Positions 1 to 64,000 of a stretch of DNA of 64,000 nucleotides are shown here, piece after piece. Each line of letters starts with the position of its first letter. Positions within the stretch are counted from its first letter, which is position 1. Made by a program: the position numbers and the translations under genes. Origin of the DNA: Kiloniellales bacterium (GTDB taxonomy: Bacteria > Pseudomonadota > Alphaproteobacteria > Kiloniellales > JAKSBE01); the NCBI GenBank assembly GCA_030066685.1, contig JASJBF010000001.1, positions 186,001 to 250,000 on the forward strand, read 5' to 3'. The notes under the pieces were generated by a model that was given only the letters and a program-made list of their open reading frames with translations, did not search any database and was not told where the DNA came from.

Positions 1-99
1 GTGGCGACTCTGCTGATCTGCGTTTCCACCCTCCTGATGATCGCGGTCGAGGTGCTGCGGCGCTACAACGAGCGGCAGCGCGGCGTCACGCCGAGCTGA
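1..99 (+). CDS. C-terminal end of an ABC transporter permease (partial)
   Basis: The first 32 codons of the window form an open frame ending in TGA at 97-99. The peptide has one hydrophobic stretch (ATLLICVSTLLMIAVEVL) followed by a short basic and polar tail (RRYNERQRG). This is the usual ending of an inner-membrane permease of the PotC/PotB type: the last transmembrane helix and then a cytoplasmic tail. The 5' part lies outside the window, so the substrate cannot be inferred. The gene converges with the HerA-like gene that ends at 123. The family call rests only on the shape of the tail, so it could be another membrane protein. Confidence 0.45.
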   Translation: MATLLICVSTLLMIAVEVLRRYNERQRGVTPS

Positions 100-122
100 A
101 CGGCCGGAGGGATCTGCGGCAG

Positions 123-2330
123 TCAGCGCTGCTGCCGGCGCCAGCGTTCGACCACGGCGTCGATGAAGGCGCTGTCGCCCTTGTCGATCTTCCAGGTGTG
201 GGAGAAGGGCGCGGTCCCGCTGAGCGGCCGGTATTCCCGCGGCAGCTCGTCGAAGCAGATCCGCACCGGCACCGGCACGCCCTCGCCGACCGCGATCGCC
301 TCCGCGGTGCCGAGCAGCGGCAGGAAGTGCATCAGGCCCTCGGCGGATTCCGACAGGGTGCTGCGCACGAAATCCTGGTCCCTGCTGTTGCTCATCCTGA
401 GCGCGAAGATCGTGTTGCACTGGGACAGGATGTCGGTGTCCAGCTCGGAGGGCCGCTGGGTGATGACGCAGAGCGAGACCCCGTACTTCCGGCCCTCCTT
501 GGCGATCCGCGACAGGGCGCGCTTGGTCGGCTCAAAGCCCAGCGTGGGGTTCTGCGGCGCGTAGCGGTGCGCCTCCTCGCAGACGAAGAGGATCGGCAGG
601 GCCCGATCGCTCCAGATCGCAAAGTCGAAGGTCATGCGGCAGAGCACCGAGACCACCACGTTCAGGATCTCGGAAGGCACGCCGGACAGGTCGATGATGG
701 TGATCGGGCGGCCCTGCACCGGGATCCGGAAGATCCGCGAGATGATCTGCGACATGTTGTCGCGCAGGGCGACCGAGCCGAACATGAAGGAGAAGCGTGA
801 GTCGGCCTGCAGCGCCTTGAGGCGGGCCTTGAGCCGCATGTACGGACCGAGGTCCTCGGGCTTCTCGAGCTTGCCGATGATCTCGTCGATCAGCTGGATC
901 AGGTAGTTGAAGCGGTAGGGCACCGGCGTGTCGGCAGTGACGTAGCGGTGGTCCTCGGCGTCGCCCAGGAACTGCCGCTTGGCGATCGGAATCAGCTCGT
1001 TGAGGATCGAGGCCTCGATTGCGTCGGGGCTGCTCTTGCGGCCCAGGACGACCTCGACGAACTCCTCGAAGTTGAACAGCCAGAAGGGCAGCTCCAGGGT
1101 GCCCGGATCGATCAGTTCGGCCATCTCGCCGAAGGCGCGGTGGTATTCGTTATGCGGGTCCAGCAGTACCACGTGTCCGTTCTGATGCTCCTGCAGGATC
1201 TGGCGCAGAATCAGGGCGACGGCGCAGGACTTGCCCGAGCCGGTCGTGCCGAGCATCGCGAAATGCTTGCCCAGCAGGTCGTCGACCGCGACACAGGCGG
1301 GCAGGCGCCGGTCCTGGTGAATGGAGCCGACCCGGACCTTGCTGGCGTCGGGGCTGGCAAAGACGATCCCGAGATCCTCCATATTGGCGTGGAAGACGCT
1401 GTCGCCGAGGGAGGGAAAGGTGGTGACGCCGCGCTGGAAGCCGAGGCGGCGGCCGCGCTCGTTGATCTGGGTCTCGCCGAGGAGCTCCAGTTCGACGACC
1501 CGGACTTCCGGCTGCGTGGGATCCTGGGATGGCACCGGGACCGAGAGCGCCGCGACCAGGCCGAAGACCACGCTGCGGTCCGTGCGCATGGTCACCAGCT
1601 TGCCGATCTCCAGGCCGCAGGACTGCTCCCGGCCGTCGGCGCCGTCACCTTCCAGCAAGGCCACCGCCTGGGAGCCGGAGACCGAGACCACCCGTCCAAC
1701 CCTGATATCCGGCGCCGCGGCCGGCTGCGGTTGCGCGCCGCCTGGAGCGCTCTGCGCGGCAGGCGTGCCACTGCCGGCTGCAACGCTGGCCCTGGGCCCA
1801 CTCGCCGGTGGCGCAGTCGGGCTTCCGACTGGACCGCCGGACCCCGAAGCCTTGGCTTCGGGTTCGGCGCGCGCAAGCGACGAGGCCATCTCGCTCGCCG
1901 CGGCCTGCAGCCTGGCATAGCGGGCGTGCGGTTCGTTGGGCGCCGCGCCCCCCGACCCGTTCTGCGGGGCGCTCGGCAGTGTCGTTCCCGGATTCTGGGC
2001 CGGGACGGCGGTCCTCTCCGGCGCCTGGGGCGCCGGGGTCCCGGCGGCGGCCGGCGGTGCTTTCGCAGCGGGCGTGGCAGCGGCCGGCGGGCCTAGCACG
2101 GCGGATCCCGGGTAGGTGCTGGGCACGCCGGGAGATGATGCTGGAGGATCGGAGGCCGTGATGCCGCCCGGCGTGGCGGTTTGGCTGGAACCCGCGGCAC
2201 GAGCGGGATCCGGCATCCCATCTTGAGGAACGCTTGTCTCGTTTTGGTCTGCCGCCAGGGGTGGGGGCGGTGTCTTGGGTGCTGGCCGTCCGTCCATCGC
2301 TCTTCTTTCGCTTTCCTTCTTGCTTGCCAC
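123..2330 (-). CDS. HerA-like (DUF87) ATPase with long Pro/Ala-rich N-terminus
   Basis: A 735-residue protein. The first 200 or so residues are low-complexity Pro/Ala/Gly sequence, probably disordered. A small beta-rich segment follows from about residue 210 (the HAS-barrel position), then a HerA/FtsK-type RecA-fold ATPase. Visible motifs are Walker A GTTGSGKS, Walker B ILFVCEEAH and a conserved ITQRPSELDTDILSQCNT segment typical of HerA relatives. HerA ATPases are hexameric DNA translocases, best known in DNA end processing with NurA and in bacterial defence. No NurA or other nuclease gene is adjacent, so the role here is open. The start is GTG at 2330, chosen because GGGAGG lies 4 nt upstream; an in-frame ATG lies 11 codons further in. 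It sits 18 nt behind a histidine kinase gene and is probably cotranscribed with it. Confidence 0.85.
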   Translation of the reverse strand: MASKKESERRAMDGRPAPKTPPPPLAADQNETSVPQDGMPDPARAAGSSQTATPGGITASDPPASSPGVPSTYPGSAVLGPPAAATPAAKAPPAAAGTPAPQAPERTAVPAQNPGTTLPSAPQNGSGGAAPNEPHARYARLQAAASEMASSLARAEPEAKASGSGGPVGSPTAPPASGPRASVAAGSGTPAAQSAPGGAQPQPAAAPDIRVGRVVSVSGSQAVALLEGDGADGREQSCGLEIGKLVTMRTDRSVVFGLVAALSVPVPSQDPTQPEVRVVELELLGETQINERGRRLGFQRGVTTFPSLGDSVFHANMEDLGIVFASPDASKVRVGSIHQDRRLPACVAVDDLLGKHFAMLGTTGSGKSCAVALILRQILQEHQNGHVVLLDPHNEYHRAFGEMAELIDPGTLELPFWLFNFEEFVEVVLGRKSSPDAIEASILNELIPIAKRQFLGDAEDHRYVTADTPVPYRFNYLIQLIDEIIGKLEKPEDLGPYMRLKARLKALQADSRFSFMFGSVALRDNMSQIISRIFRIPVQGRPITIIDLSGVPSEILNVVVSVLCRMTFDFAIWSDRALPILFVCEEAHRYAPQNPTLGFEPTKRALSRIAKEGRKYGVSLCVITQRPSELDTDILSQCNTIFALRMSNSRDQDFVRSTLSESAEGLMHFLPLLGTAEAIAVGEGVPVPVRICFDELPREYRPLSGTAPFSHTWKIDKGDSAFIDAVVERWRRQQR

Positions 2331-2348
2331 CCGTCCTCCCGCCGGAGG

Positions 2349-3233
2349 TCAGGCGGCGCGGGCCAGAACCCGCTCTCTCGGCAGGCGGACGGTAACTTCC
2401 GTGCCCCGGCCGAGTTCGCTGTCGATCGACAAGTCCCCGTCATGCAGTTCGATCAGGCCCTTCGTCAGCGGCAGCCCGAGGCCGGTGCCTTCGACGGTCA
2501 GGCCGGCTCTGCTGCGGACTTGCTCGAAAGGCGCAAGAGCCCGCGGTATGTCCTGGACCGCAATCCCGATGCCGGTGTCCGTGATCCGGAAGATCAGGGC
2601 GCCATCCTGGTCCAGAAAGGCTTCCAGGCAGACCTTGCCGCCCTGCGGCGTAAACTTGACGGCGTTCGACAGCAGGTTGATGAGGATCTGCTTGAGCTTG
2701 CGTTCGTCGGCGCGCAGCCGCGGTAGGTCGCCGGCGAGCGCGCTGGACAGCTCCAGGCCACGCTCCAGGGCGCTGTCCCTGACGAAGGTCAGGCTGGCTT
2801 CGACAACGGCGGGGACCTCGACCTGCCGATCGTCGAGCTCGAGCTTTCCGGCCTCGACTTTTGCCAGGTCGAGAACATCGTTGATCAGCTCCAACAGGTG
2901 CTGCCCGGAGGCGCTGATGTCTGCGGCATATTCCCGGTACTTGGCGAGGCCGTCGTCGCCCAGCAGGACCATCATTTCGGAAAAGCCGATGATGGCGTTG
3001 AGCGGAGTCCGAAGCTCGTGGCTCATGTTGGCGAGGAAGGCGGTCTTGGCCCGGTCCGCGGCCTGTGCCTTGTACATGGCGCTACGGGCCTGTTCCGCGG
3101 CCCTTTCGGCCTCCTTCTTGGCGGCCAGCAACGCCGCTTCCGAGCGCCGGCGCTCCACTAGCAAAGAGAACTCCGCACTGTAGCGCAGCAGAAGCGAGTT
3201 GCGTGCCGGAGCCTTGAGGCGATGCTGAAGCAT
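2349..3233 (-). CDS. soluble orphan sensor histidine kinase
   Basis: A 294-residue kinase without any membrane segment or recognisable sensor domain. Residues 1-60 are a charged, probably coiled-coil region rich in Ala, Glu and Arg. The HisKA dimerisation helix follows with the phosphoacceptor His72 in [14 protein letters not shown]. The HATPase domain shows the N box (LINLLSNAVKFTP), G1 (DTGIGI) and G2 (GTGLGLPL) motifs. No response regulator gene is next to it; the downstream partner is the HerA-like ATPase. Its signal must come from a protein partner or from the coiled coil. The catalytic motifs look intact, so it should be active. Confidence 0.88.
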   Translation of the reverse strand: MLQHRLKAPARNSLLLRYSAEFSLLVERRRSEAALLAAKKEAERAAEQARSAMYKAQAADRAKTAFLANMSHELRTPLNAIIGFSEMMVLLGDDGLAKYREYAADISASGQHLLELINDVLDLAKVEAGKLELDDRQVEVPAVVEASLTFVRDSALERGLELSSALAGDLPRLRADERKLKQILINLLSNAVKFTPQGGKVCLEAFLDQDGALIFRITDTGIGIAVQDIPRALAPFEQVRSRAGLTVEGTGLGLPLTKGLIELHDGDLSIDSELGRGTEVTVRLPRERVLARAA

Positions 3234-3382
3234 TGATGTCCCGCGACGTTATTGTCGCAATATCGCGGCCAGCGCCAAAAAAAACATTAATATCAGAGGT
3301 CTTAGTTCGGCAGTAAAGATCGTAAAATGCGGGTTCTTATTTTGAAGAATACTTCATGTATATACGATGTTTTCGCCCAGGG

Positions 3383-3420
3383 AAAAAAGAAGCCCCGCAA
3401 GGCGTGGCTGCGGGGCTTCT
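3383..3420 (-). terminator. Rho-independent terminator, leftward
   Basis: A perfect 12-bp stem (arms 3388-3399 and 3409-3420, AGAAGCCCCGCA against TGCGGGGCTTCT) closes a 9-nt loop. On the minus strand it is followed by a run of six U residues (A run at 3383-3388). It could end the phyH-rsmI transcript, although the rsmI stop lies about 235 nt upstream. It could equally end a short independent transcript that begins near the CtrA box. Confidence 0.85.
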
Positions 3421-3465
3421 CGCTACGGCATAGAAGAATGGGAGGGGAAGTGCTGTAACTCCCGG
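3383..3465 (-). ncRNA. candidate small RNA, CtrA-linked
   Basis: Read leftward, a CtrA-type box (3488-3502) is followed by an AT-rich TACCTATTCT-like segment. A short sequence with an unpaired C/U-rich stretch (CUUCCCCUCCC, about 3444-3454) comes next, and then a strong terminator. No sizeable ORF fits. C/U-rich anti-Shine-Dalgarno stretches are a known feature of several Hfq-dependent alphaproteobacterial small RNAs. The 5' end is a guess from the promoter spacing. The alternative is that this is only the 3' tail of the rsmI message. Confidence 0.4.
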
Positions 3466-3487
3466 CGATGAGAATAGGTAAATTGTC

Positions 3488-3502
3488 TTAAGAAGCGGTT
3501 AA
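3488..3502. promoter_or_regulatory. CtrA-type binding box
   Basis: TTAAGAAGCGGTTAA matches the full CtrA consensus TTAA-N7-TTAA exactly on both half-sites. CtrA is the cell-cycle and motility response regulator of alphaproteobacteria. The only promoter geometry that makes sense here is leftward, toward the terminator at 3383-3420, because the rightward neighbour (rsmI) is convergent. Confidence 0.6.
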
Positions 3503-3655
3503 GCTTAACGGCGGTGCGCCCGGCTTGCGTCCGAATCACGAGAGCAGAACGCTATGAGGCTGGACCGATCTCATGGCATCGCGGTCCTTGGTATCAGCTG
3601 TTGAGGTGCGGCGGGAATGAGGTCTGAAATCCATCCGGCTTCGGATTATCCCGCT

Positions 3656-4423
3656 CTAGGCGTTCCGGTCTTCTCGTCGGGCCTTTCGGTCTTCGCGGGC
3701 GCGGGCGCGCCTTCTTTCCTGCGCCTCCTTCCGGCTCTGACCGGCGATCACCACGGTCGCCTCGCCCTTGACCTTTTGCGCGGCGAAGCGCGCGGCGAGC
3801 TCCGAAAGCCCGGCCCGGGCGACCCTTTCGTGCAGCTTGGTCAATTCCAGACAGACGGCCGCGGTCCGGTCGCCCAGCACGGCGGCGGCGTCGGCGAGCA
3901 GGCCGGCCAGCCGGTGCGGCGATTCGAAGAAGATCAGGGTCTCCGGCCGCTCGGCCTCGGCCTCCAGCAGGCGCCGCCGCTGCGAGGACTTGCGCGGCGG
4001 GAAGCCCTTGAAGACGAAGCTGGCGGTCGGCAGGCCCGAGCAAAGCAGGGCGGTGATCACGGCGCTCGGCCCCGGGATCACCCGGACGGGGATGTCGGCT
4101 TCGACGGCGGCGGTGATCACCCGGTACCCGGGATCGTTGACGCCGGGTGCTCCGGCGTCGCTGACCAGGGCGACCGAGCGACCCTCGCGAAGCAGGGCCA
4201 GGATCCGCTGGGCCGCGGCCTTCTCGTTGTGCTCGTGACAGGCCAGAACGACCGGCGGCCGGGTGAGGCCGTAGTGGTCGAAGATCCGCCGGCTGTGCCT
4301 CGTGTCTTCGCACGCCAGGACATCGACGCTCTGCAGCACCTCCAGCGCGCGCCGCGAGATGTCCGCCAAGTTCCCGATCGGCGTGCAGACGACGTAGAGC
4401 GTTGCCGGGTCGCTGGCGGTCAT
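3656..4423 (-). CDS. rsmI: 16S rRNA (cytidine1402-2'-O)-methyltransferase RsmI
   Basis: A 255-residue SAM-dependent methyltransferase of the tetrapyrrole-methylase fold, which 2'-O-methylates C1402 in the decoding centre of 16S rRNA. Diagnostic segments are LYVVCTPIGNLADIS at the N-terminus, CEDTRHSRR, the loop VSDAGAPGVNDPG, VIPGPSAVI and FFESPHRL. The C-terminal tail of about 25 residues is very basic (RRRARAREDRKARREDR), longer and more charged than usual, and may help RNA binding. The ATG start overlaps the stop of the upstream PhyH-type gene as ATGA, so the two are translationally coupled. In many genomes yraN follows rsmI; it is absent here. Confidence 0.95.
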   Translation of the reverse strand: MTASDPATLYVVCTPIGNLADISRRALEVLQSVDVLACEDTRHSRRIFDHYGLTRPPVVLACHEHNEKAAAQRILALLREGRSVALVSDAGAPGVNDPGYRVITAAVEADIPVRVIPGPSAVITALLCSGLPTASFVFKGFPPRKSSQRRRLLEAEAERPETLIFFESPHRLAGLLADAAAVLGDRTAAVCLELTKLHERVARAGLSELAARFAAQKVKGEATVVIAGQSRKEAQERRRARAREDRKARREDRNA

Positions 4424-5250
4424 GCGCTGGGGTTCGCACCGCTCGAAGCCCGGCCGACGGCCTCGGCCAAGGGATCGTAGCGCCAGGACAGGCCCTGTGG
4501 GAGGGACGCGGCTGCGTACTCTAGGTGGATGACGCGCCGGCGGCTCGGAGTCTCGGCCGGCGCCGAGCGATGAAGCAGCAAGGGATGCATGGCCAGGATG
4601 TCGCCCGTCCTGGCCTCGCAGAGCCTGACGGACGATTGGCCCGGAAGGGCTTCTCGCGCCGCCACGCCCAGCTTGCCGCGTCGATGGCTGCCGGGTACCA
4701 CCAACAGGGGCCCGTTCCGGGCGTCGCAGTCGTCGAGGTGCAGCCGCAAGGCGACCATCCGGCGCAGAATCCCGAGCGGCGCCTCGGCATGGACGACACC
4801 GGACTTCGAGCTCCAGCGCGAAAACCCGGGCGTCTCGGCGACCTCCCGCAGGGCGACGGTCAAGTCCTGGTGCCAGGGCAGGGTCCAGTTGGCCTCCGCG
4901 ACCTTGTCGAAGAGCGTGGCCTTGACCGGCCGGGCCTCATCGCCGATCAGCACCCGTGCCAGCGCCAGGGCCGGGTCCGAAACGGCCAGCGCCCGGACGG
5001 GCGCGGAGTGCTCGAGCAAGCCACGGTTGCCGGCGCGGGTGGCGAAGGCTCCGGACGTCGCCGCTTGGTCCAGCGCCGATCTCAATGCCGCGAGCGCCGG
5101 TCCATCGTAAACTGCTGGAATCCTGAGGATTCCCTCCTCAATCCAAGTATTGCGCAGCGCCTGGGCAAAGGGTACGCGGAAGTTGTCTTCGGTCGTTCTG
5201 TCAGGGTGATCCATTTCACAGTCGCTGGGGTAGAATTCCTTCATCCTCAT
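4420..5250 (-). CDS. phytanoyl-CoA dioxygenase (PhyH) family protein
   Basis: About 276 residues, related to the Fe(II)/2-oxoglutarate oxygenases of the PhyH family. The metal-binding HxD is visible in WTLPWHQDLTVA, the distal His in HPLLLHRSAP, and the following Arg segment RRRVIHLEYA would bind 2-oxoglutarate. LVVPGSHRRGKLG is a typical family segment. The substrate is unknown; the family hydroxylates small carboxylic or amino acid derivatives. The open frame continues to 5859, but that extension is antisense to the lipoprotein gene and is not credible. Starts at 5250, 5244 or 5214 are all possible and none has a clear ribosome binding site. The gene ends with an ATGA overlap with rsmI. Confidence 0.8.
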   Translation of the reverse strand: MRMKEFYPSDCEMDHPDRTTEDNFRVPFAQALRNTWIEEGILRIPAVYDGPALAALRSALDQAATSGAFATRAGNRGLLEHSAPVRALAVSDPALALARVLIGDEARPVKATLFDKVAEANWTLPWHQDLTVALREVAETPGFSRWSSKSGVVHAEAPLGILRRMVALRLHLDDCDARNGPLLVVPGSHRRGKLGVAAREALPGQSSVRLCEARTGDILAMHPLLLHRSAPAETPSRRRVIHLEYAAASLPQGLSWRYDPLAEAVGRASSGANPSA

Positions 5251-5608
5251 TCTCAACCCGGCCTGTCTTGTACAGCAATCTGGCAGAATCGGACGCTGTC
5301 GGCTATCGTCGACAGGACGTGAATGGCCAGGGCACCAAGGCGGGAAAGCTGTGATCAGCGCACGTCCGGGCTTGCCGAATTTTTGACACAAAGCGACGGT
5401 TGGATGGCCACCCATCTGAAATCCCGCAAAAAATCTTTGCTCGCACCGGGGTTGGCACCAGGGACCAGGTAGGCGCTGCTCAGTGATGGCGTTAAAGGCG
5501 AATATATGAAAATCTTCTTTGCAGAACCCACGGCAATCGGGCTGAAGGTCTCCAGGAGCTAGGTAAGCTGACCAGATTTTCGGTGTGTTTCTTCCGGCGG
5601 GCAGGAAA
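5251..5608. other. divergent intergenic region, 358 bp
   Basis: This lies between the leftward PhyH gene and the rightward lipoprotein gene. No further ORF with coding character is seen. A TTGACA hexamer at 5383-5388 could be a -35 element for the rightward operon, but no good -10 stands at the right distance. The last 150 bp are AT-richer than the flanks, as expected for promoters. Confidence 0.4.
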
Positions 5609-6172
5609 ATGAGGGCCAAGGCGTTCGTTTTGGCATCGCTGTTATTGGCGCTACCCGGCTGCGAGCTTCTGGGAATGGAGTCCGAATCGGCCGACTCGCC
5701 GGCCGGGGCTGCCCTGCCCGAAGGCACGGGCGCCGGATTCGAGACCTCGGATTCCGAGCTCCAGGCAAACCTGAACGAGGACCTCCTGGTCGTGCTTCCG
5801 CCGCCGCCTGGCCCGCCGCCGCGCAAGCCTTTGGTCGGAATATCCCTGCTGCCCAGCAAGTCCGACCACGAGGGGCTTGAGGCTTTGCGGACCTACGAGG
5901 CGGTAAAGTTGACAGAAGATAACCTAATTGGCATAGAGCCGGTGGACGCCATGGGCCTTCTAGGCGTGCCGGAGCAGATTCGCGAGGATCCGCCGGCCCA
6001 GGTCTGGGCCTATCGGCGGGAGGGCTGTCGGCTGGAGATCTACTTCTACCTTGATCTTGAAAGTGACAATTTGCGTTCTTTGACCTATGAACTCGAAGCG
6101 GGTGAGCCATCTGAGGCGGCAAGGCAAGCCTGTCTAACTCGTTTGCTGACTCCGGAGGGTGATCATGGCTAG
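5609..6172 (+). CDS. outer-membrane lipoprotein, BamE/OmlA-like fold suspected
   Basis: The chosen ATG gives a 187-residue protein with a type II signal peptide: MRAKAF, a hydrophobic run and the lipobox LPGC, so Cys18 would be lipidated. An acidic linker and a polyproline stretch (PPPPPGPPPRKP) follow. The C-terminal half carries a segment of the form GVPEQIRED..QVWAYRREGCRLEIYFY, which resembles the small alphaproteobacterial SmpA/OmlA-like lipoproteins. It overlaps the response regulator start by 8 bp and forms one operon with it. It may act at the envelope as an accessory sensor for this two-component system; this is inferred from position only. Confidence 0.75.
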   Translation: MRAKAFVLASLLLALPGCELLGMESESADSPAGAALPEGTGAGFETSDSELQANLNEDLLVVLPPPPGPPPRKPLVGISLLPSKSDHEGLEALRTYEAVKLTEDNLIGIEPVDAMGLLGVPEQIREDPPAQVWAYRREGCRLEIYFYLDLESDNLRSLTYELEAGEPSEAARQACLTRLLTPEGDHG

Positions 6173-6932
6173 TGTTGCCTTGGCGACGGACCCGGCCTTG
6201 GTGGTGGTTGTCGACGACGATGCGCTGTTTCGAGAATCGCTGGGGCGAAACCTGTCGGACGCCGGCTTCTCGGTGATCGATTTCGGCGATGGCGTTTCCG
6301 CCGTCGAGTACTTCGATAACGGCGGTGCCGCGGATCTGGTCCTGCTCGACTGGAAGATGCCGGAGCTCAACGGCATCGAAGTCTTGCGCATGCTGCGCGA
6401 ACGGCACAATGACGTCCCCGTCATCTTCCTGACCGTCTTGAGCGACCAGATCTACGAGGAATCGGCGCTGTTGCATGGCGCGGTCGATTTCGTCGAGAAG
6501 TCGCGCAGCTTCTCGATCCTGCTGAAGCGTATCGAATTGATCACTTTGGGCACCCGCCGGGGCGCGGCGAGCGCTGGCGACATGGCCGACCAGCACGGCA
6601 GCATGCGCCTCAGCAAGCTCGAACTGCTGCCCGATACCAGCCGTGCCTATTGGGAAGGACGCCAAGTCGATCTGACCCTGAACGAATTCAAGATCGTCGA
6701 GTACATGGCGACCAATGCAGGCCGCGACGTCCGCTATCGCGAACTCTATGACCTGATTCACGGCAAGGGCTTCGTCGCCGGCGCCGGGAAAGAGGGTTAT
6801 CGGGCCAACGTGCGCACCTTCATCAAGCGCATTCGCCAGAAGTTCCGTGATCTTGATCCGGCCTTTGAGGAGATCGAGAACTACCCGGGCTATGGCTACC
6901 GTTGGCGGGATGATAAGTCTAAGACGACGTGA
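6165..6932 (+). CDS. OmpR-family response regulator (ChvI-like)
   Basis: A 255-residue regulator with an N-terminal receiver domain: acidic pocket D17-D19, phosphoacceptor Asp62 in LLDWKMPELNG, and a conserved Lys in FVEKSRS. It ends in a winged-helix DNA-binding domain with an OmpR-type finish (IENYPGYGYRW). The ATG at 6165 has GGAGGG at 6154-6159, which decides it over an upstream ATG. The wing region and length resemble ChvI, the partner of ChvG/ExoS in acid and envelope-stress signalling. The kinase gene begins inside its last codons, so the pair is coupled. Confidence 0.88.
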   Translation: MASVALATDPALVVVVDDDALFRESLGRNLSDAGFSVIDFGDGVSAVEYFDNGGAADLVLLDWKMPELNGIEVLRMLRERHNDVPVIFLTVLSDQIYEESALLHGAVDFVEKSRSFSILLKRIELITLGTRRGAASAGDMADQHGSMRLSKLELLPDTSRAYWEGRQVDLTLNEFKIVEYMATNAGRDVRYRELYDLIHGKGFVAGAGKEGYRANVRTFIKRIRQKFRDLDPAFEEIENYPGYGYRWRDDKSKTT

Positions 6933-8439
6933 CACCGCGGAGAGGGCCAGATTCCTTTGGGGATCCTTTGCGACCAAGTTGGCCCTCCTCGTCACGATCT
7001 TCTTTTCCGTACCGATCATCCTCTATGCACAGTTCCGTGAAGGCGACGTACAGCGGAACAAAATTCTACTGGACAGCCTCGAGACGCAGGGACGCTTGAT
7101 CGCCCGCAGCCTCGAGCCGATGCTGCAATCCTTCGATGGCAACTCCGCCCGGGTGCTCAGCGAGGTTCTGGTGCGCCTGGGGGCCGGAGAGATCCTCAAG
7201 ATCAAAGTGCTTCTGCGGCCGGCGGGCCAGCCGGAGCCGACCGGGTTCTTCTACGTCGCTTCCCAGCCCGTCGTGCCCAACGAATACCTGGACCAGGAGC
7301 GGGTCGAGCTGGTCGAGACCGGAATCCTGCGGCTGCTCCAGAACTCCTGCGAAGGCAACCAGACCCGCGCCGTACGCTACATCAACCCGGCCGGCCAGGA
7401 GGAGATCCTGACCTCGATCATCCCGGTCAACACCGAAGCCGGGTGCTGGGCGGTGATCACCTCCCACGCCAGCGACGAGTGGCTGGGCGCGAGCCTCGAC
7501 TTGCCCTATTGGCAGACCCCGCAGGTCCGGGTTGCGGCGGCGATCTACATCCTGATGGCGCTGATCGTCTTGTCGCTCTTTCTCGGCATCTGGCGCAGCC
7601 TCGTGCGCTTCGGCCGCCTGGCCCGGGACATCCGGACCGGCGGCCCGGGCGACCGTTCCTTCGCCGCGCTCAACAGCCTGCCCGAGCTCTCCGCGGTCGC
7701 CCAGGAGTTCGACTCCATGGTCGAATCCCTCGACGCCTCGGCCCTGTCGATCCGGCGCGCGGCAGAGGAGAACGCCCACGCCTTCAAGACTCCGATCGCC
7801 ATTATCTCCCAGTCGCTGGAGCCGCTGCGCCGTTCCATCAACGGCGACGACAAGCGCACCGTGCGCGCGATCGAGCTGATCGAGCGGGCCATCGGGCGGC
7901 TCGACGCCCTTGTCTCGGCGGCCCGCCAGATGGACGAGATGTCGGCCGAGCTGATCGACCCGCCACGCGAGCGGACCGAGCTCTCGACCCTGGTCGAGGC
8001 CATGCTGGACGCCTACGCCGAGTCCTTCGACGCCAAGCACCTGCGCGTGGTCCGCCTGATTGAGCCGGGCATCGATGTCCTGGTCGGCTCGGACCTGCTC
8101 GAGACGGTGATGGAGAACCTGCTGGACAACGCCATCGATTTCTCCCCGCTGGGCGGCGAGCTGACCATCGGCCTGGCCAGGCAGCGCAAGATGGTGACCC
8201 TGATCGTCGCCGACCGCGGTCCCGGCGTCGATCCCAACGACCTGGACCGGATCTTCGAGCGCTACTATTCCTTCCGCACCGCCAAGGAGACCGGCGAGCA
8301 CATCGGCGAAGGCGAGAACTTCGGCATTGGTCTCTGGCTGGTACGTCGGAACATCGAGGCCGTCGGCGGCACGGTGCGGGCGGAAAACCGCCCCGAGGGC
8401 GGGCTCGCCATCTCCGTCGCCCTGCCGCTCCCCGGCTGA
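6910..8439 (+). CDS. membrane sensor histidine kinase, partner of the preceding regulator
   Basis: About 509 residues. Membrane helix 1 lies near residues 21-41, an extracytoplasmic domain of about 165 residues follows, membrane helix 2 lies near 206-227, and then HAMP-like linker, HisKA and HATPase. The phosphoacceptor is His290 in an unusual H box, ENAHAFKTPIA, instead of the common SHELRTP. The ATP lid shows ENLLDNAIDFSP, DRGPGV and GENFGIGLWLV. The periplasmic domain contains two Cys (SCEGN and GCWAV) that could form a disulfide. Start ATG 6910 overlaps the regulator stop by 23 bp. Architecture and gene order fit a ChvG-like kinase, but the sensor sequence is not clearly ChvG. Confidence 0.85.
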   Translation: MISLRRRDTAERARFLWGSFATKLALLVTIFFSVPIILYAQFREGDVQRNKILLDSLETQGRLIARSLEPMLQSFDGNSARVLSEVLVRLGAGEILKIKVLLRPAGQPEPTGFFYVASQPVVPNEYLDQERVELVETGILRLLQNSCEGNQTRAVRYINPAGQEEILTSIIPVNTEAGCWAVITSHASDEWLGASLDLPYWQTPQVRVAAAIYILMALIVLSLFLGIWRSLVRFGRLARDIRTGGPGDRSFAALNSLPELSAVAQEFDSMVESLDASALSIRRAAEENAHAFKTPIAIISQSLEPLRRSINGDDKRTVRAIELIERAIGRLDALVSAARQMDEMSAELIDPPRERTELSTLVEAMLDAYAESFDAKHLRVVRLIEPGIDVLVGSDLLETVMENLLDNAIDFSPLGGELTIGLARQRKMVTLIVADRGPGVDPNDLDRIFERYYSFRTAKETGEHIGEGENFGIGLWLVRRNIEAVGGTVRAENRPEGGLAISVALPLPG

Positions 8440-8452
8440 CCCCGCTTGTCGA

Positions 8453-9658
8453 TCAGGCGCTTTCGAGGGCCTTGATCTGGGCCAGGGCCGGCACCGGCTC
8501 GACCCGGCGGCAGTGGCCGTCGAGGATCGCCCCCTTGCGGACCACGAGCTTTTCGTAAAGCACCTCGCCGGACACGCTGGCGCCCTTGGTGAGGATCACC
8601 TTGGCCGCCCGGATCCGGCCGCGCACGGCGCCCTCGACGGTGACAGCGTCGGCGATGATCAGGCCGCGGATCGAGGCATCCCGGCAGACCCGCAGAGTGC
8701 GGGCCCGTATCTCGCCTTCGTAGTGCGCGTGGAAGTGGATGTCGCCGGTGCTCTCCAGGTTGCCGACGACTTCGGCCCTGGGGCCGATGACCGAGGGCCG
8801 CTGGGCCTTGAGGGTCCGGGCGAAGGCACGGGCGCTGGGCGTGGTGGTGACGTCGCGCCACAGGCTCTTGCCGCTCTCGATCGGCAGGGGCAGGCGGCGG
8901 AAGCTCCGGGCGCCGGCGGCGAGGGCGCCGTGCAGCACCCGGACCGGCAAGGCCTTGCGTTCCGGCTCCGCCGCCACCGGCAGGTTCGGCAGGGAGGCGC
9001 GGAAGGAATGCGTCGCCTGGCGGGGCACCCGGTCGAGGCGGGACAGCAGGTAGTCCCAGAGCCGGGCGACCTCCGAGGAGGCCGGCGAGGTCCGGTTCAG
9101 CTCGACGATGGTCTGGCCCATGCGGATGCTGGTGCCCAGGTCGTCGTTCTGGGGCATGATCACCGGCGAGACGGTGCCGTGCTGGGCCAGGTACATCGCG
9201 GCGTCGCCAAGCGCGTCGCCGATGGCCTCGCTGTCCAGCTCGGCCGCGTTGATCACGAAGATGAAGGGCTTGCGCTGCTGCTCGGCGAGCGCGGCGCAGC
9301 CGCTGGCCTGGGCCAGGGCCTCGGTCGCGGCATGGGTGGGCACGACCACCAGATCGGAGGCGCCGGCCATGCGGAACAGGGTGTCCTCGTCCTCGAAGGC
9401 GCAGTCGATGACCGAGAGCCTGACCCCGGCCCGGTTTTGCTTCTCCAGGACCGCTCCCAGGTCGGCCAGGCTGGTCTCCTCGTAGAGGGGATGGCGGCCC
9501 TGTCGCAGGCCGGCCCAGTTCGACAGGATTGGGTCGTGCCGAAGGCCGGTCAGGGTCACCGGACCGTGCCCGGTGAGCTGGGCCTGGACCGCGACGTGGC
9601 AAGCCAGGGTCGAGGTGCCCATGGCTCTTTGCTTGGAGAGAAACGCCAGGACCTGCAT
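8453..9658 (-). CDS. degenerate ParA-like domain fused to a bactofilin domain
   Basis: About 401 residues. Residues 1-207 align by eye with ParA/MinD ATPases: VLAFLSKQRAMGTSTLA stands where NQKGGxGKTTLA is expected, and SVIDCA and SDLVVVPTHAATEALAQA follow at the right spacing. The P-loop is destroyed: the nucleotide-binding GKT is GTS and the signature GG is RA, so ATP hydrolysis is unlikely. After an 80-residue linker, residues 289-385 form a bactofilin beta-helix repeat (VVGNLESTGDIHF, then GEIRARTLRV and GAVRGRIRAAKVIL). Bactofilins polymerise without nucleotide and scaffold polar or envelope machinery. ATG 9658 has GGAG 5 nt upstream; a TTG 15 codons earlier is less likely. It is divergent from a plain bactofilin gene. 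Confidence 0.85.
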   Translation of the reverse strand: MQVLAFLSKQRAMGTSTLACHVAVQAQLTGHGPVTLTGLRHDPILSNWAGLRQGRHPLYEETSLADLGAVLEKQNRAGVRLSVIDCAFEDEDTLFRMAGASDLVVVPTHAATEALAQASGCAALAEQQRKPFIFVINAAELDSEAIGDALGDAAMYLAQHGTVSPVIMPQNDDLGTSIRMGQTIVELNRTSPASSEVARLWDYLLSRLDRVPRQATHSFRASLPNLPVAAEPERKALPVRVLHGALAAGARSFRRLPLPIESGKSLWRDVTTTPSARAFARTLKAQRPSVIGPRAEVVGNLESTGDIHFHAHYEGEIRARTLRVCRDASIRGLIIADAVTVEGAVRGRIRAAKVILTKGASVSGEVLYEKLVVRKGAILDGHCRRVEPVPALAQIKALESA

Positions 9659-10043
9659 CACGTCTCCGGTGTCCGCTGGGGCGTCGACCCGGCCCGAGGC
9701 CAACTTGCCCCGAGCGACCGGCGCTGCGCGGACTCGGGGCCCCTGCGGTGATTTCCGACCGCCATCGTGCTGGTGTAAGGCCGAAGGGTAAATCCGCGCT
9801 TAATTGTCCTTTGTGGCGCGGCTGCATTTTCGCGGCGGCGTCACAGCCCGGTCCTGGAATCCAGCCCCGAGGAGGCGCGCAGCGCCGGGACCTGCCTTGG
9901 CCTGGAAAGTGCACCTCCGCGGCTCAGCGAACCGGAGGCTAAGCCGCCGGGAAGCCAGCGAAACTGAGGCATTGCGGTGAGCTCGCATGACGGCTTAAAG
10001 TAACGGGTCGAGAAAGCGCAGGACCGACGACGGGCCTCTCGAA
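9659..10043. other. divergent intergenic region between two bactofilin genes
   Basis: This 385-bp region separates the leftward ParA-bactofilin fusion from the rightward bactofilin. No ORF with coding character, repeat or strong hairpin stands out. An AT-richer pocket at about 9775-9830 is the best place for the leftward promoter. The rightward gene lacks a clear ribosome binding site. Confidence 0.4.
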
Positions 10044-10541
10044 ATGGCATCGAAGCAACGCGAGACTCCTGGCGAATTCCCGCGGCCTGACCGTCGCGAA
10101 GGGCGGGGCCCGCAGCCTGCCGACGACCTTCCGGACCTCCCGGCGCTGCCGCTGGAGCAGGCCGAGCGGGCCGCCCGGGCGCATAACGACCGTCTGCTGA
10201 TGGTCGGGCCGGGCATCTCGGTCAAGGGCCGGATCCAGAGCTGCGACCGCCTGGTCGTCGAAGGCCAGGTCGAGGCCACCCTGCAAGCGGACGAGATCGA
10301 CGTCATAACGGGCGGCCACTTCAACGGCGACGTCGAGGTCAACACGGCGATCATCTCCGGAACCCTGACCGGAAACGTCGTGGTTCGGGGCCGATTGGAG
10401 ATCACCGAGACCGGGCGCGTGACCGGCCGGGTCCGCTACAATCAGCTCATGATCCACGAGGGCGGCCGGATGTCCGGCGACGTCCAGTTCCAGGCCATCG
10501 ACGACGTTCTGGTCGAAGCCTCGGAACGGGTCCGCGCCTGA
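10044..10541 (+). CDS. bactofilin
   Basis: A 165-residue protein with a polar, Pro-rich N-terminal tail of about 55 residues and a central polymer-forming domain. The hydrophobic/Gly periodicity of a right-handed beta-helix is clear: GPGISVKGRIQSCDRLVVEG, QADEIDVITGGHFNGDVEV, GTLTGNVVVRGRLEI, GRVTGRVRYNQLMI. The C-terminal tail is short and acidic. Length and layout are normal for the family. It probably forms filaments that serve as a scaffold, and the divergent fusion protein is an obvious partner for copolymerisation. Confidence 0.9.
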   Translation: MASKQRETPGEFPRPDRREGRGPQPADDLPDLPALPLEQAERAARAHNDRLLMVGPGISVKGRIQSCDRLVVEGQVEATLQADEIDVITGGHFNGDVEVNTAIISGTLTGNVVVRGRLEITETGRVTGRVRYNQLMIHEGGRMSGDVQFQAIDDVLVEASERVRA

Positions 10542-10546
10542 AAACT

Positions 10547-11449
10547 TCAAGGCCGGCTCAGGTAGCCGGCGATCACCTGCCTGTGGAAGCTCAGATAGCC
10601 CGAGGCACGCGTCGAGGCGCGCGCCGCAAGGATCTCCTGCGCCGCCGGCAAGGCGAAGAAGGGCAGGGCGGGATAGGCATGGTGCGCCCCGTGAAAGGGC
10701 ATGTTCCAGGCAAGCCAGCGCAGCGCCCCGTTGCTCTCCGTGGTCCTGGAGTTGAGCATCATGTCGCCGCTCTCGGGGCAGCCCAGGTGCTCCGCCAGCA
10801 GGAAGGCCCTGAGCAGCGGCTGACCGAGCAGGACCGGAACCACCCAGAGGCTCAGGGCCAGGGTGCTGCCGCTCCAGAGCGAGAGCCCGGCGATGCCGGC
10901 GTAGACCGCCAGGAAGAGCCGCGCCTCCCTCACCACCCGGGCGCGTTCCCGCGGCGTGACGAAGGCCTCCGTGGCCCGGCCGGAGGCGTGGCGCAGCAGG
11001 GCCGTGATCTGGCCGCGCCAGTAGGCGAAGCCAGTCAGGTGTCGGAAATAGGCGCCGAGGCTGCGCGGTTTGGGCTCGGCCAGCTCCGGGTCCCTGACCG
11101 GATCCTGGGTATGGCGGTGGTGCGCCAGGTGAAAGGCCCGGAAGAAGGCCGGCGGCAAGAGGAGCGCCAGGCCGCAGAGCCAGGCCACGGCATCGTTGAT
11201 CGCCCGGGTCCGGAAGGCCGTGCGGTGGATCGCCTCGTGCACCGGGCAGAAGAGAAAGACGATAGCGGTGCCCTGGGCCAGCAGTGCGGGGACCAGCCAA
11301 GGGCCGCTTCCCGCCAGTACAACCAGCACCGTGGTTCCGGCGATCAGCGAGAGGTGCCCGCCGAGCTGCAGGAGGCCGCGCGTGTCCGAGCGGCGCACCA
11401 GCGCTTTGAGAGCGGCGTGTTCCCTATCGGTTAGAGTGGCCCCGTCCAT
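10547..11449 (-). CDS. membrane fatty acid desaturase
   Basis: A 300-residue integral membrane protein with the three His boxes of the di-iron desaturase superfamily: HEAIH, HLAHHRH and HGAHH. There are about four to five hydrophobic helices around these boxes. The last box has the form FHGAHHAYP, which resembles bacterial FADS-like desaturases or hydroxylases acting on acyl lipids or carotenoids. The substrate cannot be decided. It stands alone between a convergent bactofilin and the leftward formaldehyde genes. Confidence 0.85.
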   Translation of the reverse strand: MDGATLTDREHAALKALVRRSDTRGLLQLGGHLSLIAGTTVLVVLAGSGPWLVPALLAQGTAIVFLFCPVHEAIHRTAFRTRAINDAVAWLCGLALLLPPAFFRAFHLAHHRHTQDPVRDPELAEPKPRSLGAYFRHLTGFAYWRGQITALLRHASGRATEAFVTPRERARVVREARLFLAVYAGIAGLSLWSGSTLALSLWVVPVLLGQPLLRAFLLAEHLGCPESGDMMLNSRTTESNGALRWLAWNMPFHGAHHAYPALPFFALPAAQEILAARASTRASGYLSFHRQVIAGYLSRP

Positions 11450-11475
11450 GCCGCCCAGTATAGCTCAACGCGGAC

Positions 11476-12321
11476 CTAAAGCAGCGCGGCGTGATGCCTC
11501 AGGTGGTCGTCGATGAAGCTCTGGATGAAGTAGTAGGAGTGGTCGTAGCCCGGCTGAATCCGTAGCTCCAGCGCCTGACCGGCTTCCTTGCAGGCTTCTT
11601 CCAAAAGCCAGGGGCGAAGCTGCTCCTCGAGGAAGTTGTCCGCCTCGCCCTGGTCGACCAGGATCTTGCCGGTCCTGCGCCCGCTCTTGATCAGTTCCAC
11701 GCTGTCGTAGTCGGCCCAGGCCGCGCGGTCGTCGCCCAGGTAGCCGCTCAGGGCCTTCTCGCCCCAGGGCACCTGCATGGGCGCGACGATGGGCGAGAAG
11801 GCGGAGACCGAGCGGTAGGCCTCGGGGTTCTTGAGCGCGATGGTCAGCGCCCCGTGGCCGCCCATGGAATGCCCGGTGATGCCCTGGCGGGCGAGGTCGG
11901 CCCGCGGGAAGCCGGCGGCCAGGGCGGCCGGCAGCTCTTCGGTGACGTAGCTGTACATGCGGTAGGCGCCGTTCCAGGGCGCCTGGGTCGCGTCGAGATA
12001 GAAGCCGGCGCCGCTGCCGAAGTCGTAGGCCTCGTCCTCGCCCGGCAGGTTCTGGCCGCGCGGGGAGGTGTCCGGCGCGACGACCATGAGCCCGAGCTCG
12101 CCGGCCAGGCGCTGGGCGCCGGCCTTGGTGATGAAGTTCTCCTCGGTGCAGGTCAGGCCCGAGAGGTAGGTCAGCACCGGCACGGCTTCGCCGGCCAGGG
12201 CCTGGGGCGGCTGGTAGACGGCGAAGCGCATGGGGCCGTTGCAGGCCCGGGACTCGTGGCTGTAGACGCCCTGGATGCCGCCGTGGCAGCGGTTCTCGCT
12301 GACCGTGGTGATCTCGCTCAT
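11476..12321 (-). CDS. fghA: S-formylglutathione hydrolase
   Basis: A 281-residue esterase-D family alpha/beta hydrolase. The nucleophile elbow is GHSMGGHGA, and the catalytic Asp and His are expected in the last third (DQGEADNF and GYDHSYYF). It hydrolyses S-formylglutathione to formate and glutathione, the second step of glutathione-dependent formaldehyde oxidation. It lies 57 nt downstream of the class III alcohol dehydrogenase gene on the same strand, which confirms the pathway. Length is standard. Confidence 0.95.
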   Translation of the reverse strand: MSEITTVSENRCHGGIQGVYSHESRACNGPMRFAVYQPPQALAGEAVPVLTYLSGLTCTEENFITKAGAQRLAGELGLMVVAPDTSPRGQNLPGEDEAYDFGSGAGFYLDATQAPWNGAYRMYSYVTEELPAALAAGFPRADLARQGITGHSMGGHGALTIALKNPEAYRSVSAFSPIVAPMQVPWGEKALSGYLGDDRAAWADYDSVELIKSGRRTGKILVDQGEADNFLEEQLRPWLLEEACKEAGQALELRIQPGYDHSYYFIQSFIDDHLRHHAALL

Positions 12322-12378
12322 GCTGGTTTCCGGATCGGCGCCGGTCCCGGCGGTCCGGGGCCGGGCCTCGTTGCGCGG

Positions 12379-13488
<1,110 letters not shown>

Positions 13489-13668
13489 TGCCTCCCCCTC
13501 CGTTCGTTCAGAGATTTTTGATCTGCGCTATCCTTCCAGTCTTGGCAGCCCAACGCAATCCTCGCCTCTTGCCGCGCCGGGTCGCGCAGCCGGCGCGAAG
13601 CCGTCTTGACGGTGCCGCGCTACCTTGATCTGCTTCTGCATTGGAGTCTTGCGCAAGGAAACGGGGCC

Positions 13669-14400
13669 ATGAGCGACGCCTTGTATCGGGCCAAGTCGGA
13701 TCTCGCGGCGGCTCTGCAGCTGGCCGCGCACTTCGGCCTGCAGGAAGGCATCTGCAACCACTTCAGCTATGCCGTGCCCGGCGAGCCGGGCCGCTTCCTG
13801 CTCAACCCGCATGGCGTTCACTGGTCGCTGCTCCGCGCCAGCGACCTGCTGGTGGTCGACGACCGGGGGCAGGTGCTGGAGGGCGAGGGTCAGATCGAGA
13901 GCACCGCCTTTTGCATCCATTCGCGGATCCACGCCCGCCATCCCCAGGCCGCCTGCGTCCTGCACACGCACATGCCCTATGCCACCGCCCTGACGGTGCT
14001 GGAGGGCGGCCGCTTGGAGCCGGTGCACCAGAACTCCTTGCGCTTCTATAACGACGTCGCCTACGACCGGGACTACAACGGCCTGGCTGAGAGCTTGGAG
14101 GAGGGCGACCGGCTGGCCGAGGCCCTGGCCGACAAGCGCATCCTCTTCATGGCCAACCACGGAGTTATCGTCGTCGGACCCGACGTGGCCCGGGCCTTCG
14201 ACGATCTCTACTACCTGGAGCGCGCCTGCCAGGTCCAGGTCCTGGCCATGTCGACCGGCCGGCCGCTGAAGCGCATCGGCGACAACATGGCGGCGACCGC
14301 CTTCGGTGTCTGGAAGGGTGGCGACGGCAGCTACGCCCGCGGCCACTTCGAGGCGCTCAAGGCCGTGCTCGCCGACAAGGGCTCGCGCTACGCGGAGTGA
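13669..14400 (+). CDS. class II aldolase/adducin family protein
   Basis: A 243-residue protein with the metal-binding His residues of the family: HTHMPY near the middle and the later ANHGVIVVG segment. NHFSY near residue 31 is the phosphate-binding region, here without the usual GN(I/V)S pattern, as in the adducin-like branch that works on non-phosphorylated compounds. The ATG at 13669 with AAGGAAA upstream is preferred over one 21 codons earlier. It is divergent from adhC. The substrate is unknown. Confidence 0.8.
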   Translation: MSDALYRAKSDLAAALQLAAHFGLQEGICNHFSYAVPGEPGRFLLNPHGVHWSLLRASDLLVVDDRGQVLEGEGQIESTAFCIHSRIHARHPQAACVLHTHMPYATALTVLEGGRLEPVHQNSLRFYNDVAYDRDYNGLAESLEEGDRLAEALADKRILFMANHGVIVVGPDVARAFDDLYYLERACQVQVLAMSTGRPLKRIGDNMAATAFGVWKGGDGSYARGHFEALKAVLADKGSRYAE

Positions 14401-14418
14401 GCGCCGCGCGGCCGCGGG

Positions 14419-15363
14419 CTACTCCGCGGCGATGCCCGTCGCCGGCGCGCGCAGCCGGCCGAGTTCCTCACCGAGGAAGCTGGCGATAGCCTTCATCCCA
14501 TAGGGTCCTCCGGCGGCCGCCTCGGCCTCCGGATTGTAGTTCGTATTAGTGTTCACATCGTAGGTGAAGATCTCGCCTGAAACATCTCTAATAAATTCGA
14601 TTCCTGAGATCTCGATCCCGTTGTCGGCGAGGAAGCGGGCGTAGCGGTGTGTGATCGGATCGTCGAAGCCCTCCAGGACCCGGAACACCGGGGCCCTGCC
14701 TGCGCCCTCGACGGCGCAGACGTCGGACGGGCAGAGCTCGAAGCCCTCCCGGGTGTCGACCTCGACCGCATAGAGAAAGCGGCCGCCGACGAACTCGCAG
14801 CGCGTGATGACCGGCGCGGGCGCGCGGATGTAGGACTGGACCAGCCAGATGCCGTCGATCGGGGCCTCTTCGGGCGCCGCGTCGAGCCGGGCGGCGAGCT
14901 CTTCGGCGTCGTGGAAGAGGTGGACCCCGAGCCCCTTGCCGCCGCGGTTCGGCTTGACGATGAAGGGCGCTTCACCGAAATCGCGGGCGGCCTGAAGCAG
15001 CTGCGCGCGGCCAACCGCCGCCACGCTGCGCGGGGTCCGGATCCCGGCCCGGTTAAGCGCGGCGTACTGCGCGATCTTGCTGACCTCGAGGTAGAGCGCC
15101 CGGCTGGAGTTGACGACCCGGCGGCCGTGGGTCTCGAGCCAGTTGAGGGTGGCATGGGTCAGCTCCGGCGCAAAACGATGGCCGCGGGTGTGGGAGGAAG
15201 CGCTCATCCGGTTGTAGAACACGCCCTCGGGCGGGGCCTCGTCGAAAGGAACCAGGCCCTGGTCCAGGAACCATTCCTCGTAGGGCAGGCCGAGCTCCTC
15301 GAAGGCGGCGCGCAGCGGGCCGAGCCAGGCGGCGTTCTCGTGCAGGACATGGATCTTGGCCAT
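14419..15363 (-). CDS. RimK-type ATP-grasp family protein
   Basis: A 314-residue protein. The N-terminal third is a pre-ATP-grasp Rossmann-like domain. The central and C-terminal parts carry the ATP-grasp signatures: FIVKPNRGGKGLGVHLF for the ATP-binding loop and VNTNTNYN for the metal-binding end. Such enzymes ligate a carboxylate to an amine with ATP through an acyl phosphate. No peptide or acceptor gene is next to it, so the product is unknown. It converges with the aldolase gene. Many alphaproteobacteria carry a very similar stand-alone protein annotated as alpha-L-glutamate ligase-like. Confidence 0.75.
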   Translation of the reverse strand: MAKIHVLHENAAWLGPLRAAFEELGLPYEEWFLDQGLVPFDEAPPEGVFYNRMSASSHTRGHRFAPELTHATLNWLETHGRRVVNSSRALYLEVSKIAQYAALNRAGIRTPRSVAAVGRAQLLQAARDFGEAPFIVKPNRGGKGLGVHLFHDAEELAARLDAAPEEAPIDGIWLVQSYIRAPAPVITRCEFVGGRFLYAVEVDTREGFELCPSDVCAVEGAGRAPVFRVLEGFDDPITHRYARFLADNGIEISGIEFIRDVSGEIFTYDVNTNTNYNPEAEAAAGGPYGMKAIASFLGEELGRLRAPATGIAAE

Positions 15364-15532
15364 CGAATATCTACCAGAAACTAGTGTAGAAAAAATATTT
15401 CTCCTTCACGCAATGAGAATATGATTCCTTTTACCGGCGTTCAAGGGATTAACCCCGGGCTCATTTGGCCTATGGTAGAGGGGGACGGAAAGGGCAGGGC
15501 CTCGGGCCGCCCTTGACCCGGGAGCGCGAGGC

Positions 15533-16354
15533 GTGCGACAGCGACTCATGACCATTCTCGGCACCGCTGTGATCGGCTACGGCGCCTTGCTCGCCATCAT
15601 GTTCGTGCTGCAGCGAAGCTTTCTCTACTTTCCCTCGGCCGATCTCCAGCCCTTGACCGACGGCATAAGCCCGGTCGAGACCGGGACCGCCGACGGCTTG
15701 ACCCTGAGCCACTGGTATCGGCCGCCGGCCCAGGCGGGGGCGCCCGTGGTCGTGGTCTTCCACGGCAACGCCGGCAACCTCTCGCACCGGGTGCCCAAGT
15801 TCATCGGCTTGGCCGGCCAGGGCCAGGGACTCTTCCTCGTGGGCTACCGGGGCTACGGCGGCAATCCCGGCAAGCCGCACCAGGACGGCCTTCTGGCTGA
15901 CGGCCGGTCGGTGCTGGACTGGCTGGCGGGGCAGGGGATCGGGCCGGAGCGAGTGGTGCTCTACGGCGAGTCCCTGGGCTCTGGCGTCGCGGTGCACCTA
16001 GCCGCCGAGCGGCCGGTGGCCGGGGTCGTCCTGGAGGCGCCCTATAGCTCCGTGGCCGAGGTCGCCCAGCACCACTACTGGTACCTGCCGGCCAAGTGGC
16101 TGATCCTCGACAAGTGGGATTCGGTTTCTCGGGTCGACGAGCTCTCCGTGCCCCTCCTGGTGCTCCATGGCGAGCGCGACCGCGTCATCCCGCCCCACTT
16201 CGGCAAGCGCCTCTTCGCAGCGGCTCGGGAACCCAAGGAGCTGCTTCTGCACCCGCAGGCCGGCCACAACGACCTCCTGGCCTTTCCTCAGGTGGCGCGC
16301 AGGATCGAGTCTTTCCTCGCTGGCCTGACCGGGGCTCGCGGGCGGCTCGAATAG
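15533..16354 (+). CDS. membrane-anchored alpha/beta hydrolase (ABHD12/13-like)
   Basis: A 273-residue protein with one N-terminal membrane anchor (about residues 6-26) followed by a periplasmic or cytoplasmic alpha/beta hydrolase. Visible motifs are the oxyanion region VVFHGNAGNLSHR, the nucleophile elbow YGESLGSGVA, Asp in LHGERDRVIP and His in AGHNDL. These are the features of the ABHD13/BEM46 group, whose substrates are mostly acyl esters. A GTG at 15533 is used; an ATG five codons later is an equal alternative. Confidence 0.82.
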   Translation: MRQRLMTILGTAVIGYGALLAIMFVLQRSFLYFPSADLQPLTDGISPVETGTADGLTLSHWYRPPAQAGAPVVVVFHGNAGNLSHRVPKFIGLAGQGQGLFLVGYRGYGGNPGKPHQDGLLADGRSVLDWLAGQGIGPERVVLYGESLGSGVAVHLAAERPVAGVVLEAPYSSVAEVAQHHYWYLPAKWLILDKWDSVSRVDELSVPLLVLHGERDRVIPPHFGKRLFAAAREPKELLLHPQAGHNDLLAFPQVARRIESFLAGLTGARGRLE

Positions 16355-16358
16355 CCGC

Positions 16359-17981
16359 TCAGCCCGCGTCCTTGAAGGCGGCCAGGGCGTCGGGGGTGTC
16401 GATGTCCTGCAGGATCGCGTCGTCGGCCATGGGCACCTCGGCCAGGGCTTCGGGATACTCGCCGATCAGGTGGCGGGCGCCAACGTCGCCCGAGATCGCC
16501 TGGATCTCGGCGAAGTAGCGCCGGGCGAAGAGCAGGGGGTTGCCGCGCTTACCCTGCCAGGTCGGCACGCAGATCGCGCGGCCCTCAAGCGGATTGAAAG
16601 CGGCGATCAGTCGGTCGATGGCGCCGGCCGTCAGGCCCGGCATGTCGCCCAGGCAGACCACCGCGCCGTCGCTCTCGGCCGGCACCGCGCCCAGGCCACG
16701 CTGCAGGCTGGTGGAGAGCCCGGCGGCGTAGTCCGGGTTGTGGACCAGCTGCAGGTCGAGGCCGGCCAGGGCGGCGGCCACGGCTTCCGGCTCGTGCCCG
16801 GTCACCACGACCACCGGCCCGGCCTTGGAGGCCAAGGCCGCCTCGGCGACCCGGCGCAGCATCGGCGTGCCGCCGACCTCGGCGAGCAGCTTGTTGATCG
16901 GCCCCATGCGCCGCGACTGTCCGGCGGCGAGGATGACCGCGGCAATGCGGGGCGCGCGCTGCACTTCGGCCGGGGTCTCCACGGCCTCGGCGCGTGGCAG
17001 GGGGCGGCCACCGGTCTCCTTGAGCAGGCCGCCGGCGCCCAGGGCCATGATCTCGGACGGGCCGACCGCGAGGCCGGCCACCAGCCGCTGCAGCACCCAG
17101 TCCAGGCCGTTGAGCTTGGGCGAGCGGGCGCAACCCGGCAGGCCGACAACCGGAATCGCGCCGTCGTGGGCCAGCAGCATGAGGTTGCCGGGGTCGACCG
17201 GCATGCCGAAATGATCGATGGTGCCGCCGGCCAGGACGATGCCGGCGGGCACGACGTCGCGCCGGTCGACGATGGCCGAGGCGCCGGAGACCAGCAGCAG
17301 ATCGCAGCCCTGGGCCTTGAGGGTCCCCAGGGCTTCCGCGATCTTGGCCGCGTCGTGGCGGCAGCGCTGCTCCCGGCTCGGCGCGCAGTCCAGGCCGGCC
17401 AGGCGGGCGTCGACGGCCGCCTTGGTCTTCTCCAGCAGGCTCGCCTTGCCGCCGGGCAGGGTGGTCTGCACCAGGCCGACCCGGCGCGCCCGGAAGGGGG
17501 CGACCCGGACCCCTGCCGCCTTCGCCAGCTCGAGGCACTGCCGAAGCACAGGCCGCGGCACGGCGAAGGGGATGATCTTCACCGTTGCGACCATCTGGCG
17601 CGGCACCACGCCGTCGTAGGGTGCCAGGGTCGCGACGGTCACAGCCTCGTGCACGAGGTTGAGCGCATCCAGGCGGTCCCGGTCGAGCACGGCCAGGCCG
17701 CGGGCCTCGGCGATCAGGTTGCAGCGCCCGGTGAAGGCCGCCGAGACCGAGAGGTGATCGCCGGCCAGGGCCTCGGCGATGACCGTCGCGGCCTCGTCCT
17801 CGTGGACGTCATCGGCCTCCAGGCGCGCGGCGATCACGCTGTCCCGGCCGGCCGCGCGCAAGATCTCGACGTCGTCGGCGGAGAGGATGCGCCCCTTCTT
17901 GAAGTTCCGGCTTCCGGCCTTGAGGGAATGCGCCAGGATGGCGCCCTCGGCCCCATCCAGCGGCGTCTCGCCGAAGATCAT
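16359..17981 (-). CDS. mocA: molybdenum cofactor cytidylyltransferase fused to a molybdopterin-binding domain
   Basis: A 540-residue two-domain enzyme. Residues 1-340 form a MoeA/MogA-like molybdopterin-binding region (LLVSGASAIVDRRDVVP, VGLPGCARSPKLNGLDW). Residues 345-540 are a MobA-like nucleotidyltransferase with AAVILAAGQSRRMGPINKLL and VCLGDMPGLT. It should attach CMP to the molybdenum cofactor, giving the cytosine dinucleotide form used by xanthine oxidase and CO dehydrogenase-type enzymes. It overlaps the upstream XdhC gene by ATGA and is the last gene of the cox maturation set, so its client is presumably the CoxL enzyme nearby. Confidence 0.9.
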   Translation of the reverse strand: MIFGETPLDGAEGAILAHSLKAGSRNFKKGRILSADDVEILRAAGRDSVIAARLEADDVHEDEAATVIAEALAGDHLSVSAAFTGRCNLIAEARGLAVLDRDRLDALNLVHEAVTVATLAPYDGVVPRQMVATVKIIPFAVPRPVLRQCLELAKAAGVRVAPFRARRVGLVQTTLPGGKASLLEKTKAAVDARLAGLDCAPSREQRCRHDAAKIAEALGTLKAQGCDLLLVSGASAIVDRRDVVPAGIVLAGGTIDHFGMPVDPGNLMLLAHDGAIPVVGLPGCARSPKLNGLDWVLQRLVAGLAVGPSEIMALGAGGLLKETGGRPLPRAEAVETPAEVQRAPRIAAVILAAGQSRRMGPINKLLAEVGGTPMLRRVAEAALASKAGPVVVVTGHEPEAVAAALAGLDLQLVHNPDYAAGLSTSLQRGLGAVPAESDGAVVCLGDMPGLTAGAIDRLIAAFNPLEGRAICVPTWQGKRGNPLLFARRYFAEIQAISGDVGARHLIGEYPEALAEVPMADDAILQDIDTPDALAAFKDAG

Positions 17982-18706
17982 GCGGCGGCCTCGCGCTGCG
18001 CGCGCAGCGGCCCGGCGCCGTGAAGGACCTGGGTCATCTGGGCCAGGACGGCGATGGCGATCTCCGCCGGCGAGCGGCCGCCCAAGGGCAGGCCGATCGG
18101 GCCGTGGATGCGGGCCAGCGCGGCCTCCTCGCAGCCCTGGTCGCGCAGGCGCTCCAGGCGCGTGGCATGGGTCCTGCGGCTGCCAAGGGCGCCGAGGTAG
18201 AAGGCCTCGCTGTTCAGGGCGGCGATCAACGCAGGGTCGTCCAGCTTGGGATCGTGGGTCAGAGTGACCACCGCGGTCCGGCTGTCGGGCGCGAGCTTCG
18301 CCAGGGCCTCGTCCGGCCAGTCGTCGACCAGGGTCAGGCCCGGAAAGCGGTCAGGGCTGGCCCAGGCCCTGCGCGGGTCGATCAGGGTGACCTCATAGCC
18401 GGCCAGCTCGGCCATGGGCGCGAGGAGCTGGGCGGTGTGGACTGCGCCGACGATCGCCAGCCTCAGCGGCGGGTTGAACACCGCCACGAAGTGGCCTTCC
18501 AAGGGCTCGGGCAGGCGCCCGCTCCGGTCGTGCCGGATTGCCGCCGCGACCGCGCTCAGGACCTCCGGACCGGGCTGAAGCGCGCCGGCGCCGACCGCGC
18601 CTCGGTCCACCACGGCCTGGCGGCCGCTGTCCAGCTCGGTCACCAGGGCGGCTGGCCGCTTCGCCGCGCGGGCCGTCTGCAGGGCATCGAAGACTTCACG
18701 TTTCAT
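17978..18706 (-). CDS. XdhC/CoxF C-terminal Rossmann-domain protein
   Basis: About 242 residues. The middle carries a Rossmann nucleotide-binding motif (LAIVGAVHTAQLLAPMAELAGYEVTLIDPR) and the end shows LGALGSRRTHATRLERL and IGLPLGGRSPAEIAI, all marks of the XdhC_C domain. XdhC-type chaperones bind the molybdenum cofactor and insert the sulfurated form into the enzyme. In this genome the two halves of XdhC are separate genes joined by an ATGA overlap. ATG 18706 is preferred over an upstream extension that is antisense-like. Confidence 0.88.
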   Translation of the reverse strand: MKREVFDALQTARAAKRPAALVTELDSGRQAVVDRGAVGAGALQPGPEVLSAVAAAIRHDRSGRLPEPLEGHFVAVFNPPLRLAIVGAVHTAQLLAPMAELAGYEVTLIDPRRAWASPDRFPGLTLVDDWPDEALAKLAPDSRTAVVTLTHDPKLDDPALIAALNSEAFYLGALGSRRTHATRLERLRDQGCEEAALARIHGPIGLPLGGRSPAEIAIAVLAQMTQVLHGAGPLRAQREAAA

Positions 18707-19050
18707 GTCAAGGGCTCGACGTAAACCTGTACACTGCCACCACAAGCCAGGCCGACCGCCCAGGCATCCTCGTCGCTGACGCCATACTCCAGCAGCTTCG
18801 GCGGGGCGCCGGCCATGACCCGCAGGGCTTCCTCCACCACGCTGCCCTCGATGCAGCCGCCGGAGACCGACCCGGTCATGTTGCCGGCCTCGTCGACGGC
18901 CAGCTGGCTGCCGACGGGGCGGGGCGAGGAGCCCCAGGTCGAGACCACCGTCGCCAGCGCCACCTTGCGGCCCGCGCCCAGCCAGCGGCCGGCTTGGGCC
19001 AGGACGTCGTCCGCCGGTTCGCGCGCGTCTATGGGATGCTGTCCAGCCAT
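18703..19050 (-). CDS. XdhC/CoxI N-terminal-domain protein
   Basis: A 115-residue protein consisting only of the XdhC_CoxI domain, with VALATVVSTWGSSPRPVGSQ, SVSGGCIEGSVVEEA and GLACGGSVQVYVEP. The conserved Cys residues of SGGCIEG and LACGGS are the proposed molybdenum-cofactor/sulfur site. It starts inside the last 22 bp of the VWA gene and ends in an ATGA overlap with the other XdhC half. It probably works with that half as a two-subunit maturation chaperone. Confidence 0.88.
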   Translation of the reverse strand: MAGQHPIDAREPADDVLAQAGRWLGAGRKVALATVVSTWGSSPRPVGSQLAVDEAGNMTGSVSGGCIEGSVVEEALRVMAGAPPKLLEYGVSDEDAWAVGLACGGSVQVYVEPLT

Positions 19051-20297
19051 TCGCTCACGCCCTCCTCGCGCCGGGTGATCGGCCGGCTCAGCACCTCGGC
19101 GAGCTCGGCCAGGCTGTCGAGATTGTACACCGGGCGGAACTCGTCGACATGCGGCATGATCGCCCGGGCTCCCAAAGACCTTGGCTCGTAGCCCTCGTAG
19201 CGCAAGAGGGGATTGAGCCAGATCAGCCGACGGCAGGACTTGTGCAGGCGTTCCATCTCGCCGGCCAGGCCCTCGGCGTTGTCGCGGTCCAGACCGTCGG
19301 AGATGAACAGCAGGATCGCGCCCTGGCCGAGGACCCGACGGGCCCAGGTCTTGTTGAAATCGTGCAGGCAGGCGCCGATCCGGGTCCCCCCCGACCAGTC
19401 GAGCACGTGCTCCGAGACCAGCTTCAAGGCGACGTCGACGTCCTTGTGGCGCAGGAAGCGGGTGATGTTGCTCAGCCTGGTGCCGAAGAGGAAGGTGTGG
19501 ACCCGGTCGCGGTCGTTGGTCACGGCGTGCATGAAGTGCAGGGCCATGCGCGAGTAGCGGTCCATGGAGCCCGATATGTCGCAGAGCACGACCAGAGGCG
19601 GATGGCGCCGGCGCCGGCGCCGCCACTTGAGCGGGATCGAGTCGCTGCCCGAGCGCAAGGCGGCCCGCAGGGTCCGGCGCAGGTCGGCGCGGCGGCCGCG
19701 CGGGTGCGATACGAAGCGCCGGGTCGGAACCTGCTGCAGGGAAAAGCGCAGGCGGGAAATCGCGGTCTTGGCGGCCGAGAGCTCCTCGGCCGACATCTTC
19801 TCGAAGTCCATCTTCTGGAGGACCTCTCGCCCCGACCAGGTCATGGTCGCGTCGACTTCGATTTGCTCCTGCTCGCCTTCGCCGCTCGGCTCCCGGCCCT
19901 GGGCGATGGGGGTCAGGGCCTCGGCCACCCGACGGCTCAGCTCCAGCTCCTCCTCGGGACTGCCGGTCGCGCTGGGCCGGACGTCAGGCAGCAGCAGGCT
20001 CATCATCTTTTCCAGGATCTTCGGGTTGCGCCAGAAGACGTGGAAGGCCTGGTCGAAGATCTCCCGTTGGTCCCGGCGGTTGACTAGGACCGCGTGCAGG
20101 GCCCAGTAGAAGTCCTCGCGCCGCTGGATGCCGGCGACCTCGACCGCGCGGATTGCTTGCAGCACCTTGCCGGGCCCGACCGGCAGCCCCGCCGCCCGAA
20201 GGGTCCGCGCAAAATGTAGGATGTTCTCGACCAGCCGGCCGCTCTGCAGCGGCGCCTCGGCCAGCGCCGCGATCGCCGGAGGCTTGTCACCGCTCAT
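19029..20297 (-). CDS. coxE: VWA-domain protein, CoxE-like maturation factor
   Basis: A 422-residue protein. The C-terminal half is a von Willebrand A domain with the metal-ion site DISGSM (first MIDAS loop), SGGTRIG (second) and ISDGLDRDN (third). The N-terminal half is helical and charged, with a very basic stretch (KWRRRRRRHP) just before the VWA domain. CoxE works with the MoxR-type ATPase CoxD in building the CuSMo or Mo centre of CO dehydrogenase-like enzymes. It lies 3 nt behind coxD. Confidence 0.88.
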   Translation of the reverse strand: MSGDKPPAIAALAEAPLQSGRLVENILHFARTLRAAGLPVGPGKVLQAIRAVEVAGIQRREDFYWALHAVLVNRRDQREIFDQAFHVFWRNPKILEKMMSLLLPDVRPSATGSPEEELELSRRVAEALTPIAQGREPSGEGEQEQIEVDATMTWSGREVLQKMDFEKMSAEELSAAKTAISRLRFSLQQVPTRRFVSHPRGRRADLRRTLRAALRSGSDSIPLKWRRRRRRHPPLVVLCDISGSMDRYSRMALHFMHAVTNDRDRVHTFLFGTRLSNITRFLRHKDVDVALKLVSEHVLDWSGGTRIGACLHDFNKTWARRVLGQGAILLFISDGLDRDNAEGLAGEMERLHKSCRRLIWLNPLLRYEGYEPRSLGARAIMPHVDEFRPVYNLDSLAELAEVLSRPITRREEGVSEWLDSIP

Positions 20298-20300
20298 GGC

Positions 20301-21236
20301 TCAATCGCCGGCAGGCTGCAGCGCGAGCATTTCCTGTTTCATCTGGTCGAGGATCCGCTGCGCCTCGCTGCCCTGGATCTTGGCGATGTCGTCCTGGTAC
20401 TTCAAAAGAACGCCAAGCGTGGAATCCACGGTCTCCGGGTCGAGCGAGACCTTGTCCAGCTGGGTCAGGGCTTCGACCCAGTCGATGGTCTCGGCCACCC
20501 CCGGCAGCTTGAAGAGATCCGTACCGCGCAGCTCCTGCACGAAGAGCACGACCTCGCGGGAAAGCCGCTCCGCGGCCCGGGGCGCCTTGACGCGCAGGAT
20601 CTCCAGCTCGCGCGCGGCGCTGGGATAGTCGACCCAGTAGTAGAAGCAGCGCCGCTTGAGAGCGTCGTGGATCTCCCGGGTCCGGTTCGAGGTGATGACC
20701 ACGATCGGTGGCTCGGGCGCCCGGATCGTGCCCAGCTCGGGGATGGTGATCTGGTAGTCCGACAGCACTTCGAGAAGGAAGGCCTCGAAAGGCTCGTCGG
20801 TGCGGTCCAGCTCGTCGATCAGCAACACCGGCGCGCCGCCGACCTGTGGCTGCAGCGCCTGGAGCAGGGGCCGTTCGATCAGGAACTTCTGGGAAAAGAT
20901 GTCCTCGTCCAGGGTCTCGCGCTGGGCTTCGCCGGTCGCCTCGGCGAGCCGGATCTCGACCATCTGGCGCGGGTAGTTCCACTCGTAGACCGCCGAGGCC
21001 ACGTCCAGGCCCTCGTAGCACTGCAGCCGGATCAGGCGGCGCTTGAGAGTCTCCGCCAGGACCTTGGCGATCTCGGTCTTGCCGACGCCGGCCTCGCCCT
21101 CCAGGAACAGCGGCCGCTTCAGCGCCAGCGAGAGGTGCAGGGCCGTAGCCAAGCTGCGGTCGGCCACGTAGTCGCCCGCTGCCAGCAGCGCCAGGGCCTC
21201 GTCGACCGAGCTCGGGATTTTGGGCGGTTCAGCCAT
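20301..21236 (-). CDS. coxD: MoxR-type AAA+ ATPase, CoxD-like
   Basis: A 311-residue MoxR-family AAA+ protein. Motifs are Walker A GEAGVGKTE, Walker B VLLIDELDRTDEPFEAFLLE, sensor 1 VVITSNRTREIHDAL and the MoxR-typical IRLQCYEGLDVASAVYEWNY. In Oligotropha carboxidovorans CoxD is a chaperone that helps assemble the active-site metal cluster of CO dehydrogenase. Here it follows coxM after 190 bp that contain a strong hairpin. Confidence 0.9.
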   Translation of the reverse strand: MAEPPKIPSSVDEALALLAAGDYVADRSLATALHLSLALKRPLFLEGEAGVGKTEIAKVLAETLKRRLIRLQCYEGLDVASAVYEWNYPRQMVEIRLAEATGEAQRETLDEDIFSQKFLIERPLLQALQPQVGGAPVLLIDELDRTDEPFEAFLLEVLSDYQITIPELGTIRAPEPPIVVITSNRTREIHDALKRRCFYYWVDYPSAARELEILRVKAPRAAERLSREVVLFVQELRGTDLFKLPGVAETIDWVEALTQLDKVSLDPETVDSTLGVLLKYQDDIAKIQGSEAQRILDQMKQEMLALQPAGD

Positions 21237-21372
21237 GGTCGGGACGATCTTGGTTCATTCCATTTTCCGTTACCAGCCTCTGGTCAGCCGAAGCAATGCG
21301 CCAGATCAAGCCGGCGCGAAAGCCCGCCCGTCCTCCGCCTTAAGGTCGTCCGTTCGAACCCTGACGAGAAAC

Positions 21373-21400
21373 CCCGGGGGCCGCAGACAGGGCCCCCGGG
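21373..21400 (-). terminator. strong hairpin between coxM and coxD (attenuator or processing stem)
   Basis: A perfect 10-bp GC stem (arms 21373-21382 and 21391-21400) with an 8-nt loop, followed leftward by GGTTTCTC, which is only weakly U-rich. It stands in the 190-bp gap after the structural genes. It would reduce readthrough or stabilise the coxSLM message so that the structural subunits are made in excess over the maturation proteins. Confidence 0.55.
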
Positions 21401-21427
21401 ATCCTGAGGCAAGCTCGAAAGCGCTCG

Positions 21428-22222
21428 TCAGCCCGCGGCCGCGACCGCCCGCCGGGCCATCACGCCCACGAGGTGGGCGCGATACTCCGCGCTGGCGTGG
21501 ATGTCGCTGTTGAGGCCGTCGGCCGGCACGGAGATGCCCTCGATGGCCGATGCCGAGAAGTTCGAGGCCAGGGCCGTCTCCATTTCCGAGACCCGGAAGA
21601 CCGAGGCGCCCGCACCGGTCACCGCGACCCGCACGCCGCCCGCTCCCTGGCTGACCAGGACGCCGACGATGGCGTAGCGCGAGGCCGGGTTGGCGAACTT
21701 GGCGTAGGCCGCCTTGTCGGGCACCGGGAAGGCCACCGCGGTGACGATCTCGTCCTCGGCCAGAGCGGTCTCGAACATGCCGGTGAAGAAGTCGTCGGCC
21801 GGGATCTCCCGCTTGTTGGTGCGGACCGTCGCACCCAGACCGACCAGACCGCCCGGGTAGTCGGCCGCCGGGTCGGCATTGGCGATCGAGCCGCCGATGG
21901 TGCCGCGGTTGCGGACCTGGACGTCGCCGATGCCTTCGGCCAGGTCGGCGAGGGCCGGGATCTTGGCCTTGACCGTGGCGTCGCCTGCCACCTCGGCATG
22001 GGTCGTCGTGGCCCCGATCACGATGTTGCCGCCCTCCTCGGAGATTCCCTTGAGGTCGGCGATCGCGCCCAGGTCGACCAGATCCGACGGCTGAGCCAGG
22101 CGCTGCTTCAGCGTCGGGATCAGGGTCATCCCGCCGGCGACGATCTTGCCCTCGCCGGCGCCGCTCAGGGCGCTCGCGGCCGCGTCGAGGCTGGCGGGAC
22201 GATGGTAGTTGAACTCATACAT
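21428..22222 (-). CDS. coxM: CO dehydrogenase-like FAD-binding subunit, CoxM family
   Basis: A 264-residue FAD subunit of the xanthine oxidase superfamily. FAD contacts are visible in KIVAGGMTLIPTLKQRL and in TIGGSIANADPAADYP. The size is normal for CoxM. It passes electrons from the 2Fe-2S subunit to the acceptor (quinone or another carrier). It lies 13 nt behind coxL, giving the order S-L-M, the order reported for form II clusters. Confidence 0.93.
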   Translation of the reverse strand: MYEFNYHRPASLDAAASALSGAGEGKIVAGGMTLIPTLKQRLAQPSDLVDLGAIADLKGISEEGGNIVIGATTTHAEVAGDATVKAKIPALADLAEGIGDVQVRNRGTIGGSIANADPAADYPGGLVGLGATVRTNKREIPADDFFTGMFETALAEDEIVTAVAFPVPDKAAYAKFANPASRYAIVGVLVSQGAGGVRVAVTGAGASVFRVSEMETALASNFSASAIEGISVPADGLNSDIHASAEYRAHLVGVMARRAVAAAG

Positions 22223-22235
22223 GACACATCCTCCC

Positions 22236-24599
22236 TTACTCGGCCGCCTGGGCCGGTTGGGTCGCTTGGGCGATCCGCCAGACCTTCTCCGGGCTGGCCG
22301 GCATGGCGATTTCCTCCGTCCCGAGGGCGTCGGTGACCGCGTTCATGAAGGCGGCCGGGGCCGCGATCGCGCCCGCCTCGCCGCAGCCCTTCACCCCCAG
22401 GGGGTTGTGCGGGCAGGGCGTCTCGGTGGTCTCCACCTTGAAGGAGGGCAGGTTGTCGGCCCGCGGCATGCAGTAGTCCATGTAGGAGCCGGTCAGTAGC
22501 TGACCGTCGGCGTCGTAGACGCAGTTCTCCAGCATCGCCTGGCCGACGCCCTGGGCGATGCCGCCGTGGACCTGGCCCTCGACGATCATCGGATTGATGA
22601 CCTTGCCGAAGTCGTCGACCGCCGCCCAGTCGACGATCTCGATCACGCCGGTCTCCGGGTCGATCTCGAGCTCGCAGATGTGGGTGCCCGCCGGATAAGT
22701 GAAGTTCAGCGGATCGTAGAACGAGGTCTCGTCGAGGCCCGGCTCCAGGTCTTCCGGATAGTTGTGCGGGACGTAGGCGGTGAAGGCGATCTCGCCGATG
22801 GCCTTCTCCTTGTCCGTGCCGGCGACCCGGAAGGTGCCCTTGTCGAACTCGATATCGTCGACCGAGGCCTCCATCAGGTGGGCGGCGATCTTCTTGCCTT
22901 TCTCGATGATCTTGTCGCAGGCCTTGCTGATCGCGGAGCCGCCGACCGCGAGTGATCGCGAGCCGTAGGTGCCCATGCCGAAGGGGATCGACCCGGTGTC
23001 GCCGTGGACGATCTCGACGTTCTCGATCGGCACGCCCAAGGTATCCGAGACCAGCTGCGAGAAGGTCGTCTCGTGGCCCTGGCCGTGGCTGTGCGAGCCG
23101 GTGAAGACCGAGACCGTGCCGGTCGGGTTGAAGCGCACCTGGCCGGACTCGTAGAGGCCAACTCCGGCGCCCAGGGAGCCGACCACCGCCGAGGGCGCGA
23201 TGCCGCAGGCCTCGATGTAGGCCGAGAAGCCGATGCCGCGCAGCTTGCCCTTGGCCTTGGAGGCCTCGCGGCGCGCCGGGAAGCCCTCGTAGTCGATCAG
23301 ATCCTGGGCCTTGGTCAATGCCAGCTCGTACTGGCCGGAATCGTAGGTCAGCGCGACCGGCGTGGCATAGGGGAAGGCGTCGGGCGGCACGAAGTTGCGC
23401 TTGCGCAGCTCGGCCGGATCCATGCCCAGCTCGCGCGCGGCCGCCTCGACGATCCGCTCGACCACGTAGGTCGCCTCGGGCCGGCCGGCGCCGCGGTAGG
23501 CGTCGACCGGGGCGGTGTTGGTGAAGACCGCCTTGACGTTGCAGTAGATGACCGGGGTCGTGTACTGCCCGGCGAGCAGGGTCGCGTAGAGATAGGTCGG
23601 AATGCTGGTCGCGAAGTTCGAGAGATAGGCGCCCAGGTTCGCCGTGGTGTCGACCTTCATGCCGACGAACTTGCCTTCGGCGTCCATGCCAAGCTCGACA
23701 TGGGTGACGTGGTCGCGGCCGTGGGCGTCCGCAAGGAAGGCCTCCGAGCGGTCACCGGTCCACTTGACCGGCCGGCCGGTCTTCTTGGCGGCCCAGGTGC
23801 AGACCGTCTCTTCGGCGTAGCAGTAGATCTTGGAGCCGAAGCCGCCCCCGACGTCGGGCGCGATGACCCGCAGCTTCGATTCCGGGATTCCGAGCACGAA
23901 GGCGCAGAGGATCAGCCGCAGCAGATGCGGGTTCTGGCTGGTCGAATAAAGCGTGTAGCTGTCGGTCCCGGTGTCGTATTCCGCGATCGCTGCCCGCGGC
24001 TCAATGGCGTTCGGGATCAGGCGGTTGTTGACCAGGTCCAACTTGGTGACATGGGCTGCCCGCGACAGGGCCTCGTCGACCGCGGCCTGGTCGCCCAGTT
24101 CCCAGTCATAGCAAAGGTTGCTCGGCGCCTCGTCGTGCAGTAGCGGGCCGTCCATGGCCTTGGTCGGATCGATGTTGACCGGCAGGCTCTCATAGTCCAC
24201 CTCGACCAGCTCGGCGGCATCGACCGCCTCGGCCGCACTCTCCGCCAGCACGACCGCGACGTGGTCGCCGACGTAGCGCACCTTGTCGCGGACCAGGGGA
24301 AAATGCGGCGGCGCCTTGTGCGCTTCGCCGTGCTTGTCGGTGACGGTCCAGCCACAGGGCAGGGATCCGACGCTGTCGGCCTCCATGTCCTTGCCGGTGA
24401 AGACCGCGATCACGCCGGGCGCGGCGGCCGCGGCATCGGTCTTGATCGAGGCGACCGTGGCATGGGCGTGCGGTGAGCGCACGAAGACGGCATGAACCTG
24501 GCCGGGCCGGTTGAGGTCGTCGGTGTAGCGGCCCTTGCCGGTGAGAAAACGCTGGTCTTCCTTGCGCCGAACGCTGGCGCCGATTCCTGTGTCTGGCAT
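22236..24599 (-). CDS. coxL: molybdenum-binding large subunit, form II CoxL
   Basis: A 787-residue molybdopterin subunit. Residues 367-373 read AYRGAGR, the form II active-site motif; true form I CO dehydrogenases have AYxCSFR with the Cu-binding Cys. The catalytic Glu is present in [12 protein letters not shown] near residue 745, and DVGGGFGSK near residue 249 and the [11 protein letters not shown] loop contact the cofactor. The substrate could be CO at low efficiency, an aromatic aldehyde or another carbonyl compound; form II activity is disputed. The Mo-CDP cofactor would be supplied by the linked mocA and xdhC genes. Confidence 0.93.
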
Positions 24600-24602
24600 G
24601 GC

Positions 24603-25070
24603 TCAGCTCCTCATCGCCTTTGCGCCGGCCTGGATGGCCTTAACGATATTGTGATAACCGGTGCAGCGGCAGATGTTGCCCTCCAGCCAGTCGCGGATCT
24701 CGGTCTCGCTTGCCTCGCCCTTGGTGTTCACCAGGTCGACTGCGCTCATCACCATGCCCGGGGTGCAGAAGCCGCACTGCAGGCCGTGGTGCTCCTTGAA
24801 GGCCGCCTGCATCGGGTGGAGCTCGCCGTTCTGGGCGAGGCCTTCGATGGTCGTGACCTCGGCGCCATCGGCCTGGACCGCGAGCATGGTGCAGGCCTTG
24901 ACCGACTTGCCGTCGACGTGGACGACGCAGGCGCCACACTGGCTGGTGTCGCAGCCGACGTGGGTGCCGGTGAGGGCCAGGTCCTGACGCAGAAAATCGG
25001 TGAGCAGAGTGCGCCCCTCGACGTCACGGGTCAGTTGCTGCCCGTTGACCGTCATCGTTACGCTCGGCAT
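24603..25070 (-). CDS. coxS: 2Fe-2S small subunit, CoxS family
   Basis: A 155-residue iron-sulfur subunit. The plant-type ferredoxin cluster uses Cys40, Cys45, Cys48 and Cys60 (CDTSQCGAC plus a later Cys). The second cluster uses Cys99, Cys102, Cys134 and Cys136 (CGFC and CRC). All eight ligands are present. It is the first gene of the structural operon and ends 3 nt before coxL. Confidence 0.95.
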
Positions 25071-25468
25071 TCGGATCTCCTCCCTTTGGACTGATTTGCG
25101 GCCCTTTCTGCGGGCCGTTCTCGCTACGGATGCTTTCCCGTACCGCCGCCTCGATCACGGCCTCAGCCGTGCCTGAGGAACTCGTCAATCATGTACCAAG
25201 GCACTGCCAGCGCGTCACTAAGAAAAACCCCGGTCCGCGGCGGGACCGGGGGGAATCTGGCTAAGGCGGGGACTTCGCGCGCAAGCGGCCGGGAAGCCGG
25301 AACCGAGTCATACCAAGGGAAGGAAACATTGACCTGTTTCATGGGCCTCATCGGCCGCCCGGGTGCAATGCGGCCCGCTTATGGTGCGCCAGCACCACTG
25401 CGCAGACCGCGCCTTCCCGGAAGGCACCACAGCGCCGTGAAACAGGTCGATGTTTCCTTCCCTTGGTA
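25071..25468. other. intergenic region, 398 bp, upstream of coxS
   Basis: No protein gene is supported. It holds the leftward terminator of the hybrid kinase gene (25223-25251) and most of a 160-bp inverted-repeat element (25310-25469). The coxS promoter must lie between about 25071 and 25222, where no strong sigma-70 or sigma-54 match is obvious. Short ORFs here run through the repeat arms on both strands and look like chance. Confidence 0.5.
25223..25251 (-). terminator. Rho-independent terminator, leftward
   Basis: A 9-bp stem (CCCCGGTCC at 25228-25236 with its complement at 25243-25251) and a 6-nt loop. On the minus strand it is followed by five U residues (A run at 25223-25227). It should end transcription of the hybrid kinase gene and insulate the cox operon. 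Confidence 0.8.
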
Positions 25469-25469
25469 T
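25310..25469. repeat. 160-bp element with 32-bp terminal inverted repeats
   Basis: The arms are 25310-25341 and 25438-25469. They are reverse complements with a single mismatch (T in the left arm at 25330). Arms start with ATACCAAGGGAAGGAAACAT. The 96-bp interior has no ORF of note but contains a small GGTGC-GCCA-GCACC hairpin. The outer end of the right arm is the first base of the kinase stop codon. No flanking target duplication is seen. It could be a MITE-like mobile remnant or a large RNA hairpin at the 3' end of the kinase message. Confidence 0.75.
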
Positions 25470-28051
25470 CAGCCCGTGCCGCGTCGGCGCTTGGACTTCC
25501 GCGCCGTTCCGCCGCGCTTCTTCCTCGCCGGCGGCGAGCCGGCCTCGGACCGTGCAGAAGGGCCAGGTGCGGCGTCCGGCTGGTCGGCTTCACCACCGCG
25601 GCGCTCGGCCCAGTAGTCGATCTTGCTCAGCAGTTCGGCCCGGTTGATCGGCTTGGGCAGGTAGTCGTTCATGCCCGCCTGAAGGTACTTCTCGCGGTCG
25701 CCCTTCATGGCGTGGGCGGTGACGGCGATGATCGGGATGTGCCCCATCTCGCCCTCCAGTTCGCGGATCCTGCGGGCGGCCTGCACCCCGTCCAGCTCGG
25801 GCATCTGAATGTCCATCAGGATCAGGTCATAGGGCCGGCTGCGGACCGCCTCGATCGCCTCCACGCCGTTGCCGGCGACGTCGACCCGGACGCCGGACTT
25901 GGCGAGAAGCGCGATCATCACGCGCTGGTTGACCGGGTTGTCCTCGGCGAGCAGGACCCGGATCGTCGATCGGGGGCGGGCATCGGCCTCGGCCTGGACC
26001 ATGGCGCCGTCCGCGGGGCTGCCGGGCGCATCGGCCAGCAAGGCACGCAGGCATTTGATCAGGCTGTTCGGCCGCAGCGGCTTGGAGAGGGCGAGGTCGA
26101 AGCCCATCTCGCGCGCCGCTTTGCCGGTGTTGCGCAGTCCGGCAGCCGAGGCGATGACCAGCTTGAGGTCCTTCAATGCCGGCTCGGCCCGGATCAGCCT
26201 GGACAGGGCAACCCCGTCCGTCCCGGGCATCATGTGGTCGATGATCGCCGCGCTGAAGGGGGCAGGGCCTTCCGACGCCGCCTTCAGGGCCTCGATCGCG
26301 GAGCCCGCATCGGGCAGGACCGCGGTCTCGCAGCCGAGCACGGTGAGCTGGTCCTCGAAGGCGCGCCGATTGACCGGGTTGTCGTCGACGACCAGGATTT
26401 TCAGGCTGGCGCTGGCACCTCGCAGCTCGCCCAGCCAATCCGCATCGGCGCCGCCGCCCTGGCGGCCCAGGGGCAGGGTGAACCAGAAGCGGCTGCCTTC
26501 GCCCAGCTGGCTGACCACGCCCAGTTCGCCACCCATGGCGCCGACCAGGCGCTTGCAGATGGCAAGGCCAAGGCCGGCGCCGCCGTGACGCCGCGAGGTC
26601 GAGCTGTCGACCTGGGTGAACTGCTCGAAGATCCGATTCTGGGCCTTGGTCGCAATGCCGATCCCGGAATCGATGACCTCGAATTTCAGGACCACGGTGT
26701 TCTCCGCGGTGATGTCGTCCAGCAGAGTGATCTGGGTCGCGACGCCGCCGGCCCCGGTGAACTTTATGGCGTTGGCGATGAGGTTGAGCAGGATCTGCCG
26801 CAGCCGGGCCTCATCGCCGCAGAGCCGGCCGGGCACCTCGGGATCGAGATAGACGGGGAGGGCCAGGCCCTTTCCGTGGGCCTCCGGGGTCAGGATCTGA
26901 ACCACGCCGTCGAGCAGCGTCGGGAGGTCGAAGTCGACGGTCTCGAGCTGCAGACGGCCGGCCTCGATCTTCGAGAAGTCGAGGATGTCGTTGATGATCG
27001 CCAGCAGGGACTCGCCGGAGTGGCGGATCACCTCGGCGTAGTGGTGGTCGTCCTCGCTCAGGTCGGAATCGAGCAGCATTCCGGCCATGCCGATGATTCC
27101 GTTCAAAGGTGTCCGGATTTCGTGGCTCATGTTCGCCAGGAACTCGGACTTGGACTGGTTGGCGGCCTCGGCGTCCTCCTTGGCGGTGCGCAGCGCGGTT
27201 TCCGCCTGACGGCGCTCGTTGACCTCGCGGCGCAACTCCTGGGTGCGCTCTTCGACTCGGACCTCGAGGTCTTGCTGCGCTTCCTTGAGCGCGGCTTCGG
27301 CGCGCCGGCGCTGCTGGATCTCGTGCTCCAGCAGGCCGTTCTTCGCCTGCAGGTTGGTCCTGGCCTCGTCAAGCTCGACGTACTGCCGGTTCAGGATGCG
27401 GTCGGCGCGCCGGACGATCGCATAGAGCAGGGAATAGAGGGCGAGGCTGATCAGGAAAAGACCGCCGAGATAGCTGATCGTGTTGTTGGTGACCCGGGCC
27501 ATCGAGAGGGTCACGTCGGAGTAGAGCTCCACGACCGCTTCGACCCGGCCGTGCGGACCCTTGATCGGAATGTAGCTTTCGACCAGGTCACGGTTCTGCA
27601 TCTCGCCGGAGAAGGCGCTGAAGCTGTTGCGGTAGCTGTGCTTGCTGGCCGGCCTGCCGTCCTCGGCCGCGCTCCGGAAGCCGTCGTTGTCCTTCCATTC
27701 GCCGATCTGGCTGGGTTGGGAGGAGTAGACGGTGAGGCCGTCGACCCGAAAGATCTTGATCTTCAGGACCGGGAGGCCGCGTGCCATCTCCCTGACCCTT
27801 CGGTCCAGCGCCTGCGTCTCCGGCAGGTCGCGAATCCTGTCCCCGTCGTCCTCCGCGAGGGTCGTCACGTAGGGCCCGAAGTCGCGCCAGAGGGTGTTGG
27901 CGAAGGAGCGGGCCAGGGCCACGTTGTGGTTCTCCGCGGCCACCACGACTTCTTCGATCGCACTATTCCTGTAAAGCAGCACGGCGATCAGCATCATGCA
28001 TATGATCGCCAAGGCGCTCGTGATCGAAAAATATCTAAGCAATTGAAACAT
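25469..28051 (-). CDS. hybrid sensor histidine kinase with two receiver domains
   Basis: About 860 residues. Membrane helix 1 (about residues 6-28), an extracytoplasmic sensor of about 165 residues, membrane helix 2 (about 192-213), a long coiled coil, HisKA with His310 in [15 protein letters not shown], HATPase ([25 protein letters not shown]), and then two receivers with phosphoacceptor Asp in [10 protein letters not shown] and in [13 protein letters not shown]. No Hpt domain is present. The C-terminal tail is very basic ([17 protein letters not shown]). ATG 28051 is preferred to a TTG seven codons earlier. It lies between coxG and coxS and might sense a signal linked to cox expression; this is inferred from position. 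Confidence 0.9.
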
Positions 28052-28305
28052 AATAAAGAATAGCGCTCGCAATCGAAAGACGCAGACATGCCGCCCTGCC
28101 CGGGGCCCGCGCCTGCGAGCCCAGGTGAATCGAGCGCCAGAGGATGAAAGAATCCGTTAAATTAACGAAGATTGGGGCAAGCCGGGCGCACCCGCTACGA
28201 ACCGCCTCGGCCAGTCGGGAGGGTCAAAAGCGGCGCGCGCGTGAGGGCCGACCGGGCCGGATAAAGGTCGCCGCAGCTTATCCTTGGAGGCCGGGAGGCA
28301 AGAGG

Positions 28306-28890
28306 TTAAGAGGCGCCGCCGAACAAGAACAGCAGCAGGGCCACGACCACGACCAGGCCAAGGATCCAAATGATTGGCGACAGGCCGCGCTTCTCGGCGA
28401 CCGGAGGGGCCGCAGGTGCCGGGGCCGCTTCGGCCGCGGCCTCCTCCGCCGCCGGTGCGACGATCTCGCTGAAATTGCCGAAGAACTCGTCGGCCAGCTT
28501 CTGGGCGGTGCCGCCGATCAGCCGCGAGCCGATTTGCGCGAGCTTGCCGCCGACCTGGGCCTTGGCGTCGTAGTTCAGGACCGTGACCGTGCCGTCCTCG
28601 CTCAAGCGGACCGCGGCACTGCCCTTGGCGAAGCCGGCGGCCCCGCCCTGGCCTTCGCCGGCGATGGTGTAGCTCTCCGGCGGGTTTATGTCGGCCAGAT
28701 TGACCTTCCCGGTGAAGGTCGCCGAGACTGGTCCGACCTTGGCGCGAACCTTGGCCGTGAACTCGTTGTCGGCGGTTCTCTCCAGTTCCTGGCAGCCGGG
28801 AATCGCCTGCTTCAGGACCTCCGGGTCGTTGAGGGCGTCCCAGACCTTCTCCCGCGCTGCGGCGATCCGGTACTCGCCGGACATCTCCAT
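28306..28890 (-). CDS. coxG: CoxG-like SRPBCC protein with C-terminal membrane anchor
   Basis: A 194-residue protein. Residues 1-145 match the CoxG/SRPBCC fold (EKVWDALNDPEVLKQAIPGC, YTIAGEGQGG and LNYDAKAQVGGKLAQIGSRLI). An Ala/Pro/Glu-rich linker leads to one C-terminal helix (PIIWILGLVVVVALLLFLFG). CoxG is reported to anchor CO dehydrogenase to the membrane and to carry menaquinone or quinone. ATG 28890 is supported by GGAGGG at 28899-28904; a second ATG two codons later has poor spacing. It is separated from the cox operon by the hybrid kinase. Confidence 0.9.
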   Translation of the reverse strand: MEMSGEYRIAAAREKVWDALNDPEVLKQAIPGCQELERTADNEFTAKVRAKVGPVSATFTGKVNLADINPPESYTIAGEGQGGAAGFAKGSAAVRLSEDGTVTVLNYDAKAQVGGKLAQIGSRLIGGTAQKLADEFFGNFSEIVAPAAEEAAAEAAPAPAAPPVAEKRGLSPIIWILGLVVVVALLLFLFGGAS

Positions 28891-28912
28891 TCCCGAAGCC
28901 CTCCCAGGCCGC

Positions 28913-28938
28913 AAAAAAAGCCGAGACTCGATGTCTCG
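28913..28938 (-). terminator. Rho-independent terminator of the liv operon
   Basis: A CGAGAC/GTCTCG stem (28922-28927 and 28933-28938) with a 5-nt loop is followed on the minus strand by seven U residues (A run at 28913-28919). It stands about 60 nt after the livF stop and closes the livJHMGF transcript before coxG. Confidence 0.75.
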
Positions 28939-28996
28939 ATAGGGGCGTTACACTAGCGTGACAGCCGAGGCGCGAACAAGATCGCGGAACAGCCTC

Positions 28997-29896
28997 CTAA
29001 CCGCCAAGGAAGAGCCGGCCGACCTCCGGATTGGCGAGCAGCTCCTTGCCGGGGCCCGCCATCGCGAGCTGGCCGGAAACCAGAACGTAGCCGATATCGG
29101 CGAACTCCAGACCCTTCTTGGCGTTCTGCTCGACCATGATGATAGTCTTGCCTTCGCCCTTCTGCAGGTCGTCGAGGATCTCGAAGACCATGTCGATGAA
29201 GCGTGGCTCCAGGCCGATCGAAGGCTCGTCGACCAGCAGCACCTCGGGATCCATGACCAGAGCGCGGGAGATCTCCAGGAGGCGTCTTTCGCCGCCGGAC
29301 AGCACCTTGGCCGGATGCGACCGCCGCTCGGCCAGGCGCGGGTACTTACCGAAGATCTCCTCGGCCTTCTCCTTGGCCCGGGCCGGCTTGTCCATCAGGT
29401 AGCCGCCCATCCAAAGGTTCTCCTCGACGGTCATGCCGGGAAAGACCGACTTGTCCTGCAGGATGTAGGCGATGCCGGCGGTCCTCAGCTTGTCCTTCGA
29501 GGACAGCCGCGTGACGTCCCTGCCGCCGACCGAGATGCGGCCGTCGAAGATGTTGGTGAAGCCGAAAATCGAGTGCAGCACGGTGGACTTGCCGGCGCCG
29601 TTCGGTCCGATCAGGCAGAGTGACTGCCGGCGTGCGACCTGCAGGTTGAAGTCGTGCAGGATCTCCATCTTGCCGTAGCCGGCGCGCAGCCGCTCGATGG
29701 ACACGAAGGGCTCCGGCCCGGCCAGTTCGGCGACACGCCCCGCAGACACGCCGGCCTCCGCGATGGCCGCGGCCTGGCGGTTCACCTCTTCGACCGAAAT
29801 GACGGTCTCGACCGATCCGGCGCCGTAGCCTTTGATCCGGTCCTTCTGGCCCTGGGCGGCTTGATCCTCGCTGGAGGGGTCGTCCGAAGGCGGCAT
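28997..29896 (-). CDS. livF: branched-chain amino acid/amide ABC importer ATPase LivF
   Basis: A 299-residue ABC ATPase. Walker A is GPNGAGKST, the signature is LSGGERRLLEI, Walker B is VLLVDEPSIGLEP and the H loop is in VEQNAKKG (His replaced by Gln/Asn, which is common in LivF). The first 60 residues are an extra acidic, Ala-rich N-terminal extension that standard LivF (about 235 residues) lacks. The start is fixed by the TGATG overlap with livG. The longer frame that runs to 30769 is antisense or out-of-frame shadow of livG and livM. Confidence 0.93.
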   Translation of the reverse strand: MPPSDDPSSEDQAAQGQKDRIKGYGAGSVETVISVEEVNRQAAAIAEAGVSAGRVAELAGPEPFVSIERLRAGYGKMEILHDFNLQVARRQSLCLIGPNGAGKSTVLHSIFGFTNIFDGRISVGGRDVTRLSSKDKLRTAGIAYILQDKSVFPGMTVEENLWMGGYLMDKPARAKEKAEEIFGKYPRLAERRSHPAKVLSGGERRLLEISRALVMDPEVLLVDEPSIGLEPRFIDMVFEILDDLQKGEGKTIIMVEQNAKKGLEFADIGYVLVSGQLAMAGPGKELLANPEVGRLFLGG

Positions 29897-30639
29897 CAAT
29901 GCGCTCCCAGGTAGGCGTCGACGACCCTTTGGTCGTTGCGGATCTGATCGGGCGTGCCTTCTGCCAGCAGCTCGCCATGGGCCAGGCAATAGATGCGCTC
30001 GGCCAAGTTCATGATGACGCGCATGTTGTGCTCGATGACGAAGAGGGTGATGCCGAATTCCTGGTTGGCCCGCTTCAGGCGATCGATCAACCCGTTGATC
30101 AGGGTCGGGTTGATGCCCGCCGTCGGCTCGTCGAGCAGCAGGGTCTTGGGCTCGTTCATCAACGCCATGGCGAACTCCAGCAGCTTCTGCTGGCCGAAGG
30201 AGAGGTCGCCCGAGATCAGCCGGCGCTTGCTGTAGAGGCCGACGAACTCCAGCAGGTGCTCGGCCTTCTCCGTCAGCTCCGCGGGAAACTCGCCGAACAT
30301 GGTCGACCAGCCGCCGCTGCGGTGCGGGACCGAGATCAGCATGTTCTCGACGCAGTTCATCTTGGAATAGATGCGGGTCTGCTGGAAGGTCCGCAGCAGC
30401 CCCAGGCGCGCGATCTGCGGCACCCGCAGCTTGGAGATCTCGCGGCCCTCGAAGCGGATCGAGCCGCTGTCGATGGGGTGATAGCCGACCACCGAGTTGA
30501 ACAGGGTGGTCTTGCCAGAGCCGTTGGGGCCGATCAGGCCGGTGATCCGGCCCTGGGGCACGGACAGCGAGATGTTGCGGTTGGCCTGGACGCCGCCGAA
30601 GGCCTTGGAGACGCTCTCGACTTCGATCTGCGGTGTCAT
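29896..30639 (-). CDS. livG: branched-chain amino acid/amide ABC importer ATPase LivG
   Basis: A 247-residue ATPase with Walker A GPNGSGKTT, a signature region LSFGQQKLLEFA, Walker B TLLLDEPTAGINP and H loop VIEHNMRVIM. LivG drives uptake with LivF. Its ATG overlaps the livM stop as ATGA, and its own stop forms TGATG with livF, so stoichiometric coupling is likely. Length and motifs are normal. Confidence 0.95.
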   Translation of the reverse strand: MTPQIEVESVSKAFGGVQANRNISLSVPQGRITGLIGPNGSGKTTLFNSVVGYHPIDSGSIRFEGREISKLRVPQIARLGLLRTFQQTRIYSKMNCVENMLISVPHRSGGWSTMFGEFPAELTEKAEHLLEFVGLYSKRRLISGDLSFGQQKLLEFAMALMNEPKTLLLDEPTAGINPTLINGLIDRLKRANQEFGITLFVIEHNMRVIMNLAERIYCLAHGELLAEGTPDQIRNDQRVVDAYLGAH

Positions 30640-31712
30640 TCGCCCGCCCTCTGCGGCGCGCCGGCCGGCGCCTCCGCGTCCTCGGCCGGGGCGGCCTCGA
30701 CCCGAATGCCGAAGAACTCGGGCCAGCGGTCCTGCGCCCAACCCAGGATGCCCTGCTGGAAGTAGACAACGCTGACGATCAGGACCAGGCCCAGCGCGAC
30801 CCACTGCCAGCCCTCGAGGTGGGTCCAGGTGACTTCCTTGATCACGTGGAACAGAGTGGCGCCGAGGACGGGCCCCCAGAGCGTGCCCTTGCCGCCGAGC
30901 AGGGCCATGACGACCATGAAGATGCCAAAGGTGACGGTCGGGAAGGCGACCTCGAGGGGCTCTATGAAGCCGATCATGTTGCCGAAGATGCCGCCGGAGA
31001 TGCCCAGGAAGAAGGCCGCGATGGCCCAGGCGACCGTCTTGTGGCGCACCGTGTGCAGGCCCATGGCCTCGGCCTTTTCCTCGTCGTCGCGGATCGCGTT
31101 GATCGCCAGCTTGAAGCGCTTGGCGTAGAGCCAGCGCAGGAAGATGAAGGTCGCGATGGCGGCCAGCATCGAGAGGAAGTAGTAGATCAGCGAGCGGGTA
31201 TCCGGCTCTCCCGGGTAGGTCGGCATTGAGATGCCGCCGCCGCCGCCGACCCAACCCCAGGCACCGACCAGCTCGCCCGCCGCGATCGCAACGCCCAAGG
31301 TCCCGATGGCGAAGTAGGGGCCTCGAAGCCCGAAGACGATCCAGCCGAAGACAACGGCGAAGAGCGCGGAGAGGATCGCGGCCACGACCAAGCCCAGGGC
31401 AAGGCCCGTGAAGTATTGATCGAAGGTGAAGTCGACCTTGATCGCGCCGAAGGCCGAGGTGTAGGCGCCGACGTCGTAGTAGAGGCCGATCTGCACTACC
31501 GCGCAGATGTACATCCCAGCGCCGAAGAAAAAGATGTTGCCCAGCGAGTTGTAGCCCATCTGTCCGCCCATGATGTCCCAGGTCAGGGCGAAGAGGATCA
31601 TGACCCAGAGCACCGAGAGCTGGTTGGTGTAGGCGGGAAAAAGAAGCGGCGCCGCGATCCCGGCGATGAGGACCGCGGTGTAGAGGCCGATCTGACGGGC
31701 GGTGAGACTCAT
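30636..31712 (-). CDS. livM: branched-chain amino acid/amide ABC permease LivM
   Basis: A 358-residue permease with about ten hydrophobic helices and the LivM-type cytoplasmic coupling loop (FKLAINAIRDDEEKAEAMGL). A Gly-rich segment (WGWVGGGGGIS) lies mid-protein. The last 35 residues are an Ala/Pro/Glu-rich cytoplasmic tail. ATG 31712 overlaps the livH stop as ATGA; a start 14 codons earlier would lie inside livH and is less likely. Confidence 0.94.
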   Translation of the reverse strand: MSLTARQIGLYTAVLIAGIAAPLLFPAYTNQLSVLWVMILFALTWDIMGGQMGYNSLGNIFFFGAGMYICAVVQIGLYYDVGAYTSAFGAIKVDFTFDQYFTGLALGLVVAAILSALFAVVFGWIVFGLRGPYFAIGTLGVAIAAGELVGAWGWVGGGGGISMPTYPGEPDTRSLIYYFLSMLAAIATFIFLRWLYAKRFKLAINAIRDDEEKAEAMGLHTVRHKTVAWAIAAFFLGISGGIFGNMIGFIEPLEVAFPTVTFGIFMVVMALLGGKGTLWGPVLGATLFHVIKEVTWTHLEGWQWVALGLVLIVSVVYFQQGILGWAQDRWPEFFGIRVEAAPAEDAEAPAGAPQRAGE

Positions 31713-32611
31713 TGCACCACCTGCCGGACCCGGCTCTGCTGCAGCTGGCGCCAAACTAGGACGGCGACCAGCAGGCCGACCACCGTCGCCTGCTGGAACT
31801 CGGCGCCAAGGACGAAGCCGCTGTACTGCTCCGCCACGCCCAGCCCGAGGCCGGCCGTGATCACCCCCGGCAGGTTGCCGAAGCCGGCCGCGGTGACGAT
31901 GACGAAGGAACGCACCGAATGGGTGATGCCGTAGAAGGGCTGGATCACCCAGATCATCACGATCAGCACGCCGGCAGCGCCGCAGATCGCCGAGTTGAGC
32001 GAGTAGGTGAAGGCGTAGACCCGGTCGGTGTCGATGCCCATGATCTTGGCCGCCCGCGGGTCCTGGGCCGTCGCGCGGATCGCCTGACCGATCCGGCTGC
32101 GCTTCATGAAAATCACGATCGCCGAGGCGAGAAGGGCGGCCAGGACGAAGGAAATCAGCTTGATCTCGGCGATGGTGACCTGTCCGTCAAAGATGTAGCG
32201 GGTATCGAAGCCGGACTCGGCGACCCGGACCTCTGGGCCATAGGCGAGGTTCAGGGCCTGCTGGATCACCAGGGCGATGCCGAAGGTGGCCAGCAGCGAG
32301 GTGAAGAGGTCGCGGTCGATCACCCGCCGGATCACCAGGATGTAGACGATCCAGCCGAAGCCGAACATGACCACCGCCACGATGGGCAGGGAGAGGATCG
32401 GATGGATGCCGAAGCGGCCCAGCTCCAGCGCCAGGTAGCCGCCCATGATGACGAAGTCACCCTGGGCCAGATTCTTGACGTTCATCACCCCCCAGACCAG
32501 GGCGAGACCGTAGGCCGCGAGCGCGAAGATCGCGCCGATGAAGAGACCGTCGAGCAGAAGCTGGACGTTGAAGACCGGCGCGATGGTCAGGACGGAAAGG
32601 TTGTCTAGCAT
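31709..32611 (-). CDS. livH: branched-chain amino acid/amide ABC permease LivH
   Basis: A 300-residue permease with about eight helices. Family segments are GLALVWGVMNVKNLAQGDFVMLG-like sequence near residue 40 and the coupling loop IGQAIRATAQDPRAAKIMGI. Together with LivM it forms the membrane channel. It is the second gene of the operon, 113 nt behind the binding-protein gene, with a strong hairpin in that gap. Confidence 0.94.
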   Translation of the reverse strand: MLDNLSVLTIAPVFNVQLLLDGLFIGAIFALAAYGLALVWGVMNVKNLAQGDFVIMGGYLALELGRFGIHPILSLPIVAVVMFGFGWIVYILVIRRVIDRDLFTSLLATFGIALVIQQALNLAYGPEVRVAESGFDTRYIFDGQVTIAEIKLISFVLAALLASAIVIFMKRSRIGQAIRATAQDPRAAKIMGIDTDRVYAFTYSLNSAICGAAGVLIVMIWVIQPFYGITHSVRSFVIVTAAGFGNLPGVITAGLGLGVAEQYSGFVLGAEFQQATVVGLLVAVLVWRQLQQSRVRQVVQ

Positions 32612-32654
32612 GGGGTCTCTGGGGCCTGATGCCGCTGGCGGGAAACGCGCAGCC

Positions 32655-32680
32655 GCCCCCGCCCGTCAGGGGGCGGGGGC
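32655..32680 (-). terminator. hairpin between livJ and livH (partial terminator or mRNA stabiliser)
   Basis: A perfect 10-bp stem (GCCCCCGCCC at 32655-32664 and its complement at 32671-32680) with a 6-nt loop and no U run. Such stems after the binding-protein gene of ABC operons commonly stop 3'-to-5' decay or part of the readthrough. The binding protein is then made in excess over the permease. Confidence 0.6.
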
Positions 32681-32724
32681 GCTGCTGGTTTCACCTCTCT
32701 CGAGAGTCCCTTTGAAATCGCCGC

Positions 32725-33963
32725 TCAGGGCGCCTTCCGCGGGAAGTTCACCGGGTGGGAGGCCCACTTCGAGGGCGCCACGACGTTGTACTTTCCGTCC
32801 TGGATCTGGCGCAGCACCATGGGCTTGGCGATGTTGTTGCCGGCCTCGGAGAACTTGATCGGACCGTAGAAGGTATTCATCTCGGTGGCTGCGATGGCAT
32901 CGCGCACCTTCTCGATGTCGAAGGAGTCCGCCCGCTCGAAGGCGTCCTTCCACACCATGACCGCGGCGGCCGCCTGGGCCGACTGGTAGGGCACGGTGGT
33001 GTAGCCCTCGAAGGTGTTCTTGAACTTCTCGTGGAAGTCGGCCGCGGTGCCGAAGTACTCGTCCTCGTAGGACAGGGTCTCGGCCCACTGGGTCGAGCAG
33101 AGGATGTCGTTGGCGCCGGCGCCGAACTTGTCCGTGACCTTGGCCGCCTCGCAGTGGGTCATGGCGATCATCGGCACGTCGATCTTCATCTCGTTGATCT
33201 GGCGCACCGCGGTGGCCGCACCCTTGGAGTGCCCCGAGACGATCAGCAGGTCGGGCTTGAGCGCCTTGGCCTTGGTCAGCGTGGCCGACATGTCGGAGAG
33301 ATCGCGCGGCAGCTTGTCGTCGATCACGATCTTCATGTCGTACTTCTTCGCGTCCTCCATCACGCCCGCGCGGACGTCGAGCGAGAAGGGATCGTTCTCG
33401 AAGGCCATGGCGATCTTGATGTCGGAAGGCTTCTTGCCGTTCTTCTCCGCCAGCTCGGCCGCGAGGTCGATGGCGCTGGCCAGATATTGCTCCGACGTCG
33501 AGAGCACGGCGAAGAGGTACTTGTAGCCCTGGGTGAAGAGCGAGCGCGAGGCGCCCTCGGCCTCGACCATCGGAATCTTGTACTTCTCGGTGACCGGCGC
33601 GATGGCCTTGGTCAGGCCCGAGGAATACGGTCCAAGCATGAACTGGATGCCGTCCTGCTTGATCAGGCGCTCGGCGAGCTGGGCGCCGCGGGCCGGTGTC
33701 GACTCGTCGTCGTAGTAGACGATGTCCAGCTTGTAGGACTTGCCACCGACCTTGACGCCGCCCATTTCGTTGATGCGCGCGACGGCGATCTCGTAGCCGT
33801 TCTGGGCGTGAATGCCGTTGGTGGCGTACTTGCCGGTCAGGGATATGGCCGAGCCGAGGACGATGGTGTCACCCTCGACCTTGGCGTTGGCCGGCCCGGC
33901 AACCAAGAGGCCGACCGTCGCAGCCGTGGCCAGGAGGCTGCTCACGGGTTTCATGGTGGACAT
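32725..33963 (-). CDS. livJ: periplasmic substrate-binding protein of the Liv-type importer
   Basis: A 412-residue protein with a Sec signal peptide (MSTMKPVSSLLATAATVGLL, cleavage after PANA). The mature part has the LivK/AmiC-type fold: GSAISLTGKYATNGIHAQNG at the start, YYDDESTPARGAQLAERLI and FMLGPYSSGLTKAIAPV. Closest by feel are amino acid/amide binding proteins; the ligand cannot be fixed. The ATG at 33963 is supported by GGGAGG 9 nt upstream; the ORF upstream of it is shadow. It is the first gene of the operon and divergent from the nitroreductase. Confidence 0.93.
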   Translation of the reverse strand: MSTMKPVSSLLATAATVGLLVAGPANAKVEGDTIVLGSAISLTGKYATNGIHAQNGYEIAVARINEMGGVKVGGKSYKLDIVYYDDESTPARGAQLAERLIKQDGIQFMLGPYSSGLTKAIAPVTEKYKIPMVEAEGASRSLFTQGYKYLFAVLSTSEQYLASAIDLAAELAEKNGKKPSDIKIAMAFENDPFSLDVRAGVMEDAKKYDMKIVIDDKLPRDLSDMSATLTKAKALKPDLLIVSGHSKGAATAVRQINEMKIDVPMIAMTHCEAAKVTDKFGAGANDILCSTQWAETLSYEDEYFGTAADFHEKFKNTFEGYTTVPYQSAQAAAAVMVWKDAFERADSFDIEKVRDAIAATEMNTFYGPIKFSEAGNNIAKPMVLRQIQDGKYNVVAPSKWASHPVNFPRKAP

Positions 33964-34219
33964 GTGGTTTTCCTCCCTCGCAGTCGGCGAATCTGTGTTT
34001 ATGTTCAGGTCGTTTGCCGCCCGGCGCCGCCCAGGTACGACCTTGCTGGCCCCAAAGTTATCAGACCCGCTGTGCGAGGCAAGTCCCCTGCGACGAAGGG
34101 CTAGGGACAAAAGTTCGTTACCGCGTCTGGAGTTGGCGGTGCCGAGCTGCCCTCGACGGTAGCCTGCAAGCCGGCCGTCCAAGCAAAGCGCCGGGCGCAG
34201 GAGACTAGGACTAAATGCC

Positions 34220-35059
34220 ATGCCTGACGCGCTCGACAAGCTTCGCCTGGCCTTGGAACGACGATTTGCCGATCCGCCGGTCGCGCCGGATCTGGCCAAT
34301 GGGTTGGAAACCCTGGCGGGCATGGCCGGCCGTGGGGCCCAGCGAGCCTTCACGGCGCAGCCCCTGGACCAGGGCCTTGTCCGCCTGCTCTGCGCGGTCG
34401 CCCTCGCGTCGCCGACCAAGAGCGACCTCCAGCAGCGCGATATCCTGCGGATCTCGGATCCCGATCTGCGGCAGGCCGTCAACGGCTTGATCGAGGCCCA
34501 GGCCTGGATCGCAGACGCGCCGGAGCTGCTGATTTTCTGCGGCAACAACCGACGCCAGCGTCAGCTCCACGCCTGGCGCGGCCGGCCCTTCGTCAACGAC
34601 CACCTCGATGCCTTCTTCAACGCCGCGGTCGACGCGGCCATCGCCCTCGGCGCCTTCGTCACCGCGGCCGAAGCAGTCGGCCTCGGCTGCTGCCCGGTCT
34701 CGGCGGTGCGCAATGAGGCGCAGCGGCTCAGCGAGTTGCTCGAGCTGCCAGACCACGTCTTCCCGGTCGCCGGACTGGCCCTGGGCTGGCCGGCCGGCCC
34801 GGCAGAGATCAGCCAGCGCCTGCCGCTCGCGGTGACCCTGCACGAGAACCGCTTCGGGTCCGCCAATCCGCGGTCGGCGGTCGAGGCCTACGACAGGGCC
34901 AGGACGGCGACGCAGCCCTATGCGAAGCAGCGTTTCACCAAGGACTACGGAGAAGACCCCGACTACGGCTGGTCAGAAGACAAGGCGCGCCAGTACTCCA
35001 AGCCGGAACGCGCGGACTTCGGCGCTTTCATCCGTGCCAAGGGCTTCAAGCTCGACTGA
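34220..35059 (+). CDS. NfsA-like FMN nitroreductase
   Basis: A 279-residue flavoprotein. FMN-binding residues are seen at ALASPTKSDLQQ near residue 62 (SPTKSDLQ replaces the usual SSSNLQ) and in AAEAVGLGCCPVSAVRN. It has the long C-terminal arm of the NfsA/Frp group, with repeated charged residues (RFTKDYGEDPDYGW). It reduces nitro compounds, quinones or flavins with NAD(P)H. It converges with the antiporter operon. Confidence 0.87.
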   Translation: MPDALDKLRLALERRFADPPVAPDLANGLETLAGMAGRGAQRAFTAQPLDQGLVRLLCAVALASPTKSDLQQRDILRISDPDLRQAVNGLIEAQAWIADAPELLIFCGNNRRQRQLHAWRGRPFVNDHLDAFFNAAVDAAIALGAFVTAAEAVGLGCCPVSAVRNEAQRLSELLELPDHVFPVAGLALGWPAGPAEISQRLPLAVTLHENRFGSANPRSAVEAYDRARTATQPYAKQRFTKDYGEDPDYGWSEDKARQYSKPERADFGAFIRAKGFKLD

Positions 35060-35069
35060 TCGTCCCGAG

Positions 35070-36758
35070 TCAGAGGAAAAAGAGGATCAGGTAGACCCCG
35101 AGCAGGATCGCGACCCACATCACCGTGTCCCCGGTGGTCCAGGTCCGGCCAAGGATCCCTGTCGGCCCATGATGGCGTTCGGTGCGCAGGATCACGGCAT
35201 AGACCGCGCGCAGGCCCGCCTGGCGGAGGCCCATCTCCAGGGGCTTGAAGATCTCGGCCCCGGCATGGATCAGCCGCGGCAGGGCGCGCCGGTAGATCCA
35301 GTCGCTGTCCAGATTCACCGAGCGCAGCTCCGGCGGGTAGAGGCCCGTGCGCATCAGCCAGGTGAAGGCCAGCGCCGAGAACAGCAGGAGCTGAAGCTGG
35401 GTCACGACATGCTCTGCCGTGTAGGGCTGATAGTCCACGTCGAAGGGCAGCAGGGCGTAGAGCGGCGCCGGATAGACCCCGATGCCGATGCACAGGAAGG
35501 CGGCGATGGCCATGGCGGCCAGCATGTTGGCCGGCGCCTCCTTGACCCGGATGCCGCTGTCGTGGGCGAAGAAGGCAAAGAAGGGGATCTTGATGCCCGA
35601 GTGGTGGAACACGCCGGCCGAGGCGAAGAGCAGGATCAGCCAGGGCACGAAGTAGCCCTCCTCGGCGATCGCGCTCAGGATCAGGGACTTCGAGACGAAG
35701 CCGCTGAACAGCGGAAAGGCCGAGATCGAGGCGGCGCCGACGATGCAGAAGCCGGCTGTCCAGGGCATCGACTTGTAGAGCCCGCCCAGTTCCGAGCCCT
35801 TGATCGTGCCGGTGCGGTGCAGGACGGCCCCCATCGACATGAACAGCAGGGCCTTGTAGATGATGTGGCAGAAGGCGTGCGCCGCCGTGCCGTTGAGGGC
35901 CAGCTGGCTGCCAACGCCGATGCCCGCGACCATGAAGCCGAGCTGGTTGTTGAGGCTGTAGGCCAGGACCCGGCGCAGGTCGTTCTCGATGACCGCGTAG
36001 AAGATCGGGAAGGCGGTCATGGAGACGCCGATGTAGATCAGGATCTCGGTGCCCGGAAAGCCGCGCGCCAGGGAATAGACCGCCAGCTTGGTCGTGAAGG
36101 CGCTCAGCATCACCGTGCCGCTGACGGTCGCCTCGGGATAGGCGTCCTCCAGCCAGTTGTGCAGCAGGGGGAAGGCGCATTTGATGCCGAAGGCCAGGAA
36201 GATCAGGTTGGTCCCGAGGCTGCCCAGGCCGAGCTCGCCGAAGACCAGCGAGCCGGTCGCATCGAAGTGCAGGATGGCCCCGGCCAGCAGCAGCACCCCC
36301 GAGCCGACCTGGATGATCAGGTAGCGCATCCCGGCACGATAGGCGCGCTCGCTGCGCCGCGCCCAGATGAGAAACACCGAGGCAATCGCCGTCAGTTCCC
36401 AGAACACGAAGAGCGTCACCAGGTCCCCTGCGAAGACCGCGCCGATGGCGGCGCCGGCGTAGATCAGGCCGGCGACCTGCTGTACCGGGTCCTGGTCGTG
36501 CAGGCTGTAGAGGACGCCGAGTGCCGCGGCGATGCAGAAGATGATGCCGAAGATCGTCGACAGGCGGTCCACGCGGACAATCTCCAGGTCGATGCCCAGG
36601 ACCGAGAGCTGCCAGTGGCTGCCCGGCTCGAGCAGGAGCACGCTGGCCAGCCCCAGGACCGGCAGGGCCAGCATGTAGAGATTGCGCGCCTGGCCGCGCA
36701 GCAGCGGCACCGCCAGCGCGCCGAGGATCAGGATCAGGCCCGGGGACAAGCTAGTCAT
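35070..36758 (-). CDS. MrpD/NuoM-like proton-translocating subunit, last gene of the antiporter operon
   Basis: A 562-residue membrane protein with about 14-15 helices of the complex I antiporter-like family. The key Glu is in VFWELTAIA, the central Lys in FGIKCAFPLLHNWL, and a broken-helix segment is HAFCHIIYKALLFMSMG. The C-terminal region adds an amphipathic stretch and one more helix (about residues 535-560). It begins inside the 87-residue gene by 8 bp. With two further MrpD-like proteins in the operon it may take the place of the missing N-terminal part of MrpA; this is inferred. Confidence 0.87.
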   Translation of the reverse strand: MTSLSPGLILILGALAVPLLRGQARNLYMLALPVLGLASVLLLEPGSHWQLSVLGIDLEIVRVDRLSTIFGIIFCIAAALGVLYSLHDQDPVQQVAGLIYAGAAIGAVFAGDLVTLFVFWELTAIASVFLIWARRSERAYRAGMRYLIIQVGSGVLLLAGAILHFDATGSLVFGELGLGSLGTNLIFLAFGIKCAFPLLHNWLEDAYPEATVSGTVMLSAFTTKLAVYSLARGFPGTEILIYIGVSMTAFPIFYAVIENDLRRVLAYSLNNQLGFMVAGIGVGSQLALNGTAAHAFCHIIYKALLFMSMGAVLHRTGTIKGSELGGLYKSMPWTAGFCIVGAASISAFPLFSGFVSKSLILSAIAEEGYFVPWLILLFASAGVFHHSGIKIPFFAFFAHDSGIRVKEAPANMLAAMAIAAFLCIGIGVYPAPLYALLPFDVDYQPYTAEHVVTQLQLLLFSALAFTWLMRTGLYPPELRSVNLDSDWIYRRALPRLIHAGAEIFKPLEMGLRQAGLRAVYAVILRTERHHGPTGILGRTWTTGDTVMWVAILLGVYLILFFL

Positions 36759-37014
36759 CGGAATCGTAGTAATCCTCGGGGCGCATCAGGATGATCCGCA
36801 GCGCCTTGGCGGCCAGCACGAGCCCGACGCAAACGACGAAGCCGTAGATGCCGTAGAAGCCGAAGATGTGCTCGACCTGGAAGTAGCCGTGCTTGTGGAT
36901 CAGGGCGTCGGCGAGGAAGACGATCACACAGACCCCGACCAGGGCCCAGACGACCTTCTTCACGTTCGCCGGATCATCCAGCCAGTAGGTCCTTTCTTTG
37001 TCGTGGTCGGCCAT
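36751..37014 (-). CDS. small two-helix membrane protein of the antiporter operon
   Basis: An 87-residue protein with a polar N-terminus (MADHDKERTYWLDDPANVKK), two predicted helices (about residues 22-40 and 50-70) and an acidic tail (EDYYDSDD). No family is recognised with certainty. It is translated between two MrpD-like genes with 4 nt on one side and an 8-bp overlap on the other, so it is almost surely part of the complex. Confidence 0.75.
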   Translation of the reverse strand: MADHDKERTYWLDDPANVKKVVWALVGVCVIVFLADALIHKHGYFQVEHIFGFYGIYGFVVCVGLVLAAKALRIILMRPEDYYDSDD

Positions 37015-37018
37015 GGCG

Positions 37019-38500
37019 TCATCCCTGTGGCGTGACGAGGAGCGTCAGGAAGTCGTAGACACTGTCGGCATAGAAGAAGAGCGCCAGGCAGCCCAGCGCG
37101 GTGATCGACAGCGGCACGACGCAGAACATAGGCGCTTCGCGGATCCCGACGGCGGCCGAACTGGCGCTTTCGGGCGGGGGCAGGAAGAAGGCTCTGGCGA
37201 CGATCGGCATCAAGTAAGCGACGTTCAGCAGTGAGGAGATCATCAGCACGGCAACCAGCAGAGTATGGCCGGTCTCCGCTGCGCCCAAGGCGAGATACCA
37301 TTTGCTCCAGGCGCCGCCGAAAGGCGGCAGGCCGATGATGCTGAGCGAACCCAGAAAGAAGGCGGACATGGTGATCGGCATGCTGCGGCCGATCCCGGCC
37401 ATCTCGCTGATCTCGGTCTTGTGGGTGGCGACGTAGATCGCCCCGGCGCAGAAAAACAACGTGATCTTGCCGACGGCGTGCATGGCGATGTGCATGCCGC
37501 CGCCGATGACGCCGAGCGTGCTGGCCAGCATCGCCCCCAGCACCACATAGGACAACTGGCTCACCGTCGAGTAGGCCAGCCGCGCCTTGAGGTTGTCTTT
37601 GGTCATGGCGACCAGGGAAGCGAGCAGGATGGTTGCAGCCGCCACGTAGGCCACCCAGTCGCCGAGCCCGCTGCGGCCCAGGAAGTCGACCCCGAAGATG
37701 TAGACCGTCACCTTGAGCACTGTGAAGACCCCGGCCTTGACCACGGCGACCGCGTGGAGCAGGGCGCTGACGGGGGTCGGCGCGACCATGGCCGAGGGCA
37801 GCCAGCGGTGGATGGGCATCAAGGCCGCCTTGCCGATGCCGAACATGTAGAGGAACAGCAGAAGGCCGAGCAGTGGACCCGAGGCCTTGCCCTCGAGGAT
37901 GCCGCCGGGCAGGAAATCGAGAGTCCCCGCAATGTTCCAGGTCGCCAGCATTCCCAGAAGCAGCAGGCCGATCGAGGTGGCCAGCAGGATCCCCAGGTAG
38001 ACCCGCCCGCCGGCTTTGGCCTCCTCATTGCCCTTGTGGGTCACAAGGGGATAGGTCGAAAGCGTCAGCGCCTCATAGAATATGAACAAGGTTAGCATGT
38101 TGCCGGCGAAGGCGACGCCCATGGTGCTGGCCAGTGCAGTCGCGAAGCAGACGTAGAAGCGGGTCTGGTTCTGCTCCTGGTTCCCGCGCATGTAGCCGAT
38201 GGAATAAAGCGAGTTGACGATCCAGAGGCCCGAGGCGATGACCGCGAACATCATGCCTAGGGGCTCGACCTCAAAGCGGATCGGCACGCTGGGGAAGATC
38301 TGGATCTGGGTCAGGGTGAGCGACGGCCGGGACCCGGCGGCGATTTCGGGCAGCAGCAGCAGGACGTCGCCGAACAGCAGGACGGCCGTGATCAGCGTGA
38401 CCGCCTCGCGCAGGTTGGGCCGGCGGCCGCTGAGGCTGATCAGCAGCGCGCCGAGCGACGGCACCAGGAGCGCCAGCAGGATCTTGGTCTCCGCCGTCAC
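37019..38500 (-). CDS. MrpD/NuoM-like subunit of the cation/proton antiporter
   Basis: A 493-residue protein with about 14 helices. The conserved Glu is in FIFYEALTLSTYPL and the central Lys in GIGKAALMPIHRWLPSAM. Another Lys lies in AVVKAGVFTVLKV. The segment HAVGKITLFFCAGAIY corresponds to the broken helix with its proton-carrying Lys. It overlaps the upstream MrpD gene as ATGA. Proton translocation residues appear intact. Confidence 0.9.
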   Translation of the reverse strand: MTAETKILLALLVPSLGALLISLSGRRPNLREAVTLITAVLLFGDVLLLLPEIAAGSRPSLTLTQIQIFPSVPIRFEVEPLGMMFAVIASGLWIVNSLYSIGYMRGNQEQNQTRFYVCFATALASTMGVAFAGNMLTLFIFYEALTLSTYPLVTHKGNEEAKAGGRVYLGILLATSIGLLLLGMLATWNIAGTLDFLPGGILEGKASGPLLGLLLFLYMFGIGKAALMPIHRWLPSAMVAPTPVSALLHAVAVVKAGVFTVLKVTVYIFGVDFLGRSGLGDWVAYVAAATILLASLVAMTKDNLKARLAYSTVSQLSYVVLGAMLASTLGVIGGGMHIAMHAVGKITLFFCAGAIYVATHKTEISEMAGIGRSMPITMSAFFLGSLSIIGLPPFGGAWSKWYLALGAAETGHTLLVAVLMISSLLNVAYLMPIVARAFFLPPPESASSAAVGIREAPMFCVVPLSITALGCLALFFYADSVYDFLTLLVTPQG

Positions 38501-39981
38501 GGTGACGGACCCACGTCGAGAAGGAGTTCCGCGGCGGTCTTTGCGACGCCGACCGAGAGGGAGGTCTCGATGCCGAAGTAGATACTGGCGCCGATCAGCA
38601 CCCAGGTCGGGATCAGCATCGACAGCGGTGCCTCCGCCACCTTGGCGTCATCCGACGGGGGCTGGAGATAAGCGACTTCGACCACGCGCCAGACGTAGAC
38701 TAGAGCAAGCAGCGAGCCGACCAGCACCGCCAGGGCGACCAGCCAGCGGTCGTCCTCCAGAGCGCCGAGCACCAGGTACCACTTGCTGACGAAGCCGGCC
38801 GTCAGGGGCACGCCGATCAGGCTCAATCCGCCGAGGACGAAGGCGAACATGGTCAGCGGCATGCGCCGCCCCAGGCCGCGCAGCCGGTCGAGCTCGACCG
38901 AGCCGAGGCGGAGGAAAACGCAGCCCAGCGCAAGGAACAGGCCGCCCTTCATAAGGGCGTGGTTAAAGATGTGCAGGATCCCGGCGGTGACCCCGGTGAC
39001 GGAGATGAAGGAGAGCCCAAGGATCATGTAGCCGATCTGGGCGACGCTGGAATAGGCCAGCATCCGCTTCACGTTGGTCTCGAAAATCGCCACGGTCGAG
39101 GCAACCAGGACGGCGATGACCGACAGCGGCATCAGCATGCCCTGGAGAGTGATCGCCTTGAGGGGGAAGTCGAAGCTGTAGACTGTGAAGAAGAAGCGCA
39201 GAAGGATATAGACCCCGACCTTGGTCGCCGTCGCCGCCAGGAAGGCGGTGACCGCCGAGGGCGCGAAGGCGTAGGCGTTGGGCAGCCAGAAGTGCAGCGG
39301 AAACAGCGCTAGCTTGAGCGTGGCGCCGACAGTGATGAAGGCGAAGGAGACCAAGACCGTGCGGCTCTCGTCGACGTAGGGCAGGCGGTTCGCCAAATCG
39401 GCCATGTTCAATGTGCCAGTGGCCATGTAGAGCAGACCGATGCCGATCACGATGAAGGTGGCGCCGATGGTGCCCAGGATCAGGTACTGGAAGGCGGCGT
39501 GCAGCGCCCGGCGGTCGCGGCCCAGGCTTATCAGCACGTAGGACGACAGCGACGAGATCTCCAGGAACACGAAGAGGTTGAAGGCATCGCCGGTGATCGT
39601 CACGCCGAGCAGACCGGTCAGGCAAAGCAGAAAGCTGGCGTAGAACAGGCTGTGCAGGGATTCCGGGACCTCCTCCAGCGCGCTCCGCCGCGCGAAGGGC
39701 AGGACCACGGCGCCGACGATGGAGACGATCAGCAGAACATAAGCGTTGAGCGCGTCGATCCGGTACTCGATGCCCCAGGGCGGCTCCCAGCCGCCGAAGG
39801 CATAGGACAACGGGCCGTCGTCCAACACCTGGCCGAGCAAGAACACGGAGATCGCCAGGCTGATCCAGGAGACCAGGAGCGCGAGCGCCCAGGTCCAGGT
39901 TCCCCGGCGCAGGATCACGCAGAGCGGCGCCGCGATCAGCGGCACCACCACCTGGAGCGCGGGCAGGTGGGCGGAGATCAC
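38497..39981 (-). CDS. mnhD: MrpD/MnhD subunit of the cation/proton antiporter
   Basis: A 494-residue protein of the NuoN/MrpD type with about 14 helices. Glu is in FVFLEISSLSSYVLIS, Lys in LKLALFPLHFWLPNAY and another Lys in ATKVGVYILL. HIFNHALMKGGLFLALG is the broken helix. It directly follows mnhC with an ATGA overlap, the standard position of MrpD. Confidence 0.92.
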   Translation of the reverse strand: MISAHLPALQVVVPLIAAPLCVILRRGTWTWALALLVSWISLAISVFLLGQVLDDGPLSYAFGGWEPPWGIEYRIDALNAYVLLIVSIVGAVVLPFARRSALEEVPESLHSLFYASFLLCLTGLLGVTITGDAFNLFVFLEISSLSSYVLISLGRDRRALHAAFQYLILGTIGATFIVIGIGLLYMATGTLNMADLANRLPYVDESRTVLVSFAFITVGATLKLALFPLHFWLPNAYAFAPSAVTAFLAATATKVGVYILLRFFFTVYSFDFPLKAITLQGMLMPLSVIAVLVASTVAIFETNVKRMLAYSSVAQIGYMILGLSFISVTGVTAGILHIFNHALMKGGLFLALGCVFLRLGSVELDRLRGLGRRMPLTMFAFVLGGLSLIGVPLTAGFVSKWYLVLGALEDDRWLVALAVLVGSLLALVYVWRVVEVAYLQPPSDDAKVAEAPLSMLIPTWVLIGASIYFGIETSLSVGVAKTAAELLLDVGPSP

Positions 39982-40331
39982 TGGCGGTCGTCCTGGGCCT
40001 GGATTTCGTCTTCCTCGATGGTGCCGTAGGCTTCCTTGATGCGGACGATGAGCGCCAGGCCGAGCGCTGTGGTCGAGATGCCGACCACGATCGCGGTCAG
40101 GATCAGGACGTGGGGCAGGGGGTTGGAGAAGACCTCGGGTTCGCCGGTCAGGATCGGTGCGGTACCGCCGCTGACCTTGCCCATCGATATGTAGAGAATG
40201 AAGACCGAGGTCTGGAAGATGGTCAGCCCGACGATCTTCTTCACCAGGTTGTCGAAGGCGATGACGGTGTAGAAGCCCGCCATCATCAGCACGACCACGA
40301 TCCAGTAGTTGTAAAGACCGAGCAGCTCCAC
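39978..40331 (-). CDS. mnhC: MrpC/MnhC (NuoK-like) subunit
   Basis: A 117-residue protein with three helices and the NuoK-like pattern. It has the family segment GLTIFQTSVFILYISMGKV and HVLILTAIVVGISTTALGLAL. It lies 3 nt behind mnhB and overlaps mnhD. Confidence 0.92.
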   Translation of the reverse strand: MELLGLYNYWIVVVLMMAGFYTVIAFDNLVKKIVGLTIFQTSVFILYISMGKVSGGTAPILTGEPEVFSNPLPHVLILTAIVVGISTTALGLALIVRIKEAYGTIEEDEIQAQDDRQ

Positions 40332-40334
40332 GAC

Positions 40335-40751
40335 CTAGCGCTCCCGTCCCGCAAAGGCGAAGAAGATGGTCATCATTACCGCCGCGACGGTGATTCCGAC
40401 GCCGAGCTCGACAAGAAGAATGCCGATGTGCTGGCCCGCCACAGGGTCCTTGGCCATGACGTCGTAGTCCAGGTAGTTGCCGCCCAGCAGCAGGTCGACG
40501 ACCCCGACTCCGGCAAAGATCAAAACGCCGAGCGCGACCAGGAAGCGGACCAGGCCGGGCGGCGCGACGCGCTGGGCGTTCTCCACGCCGTAGATCAGCG
40601 CATAGAGGATGAAGCCGGCTCCGAAGATCACACCGGCCTGGAAACCTCCGCCGGGACCGAAATCGCCGTGGAACTGGACGTAGAGCGCGAAGAGCAGGAT
40701 CGGGGGGATCAGCAGCTTGGCGACGACCCGAAGGACGAGATGGCGTCTCAT
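40335..40751 (-). CDS. mnhB: MrpB/MnhB subunit
   Basis: A 138-residue membrane protein with about four helices. The MnhB-domain signature HGDFGPGGGFQAGVIFGAGF is near residue 29. It overlaps the DUF4040 gene as ATGA. Mrp complexes exchange cytoplasmic Na+ or K+ for external protons and need all small subunits for assembly. Confidence 0.93.
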   Translation of the reverse strand: MRRHLVLRVVAKLLIPPILLFALYVQFHGDFGPGGGFQAGVIFGAGFILYALIYGVENAQRVAPPGLVRFLVALGVLIFAGVGVVDLLLGGNYLDYDVMAKDPVAGQHIGILLVELGVGITVAAVMMTIFFAFAGRER

Positions 40752-41344
40752 GCGCCTTCCTCCTCCGCCAGCGCGGACTCCTCCGGCTCGGCTTCGGCCG
40801 GCTTAGGCCGGCGCCGGCGTCGGGTCGCGACCCCGAGCAGGACCATGACGCCGATGCCCGCGGTGAAGATGACCGTCACCTCGCCCATGGTGTCGTAGCC
40901 GCGGTAGCTGGCCAGGACCGAGGTCACGATGTTCGGCAGACCGGTCTCCTGTGGCGAGTCCTGGATGTAGCGCGGCACCACGTGCTGATGGATCGGCGCG
41001 GTGGGATCGCCGTAGCGTGGCATGTCCAGGGTCCCGTAAATCAGGGCGCCGCCGGTGATCACGACCACGGGCAGCGCCAGCCGCCAGCGGGCCTGGCGCG
41101 GCTTGGAGTCTTCCCCGGTCAGGGCCAGCGTGCCGAGCAGGAGCACGGTCGAGATGCCGCCGCCGACCGCGGCCTCGGTGAAGGCGACGTCGACCGCATC
41201 CAACGTCACGAAGAGCCCGGCCGACAGCAGGCTGTAGATTCCGCTCAGCATTACGACGGCGAAGAGATTGTCGAGCCGGATGATGCCGATCGCGACGGCA
41301 GCCAGGAAGGCCAGCAGGGTGATGTCGACTAGAGCTTCGATGAT
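40748..41344 (-). CDS. MbhD/MbhE-like subunit (DUF4040 plus MrpA C-terminal part), apparent ATC start
   Basis: About 198 residues. The first three helices match the DUF4040/MbhD pattern (AVVMLSGIYSLLSAGLFVTL, DVAFTEAAVGGGISTVLLLG), the rest resembles MbhE (an amphipathic part with PRYIQDSPQETGLPNIVTSV, then TMGEVTVIFTAGIGVMVL). Together they equal the C-terminal part of MrpA. No ATG, GTG or TTG is found at the expected start. Homologous proteins begin MIEAL, here the frame reads ATC ATC GAA GCT with AAGGA 6 nt upstream at the end of mnhG. Either ATC is used or a base differs from the true sequence. The ORF upstream of this point is antisense-like shadow. Confidence 0.8.
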   Translation of the reverse strand: MIEALVDITLLAFLAAVAIGIIRLDNLFAVVMLSGIYSLLSAGLFVTLDAVDVAFTEAAVGGGISTVLLLGTLALTGEDSKPRQARWRLALPVVVITGGALIYGTLDMPRYGDPTAPIHQHVVPRYIQDSPQETGLPNIVTSVLASYRGYDTMGEVTVIFTAGIGVMVLLGVATRRRRRPKPAEAEPEESALAEEEGA

Positions 41345-41658
41345 CCGTCGTCCTTCGAGCTCAGGAGAGGGGCGAGGCCGCTGCGGTAGGCCGCATTGGC
41401 CAGGGCGTAGGTCGCCGTCGGACTGGTGAACTGTACGAAGACCAGGATCAGCAGGAGCTTCAGGGTGACCAGCGTCAGCCCCGCCTGAAGCGTCAGGCCG
41501 ATCAGAAGCAGGGCGCATCCCAGCGTGTCGATGACACCTGCGGCGTGCATGCGCGCATAGAGGTCCGGAAAACGCAGAATGCCGATCCCGCCGATGATCA
41601 GGAACGCGGCGCCCAGGCCAAGGAAGACCCAGCTCAAGATATCCGGAAGCAGCTCCAT
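41329..41658 (-). CDS. mnhG: MrpG/MnhG subunit
   Basis: A 109-residue membrane protein with three helices and the family segment LRFPDLYARMHAAGVIDTLG. Its last codons contain the ribosome binding site and probable start of the next gene, with a 16-bp overlap. Confidence 0.93.
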   Translation of the reverse strand: MELLPDILSWVFLGLGAAFLIIGGIGILRFPDLYARMHAAGVIDTLGCALLLIGLTLQAGLTLVTLKLLLILVFVQFTSPTATYALANAAYRSGLAPLLSSKDDGSSKL

Positions 41659-41669
41659 CGCCGGTTTCC

Positions 41670-41957
41670 CTATTCCTCGTCGGCGAGGGAGCTCGGCCCG
41701 GGCGTGCCGAGGTCGCGGAACTTCAGGAACTTCAGGGCTGCAATGGTGCCGATGAAGTTGATCAAGGCGTAGACCAGCGCCAAGTCGAGGAAGTCCGGCC
41801 GGTCGATCAGGAAGCCGAGCACCGCGATCAGCAGAACGGTGGCGGTGCCGAAGGTGTTCACCGCCAGCACCCGATCGTAGATCGTCGGCCCGAGCAGCGC
41901 CCGGATCAGGGTCATGGCCATGGTCACCAGGACCGCCAAGGTCGCCATCAAGAACAT
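41670..41957 (-). CDS. mnhF: MrpF/MnhF subunit
   Basis: A 95-residue protein with three helices and the MrpF pattern RALLGPTIYDRVLAVNTFGT and LALVYALINFIGTIAA. The ATG at 41957 forms TAATG with the mnhE stop; the longer frame upstream is shadow of mnhE. Confidence 0.92.
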   Translation of the reverse strand: MFLMATLAVLVTMAMTLIRALLGPTIYDRVLAVNTFGTATVLLIAVLGFLIDRPDFLDLALVYALINFIGTIAALKFLKFRDLGTPGPSSLADEE

Positions 41958-42466
41958 TAGGTCGCCGTCTCCTTTCTGGATGGCGGGTCCTCGACTGCGG
42001 TGACCCGACGGTCCATCTCTCCGGAATCCAGATCTTCGGCCATTTCCTCGGCGATGGCGTGCACCAGGATCGTCCTGTCCTGGACCAGCATCGACACGGT
42101 GCCCGGGGTCAAGGTGATCGAGTTGGCGTAGATCACATGGCCGAGTTCGCTCTTCTGGCTCGCCGTCACCCGGATCAGGCGGGGTGATATGGGCAGCGCC
42201 GGATTGAGGATGCGCCGCGCGACGTCGATATTCGACTTGACGATCTCCCAGCTCAGCCAGACCCAATAGGCCAGGATGCGCCAGCCCAGGTGAATGGGAT
42301 GGCCCTCGTGATCGATCACGTCCATGCGATGCGCGATCAGGACCACGGCGACGCAGGAAACCACGCCGAGAGCCAGGAGCAGGGGCTGGAAGAATCCGGA
42401 AAGGGTCAGCCAGATGATGGCGAGCAGGATGCCAAGGCTGATCGCGTGGAGGAGTGCCTTGATCAT
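41957..42466 (-). CDS. mnhE: MrpE/MnhE subunit, first gene of the antiporter operon
   Basis: A 169-residue protein with two N-terminal helices and a cytoplasmic domain. Family marks are AYWVWLSWEIVKSNIDVARRIL and ANSITLTPGTVSMLV. The gene order E-F-G-(MbhD/E)-B-C-D equals the ion-translocating half of Mbh hydrogenases and group 2-like Mrp operons. The 150 bp upstream show no clear promoter. Confidence 0.93.
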   Translation of the reverse strand: MIKALLHAISLGILLAIIWLTLSGFFQPLLLALGVVSCVAVVLIAHRMDVIDHEGHPIHLGWRILAYWVWLSWEIVKSNIDVARRILNPALPISPRLIRVTASQKSELGHVIYANSITLTPGTVSMLVQDRTILVHAIAEEMAEDLDSGEMDRRVTAVEDPPSRKETAT

Positions 42467-42616
42467 TTTCTTGCGAAGCAGCCCGGCATCATTGTCGTTC
42501 TACCCCCCTGTTATCTCGGGCAAAGCGGAAGCTATCAGATCGCGGCAAAGGGCGACAAGCGACTTGAGCGATCACCTGCGACCGCTTTGCAGGCATTTGC
42601 GAGCGCGGAAGCTCGA

Positions 42617-43384
42617 TCAGATCTCGGCGCGCAGGATCAGCTTGCGGTCGTGAAGTCGAGTCACCCGATCGCCGTCGAGTTCGAAGAGCCCCTGGGTCAC
42701 CGCCGCCGGTGCGGCCAGGATCCGCGCGACGATGGCATCGATGGCGCCGCGCTCGAGCCCGGTGCGCTCGATCCAGGGCCCGAAGTCGTGAACCTTGCGG
42801 AAGACCTGCTCGTCGGTGATGCGCAGCCCGGCCGCCGCAAGGGCGCCGATCCACTCCGCGCGGGACAGCGTGTGGACGTGGCTGGCGTCGCGCGACTTTT
42901 CGACCGCCTCGAGAAAGGCCGCGGCCTCGGTTGTCTCCGGGGCAAGGCTGTCTTCGAGCACGAAGCGGCCGCCGGGCTTGAGGCAACGCGCCGCCTCTGC
43001 GAGGAAGGCGGGCACCGAGCGGAAGTGATGCGGCGCGATGCGGCAGGTGATGGCGTCGAAGGCGCCAGCGGGGAAGGGCAGGGCCTCGGAGGCCGCGCGC
43101 ACGAGGCAGAGGTTCGTCAGGCCTTTTTGCTCGGCCTGGCGCCGGGCGACCTGCAGCATGCCGGGCGCGATGTCGCAGGCGACGACCAGCCCGGCGGTGC
43201 GCGCCAGGCGGAAGGCCACGTTGCCTGGGCCGGTCGCGACGTCGAGGCAGCGGTCCCCGGCCCGACAGTCGGCCAGCGCCTCGACGATGTCCAGATCGGC
43301 GTCCTTCGCGTGGCTTGCGCTGGCGACATAGGCTTCGGCCTGGCGCGAGAACTGCGCGGCCGGGTCGCTTCGGTCCGTGGTCAT
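42617..43384 (-). CDS. class I SAM-dependent methyltransferase (UbiE/Methyltransf_11 type)
   Basis: A 255-residue methyltransferase. Motif I is CLDVATGPGNVAF, post-I is ACDIAPGML, and the later motifs are AITCRIAPHHF and LKPGGRFVLEDSLAPE. The sequence is related to UbiE/YcgJ-like enzymes acting on small molecules. It overlaps the MFS transporter gene as ATGA. Substrate unknown; joint work with the exporter is possible but not shown. Confidence 0.85.
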   Translation of the reverse strand: MTTDRSDPAAQFSRQAEAYVASASHAKDADLDIVEALADCRAGDRCLDVATGPGNVAFRLARTAGLVVACDIAPGMLQVARRQAEQKGLTNLCLVRAASEALPFPAGAFDAITCRIAPHHFRSVPAFLAEAARCLKPGGRFVLEDSLAPETTEAAAFLEAVEKSRDASHVHTLSRAEWIGALAAAGLRITDEQVFRKVHDFGPWIERTGLERGAIDAIVARILAAPAAVTQGLFELDGDRVTRLHDRKLILRAEI

Positions 43385-44568
43385 GGCGGGCCCTCCCGTT
43401 CCCCTGCCGAGGAAACACGAGGCGCTAAGAAGATCAAGATCAAGGCCAGGCCGCAGAGGCCGGCCATGGCATAGAAGCTCTGGAGCCCGAGCCGCTCGTA
43501 GAGCGGACCGATCGCCAGCATCACGAAGCCCATGAGGACTCCGCCGCTGACGCTGGCGTAGAGGCTCTGGCCAGTGGCGGCGAGGCCGTCCGGCGCGCGC
43601 GCGGCGATGACGTGGACGGCGGCCAGGTGCGCGGCCGCGAAGGTCGCCGCGTGAAGCAGCTGGACCGCGGCCAGAATGGGCAGTTCGGTGGTCGTTGCAG
43701 TCACGCTCCAGCGCAGCAGCCCGCCGGCCGCCGCCAGCAGCACCAGGCCGCGCAGGGGGACGCGCTCCAGGATCCGGCCGCTGAGCAGGAAGAAGAGGAT
43801 CTCGGCAAGCACGCCCTCGGTCCAGAGCCAGCCGATGGTGAAGGTGCCGTGCCCGGCCGCCCGCCAGGCGACCGCCGAGAAGACGTAGTAGACGGCGTGG
43901 CTCGCCTGGACCAGGGCCGCGGCCAGCAGCATCCACAGCAGCGGCGCATCCGACAGGAGGCGCTTCAGGTCGCCCTTGCCCGGCCTTTGCCGGTCCTCGG
44001 CCGAGGCGGGGAGGGCCCGTGCCGCCAGCAGCCCGAGACCGAGGCCGGCGGCCAGCAGCCAGGGCAGGCTCTCGACCGGGAGCAGGTCGAGGCCGGCGCC
44101 GACCGTCAGGACCCCGGCGACGAAGGTGACCGAGCCCCAGAGGCGGCTGCGGCCGTAGTCGAGGCCGTGGCGACGGACCGCGGCCAGGGCCTGGCTTTCG
44201 CCAAGCGGCAGTAATCCCTGGAAGCAGGCGGCGGTCAGGATCTGAAGCGGCAGTAGCACCCAGAAGCCTTGAGCCAGGCTGAAGCCGACAAAGCCGAGGG
44301 CGCCGAGGGCCATCAGTGCGGCGATCACCAGCCGAGGCCGGCCGCTGGCGTCGGCGAGGTAGCCGGTCAGCGGATTGCTGGCGACCTTGATCCAGGCTGC
44401 GGCGGCCAGCAGCACCCCGATCTCGCTGCCGGAGAGCCCGCGCGCCTCCAGCCACAGCGGCCAATAGGGCAGCTGCGCACCGAGCACGAGAAAGACCACG
44501 CCGTAGAAGCCGGCAAAGCGCAGCGTCAGATTGCGGGGGCCCGCAGCCGGGTCGGACGACGAGGGCAA
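43381..44568 (-). CDS. MFS transporter, HcaT/phenylpropionate-permease-like
   Basis: A 395-residue protein with 12 predicted helices. The loop between helices 2 and 3 reads YLADASGRPR and the N-terminal half shows FYGVVFLVLGAQLPYWPLWLEARGL-like sequence, typical of the MFS_1-like/HcaT group (3-phenylpropionate and nucleoside-like permeases). No substrate clue comes from the neighbours. Confidence 0.85.
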   Translation of the reverse strand: MPSSSDPAAGPRNLTLRFAGFYGVVFLVLGAQLPYWPLWLEARGLSGSEIGVLLAAAAWIKVASNPLTGYLADASGRPRLVIAALMALGALGFVGFSLAQGFWVLLPLQILTAACFQGLLPLGESQALAAVRRHGLDYGRSRLWGSVTFVAGVLTVGAGLDLLPVESLPWLLAAGLGLGLLAARALPASAEDRQRPGKGDLKRLLSDAPLLWMLLAAALVQASHAVYYVFSAVAWRAAGHGTFTIGWLWTEGVLAEILFFLLSGRILERVPLRGLVLLAAAGGLLRWSVTATTTELPILAAVQLLHAATFAAAHLAAVHVIAARAPDGLAATGQSLYASVSGGVLMGFVMLAIGPLYERLGLQSFYAMAGLCGLALILIFLAPRVSSAGEREGPP

Positions 44569-44572
44569 GCCT

Positions 44573-44815
44573 CTAGCTGAAGGCCTTGTAGCCGACCAGG
44601 GTGAAGGTGTCCTTGATGCCCGGCAGGGTCTGGATGCGGTCGGTGACGAAGTGGCCGAGGTCGTCGTCGTCGGCCAGATAGCATTTCACCAGCAGGTCGT
44701 ATTGGCCCGATATCGAGTGCACCTCCGAGACCTGCTCGAGGTTCTGAACCAGGCCGTCGGCGACGTCGTAGGCCTTGCCCAACTCGCACTTGACCATGAT
44801 GAAGACAGTCTGCAT
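44573..44815 (-). CDS. stand-alone Lrp/AsnC ligand-binding (RAM) domain protein
   Basis: An 80-residue protein that consists only of the alpha/beta ligand-binding domain of Lrp/AsnC regulators. It has VFIMVKCELGKAYDVADGL, VHSISGQYDLLVKCYL and LPGIKDTFTLVGYKAF. The helix-turn-helix half is absent. Such stand-alone domains bind amino acids and may mix with full regulators. The ATG at 44815 has AGGAG 5-6 nt upstream; the longer frame upstream is shadow of the next gene. Confidence 0.88.
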   Translation of the reverse strand: MQTVFIMVKCELGKAYDVADGLVQNLEQVSEVHSISGQYDLLVKCYLADDDDLGHFVTDRIQTLPGIKDTFTLVGYKAFS

Positions 44816-44886
44816 GCCGACTCCTCCCACCGCGCTTCCGGGATCATAGCCGATCGGACGCCTGCGCCAACGGGCAAGCGCGGTCT

Positions 44887-45252
44887 TCAGGTCTCCGGAC
44901 GCGACTCGCCGTCGGTCAACAGACCCTCTGCCTCGAGTTCTTCGAGCGTCGTCTCCAGGTCGTCCAGAGAGGCCTCCGCCTGTGCGAGCTTTCGGGAGAT
45001 CAGCCATTGCCCGCCCAGCAGCAAGGCCAGGGAAAACAGTGCGAGACCGGCGCCGGCCCACCACAGCCAAGCGAAGTCCGGATAGAAGTAGGTGACCAGA
45101 AAGATCCCGAAGAAGCCGATCGTCCAGCGTAGGGCCCAACCCAGGAGACGTTCGCGCAGGAAGGCCTCCCAGCCGTGCCCGATATCGGCCCGGTACTTCC
45201 GGAAGGCGGCGAGCGTCGCCCAAACCGGATCGTCTCTGCGTCCGTCCGTCAT
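44887..45252 (-). CDS. hypothetical membrane protein with C-terminal coiled coil
   Basis: A 121-residue protein. A polar N-terminus is followed by two helices (about residues 42-60 and 62-83), then an acidic helical segment (LAQAEASLDDLETTLEELEAEGLL) likely to form a coiled coil. No family is recognised. It stands between the AsnC-domain gene and the helicase, all on the minus strand. Confidence 0.65.
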   Translation of the reverse strand: MTDGRRDDPVWATLAAFRKYRADIGHGWEAFLRERLLGWALRWTIGFFGIFLVTYFYPDFAWLWWAGAGLALFSLALLLGGQWLISRKLAQAEASLDDLETTLEELEAEGLLTDGESRPET

Positions 45253-45304
45253 GGCGTCCTGGCTCTACGGATGTCCGTCAGGGCTCGCCCGCGGCGGCCG
45301 GGCC

Positions 45305-46723
45305 TCAGCCGCCGGCAGCGAGCTTGACCGGCCGGAGCAGGAAGGCGGGCGTGTCCTTGCCAAAGGGCTTGGAGGTGCTTTCGCTCTCGGACGCCTGGGA
45401 AAGCGCGGCCTTCGCGCTCCGCGCCTCGGGCGCAGGGGCCTCCGCAACGACGGCCTCGGGCGCCGGGGCGTCGGCGGTCTTGCGGCCGCGCGCGCCGCCC
45501 GTCTTAGTGCTGCGCCGCCGGCTCCTGGTCTTCTCCGCGGTCGCGCCGCCGCGCGCTCCGGTCTCCGGTTCCGCCCTCGTGCTTGCCGCTTCCATACCGT
45601 CCAGCTCGATTTCGGGGATCGGCTTGCCGATCAGCCGCTTGATCGCAGCGAGCGACCTGTTCTCCTCCGGCGTCACCAGGGTCAAGGCCTTGCCGCTGCG
45701 GCCGGCACGACCGGTCCGTCCGATCCGATGCACATAGTCTTCCGCGTGTGTTGGCACATCGAAGTTAACGACGTGTGAAACCTCCGGGATATCGAGCCCG
45801 CGGGCGGCGACGTCGGAGCAGACCAGGAGCTTCACCTCGCCCTTCTTGAAGCCCTCGAGGGTCTCCATGCGCTTCGACTGGATCATGTCGCCGTGCAGAC
45901 AGTCGACGGAAAAGCCGTGGCGCTTCAGCGAACGGTGGACTACGTCGACGTCGCGCTTGCGGTTGCAGAAGATCAGCGCGCTGCGGATCTCGTCCTGGCT
46001 CAGCAGCGTGCGCAAGGCCTTGCGCTTGTCCCTGGGCCCGACCCGAACCATCGACTGGCTGACGGTTTCTGCGGTGGAGGCGGGCGGGCTGACCGAGATC
46101 TCCTTGGGGTTCATCAAGAAGGCGTCGGCCAGCTTGCGGATTTCCGGCGGCATGGTCGCCGAGAAGAACAGGGTCTGGCGGATCTTCGGCAGCAGTCCGA
46201 CGATGCGCTCGACGTCGGGAATGAAGCCCATGTCAAGCATGCGGTCGGCTTCGTCAATGACGAGGACCTTCACGTCGGCGAGCAGGATCTTGCCGCGCTC
46301 GAAGAGATCGATCAGGCGCCCCGGGGTCGCGATCAGCACGTCGACCCCGCGGTCCAGGGCCTTCTCTTGATCGACGAAGGAGGAGCCGCCGATCAGCAAT
46401 GCCATCGAGAGGCGGTTGAACTTGCCGTAGCGCTCGAAGTTCTCCGAGACCTGGGCGGCCAGCTCGCGGGTCGGCTCCAGGATCAGCGAGCGCGGCATGC
46501 GCGCCCGGGCCCGGCCGCTGGCCAGGATGTCGATCATCGGCAGGGTGAAGGAGGCGGTCTTGCCGGTCCCGGTTTGGGCACAACCCAGGATGTCGCGGCC
46601 CATGAGGACATAGGGGATCGCCTTTTCCTGAATCGGCGTGGGAGTCTGATAGCCGGACTCGTCTACGGCCCTGAGCACTTCCGGGCTGAGCCCGAGATCG
46701 GAGAAATCCATCAACTCATTCAA
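45305..46723 (-). CDS. rhlE: DEAD-box RNA helicase, RhlE-type
   Basis: A 472-residue helicase. Q motif YQTPTPIQEKAIP, motif I AQTGTGKTA, motif II DEAD in VLVIDEADRMLDMGF, motif III SAT, and motif VI HRIGRTGRAGRSG are all present. The last 100 residues are low-complexity and basic (RRRSTKTGGARGRKT), probably for RNA binding. It unwinds RNA in ribosome assembly or decay. Divergent from the isochorismatase-like gene. Confidence 0.94.
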   Translation of the reverse strand: MNELMDFSDLGLSPEVLRAVDESGYQTPTPIQEKAIPYVLMGRDILGCAQTGTGKTASFTLPMIDILASGRARARMPRSLILEPTRELAAQVSENFERYGKFNRLSMALLIGGSSFVDQEKALDRGVDVLIATPGRLIDLFERGKILLADVKVLVIDEADRMLDMGFIPDVERIVGLLPKIRQTLFFSATMPPEIRKLADAFLMNPKEISVSPPASTAETVSQSMVRVGPRDKRKALRTLLSQDEIRSALIFCNRKRDVDVVHRSLKRHGFSVDCLHGDMIQSKRMETLEGFKKGEVKLLVCSDVAARGLDIPEVSHVVNFDVPTHAEDYVHRIGRTGRAGRSGKALTLVTPEENRSLAAIKRLIGKPIPEIELDGMEAASTRAEPETGARGGATAEKTRSRRRSTKTGGARGRKTADAPAPEAVVAEAPAPEARSAKAALSQASESESTSKPFGKDTPAFLLRPVKLAAGG

Positions 46724-46920
46724 TTCGGTTCGGAGAAAGGGCCTCTAGGCAGAACGGCCGGCAGGCCATGTACCGAGGCGATTCGCGGCGCATCTTAGGG
46801 TCGATGTCGGCAAAGTCAATCTCTGTGGCCGGTCTGGAAACGGGCGTTTACTGGTCCTGTCACCACGCTTGCGTTACTTTGCTGACACCTTCTACAGCGC
46901 GACTGGTTAAGCCTTTGATA

Positions 46921-47475
46921 GTGAGCGACTCCCGGCTTCTCAAGGCCGAGGCCTCGGTTCTTCTCGTGGTCGACGTGCAGGCGCGTCTGGCGCCGGCGAT
47001 CCCCAACCGCTCGGCCATCCTGCGCAACGTCGAGGTGCTCGCGCGGGCGTCGAGCCGCTTGGGCGTGCCGGTCCTGGCCTCGGAGCACAATCCGCGCGGC
47101 CTGGGCGCCACGGTGGCGGAGCTCGATCCGGTGATCCCCCTGGAGGCGCGCTTCGAGAAGATCACCTTCTCCTGCCTGGGCGCGGCGGAGATCCGCGACC
47201 GCCTGTCGACGCTGGGCCGGCCGCAGGTCGTGGTCGCCGGCTGCGAGGCCCATGTCTGCGTCATGCAGTCGGCGATCAGCCTGGCCGAGGCGGGCTATCG
47301 CACCTACATCGTCGCCGACGCCACGGGTTCGCGCGATCCGGCAAATGCCGAGGCGGCCTTGGCGCGCATGACCCGGGCCGGCGTCGAAGCCGTGACCACG
47401 GAAATGGCCGTCTTCGAATGGCTCGAACGGGCCGACCGTCCGGAGTTCAAGGACCTCCTGCAGCTCGTCAAATAG
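46921..47475 (+). CDS. isochorismatase-family hydrolase
   Basis: A 184-residue cysteine hydrolase with the catalytic triad: Asp in LLVVDVQARL, Lys in FEKITFS and Cys in VVVAGCEAHVCVMQS. The relatives include YcaC and other amide hydrolases of unknown substrate. The start is GTG at 46921; an in-frame ATG at 46804 would add a poorly conserved leader. It precedes an alpha/beta hydrolase by 12 nt. Confidence 0.85.
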   Translation: MSDSRLLKAEASVLLVVDVQARLAPAIPNRSAILRNVEVLARASSRLGVPVLASEHNPRGLGATVAELDPVIPLEARFEKITFSCLGAAEIRDRLSTLGRPQVVVAGCEAHVCVMQSAISLAEAGYRTYIVADATGSRDPANAEAALARMTRAGVEAVTTEMAVFEWLERADRPEFKDLLQLVK

Positions 47476-47487
47476 GAGAAACAGCCG

Positions 47488-48189
47488 ATGTCGGAGCGGG
47501 TTCCGCTCGCCCTGCTGCCCGGGCTGCTCTGCGACGCCCGACTCTGGGCGCCCCAGGTCGCCGCGCTGGCCGACCTGGCCGAGCCTTGGGTCGCCGACTT
47601 CACGACCCAGAGCAGCGTCAGCGAAATGGCCGAGAGCGTCCTCGCCGCCATGCCGCCGCGATTCGCCCTGGCCGGGCTTTCCATGGGCGGCTACGTCGCC
47701 TTCGAGATCCTGCGCCGGGCGCCGGAGCGGGTTCTGCGCCTGGCCCTGCTGGACACCAGGTCCGACCCGGATACCGAAGAGCAGACGGCGCGTCGGCGCG
47801 GCCTGATCGAGCTGGCGGAGAAGGGCGAGTTCAAGGGAGTCACGCCCCGGCTCCTGCCCCTGCTGATCCACCGGGCCCGGCTCGAGGACCGGGACTTGGT
47901 CGGGCTGGTGACGGCGATGGCCGAGGCGGTCGGCAAGGCCGCCTTCCTGCGCCAGCAGCAGGCGATCATGACCCGCCCCGACAGCCGTCCGACTCTGGTC
48001 AAGGTCTCCTGCCCGACCCTGGTGCTCTGCGGCCGCGAGGACGCCCTGACTCCGGTCGACAAACACACCGCCATGGCCGCCGGAATGCGCGATGCCCGCC
48101 TCGTGGTGATCGAGCACTGCGGCCATCTTTCAACCCTCGAACGGCCCGAGGCCGTGAACCAGGCCCTGCGAGCCTGGCTCGCGGATTAA
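47488..48189 (+). CDS. alpha/beta hydrolase
   Basis: A 233-residue hydrolase with nucleophile elbow LAGLSMGGYVAF, Asp in CGREDALTPV and His in IEHCGHLSTLERP. The size and the loss of a large cap domain are common in esterase or carboxylesterase-like members. An AGGAG ribosome binding site stands upstream. It is probably cotranscribed with the isochorismatase-like gene; the substrate is unknown. Confidence 0.85.
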   Translation: MSERVPLALLPGLLCDARLWAPQVAALADLAEPWVADFTTQSSVSEMAESVLAAMPPRFALAGLSMGGYVAFEILRRAPERVLRLALLDTRSDPDTEEQTARRRGLIELAEKGEFKGVTPRLLPLLIHRARLEDRDLVGLVTAMAEAVGKAAFLRQQQAIMTRPDSRPTLVKVSCPTLVLCGREDALTPVDKHTAMAAGMRDARLVVIEHCGHLSTLERPEAVNQALRAWLAD

Positions 48190-48253
48190 CCCGGTTTTAT
48201 CCCCCCAGGGGCACCATGATCGGCCGCAGAGGGCTGGCCGGGGGAGGGCGCCG

Positions 48254-48868
48254 ATGGGGAACTTCTACGTCAACGTCACGCTCAAGGGACCGGGCCGGGA
48301 TCGGATCGCCGCCTGGCTGGCCGAGGCGGGCTTCGATGCCTACCTGTCGCAGACCGTAGGCGGCCTGACCACGGTCTGCGAGGCAGGCTGCGACTCCCAG
48401 GACGACGACCACATACGCGCCTTTGCCGCCAAGCTTTCCGAGCAGCTTGGCTGTCCGGCGCTGGCCGTGCTGAACCACGACGACGACCTGCTCTGGTACG
48501 GCCTCTATGCTGCCGGGGTCCTGGACCACGAGTACAATTCCGCTCCCGATTTCTTCGAGGGCGAGTGCCTCGGCCTGGACGACGACCTCGACCTGGACGA
48601 CGACGGCGTCTCGATACCCGAAGGCGGGGATGCCCAGGCGCTCTGCGCGGCCTTCGGCCCGGCCGCAGACCCGGCCGAGGTCGAGGCCATCCTGCGCGCC
48701 CTCGACGACGAGACCGGCTATGTCTTCGCCTTCGAGCGCCACGAGGCTCTGGCCAAGGCCCTTGGCCTGCCGGACTTCACGGTGTGCTGCGGCTACCGCG
48801 ACCTGGAGCGGGGCTGCTTTCCGCGCGGCTACGGCGAAGCCGACTTCCTCAGGTGCGCGGCGGGCTAG
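48254..48868 (+). CDS. conserved hypothetical acidic protein
   Basis: A 204-residue soluble, strongly acidic protein. It starts MGNFYVNVTLKGP and has an aspartate-rich middle (GLDDDLDLDDDGVSIPEGGD). There are about seven Cys residues, no signal peptide and no membrane segment. GGAGGG stands 6 nt before the ATG, so the start is firm. No function is recognised. It converges with parE. Confidence 0.75.
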   Translation: MGNFYVNVTLKGPGRDRIAAWLAEAGFDAYLSQTVGGLTTVCEAGCDSQDDDHIRAFAAKLSEQLGCPALAVLNHDDDLLWYGLYAAGVLDHEYNSAPDFFEGECLGLDDDLDLDDDGVSIPEGGDAQALCAAFGPAADPAEVEAILRALDDETGYVFAFERHEALAKALGLPDFTVCCGYRDLERGCFPRGYGEADFLRCAAG

Positions 48869-48880
48869 CGGCATCCAAGG

Positions 48881-50869
48881 CTAGACGTCGATCTCCTCGA
48901 CGAAGCGGGCGTGCTCCTGGATGAAGGCGAAGCGCAGCTCCGGCTTTCGGCCCATCAGCCGCTCGACTAGGTCCGCGGTCTCCTTGATCCCGGCCTTGGG
49001 ATCGACCGCTTCGGGATCGACCACGGTGACCCGCAGCAGGGTCCGGGCGTCCGGGCTCATGGTGGTCTGCTTGAGCTGGCTCGGCGGCATCTCGCCCAGG
49101 CCCTTGAAGCGGCTGATGTCGACCTTGGCGTTGGGCTTGAAGTCGCTGCGCAGCAGCTCCTCCTTGTGGGCGTCGTCGCGGGCGTAGACACTCTTGCCGC
49201 CCTGAGCCAGGCGGTAGAGCGGCGGCTGCGCCAGGAAGACCCGACCGGCCTCGATCAGGCCTGGCATCTCCCGGAAGAAGAAAGTCAGCAGCAGCGAGGC
49301 GATGTGGGCGCCGTCGACGTCGGCGTCGGTCATGATGATGACCCGTTCGTAGCGCAGACGGTCGACGTCGAAGCCGGCGCCGGAGCCGCAGCCCAGGGCC
49401 TGGATGAGGTCGCTGAGCTCCTGGTTGGCCTTCATCTTGTCGGCGGTCGCGCTTGCGACGTTGAGGATCTTGCCGCGCAGCGGCAGCACCGCCTGGGTGT
49501 CCCGGTTGCGCGCCTGCTTGGCCGAGCCGCCGGCGGAATCGCCCTCGACCAGGAAGATCTCGGTGCCTTCCGAGCGGCTGCGCGCGCAGTCGGCGAGCTT
49601 GCCCGGCAGTCGTAGCTTGCGGGTCGCCGACTTGCGGTTCAGCTCCCGCTCCTGGCGCTTGCGCAGGCGGTCCTCGGCGCGGGCCACGACCCGCTCCAGC
49701 AGGGTGCGGGCGCGTTCCGGATGGCCGGACAGCCAGTGGTCAAAGTGGTCCTTGACCACGGCCTCGACCAGGCGCGCTGCCTCCGGCGAGGCCAGGCGCT
49801 CCTTGGTCTGGCCCTGGAACTGCGGGTTCTTGATGAAGATCGACAGCAGGGCCGCGGCGCCGCCGAGGACGTCCTCGGCCGTGATCTTGCCGGCCCGGCG
49901 GTTGCCGACCAGGTCGCCGTAGGCCTTGAGGCTGCGCAGCATGCCGCTGCGCAGGCCGGACTCGTGGCTGCCGCCCTGGGTGGTCGGCACGGTGTTGCAG
50001 TAGGAGTGGACGAAGCCTTCCTCGCTGGCCGGCCAGGAGATCGCCCATTCGACCCGTCCGGCCCCGTCCGGCAGCTTGGTCTCGCCGACGAAGGGGTCAG
50101 GGGTCAGGGTCCGGCCGTCCTGCAGGGCGGCATCGAGAAAGTCCCGCAAGCCGTTGGGAAAGTGGAGATCTTCGCTGTCCGGGACCTTGTCCTTGCCGCG
50201 CAGCAGCGCCGGGTCGCAGCGCCAGCGGATCTCGACGCCCTTGAAGAGGTAGGCCTTGGAGCGAGCCATGCGGTAGAGCGTCGGCGGGTGCAGCCGGGCG
50301 CCCTCGCCGAAGATCCCGGTATCCGGCCAGAAGGTGACGCTGGTGCCGCGGCGGTTCGGCGCCTGGCCGACGGTCTTCAGCTTGGTCTTGGGCTTGCCGC
50401 GCTGGTACTCCTGGCGCCAGAGCTTGCGGTCGCGGGCGACCTCGACCAGCAGCCGCTCCGACAGCGCATTCACCACCGAGACGCCGACTCCGTGCAGGCC
50501 GCCCGAGGTCTGGTAGGCCTTCTGAGAGAACTTGGCCCCGGAGTGCAGGGTGGTGAGGATAACCTCGAGGGCCGACTTGCCCTTGAACTTCCTGTGCGGA
50601 TCGACAGGGATGCCGCGACCGTTGTCGCGCACCGTGGTGCTGCCGTCGCCGGAGAGCTCGACCTCGATCCGGGTCGCGTGGCCGGCGACCGCCTCGTCCA
50701 TGGCGTTGTCCAGTAGCTCGGCCACGAGGTGATGCAGCGCGCGCTCGTCGGTGCCGCCGATGTACATGCCCGGGCGCCGTCGGACCGGCTCCAGGCCTTC
50801 CAGCACTTCGATGTCCTTCGCCGAGTAGTCGCTTGCCTTGGCGGGCGTGTTCTGGAAGAGATCGGCCAT
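48881..50869 (-). CDS. parE: DNA topoisomerase IV subunit B
   Basis: A 662-residue type IIA topoisomerase subunit. The GHKL ATPase shows ELLDNAMDEAVAGHATRI, DNGRGIPVD and QTSGGLHGVGVSVVNALSE. TOPRIM contains LVEGDSAGGSAKQARNRD and MTDADVDGAHI. The GyrB-specific insertion is missing and the QTK loop region reads QLKQTTMS, so ParE is favoured over GyrB. ParE with ParC decatenates daughter chromosomes. parC is not in the window. Confidence 0.95.
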   Translation of the reverse strand: MADLFQNTPAKASDYSAKDIEVLEGLEPVRRRPGMYIGGTDERALHHLVAELLDNAMDEAVAGHATRIEVELSGDGSTTVRDNGRGIPVDPHRKFKGKSALEVILTTLHSGAKFSQKAYQTSGGLHGVGVSVVNALSERLLVEVARDRKLWRQEYQRGKPKTKLKTVGQAPNRRGTSVTFWPDTGIFGEGARLHPPTLYRMARSKAYLFKGVEIRWRCDPALLRGKDKVPDSEDLHFPNGLRDFLDAALQDGRTLTPDPFVGETKLPDGAGRVEWAISWPASEEGFVHSYCNTVPTTQGGSHESGLRSGMLRSLKAYGDLVGNRRAGKITAEDVLGGAAALLSIFIKNPQFQGQTKERLASPEAARLVEAVVKDHFDHWLSGHPERARTLLERVVARAEDRLRKRQERELNRKSATRKLRLPGKLADCARSRSEGTEIFLVEGDSAGGSAKQARNRDTQAVLPLRGKILNVASATADKMKANQELSDLIQALGCGSGAGFDVDRLRYERVIIMTDADVDGAHIASLLLTFFFREMPGLIEAGRVFLAQPPLYRLAQGGKSVYARDDAHKEELLRSDFKPNAKVDISRFKGLGEMPPSQLKQTTMSPDARTLLRVTVVDPEAVDPKAGIKETADLVERLMGRKPELRFAFIQEHARFVEEIDV

Positions 50870-50964
50870 GTCCTGCGGGGTCTCCGGTGGCGGTGGCGGC
50901 GAATCGCTCTGGAGGCGCGGTAACTGGATGATTATGTAGTGGCCAGTGTCAAGGCCGACCAGCC

Positions 50965-51402
50965 ATGAACGTCACCTCAGAGGAGCCGCGCAGCGTGGCC
51001 GAAGACAGCGAGACCCGGGATCAGCCCCGCGGGGAAATGCAGACCCGGACCCTGGCCATGCCGGCCGACGCCAATCCCAGCGGCGACATCTTCGGCGGCT
51101 GGGTCCTGGCGCAGATGGACATCGCCGGCGGCATCGCGGCGGCGCAGATCGCGAAGGGCAGGGTGGCGACCGTCGCGGTCACCGCCATGACCTTCCATCT
51201 TCCGGTCTTCGTCGGCGACGTGCTCTGCGTCTACGCCTCGGAGCCGCGCATCGGCCGGACCTCGATCACCCTGAACCTCGAAGCCTGGGCGCTGCGGCGG
51301 CAGAGCGGCCAGCGGGTCAAGGTCACCCAGGGGGAGTTCGTCTTCGTCGCCCTCGACGAAGACGGCAGGCCCCGAGCGGTGAAGAAGGAGCACAGCCCAT
51401 GA
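50965..51402 (+). CDS. acyl-CoA thioesterase, YciA-type hotdog protein
   Basis: A 145-residue protein with the YciA hotdog pattern: LAMPADANPSGDIFGGWVLA for the active-site Asn-Asp region and MDIAGGIAAAQIAKGRVATV. The family hydrolyses medium- and long-chain acyl-CoA. The start is ATG 50965 and the stop overlaps the next gene as ATGA. Divergent from parE. Confidence 0.88.
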   Translation: MNVTSEEPRSVAEDSETRDQPRGEMQTRTLAMPADANPSGDIFGGWVLAQMDIAGGIAAAQIAKGRVATVAVTAMTFHLPVFVGDVLCVYASEPRIGRTSITLNLEAWALRRQSGQRVKVTQGEFVFVALDEDGRPRAVKKEHSP

Positions 51403-51761
51403 AACGCCTGATCCCGATCCTCGCCGCCCTCGGCCTCGCCGCCGCCGCCCAGGCCGGAGAGACCGACGTCGTCGGCGCCCGCGCCATCAAGGAGGGTGGC
51501 AACCTCTGGCGCTTCGACGTCACCCTCAAGCACGCCGACGAGGGCTGGGACCACTACGCCGACAAGTGGGACGTCCTGACCCCGGACGGCAAGCTGCTCG
51601 GCACCCGCGTGCTCTACCACCCCCACGTCGAGGAGCAGCCCTTTACCCGATCGCTCGGCGGGGTCGCGGTGCCCGAGGGCGTGACCGAGGTCGTCATCCG
51701 CGGCCACGACAAGGTCCACGGCAGCGGCGGCAAGGAGATGACGGTCGAGCTGCCGCGCTGA
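51399..51761 (+). CDS. secreted hypothetical protein
   Basis: A 120-residue protein with a Sec signal peptide (MKRLIPILAALGLAAAAQAG) and a compact beta-rich mature part of about 100 residues (NLWRFDVTLKHADEGWDHYA, VLYHPHVEEQPFTRSL). No family is named with confidence. It is translated from the thioesterase message by ATGA overlap, so it may have a periplasmic role unrelated to the enzyme. Confidence 0.8.
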   Translation: MKRLIPILAALGLAAAAQAGETDVVGARAIKEGGNLWRFDVTLKHADEGWDHYADKWDVLTPDGKLLGTRVLYHPHVEEQPFTRSLGGVAVPEGVTEVVIRGHDKVHGSGGKEMTVELPR

Positions 51762-51798
51762 GGCGCGCCGCGCAAGGGTCTTGCATCACAAAGAGAAC

Positions 51799-51820
51799 GG
51801 GCCGCCCGAAGGGGCGGCCC
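51799..51820 (-). terminator. hairpin at the 3' end of glnA
   Basis: A perfect 9-bp stem (GGGCCGCCC, 51799-51807 and 51812-51820) with a GAAG tetraloop. On the minus strand it is followed by GTTCTCTTTG, moderately U-rich, and it stands 27 nt after the glnA stop. It can serve both converging genes but suits glnA better. Confidence 0.65.
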
Positions 51821-51847
51821 GCAAGCTCCGTGTTCGGCGATTTGCGA

Positions 51848-53257
51848 TCAGACCGAGTAGTACATCTGGAACTCGATCGGGTGCGGGGCGTGCTCGAAGG
51901 CGTAGATCTCCTCCCAGCGCAGCTCCATGTAGGCGTCCAGCTGGTCCTTGGTGAAGACGTCGCCGGCCAGCAGGAACTCGTGGTCGTCGATCAGGGCCTC
52001 CATGGCCTGGCGCAGCGAGCCGCAGACCGTCGGCACGTCCTTGAGCTCCTCGGGCGGCAGGTCGTAGAGGTTCTTGTCCATCGGATCGCCCGGGTGGATC
52101 CGGTTCTGGATGCCGTCTAGGCCGGCCATCAGCATGGCGGCGAAGGCCATGTAGGGGTTGGCCGAAGGATCCGGGAAACGGATCTCGACCCGCTTGGCCT
52201 TGGGCCCGGCACCGAAGGGGATCCGGCAGGAGGCCGAGCGGTTGCGCGCCGAGTAGGCGAGCAGCACCGGCGCCTCGAAGCCCGGGATCAAGCGCTTGTA
52301 GCTGTTGGTCGTCGGATTGGCGAAGGCATTGATCGCCCGAGCGTGCTTGATCACGCCGCCGATGTAGTAGAGCGCGGTCTCCGATAGCCCGGCATAGCCG
52401 TCGCCGGCGAAGAGCGGCTCGCCGCCCTTGGAGATCGACTGGTGGGTGTGCATCCCCGAGCCGTTGTCGCCGAACACCGGCTTGGGCATGAAGGTCGCCG
52501 TCTTGCCATAGGTGTGGGCGACGTTGTGCACCACGTACTTGTAGATCTGCATGTTGTCGGCGCAGCGGGTCAGGGTGTCGAACCTGAGGCCGAGCTCGTG
52601 CTGCGATGGCGCGACTTCGTGGTGGTGCTTCTCCATGGTCAAGCCCATCTCGGCCATGACCGAGACCATCTCGGCGCGCAGGTCGGTGCCGGAGTCCACC
52701 GGCGGCACCGGGAAGTAGCCGCCCTTGGCCGCCGGGCGGTGGCCCAAGTTGCCTTCCTCGAAGACCTCGCCGGTCATATAGGGGCCTTCCTCGGACTCGA
52801 AGCGAAAGAAGCTGTGGTTCATGTTGTTGGCGTAGCGGACGTCGTCGAAGACGAAGAACTCCGCCTCCGGTCCGAAGATCGCGGTGTCGCCGACGCCGGA
52901 CGAGCTGAGGTAGGCCTCGGCCTTGACCGCGGTCGAGCGTGGGCAGCGGCCGTAGGGCTCGCCCGTGGTCGGCTCGGTGATGTTGCAGAACAGGATCAGC
53001 TGCGGCTGCGCGGCGAAGGGATCCATGACCGCGGTCGAAAGGTCAGGTTTGAGGTTCATGTCGGACTCGTTGATCGCCTTCCAGCCGGCGATCGAGGAGC
53101 CGTCGAACATGATGCCCTCGTCCAGGGCCTCTTCGTCGACCGCGTCCGACTTCATCGCCAGGTGCTGCCACTTCCCGCGCGGGTCGGTGAAGCGGTAGTC
53201 GACGTACTTGACGTCGTTCTCCTGGATCATCTTCAAAACGGTGCTGGCATCAGACAT
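51848..53257 (-). CDS. glnA: glutamine synthetase type I (GS-I beta)
   Basis: A 469-residue enzyme that makes glutamine from glutamate, ammonia and ATP. Signature segments are [35 protein letters not shown] and the adenylylation Tyr398 in [10 protein letters not shown], which shows GlnE control. It lies about 100 nt behind glnB, with a strong hairpin between the two. Length is normal. Confidence 0.98.
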
Positions 53258-53300
53258 CTTGTGCCTTCCCCTGATGGCAAGTGGATTGACTTGGTGTGGT

Positions 53301-53325
53301 GCTGGCCCCCGGGCCGGGGGCCAGC
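53301..53325 (-). terminator. hairpin in the glnB-glnA gap
   Basis: GCTGGCCCCCGG (53301-53312) is followed by its complement (53314-53325) with one base between; the realistic loop is about 7 nt. No U run follows leftward. A second small palindrome, CGTTCGAACG, adjoins at 53326-53335. It may limit readthrough or mark a processing site that sets different glnB and glnA levels. Confidence 0.6.
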
Positions 53326-53356
53326 CGTTCGAACGGCTGCGACCGGACGGCTTGGG

Positions 53357-55080
<1,724 letters not shown>

Positions 55081-55242
55081 CTTGGCTCCGCCGCGAGGTT
55101 GCCGGATACTACGTCCCGGAGAAGGGCAGGCTACGCCCGCTTCGGCGGTGACAGCAAGCCGGCGGCTCGGGTTGACCTGCGCTCCGCCCGGGAGTAAACA
55201 GCCCGGCGCCGTTGGTGAGCCAGCGGCTGCGTTCTCGTTGCG

Positions 55243-55319
55243 GTGACCATAGCTCAGTTGGTTAGAGCGCTAGGTTGTGGTCCTAGAGGTCGCGGGTTCG
55301 AATCCCGCTGGTCACCCCA
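55243..55319 (+). tRNA. tRNA-His (GTG anticodon)
   Basis: The cloverleaf folds fully: acceptor GTGACCA with TGGTCAC, D arm GCTC...GAGC, anticodon stem CTAGG/CCTAG with loop TTGTGGT, T arm GCGGG-TTCGAAT-CCCGC. The discriminator is C73 with encoded CCA, and a G precedes position 1 (55242) and can pair with C73, the identity mark of tRNA-His. Confidence 0.97.
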
Positions 55320-55665
55320 TTTCCAGAAAATTAACCATCTTTCAAGTCTCTCTACGGAGAGTATGAGGTGGTGTTGTAGATTTCGAAGGGTGACGTTGTG
55401 TCCACCGCTGATTGGAGACGGCGCCGGCCGAGGCAGCGCCGGGCCTGTCCCGACGACGGGTCCGGGCGATGCCATCCCGGATCGAGGTCGTCGATGAGCT
55501 GGAGAAGTCTCGTCGCACGGTCGCCGCGGGCGCCCTCGGCGCGAAATAGTAAGACCCGCGATGGTAGAAACTTTGGGGTAGTGATGCCTTTCGCCTTGCG
55601 TTCATGGATGGCTTGCGGCAGCGTTTGCCAACTGGAACTTCCAACGAGTTCGGGAAGACCCGGCT
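55320..55665. other. intergenic region, 346 bp, after tRNA-His
   Basis: No gene is supported; short frames on both strands lack coding character. The 60 bp after the tRNA are AT-richer and could hold a terminator, though no clear stem with a T run is seen. The promoter of the Sel1/SPOR gene must lie here. Confidence 0.4.
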
Positions 55666-57051
55666 ATGCCGTTTAGACGAATTCTCCCCCTGTTCGTCCT
55701 CTTCCTGGCAGCGGTCTCGTCTGCGCAAGCGCAGACTTATCGTGACGGCCTCGAGGCCTTTCGGGCCGGACAAGTCGAAAAAGCCTACGAGATCTGGAAT
55801 CCCTTGGCCGAGGCGGGGGACGCCTTGGCCCAGTTCGGCTTGGCGTTGATCTACGAGCGGGGCAGCGAGACGATCCCGCAGGACCTCGACGCCGCCGTCA
55901 AATGGTATGAGCTCGCCGTGGTTCAGGGGGTGGCCGCGGCGCAGAACAACCTCGGGCACATGTATTCCCAGGGCCTCGGCGTTCAGGAGGACAAGGCGCG
56001 GGCGGTCGAGCTCTGGAGAGAGGCCGCCAAGGCGGGACACTCCACGGCCTATTACAACCTTGGCTTGGCCTACTTCCGTGGTGACGGCACGGAGAAGAAC
56101 GAGATCGAGGCGACACGCTGGTTCGCCCAGGCCGCCGATGCCGGCCTGAAGGACGGGCAGTTCGCGATCGGCGAGATGTACCGCCTGGGCATCGGCACGG
56201 AGCGCAATGAATCCAGGGCCTTGGGCTGGTACAAGCTGGCGGCGGCCCAGGGCCACGTCATGGGCCGTCGACTTGCGGTAATGCTTGAAGATAAAGGCGT
56301 AAGACCCTCTTCGGTAAAGACTGAGCCGATCACGCAGACGGCCGTCGTCGGGAGCGCCGACGGCGCCAACGGTTCCTCGCCGCTCGCCCCTTCGGACGGT
56401 TCGGCGACCGACGCGTCCGAGTCCGGGCAGGGCACGACGGTGACCCAACGCCAGCTGCCGCAGGCCGGGACCGGCGGCGGTGCCTCGGCCGAAGCTTACC
56501 GTGGCGGGATCGACCCCCGTCAGGAACCCTCGGCTCAGGGAACCTCGGCTCAGGGCACGGGCGTCCGGCTTGAAAGCGTCGAGGCGGTTCCGGTTGGGCC
56601 TGCGCAGGCGACTTCGCGCCCACGGGCCGCGCAGCAGGCGGCGGTCGCACCGGGCACCAATCCGGTGACGCGGCCGGCGCCGCAGCCCGGAAGCCAGCAG
56701 CTGGCGGCAAGGCCGGCCCCGCTGCCGAACGTGATCAGAGGCGGAAACCAGCCCGGCCCAAGTCCAGCGATTGCAAAGATCACCGGCGCCACGCCGAAAG
56801 GCGTCCATATCTGGCTGGCGTCGATGAAAAGCTCAGATGACGCCGAGGCGCACTGGAAGCAGGTCCGGCGCCAGCACGGCGACATCCTTGACGACCTTTC
56901 GCCCCTGTTCACCAAGGTCGATCTCGGTAGCCGCGGGATCTACTATCGGGTGATGGTCGGACCGATCGAGAACCGGGCCGACGCCCAGAGCCTCTGCCAG
57001 CAGATGCGCAGCAGCGATCCAGCCGCATTCTGCAAGGTGCTGGTTCGCTAA
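55666..57051 (+). CDS. periplasmic Sel1-repeat protein with C-terminal SPOR domain
   Basis: A 461-residue protein with a Sec signal peptide (MPFRRILPLFVLFLAAVSSA, cleavage near AQAQ). Residues 25-215 hold about five Sel1/TPR-like repeats (AQNNLGHMYSQGLGVQEDKA, AYYNLGLAYFRGDGTEKNE, GQFAIGEMYRLGIGTERNE). A disordered Pro/Ala/Gln-rich linker follows (about 220-380), then a SPOR domain at 384-461 (WLASMKSSDDAEAHWKQV, YYRVMVGPIENRADAQSLC). SPOR domains bind glycan strands at the division septum, so a cell-envelope or division role is likely. Confidence 0.88.
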   Translation: MPFRRILPLFVLFLAAVSSAQAQTYRDGLEAFRAGQVEKAYEIWNPLAEAGDALAQFGLALIYERGSETIPQDLDAAVKWYELAVVQGVAAAQNNLGHMYSQGLGVQEDKARAVELWREAAKAGHSTAYYNLGLAYFRGDGTEKNEIEATRWFAQAADAGLKDGQFAIGEMYRLGIGTERNESRALGWYKLAAAQGHVMGRRLAVMLEDKGVRPSSVKTEPITQTAVVGSADGANGSSPLAPSDGSATDASESGQGTTVTQRQLPQAGTGGGASAEAYRGGIDPRQEPSAQGTSAQGTGVRLESVEAVPVGPAQATSRPRAAQQAAVAPGTNPVTRPAPQPGSQQLAARPAPLPNVIRGGNQPGPSPAIAKITGATPKGVHIWLASMKSSDDAEAHWKQVRRQHGDILDDLSPLFTKVDLGSRGIYYRVMVGPIENRADAQSLCQQMRSSDPAAFCKVLVR

Positions 57052-57091
57052 AGCCTGTCATCCAGCCTCAGTTGGTGATAGGCCTCTTGCC

Positions 57092-57229
57092 ATGACGGCG
57101 AGTCTCAAGCAGAAGCTGCGCGGCGGACGTCCGGCGACCGGGTGCCGGATCGAGGTGGTCTCGCCGCTGGCGGCGGAAGTCTTCGCTTTGACCCCCGCCG
57201 CCTTTGGCGATTCTGTGGGACCGAACTAG
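57092..57229 (+). pseudogene. 5' remnant of an HpcH/HpaI aldolase gene
   Basis: A 45-codon frame reads MTASLKQKLRGGRPATGCRI and then EVVSPLAAEVFAL. This matches the start of HpcH/HpaI-type aldolases (LKxxLxxGxPxxGxWxxxxSPxxAExxA). After residue 33 the similarity ends and a stop follows 12 codons later, where the family continues for over 200 residues. It is therefore a truncated relic between the SPOR gene and nnrDE. The match is by eye only. Confidence 0.5.
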
Positions 57230-57272
57230 AAACGCGCCTTTCGGTGTCTGAAGGCGGACCGGGGAGGATTCC

Positions 57273-58784
57273 GTGACACCTCTGACCAAGAGAGACGATT
57301 CCGATCGCAGCCCGGCCGCCGCCGCCCTCTTGACCGTCGAGGAGGCCTATGCCGCCGACAAGGCGGCGATGCGCACCGGCATCGACGGCGCCACCCTGAT
57401 GGAGAACGCCGGTGCCGCGGTCGCGCGCGCGATCGCGGACCGTTGGACGCCGCGGCCGGTCACCGTGCTCTGCGGCCCGGGCAACAATGGCGGCGACGGC
57501 TTCGTCGCGGCGCGCTATCTGGCGAAGCGCGGCTGGCCGGTCGCCCTGGCGCTGCTCGGCGATCAGGGCGCGCTGATGGGCGATGCCGGCCACCATGCCC
57601 ATCTCTGGACCGGAGAGGTCATGCCCCTGGGCAGCGTCTCCTTCCAGGGTACGGGCCTGGTCGTCGACGCCCTCTTCGGCGCCGGGCTCAGCCGGCCCCT
57701 CGACGGCGTCTCGCGCGCCGTGGTGGAACGGCTCGGCGTATCGGGAGTCCCCGTGGTCGCGGTCGACATGCCCAGCGGCGTCAAGGGCGACGACGGCCGG
57801 GTCCTGGGCGAGGCCGCGGTCAAGGCCGACCTCACGGTCACCTTCTTCCGCAAGAAGCCGGGGCACCTGCTCTATCCAGGGCGCTTCTTCAGCGGCGAAA
57901 CGATCATCGCCGACATCGGGATCCCGGGCGACGTGCTGGATGAGATCGCCCCCCGCTGCTTCGAGAACGGTCCGGCGCTCTGGCTCGAGGCGCTGCCCCG
58001 CCGCCGCTTCGACAGCCACAAGTACGACTTCGGCCACGCCCTGGTGGTCGGCGGTGGCGAGCTGACCGGGGCGGCGCGCCTGGCGGCCCGGGCCGCGATG
58101 CGGGTTGGGGCGGGGCTGGTGTCTCTGACCTGCCCGCCGCCCATGGTGGCGGTCTATGCCTCCGGCTTTCCCAGTCTCATGGTCCGGCCGACCGGCGGGC
58201 CCGGCGACCTCTCAGCCATGCTGCGGGATCAACGGCGTAACGCCATCCTGGTCGGGCCTGGCTTCGGCCTGACCAAGAACACCCGCGAGATCGTCGCCCT
58301 GGTGCTGGGCACGCGCCGGGCCACGGTCCTGGATGCCGATGCCCTCACTGCCTACCACCAGGACCCGGAGACCCTCTTCGCCAGCTTGAAGTCGCCCTGC
58401 GTGCTGACGCCGCACGAGGGCGAGTTCACGCGACTTTTTCCGGAGCTCGACGGCGACAAGCTGCAGCGCTGCCGCGGCGCCGCGGCGATGTCCGGCGCGA
58501 TCGTGGTCCTGAAAGGGGCCGACACCGTGATCGCCGCGCCCGACGGCCGGGCGGCGATCAACGGCAACGCGCCGCCTTCCCTGGCGATCGCCGGGACCGG
58601 CGACGTGCTGGCGGGCCTCGTCCTCGGGCTGCTCGCCCAGTCCATGCCGCCCTTCGAGGCGGCCTGCGCGGCGGTCTGGCTCCAGGGGGCGGTGGCCGCG
58701 GAGATCGGCCCCGGTTTGATCGCCGAGGACCTGCCGGAGGGCCTTCCCAAGGTCCTGCGGCCGCTGCTGTCTTCCCCGATTTAG
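57273..58784 (+). CDS. nnr: bifunctional NAD(P)H-hydrate epimerase / ADP-dependent dehydratase
   Basis: A 503-residue fusion that repairs hydrated NADH and NADPH. The N-terminal YjeF epimerase domain shows GPGNNGGDGFVAARYL and DMPSGVKGDDG. The C-terminal ribokinase-like dehydratase domain shows GPGFGLTKNT, LTPHEGEFTRLFP and AGTGDVLAG with its catalytic Asp. The start is GTG at 57273 with GGAGG 5 nt upstream. In many alphaproteobacteria nnr lies close to glnB-glnA, as here. Confidence 0.95.
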   Translation: MTPLTKRDDSDRSPAAAALLTVEEAYAADKAAMRTGIDGATLMENAGAAVARAIADRWTPRPVTVLCGPGNNGGDGFVAARYLAKRGWPVALALLGDQGALMGDAGHHAHLWTGEVMPLGSVSFQGTGLVVDALFGAGLSRPLDGVSRAVVERLGVSGVPVVAVDMPSGVKGDDGRVLGEAAVKADLTVTFFRKKPGHLLYPGRFFSGETIIADIGIPGDVLDEIAPRCFENGPALWLEALPRRRFDSHKYDFGHALVVGGGELTGAARLAARAAMRVGAGLVSLTCPPPMVAVYASGFPSLMVRPTGGPGDLSAMLRDQRRNAILVGPGFGLTKNTREIVALVLGTRRATVLDADALTAYHQDPETLFASLKSPCVLTPHEGEFTRLFPELDGDKLQRCRGAAAMSGAIVVLKGADTVIAAPDGRAAINGNAPPSLAIAGTGDVLAGLVLGLLAQSMPPFEAACAAVWLQGAVAAEIGPGLIAEDLPEGLPKVLRPLLSSPI

Positions 58785-58872
58785 GCCTTTACCCGCTGTT
58801 AACGGGGCCTCTGCCAAGGTCGAAGGGAGAGAGGTGCGAAGCACGTAGCTTCACAGCAAGCAGAGGCCAGAA

Positions 58873-59148
58873 ATGTTCGCTCAGATGAACGTATTCTCGT
58901 TCTCGCGCGGCCAGGACGGCGAAGCCCCCGAAGAGAGGATCAAGGTCGGTTCGACCTACCGTCACGCGGGCCCCGGAGACACCATCGAAACCGCCACGGT
59001 CATCGACGTCGGGCCCGACCCGATGGGGATCCCCCACGTCGTCTACAAGGTCGAGATCGAGCGCGGGCAGCAACGGCAGTTCGTCGAACGCAGAACTCTG
59101 AATCTTCAAAGCTTTAGCGAGTATTTTTCAGAGACTGTCGAAGCCTAG
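58873..59148 (+). CDS. conserved hypothetical protein, small
   Basis: A 91-residue soluble protein. The middle looks beta-rich (RIKVGSTYRHAGPGDTIETA, TVIDVGPDPMGIPHVVYKVE) and the end is helical and polar. It resembles a small barrel-type domain found alone in alphaproteobacteria, but no function is known to me. It stands between nnr and the TyrR-like gene, same strand. Confidence 0.7.
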   Translation: MFAQMNVFSFSRGQDGEAPEERIKVGSTYRHAGPGDTIETATVIDVGPDPMGIPHVVYKVEIERGQQRQFVERRTLNLQSFSEYFSETVEA

Positions 59149-59288
59149 CCGGCGGCTGGTCCCGTCGGTGACGCGGCACGCATAAGGCATCGTAAACCGG
59201 GTCTGACACGACCATCGCGGCCTGCCGGGCTTTTGTCCGATGGGGACGGCGGCTAGACTGGCCCGTCAAGTGTGGTTTACGAGGCCCG

Positions 59289-60089
59289 ATGCGGATCGAG
59301 ATACACTTCGACGACAGAGCCGGCTTTACCGAGGCCCTGTTCGGCCTCCTGGTTCTGCAGCATCAGCCGCCACGGGCCCTCGAGGTGGTCTCGCGCCACG
59401 TCTATCTGGACCTGCCCGGTCTGACGCGGGAGGCCCTCGGGCCGCTTACCGAAGCGGTCCGGAACCTTCCCGGCTTCGTCGGATTGCGCCAGGTTTCCGC
59501 CATGCCGCGGGAGCTGCGGCTGCGCCAGCTCGAGGCCGTGATCGAAGCCTTCCCGGATCCGGTGCTGGCGATCAACAGCCAGGGCCTTGTCGTCCTCTCC
59601 AACCAGGTGGCCAAGGCGAGTTGGGGGGCGTGGCTCGCCGGCTTGCCCGTCGACGAGGTCCTCGGCCGCAAGGGCTGGGACAAGGCGGACTGGCAGCCGC
59701 GGGCCGACGGCACCGCGGAGTTTCTCGGCGGCTCCGTCGATTTTGCGGGCGCGACCTACCTGGTCGAGCGGATTCCGATCCGCAAGCAGGGCGCCGGAGC
59801 GGGGGTCGCCGGTGCCGTCCTGGTGCTCCGGGCGCCACAGCGTGTCGAGGCCCTGCGCCGCTCCGGTGTCGAGGCGTCGCAAGAGGTCGGCGGCGCCGAA
59901 GCGGTCACGGCGCCCGGAGATCGGATTCCCGCCTCCTTCGCCGAGGCGCAGAAGGCCTTCGAGGCCGAGCTGCTGCGCCGGCTCTTTCCGCACTATCCGA
60001 GCAGCCGCAAGCTGGCCAAGCGGCTGAAGCTGTCCCACACGGCAGTCGCAAACAAGCTTCGCACCCACGGCATCGGCCGCAGCGATTGA
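59289..60089 (+). CDS. TyrR-like regulator lacking the AAA+ domain
   Basis: A 266-residue protein. Residues 1-72 form an ACT domain (MRIEIHFDDRAGFTEALFGL), 79-180 a PAS domain (LEAVIEAFPDPVLAINSQGL), and 235-262 the TyrR-type helix-turn-helix (SSRKLAKRLKLSHTAVANKL). In TyrR of enterics an AAA+ sigma-54-interaction domain of about 230 residues lies between PAS and HTH; here only a 55-residue linker is present. It should bind aromatic or other amino acids through ACT and control the downstream E1 gene, probably by repression or simple activation. Confidence 0.82.
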   Translation: MRIEIHFDDRAGFTEALFGLLVLQHQPPRALEVVSRHVYLDLPGLTREALGPLTEAVRNLPGFVGLRQVSAMPRELRLRQLEAVIEAFPDPVLAINSQGLVVLSNQVAKASWGAWLAGLPVDEVLGRKGWDKADWQPRADGTAEFLGGSVDFAGATYLVERIPIRKQGAGAGVAGAVLVLRAPQRVEALRRSGVEASQEVGGAEAVTAPGDRIPASFAEAQKAFEAELLRRLFPHYPSSRKLAKRLKLSHTAVANKLRTHGIGRSD

Positions 60090-60144
60090 GCGGCGTCACA
60101 CCGGCGCCCGGCCGGCCGGGGCTTGGCAGGCGGGCGATCTCGTG

Positions 60145-60167
60145 CCATTTCCTCCGACGGGAAATGG
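60145..60167. promoter_or_regulatory. palindrome upstream of the E1 gene, possible operator
   Basis: CCATTTCC (60145-60152), 7 bp, then GGAAATGG (60160-60167). The centre lies about 59 bp upstream of the E1 start and 67 bp after the TyrR-like stop. The layout of two A/T-core half-sites resembles a TyrR box (TGTAAA-N6-TTTACA) in size but not in sequence. It could be the operator of the neighbouring regulator or an RNA stem. Confidence 0.45.
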
Positions 60168-60214
60168 TCGCGCCCAGGCTCACCGAAGCCGGGACCTCGC
60201 GAGGGAGGAGTGAA

Positions 60215-62635
60215 GTGGCCGGTCACGCCAGTCGGGACTCGACCCAGCCGGACGACGGCGCCGAGGCGGCGCGCCTGGCTTGTCTCAAGGCCTTGGAGCG
60301 CAAGCTGCTCTGGCTCTCGTCCTGGATGATCCACAACGCGAACCACCTGCGGCCCAGCCGGGACGGGCTGAAGGTCGGCGGCCATCAGGCCTCCAGCGCC
60401 TCGCTGGTGACCTTGATGACCGCGCTTTACTTCTCCGTGCTCCGGCCGCAGGACCGGGTGGCGGTCAAGCCCCACGCCAGCCCGGTGTTCCACGCCATCC
60501 AGTACCTCCTGGGCAACCAGAGCCGCGAGCGCCTGGAGCGCTTCCGGGCCTTCGGCGGCGCCCAGTCCTATCCCTCGCGGACCAAGGACGGCGACGACGT
60601 CGACTTTTCCACCGGCTCGGTCGGCCTCGGGGTGGCCATGACCTCCTTCGCCAGCCTGGTCCAGGATTACGTCAGCCTCAAGGGCTGGCTGGGCGCCGAC
60701 CAGCCCGAGGGCCGCATGGTCGCCCTGGTCGGCGATGCCGAGCTCGACGAGGGCAACGTCTACGAAGCCCTGCTGGAGGGCTGGAAGCACGACCTGCGCA
60801 ATGTCTGGTGGGTCATCGACTACAACCGGCAGAGCCTGGACGCCGTGGTCTCGGACCGGCTCTTCGGGCGTTTCGACAGCCTCTTCGACACGATGGGCTG
60901 GCGGGTCGTGACCCTGAAGTACGGAAAGAAGCTGCAGGCCGCCTTCGAAGGCGCCGGGGGCGAGGCCCTGCGGCGATGGATAGACGACTGCCCGAACTCG
61001 CTCTACTCGGCCTTGGTCTTTCAGGGCGGCGCGGCCTGGCGTCGGCACCTGACCTCCGATCTCGGTGCCGAGCCTGGGATCAAGGCCCTGCTCGAGCGGC
61101 ACGATGACGCCGCCTTGGCGGAGCTGATGACCAACCTGGCCGGCCACGACTTGGAGACCGTGCTCGAGGCCTTCGAAGCCATCGACGACGACCGGCCGAC
61201 CTGCTTCATCGCTTACACCATCAAGGGCTTCGGGCTGCCCTTCGCGGGCCACAAGGACAACCATGCCGGCCTGATGAACGGGGCCCAGATGGCCAGCTTT
61301 CAGGCCGAGAACGGGATTCCGGTGGGCCAGGAGTGGGAGCCCTTCGCCGGGCTCGATCTACCGGCCCAGACCCTGGAGGCCTACCTCTCGGCGGTCCCCT
61401 TCAACGCCAAAGGCAGCCGGCGCTATCAGGCCCAGCGCGTGGCGGTGCCTGCCGACCTCGCATTGCCCGAGGCGCCCCGGATGTCGACCCAGGAGGGCTT
61501 CGGCCGGATCCTGGCCGAGCTTGCCCGCGCCGAGAGCCCGCTCGCGGAGCGGATCGTGACCACCTCGCCCGACGTGACCGTCTCGACCAACCTGGGCGCC
61601 TGGGTCAACCGCCGGGGCATCTTCGACCGCCGCCCGCGTGAGGACGTCTTCAAGGCGGAACGGGTGGTCTCGGCCCAGCGCTGGATGATGTCGCCGGAGG
61701 GGCAGCACATCGAGCTGGGGATTGCCGAGAACAATCTCTTCTTGCTGCTGGGGGCCCTCGGGTTGTCGCAGAGCCTCTTCGGCGTCCGGCTGCTGCCGGT
61801 CGGGACGCTCTACGACCCCTTCATCCAGCGCGGCCTCGACGCCCTGAACTACGCCTGCTACCAGGACGCCCGCTTCATGCTGGTGGCGACGCCTTCGGGG
61901 ATCACCCTTGGGCCGGAGGGCGGGGCTCACCAGTCGATCTCCTCGCCCCTGATCGGCCTGGCGCAGGACGGTCTGGCGGCCTTCGAGCCGGCTTTCGTGG
62001 ACGAGCTGGCGGCGATCATGGCCTGGGGCTTCGACTACATGCAGCGGGATGGCAGCGGTGAGGCGGCCGGCGATTGGCTGCGGGACGTCCACGGCGGCTC
62101 CGTCTACCTCCGGCTCTCGACCCGGCCGCTCGACCAGCTTGGGCGCGAGATCACCCCCGAGCTGAGGCGCCAGATCATCGCGGGGGGCTACTGGATTCGG
62201 CCGCCGGCGCCGGGGGCGGAGCTGGCCCTGGTCTACAGCGGCGTGGTCGCGCCGGAGGCCCTGGGGGCGCATGACGCGCTGCTCGACGACATGCCCGGCG
62301 CCGGCCTGCTTGCGGTGACCTCGGCGGACCGGCTCAACGCCGGCTGGCACGCCGCAGAGCGCGCACGGCAAGGCGGCATCCCGGAGGCGCGCTCCCATGT
62401 CGAGGCCCTGCTTGCGCCCCTGGCGCCGGACGCGGGCCTGGTGACCCTGGTCGACGGCCATCCGGCCGGTCTGTCCTGGCTGGGCTCGGTCCGGGGCCAT
62501 CGGGTCCAGGCGCTCGGCGTCGAGCACTTCGGCCAGTCCGGTGACCTCGACGATCTCTACCGGCACTACCGGATCGATATCGCCGCGATCCTCGACGCCT
62601 GTGCCGCCGCCGCGCTGCAGCGTCTAGACATGTGA
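60215..62635 (+). CDS. AceE/transketolase-type thiamine diphosphate E1 enzyme
   Basis: About 806 residues with both halves of a homodimeric 2-oxoacid dehydrogenase E1/transketolase. The thiamine diphosphate motif is VGDAELDEGNVYEALLEGW...DYNRQS, preceded by DFSTGSVGLGVAM. The pyrimidine-binding half shows QHIELGIAENNLFLLLGALG and the C-terminal third is transketolase-like. It resembles pyruvate dehydrogenase E1 AceE (about 890 residues) but is shorter. No E2 or E3 gene is adjacent. Control by a TyrR-like protein suggests a 2-oxoacid from amino acid breakdown. GTG 60215 follows GGGAGGAG; the frame upstream is shadow. Confidence 0.85.
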   Translation: MAGHASRDSTQPDDGAEAARLACLKALERKLLWLSSWMIHNANHLRPSRDGLKVGGHQASSASLVTLMTALYFSVLRPQDRVAVKPHASPVFHAIQYLLGNQSRERLERFRAFGGAQSYPSRTKDGDDVDFSTGSVGLGVAMTSFASLVQDYVSLKGWLGADQPEGRMVALVGDAELDEGNVYEALLEGWKHDLRNVWWVIDYNRQSLDAVVSDRLFGRFDSLFDTMGWRVVTLKYGKKLQAAFEGAGGEALRRWIDDCPNSLYSALVFQGGAAWRRHLTSDLGAEPGIKALLERHDDAALAELMTNLAGHDLETVLEAFEAIDDDRPTCFIAYTIKGFGLPFAGHKDNHAGLMNGAQMASFQAENGIPVGQEWEPFAGLDLPAQTLEAYLSAVPFNAKGSRRYQAQRVAVPADLALPEAPRMSTQEGFGRILAELARAESPLAERIVTTSPDVTVSTNLGAWVNRRGIFDRRPREDVFKAERVVSAQRWMMSPEGQHIELGIAENNLFLLLGALGLSQSLFGVRLLPVGTLYDPFIQRGLDALNYACYQDARFMLVATPSGITLGPEGGAHQSISSPLIGLAQDGLAAFEPAFVDELAAIMAWGFDYMQRDGSGEAAGDWLRDVHGGSVYLRLSTRPLDQLGREITPELRRQIIAGGYWIRPPAPGAELALVYSGVVAPEALGAHDALLDDMPGAGLLAVTSADRLNAGWHAAERARQGGIPEARSHVEALLAPLAPDAGLVTLVDGHPAGLSWLGSVRGHRVQALGVEHFGQSGDLDDLYRHYRIDIAAILDACAAAALQRLDM

Positions 62636-62716
62636 GTCCGGGCCGCGGACGCAGGCCCCGTTTGGCGTGTTGCGCGCCGGGGCCCTATGATGTACACGGG
62701 CGCTCCCGGCGGTCGC

Positions 62717-62801
62717 GCGGGCGTGGCGGAACTGGCAGACGCGCTGGTTTTAGGTACCAGTGGAGCAATCCGTGGGGGTTCGAGTCCCTCCGCCCGCACC
62801 A
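62717..62801 (+). tRNA. tRNA-Leu (TAG anticodon)
   Basis: Acceptor GCGGGCG pairs with CGCCCGC, anticodon stem CTGGT/ACCAG carries loop TTTAGGT with anticodon TAG, a class II variable arm follows (TGGAGCAATCCG), and the T arm is GGGGG-TTCGAGT-CCCTC. CCA is encoded at 62799-62801. Confidence 0.96.
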
Positions 62802-62828
62802 CGCGCAAGCCTGGGTTGGAAAGGCTGA

Positions 62829-62857
62829 CCCGGAGCGGACCCTGGTCCGTCACCGGG
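62829..62857 (+). other. hairpin in the tig leader
   Basis: Outer stem CCCGG/CCGGG (62829-62833, 62853-62857) and inner stem CGGACC/GGTCCG (62836-62841, 62844-62849). No T run follows. It may process the tRNA-Leu transcript or limit readthrough into tig, whose start is 74 nt downstream. Confidence 0.4.
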
Positions 62858-62930
62858 CTTCCTCAGCACCGGGCACTGCCGCCTTTAGCCCGGAACAACA
62901 GGGACATGAGCAAGAAAGGCCAAGGGGCCA

Positions 62931-64000
62931 ATGCAGGTAACGGAAACTGAGACCGACGGCTTGAAACGCGAGTTCAAGGTCGTCATCGCCGCCAGCGACA
63001 TCGAGGAGAAGCTGGAGCACCGCCTGATGGAGCTGGGCAGCTCGATCAAGGTGCCGGGTTTCCGCCCCGGCAAGGTGCCGGTCCAGGTGCTCAAGCAGCG
63101 CTTCGGCCGCTCGGTCCTCGGTGAGGTCGTGGAACGGGCGGTGACCGACGGGTCCAGCCAGGCCCTGAGCGAGCGCGGCCTGCGCCCGGCGACCCAGCCC
63201 CGGATCGAGATCACGTCCTTCGACGAGGGCAAGGATCTCGAGTTTACGATGGCCTTGGAGCTGCTGCCCGAAATCAACCCGATCGACTTCGGCGATCTCA
63301 AGCTGACCCGGCTCAAGGTGGAGGTTGCGGACTCGGAGGTCGACGGCGCGCTGGATCACCTGGCCGGTCACCGGAAGGAGTCCAAGCCGCTCGAGAAGCC
63401 GCGCAAGGCTGAGAGCGGCGACGTGCTGGTGATCGACTTTCGCGGCAGCGTGAACGGCGAGGAGCTGCCCGGCATGGCCGCCGAGGACCATCACCTGGAG
63501 CTGGGCTCCAGCAGCTTCATCGAAGGCTTCGAGGACCAGCTGGTCGGCGTCGAGGTCGGCGAGGAGCGCCAGGTCAAGGTCCGCTTCCCCGACGGCTACG
63601 TCAATGAGAAGCTGGCCGGCCAGGAAGCGGTCTTCGAGGTCAAGGTCAAGGAGATCCGGGAGACCGTGCCAGCCACGGTCGACGACGACTTCGCCAAGGC
63701 CCTGGGCGAGGACAGCCTGGACTCCTTGAAGACCAGGCTGCGCGACCAGATCGGGCAGGACTACGAGCAGGCCAGCCGGACCCACCTCAAGCGCGAGCTG
63801 CTCGACAAGCTCGCCGAGGCGCACGACTTCGTGGTGCCGGCCGGCATGGTCGATGTCGAGTTCGAGACCATCTGGCCGCATATCGAAGAGGCGCTCAAGT
63901 CGGGCGAGCTCGACGAGGAGGACCAGGGCAAGAGCGAAGAGGAGCTCAAGGCGGAGTACCGCGAGATCGCCGAGCGGCGCGTCCGCCTGGGCCTGCTGCT
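62931..64000 (+). CDS. tig: trigger factor (3' end outside window)
   Basis: A frame that runs off the window after 356 codons. The N-terminal ribosome-binding domain shows the signature VPGFRPGKVPVQVLKQRFG. The PPIase domain (about residues 150-245) contains GDVLVIDFRGSVNGEELPG, FIEGFEDQLVGVEVGE and FPDGYVNEKLAGQEAVFEV. Trigger factor holds nascent chains at the ribosome exit. ATG 62931 has AAGGGG 5 nt upstream. clpP, clpX and lon usually follow in this order but lie beyond the window. Confidence 0.97.
   Translation, partial: MQVTETETDGLKREFKVVIAASDIEEKLEHRLMELGSSIKVPGFRPGKVPVQVLKQRFGRSVLGEVVERAVTDGSSQALSERGLRPATQPRIEITSFDEGKDLEFTMALELLPEINPIDFGDLKLTRLKVEVADSEVDGALDHLAGHRKESKPLEKPRKAESGDVLVIDFRGSVNGEELPGMAAEDHHLELGSSSFIEGFEDQLVGVEVGEERQVKVRFPDGYVNEKLAGQEAVFEVKVKEIRETVPATVDDDFAKALGEDSLDSLKTRLRDQIGQDYEQASRTHLKRELLDKLAEAHDFVVPAGMVDVEFETIWPHIEEALKSGELDEEDQGKSEEELKAEYREIAERRVRLGLL

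Follow-up and report, generated by a model that had tools for sequence, protein, structure and literature searches.

A bactofilin with a degenerate ParA-type head, confined to one alphaproteobacterial genus, as a possible nucleotide-independent docking module

Within the window (the whole 64,000-nucleotide stretch of DNA from a Kiloniellales bacterium that was analysed), one gene encodes a ParA-type domain, a basic linker and a complete bactofilin domain in a single chain, which is conserved in the three genomes of its genus. The ParA-type domain has kept its predicted fold and its structural core under selection, and has lost most of the residues with which ParA proteins handle ATP. In the reading we prefer, to which we give about an even chance, the protein is a bactofilin-based, nucleotide-independent docking module: a ParA-shaped domain carried on a bactofilin polymer that recruits a client without an ATP switch. 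On this view, what was once a switch for moving DNA or cargo now probably serves as a static docking site built into a cytoskeletal filament.

Results

Architecture and predicted folds of the fusion protein

The features of the fusion gene, in window coordinates, are as follows.

8453..9658, minus strand: fusion gene, 401 aa, pseudo-ParA domain, linker and bactofilin domain; open frame from ATG, also a one-frame fusion in the congeneric loci L004 and L005
9029..9658, minus strand: ParA/ParF-like pseudo-ATPase domain, residues 1-210; NF041546 match, AlphaFold2 fold, Foldseek matches to 5u1g and 4e03
9605..9637, minus strand: degenerate P-loop, residues 8-18, SKQRAMGTSTL (SKHRGVGTSTL in the orthologs), from alignment with intact ParAs
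9515..9553, minus strand: remodelled Walker A-prime/switch I, residues 36-48, LTGLRHDPILSNW replacing LIDTDPQGSLADW; invariant in all three species
9383..9415, minus strand: degenerate Walker B/switch II, residues 82-92, SVIDCAFEDED replacing VIDTPPAIT; Asp kept, TPP lost
8807..9028, minus strand: basic linker, residues 211-284, net charge +9, pI 12, modelled as disordered, with an amphipathic stretch at 239-256
8510..8794, minus strand: bactofilin domain, residues 289-383, of the BacA/LmdC-type clade; PF04519, similarity to 6rib, tree

The gene starts at an ATG at position 9658, with GGAG upstream, and stops at 8453. Residues 4-202 matched NF041546 ("ParA family partition ATPase") from end to end (E=2.7e-11). 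At 43.4 bits the score lay far below the curated cut-off of 180 bits, under which the intact relatives (160-166 bits) likewise fell. Pfam returned no ParA domain in the N-terminal part; its sole match in the protein was the bactofilin domain, above the cut-off of 27.9 bits (PF04519; E=3.9e-19, 69.2 bits). This was the outcome of the profile search that the sequence-only reading had suggested. Re-checking also bore out the positions and orientations of the two genes given there, the extent of the domains and the distance of 385 bp to the divergent neighbor, with the bactofilin domain at residues 289-383.

AlphaFold2, supplied with an alignment of the ParA domain to intact ParAs and two fusion orthologs, modelled residues 1-213 with pLDDT mostly 80-95, as alternating strands and helices in ParA topology. 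A Foldseek search of the PDB with this domain placed TP228 ParA/ParF at the top (5u1g, 4e03; E ~1e-11, TM 0.82-0.84 over the target, 17% identity), followed by MinD, Soj, FlhG and MipZ, so that the ParA-like fold first proposed from the letters is confirmed by both programs. The bactofilin part was modelled in a separate AlphaFold2 run from residues 209-401, where the whole-protein alignment had only three rows. The linker came out without structure and the β-helix with pLDDT >90. Compared with the Thermus bactofilin 6rib, the model gave a TM of 0.93 over the target and an rmsd of 1.1, as a right-handed β-helix, and this model together with the PF04519 match upholds the earlier claim that the bactofilin domain is complete.

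The ATPase machinery is lost and the core is kept

Residue loss was scored against a reference set of 29 intact ParAs, in which 85 ParA-domain columns were conserved at ≥90%. The fusion differed at 37 of the 50 columns in functional motifs and at 7 of the 35 columns elsewhere (Fisher p=9e-7, a value that is indicative, as the motif limits were drawn after the alignment was seen). Where intact proteins have the P-loop SQKGGSGKTTL, the window copy reads SKQRAMGTSTL and both orthologs read SKHRGVGTSTL. In 3/3 fusion species the signature lysine is Gln or His and the Walker lysine is Thr, and the deviant Walker A motif KGGxGKTT is absent. DTDPQGS of Walker A-prime, TPP after Walker B, PTRPSPHDLR, RARIT and the HQRTDF...MIDGR segment have also gone. 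What remains is the strand and helix core, Gly14, Ser16, Thr17, the Walker B residue Asp85 and the C-terminal helix LWDYLxxRL. The net charge of the domain, -8 to -10, compared with a mean of -4 in intact ParAs (range -11 to +3), is only mildly informative on DNA binding.

Among intact proteins, the closest to the fusion domain are ~230-aa ParAs encoded on chromosomes, at 31-38% identity, and three intact paralogs (C51, C31 and C53) are encoded in the same genome at 32-38% identity. In the ParA tree the fusion proteins group together with good support, and the branch leading to them is very long. The domain had been called a pseudo-ATPase, and the replacement of both lysines in all three species, with most residues of the switch motifs and of the motifs on the DNA and partner sides gone, sustains that description. 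Judged by its residues, the domain is unlikely to have ATPase activity or to form an ATP-dependent dimer and bind DNA in that form.

The fusion is under selection in three species

Two congeneric genomes, both MAGs (L002/L004 and L001/L005), encode the same one-frame fusion at 91-92% identity with both lysines lost. NG86 dN/dS values were 0.13-0.20 for the ParA domain, 0.16-0.31 for the linker and 0.07-0.10 for the bactofilin domain. Across residues 14-62, a stretch of 49 residues around the remodelled switch I, the three species are identical in amino acids and show 19 synonymous codon differences; given 25 replacement sites, an invariant stretch that long has p ~0.025 under a uniform model, in a comparison of only three species. 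Because this stretch is invariant in the presence of synonymous change, what used to be the nucleotide/dimer face seems to be under selection for a new role. Within the genus, few parts of the fusion vary as much as the tip of the P-loop (SKQRAMG versus SKHRGVG), a drift that is expected if ATP is no longer bound.

At residues 147-150 (window 9209-9220) the window copy has 4 residues more than both congeners, GDAL beside GDAA, as from a 12-bp tandem duplication.

Distribution

The full-length fusion was present in 3/3 genomes of the genus. No further case turned up among the 63 genomes searched at order level, 385 at class level and 399 at phylum level (~800 distinct); at the latter two levels scoring was limited to the top 4 candidates of each genome, and a very divergent fusion could be missed. 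A peptide-pattern scan of 84,980 species genomes, sensitive to close relatives only, returned just the same two relatives. The fusion was found on 0 of 72,556 plasmids, where the matches were ordinary ParA genes, several beside ribbon-helix-helix genes. The order, class, phylum, species-genome and plasmid searches together reject a widespread fusion, and the spread across Rhodospirillales for which a census had been envisaged was not borne out: the protein was found in one genus only.

The sequence-only reading knew of no described protein of this kind, and our search of the open full-text literature, with subscription papers outside its scope, likewise found no ParA-bactofilin fusion protein. 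A review of ParA proteins mentions bactofilin solely in the context of Myxococcus BacNOP-PadC-ParA (PMC9178275). What is new here is a bactofilin with a degenerate ParA-type head; the ParA-bactofilin linkage itself was already known in Myxococcus.

Origin of the bactofilin part and its neighbors

On the other side of the start of the fusion gene lie three further features.

10044..10541, plus strand: plain bactofilin P0002, 165 aa; PF04519, E=1.6e-21; of another clade than the bactofilin of the fusion
9768..9805, no strand: conserved intergenic block 1, ~110-150 bp upstream of the fusion gene, from the three-species alignment
9960..10003, no strand: conserved intergenic block 2, 40-85 bp upstream of the plain bactofilin, from the three-species alignment

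The bactofilin domain of the fusion groups with BacA/LmdC bactofilins, at a fork of 88/90 with the L098 BacA and OWN_C28b/C29 (short alignment, long branch), and it shares the CRR end motif of the BacA clade. Each of its nearest bactofilins (L098, L106-L109) follows an LmdC-like M23 gene; no LmdC gene adjoins the fusion. The MFSK-type N-terminal membrane peptide is absent from the fusion, and the paralogs C28 and C29 in the same genome keep MFSK/MFSR. That genome has 11 bactofilin matches, an unusually large set, with four clustered at C24 (G000:C24:56815-62090, L101) and two adjacent at C28 (L099).

Two origins were considered and rejected. A tandem duplication giving rise to the fusion bactofilin and its plain neighbor is contradicted by their different clades. 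Neighboring BacA-type bactofilins were checked as the source of a ParA-bactofilin gene pair, and none had a ParA gene beside it.

In two other families, an ortholog of the plain bactofilin adjoins the same genes for a fatty-acid desaturase and an S-formylglutathione hydrolase, without the fusion. Since the neighbor keeps this synteny in relatives that lack the fusion, gene order indicates that the plain bactofilin is the older resident of the locus and the fusion gene a later arrival on its other side. The arrangement of plain bactofilin, desaturase and hydrolase genes recurs in at least 2 other families of the order (L089, L092-L097).

The 385 bp between the two starts (9659-10043) consist of the two separate conserved blocks and a non-conserved middle of variable length, and no sigma-70 match was found in this gap. 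A shared bidirectional promoter was rejected on these grounds, and co-regulation is not supported. Because the blocks are separate and each lies near one gene, divergence alone argues little for a joint function. The view that the two divergent genes act as a pair is weakened: their bactofilins are of different clades, the neighbor's synteny is found without the fusion, and the gap falls into two blocks. At its other end the fusion gene lies tail-to-tail with a two-component pair, the next gene being a convergent ChvG-like kinase. This pair (window 6159-8439), a response regulator and a ChvG-like sensor kinase in overlapping frames, is syntenic in all three genomes.

Partners of the intact relatives

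In TP228, the crevice of the ParA ATP-sandwich dimer receives a peptide of the ParB protein ParG, and DNA binding requires the ATP form (PMC5393062). More generally, the partner proteins of ParA/MinD ATPases exert their effect via an N-terminus that is charged and disordered (PMC10241942). Nearly all intact ParF-like relatives of the fusion are followed by a gene whose product starts with an LLxRKGxAxP-like peptide; among the genes flanking the fusion, none is an RKGxAxP-type partner. With no such partner gene and the matching face lost, binding of DNA or of a ParB-type partner by the canonical route is unlikely. The first reading suggested that the protein could connect a filament with DNA or with a ParB-like partner, and this part of it is not supported: the ATP site is lost, along with PTRPSPHDLR, RARIT, HQRTDF and MIDGR on that face.

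Downstream of orphan ParF-like ParAs of the order (L006-L036, L057, L058), the directly following proteins share an N-terminal peptide of the form ~LtxxLLxRKGxAxP. The bodies behind it are unrelated, being ribbon-helix-helix, transmembrane plus SPOR, DUF2336 or of no recognised family (for example L007:2221-2748, L017:2229-3497, L024:1390-1755 and L035:2211-2996). Across these sequences it looks like one ParA-docking peptide, used on both DNA-binding and envelope cargo adaptors.

The bactofilin domain of the fusion contains VVRKGA (LVVRKGAIL near residue 373; window 8672-8695), where bactofilins usually have VEAGA. The same six letters recur in VVRKGASA, the N-terminal motif of the protein that partners the C51 ParA in the same genome (L047:7565-7957), which may be chance.

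Discussion

In the docking-module reading, the short N-terminal membrane-targeting peptide of a BacA-type bactofilin would have been replaced by a whole ParF-like domain (ParF being a small plasmid-type ParA) that is ATPase-dead. The bactofilin part would polymerise, either by itself or jointly with the cell's own BacA paralogs of the MFSK type, and on the flexible basic linker each subunit would display a ParA-shaped domain that is monomeric and free of nucleotide. The remodelled former nucleotide/dimer face (residues 14-62) would then act as a permanent protein-docking site, holding a client on the filament without an ATP-controlled on/off cycle; neither a ParB/ParG-type peptide nor nucleoid DNA is favored as that client, and the gene surroundings offered neither a partner gene nor an operon mate that would hint at it. 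Caulobacter BacA binds the membrane through its N-terminal peptide MFSKQAKS (PMC12448750), and the basic linker, with its charge of +9 and amphipathic stretch at 239-256, or co-polymerisation with MFSK paralogs, could stand in for the lost peptide.

A possible though unlikely alternative is a scaffold in the manner of PadC, in which the dead ParA domain pairs with intact C51, C31 or C53, or holds their partners, and so ties or titrates a partition or cargo system. The genome does supply the three intact paralogs, LWDYLxxRL at the C-terminal helix is well preserved, and in Myxococcus BacNOP recruits ParA via PadC, which prefers monomeric ParA (PMC5703909). However, the P-loop and signature lysine that ATP-sandwich pairing requires are both lost, as are the conserved residues on the side of the dimer crevice where a ParG-type peptide docks, and the fusion has no RKGxAxP-type partner gene beside it.

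We consider it improbable that the domain is a folded N-terminal cap or spacer that blocks membrane binding or lateral bundling and has no specific client. Such a role would suit the variability of the regions flanking bactofilins (PMC12364344) and the missing membrane peptide, but the ParA domain is under strong selection that has its focus in the stretch with the remodelled switch I and not in the core alone. A cryptic nucleotide-binding or other ligand-binding activity is hardly to be expected: although Gly14, Ser16, Thr17 and Asp85 are kept, the domain has lost both lysines, the Asp residues of Walker A-prime and TPP, and its loop tip drifts from one species to another. Equally far-fetched is a decaying or artefactual fusion. 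The variable P-loop tip and the 4-residue GDAL insertion of the window copy would fit decay, but three independent assemblies carry one uninterrupted frame with dN/dS ~0.15 over all regions. These data rule out a frame artefact or pseudogene, and with them the concern, raised by the first reading itself, that the domains might really be separate genes.

Returning to the docking module, we advance its fullest form only tentatively, at somewhat less than an even chance: that a ParA motor domain was exapted into a nucleotide-independent hub within a filament, that its remodelled face holds a specific client permanently, and that the protein is the first single-chain ParA-bactofilin scaffold. ParA-family ATPases and bactofilins are two general bacterial placement systems, and the links between them described so far run via separate adaptors. 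A natural fusion with its switch erased and its fold kept would mean that a ParA fold can work purely as a domain for interaction, and one protein with a defined remodelled face would offer a compact handle for finding the client recruited by a bactofilin filament. The range of the protein is limited to one genus and three genomes.

Comparison with known systems

The fusion resembles TP228 ParA/ParF (5u1g, 4e03) and the NF041546 family in fold, in length (~205 residues), in the order of its elements and in its structural core. Unlike them, it lacks the Walker lysine, the signature lysine, Walker A-prime and the effector-side motifs, and it has a bactofilin attached; unlike the intact ParF-like relatives in the same genome, which have a ParG-like partner downstream, it has no cognate partner gene. 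With the LmdC-associated BacA of alphaproteobacteria it shares a complete bactofilin domain of the BacA clade and the CRR end motif, whereas the MFSK peptide is swapped for a 210-residue ParA-like domain and no LmdC gene is adjacent.

TadZ/CpaE and BcsQ, degenerate members included, have a ParA/MinD-type domain that serves localisation rather than DNA partition, and none of these localisers is known to carry a bactofilin. Against NCBIfam, the fusion matched no CpaE/TadZ model and matched BcsQ weakly (E=0.012).

In Myxococcus xanthus, active ParA is held on BacNOP filaments via PadC, a separate ParB-like adaptor bound to the BacP tail (PMC5703909). In contrast, the ParA-like part of the fusion is probably inactive and belongs to the same chain, in which Pfam finds no PadC-like or ParB-CTPase adaptor domain. 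On paper, the two arrangements lead to a similar result, a bactofilin polymer that bears a member of the ParA family.
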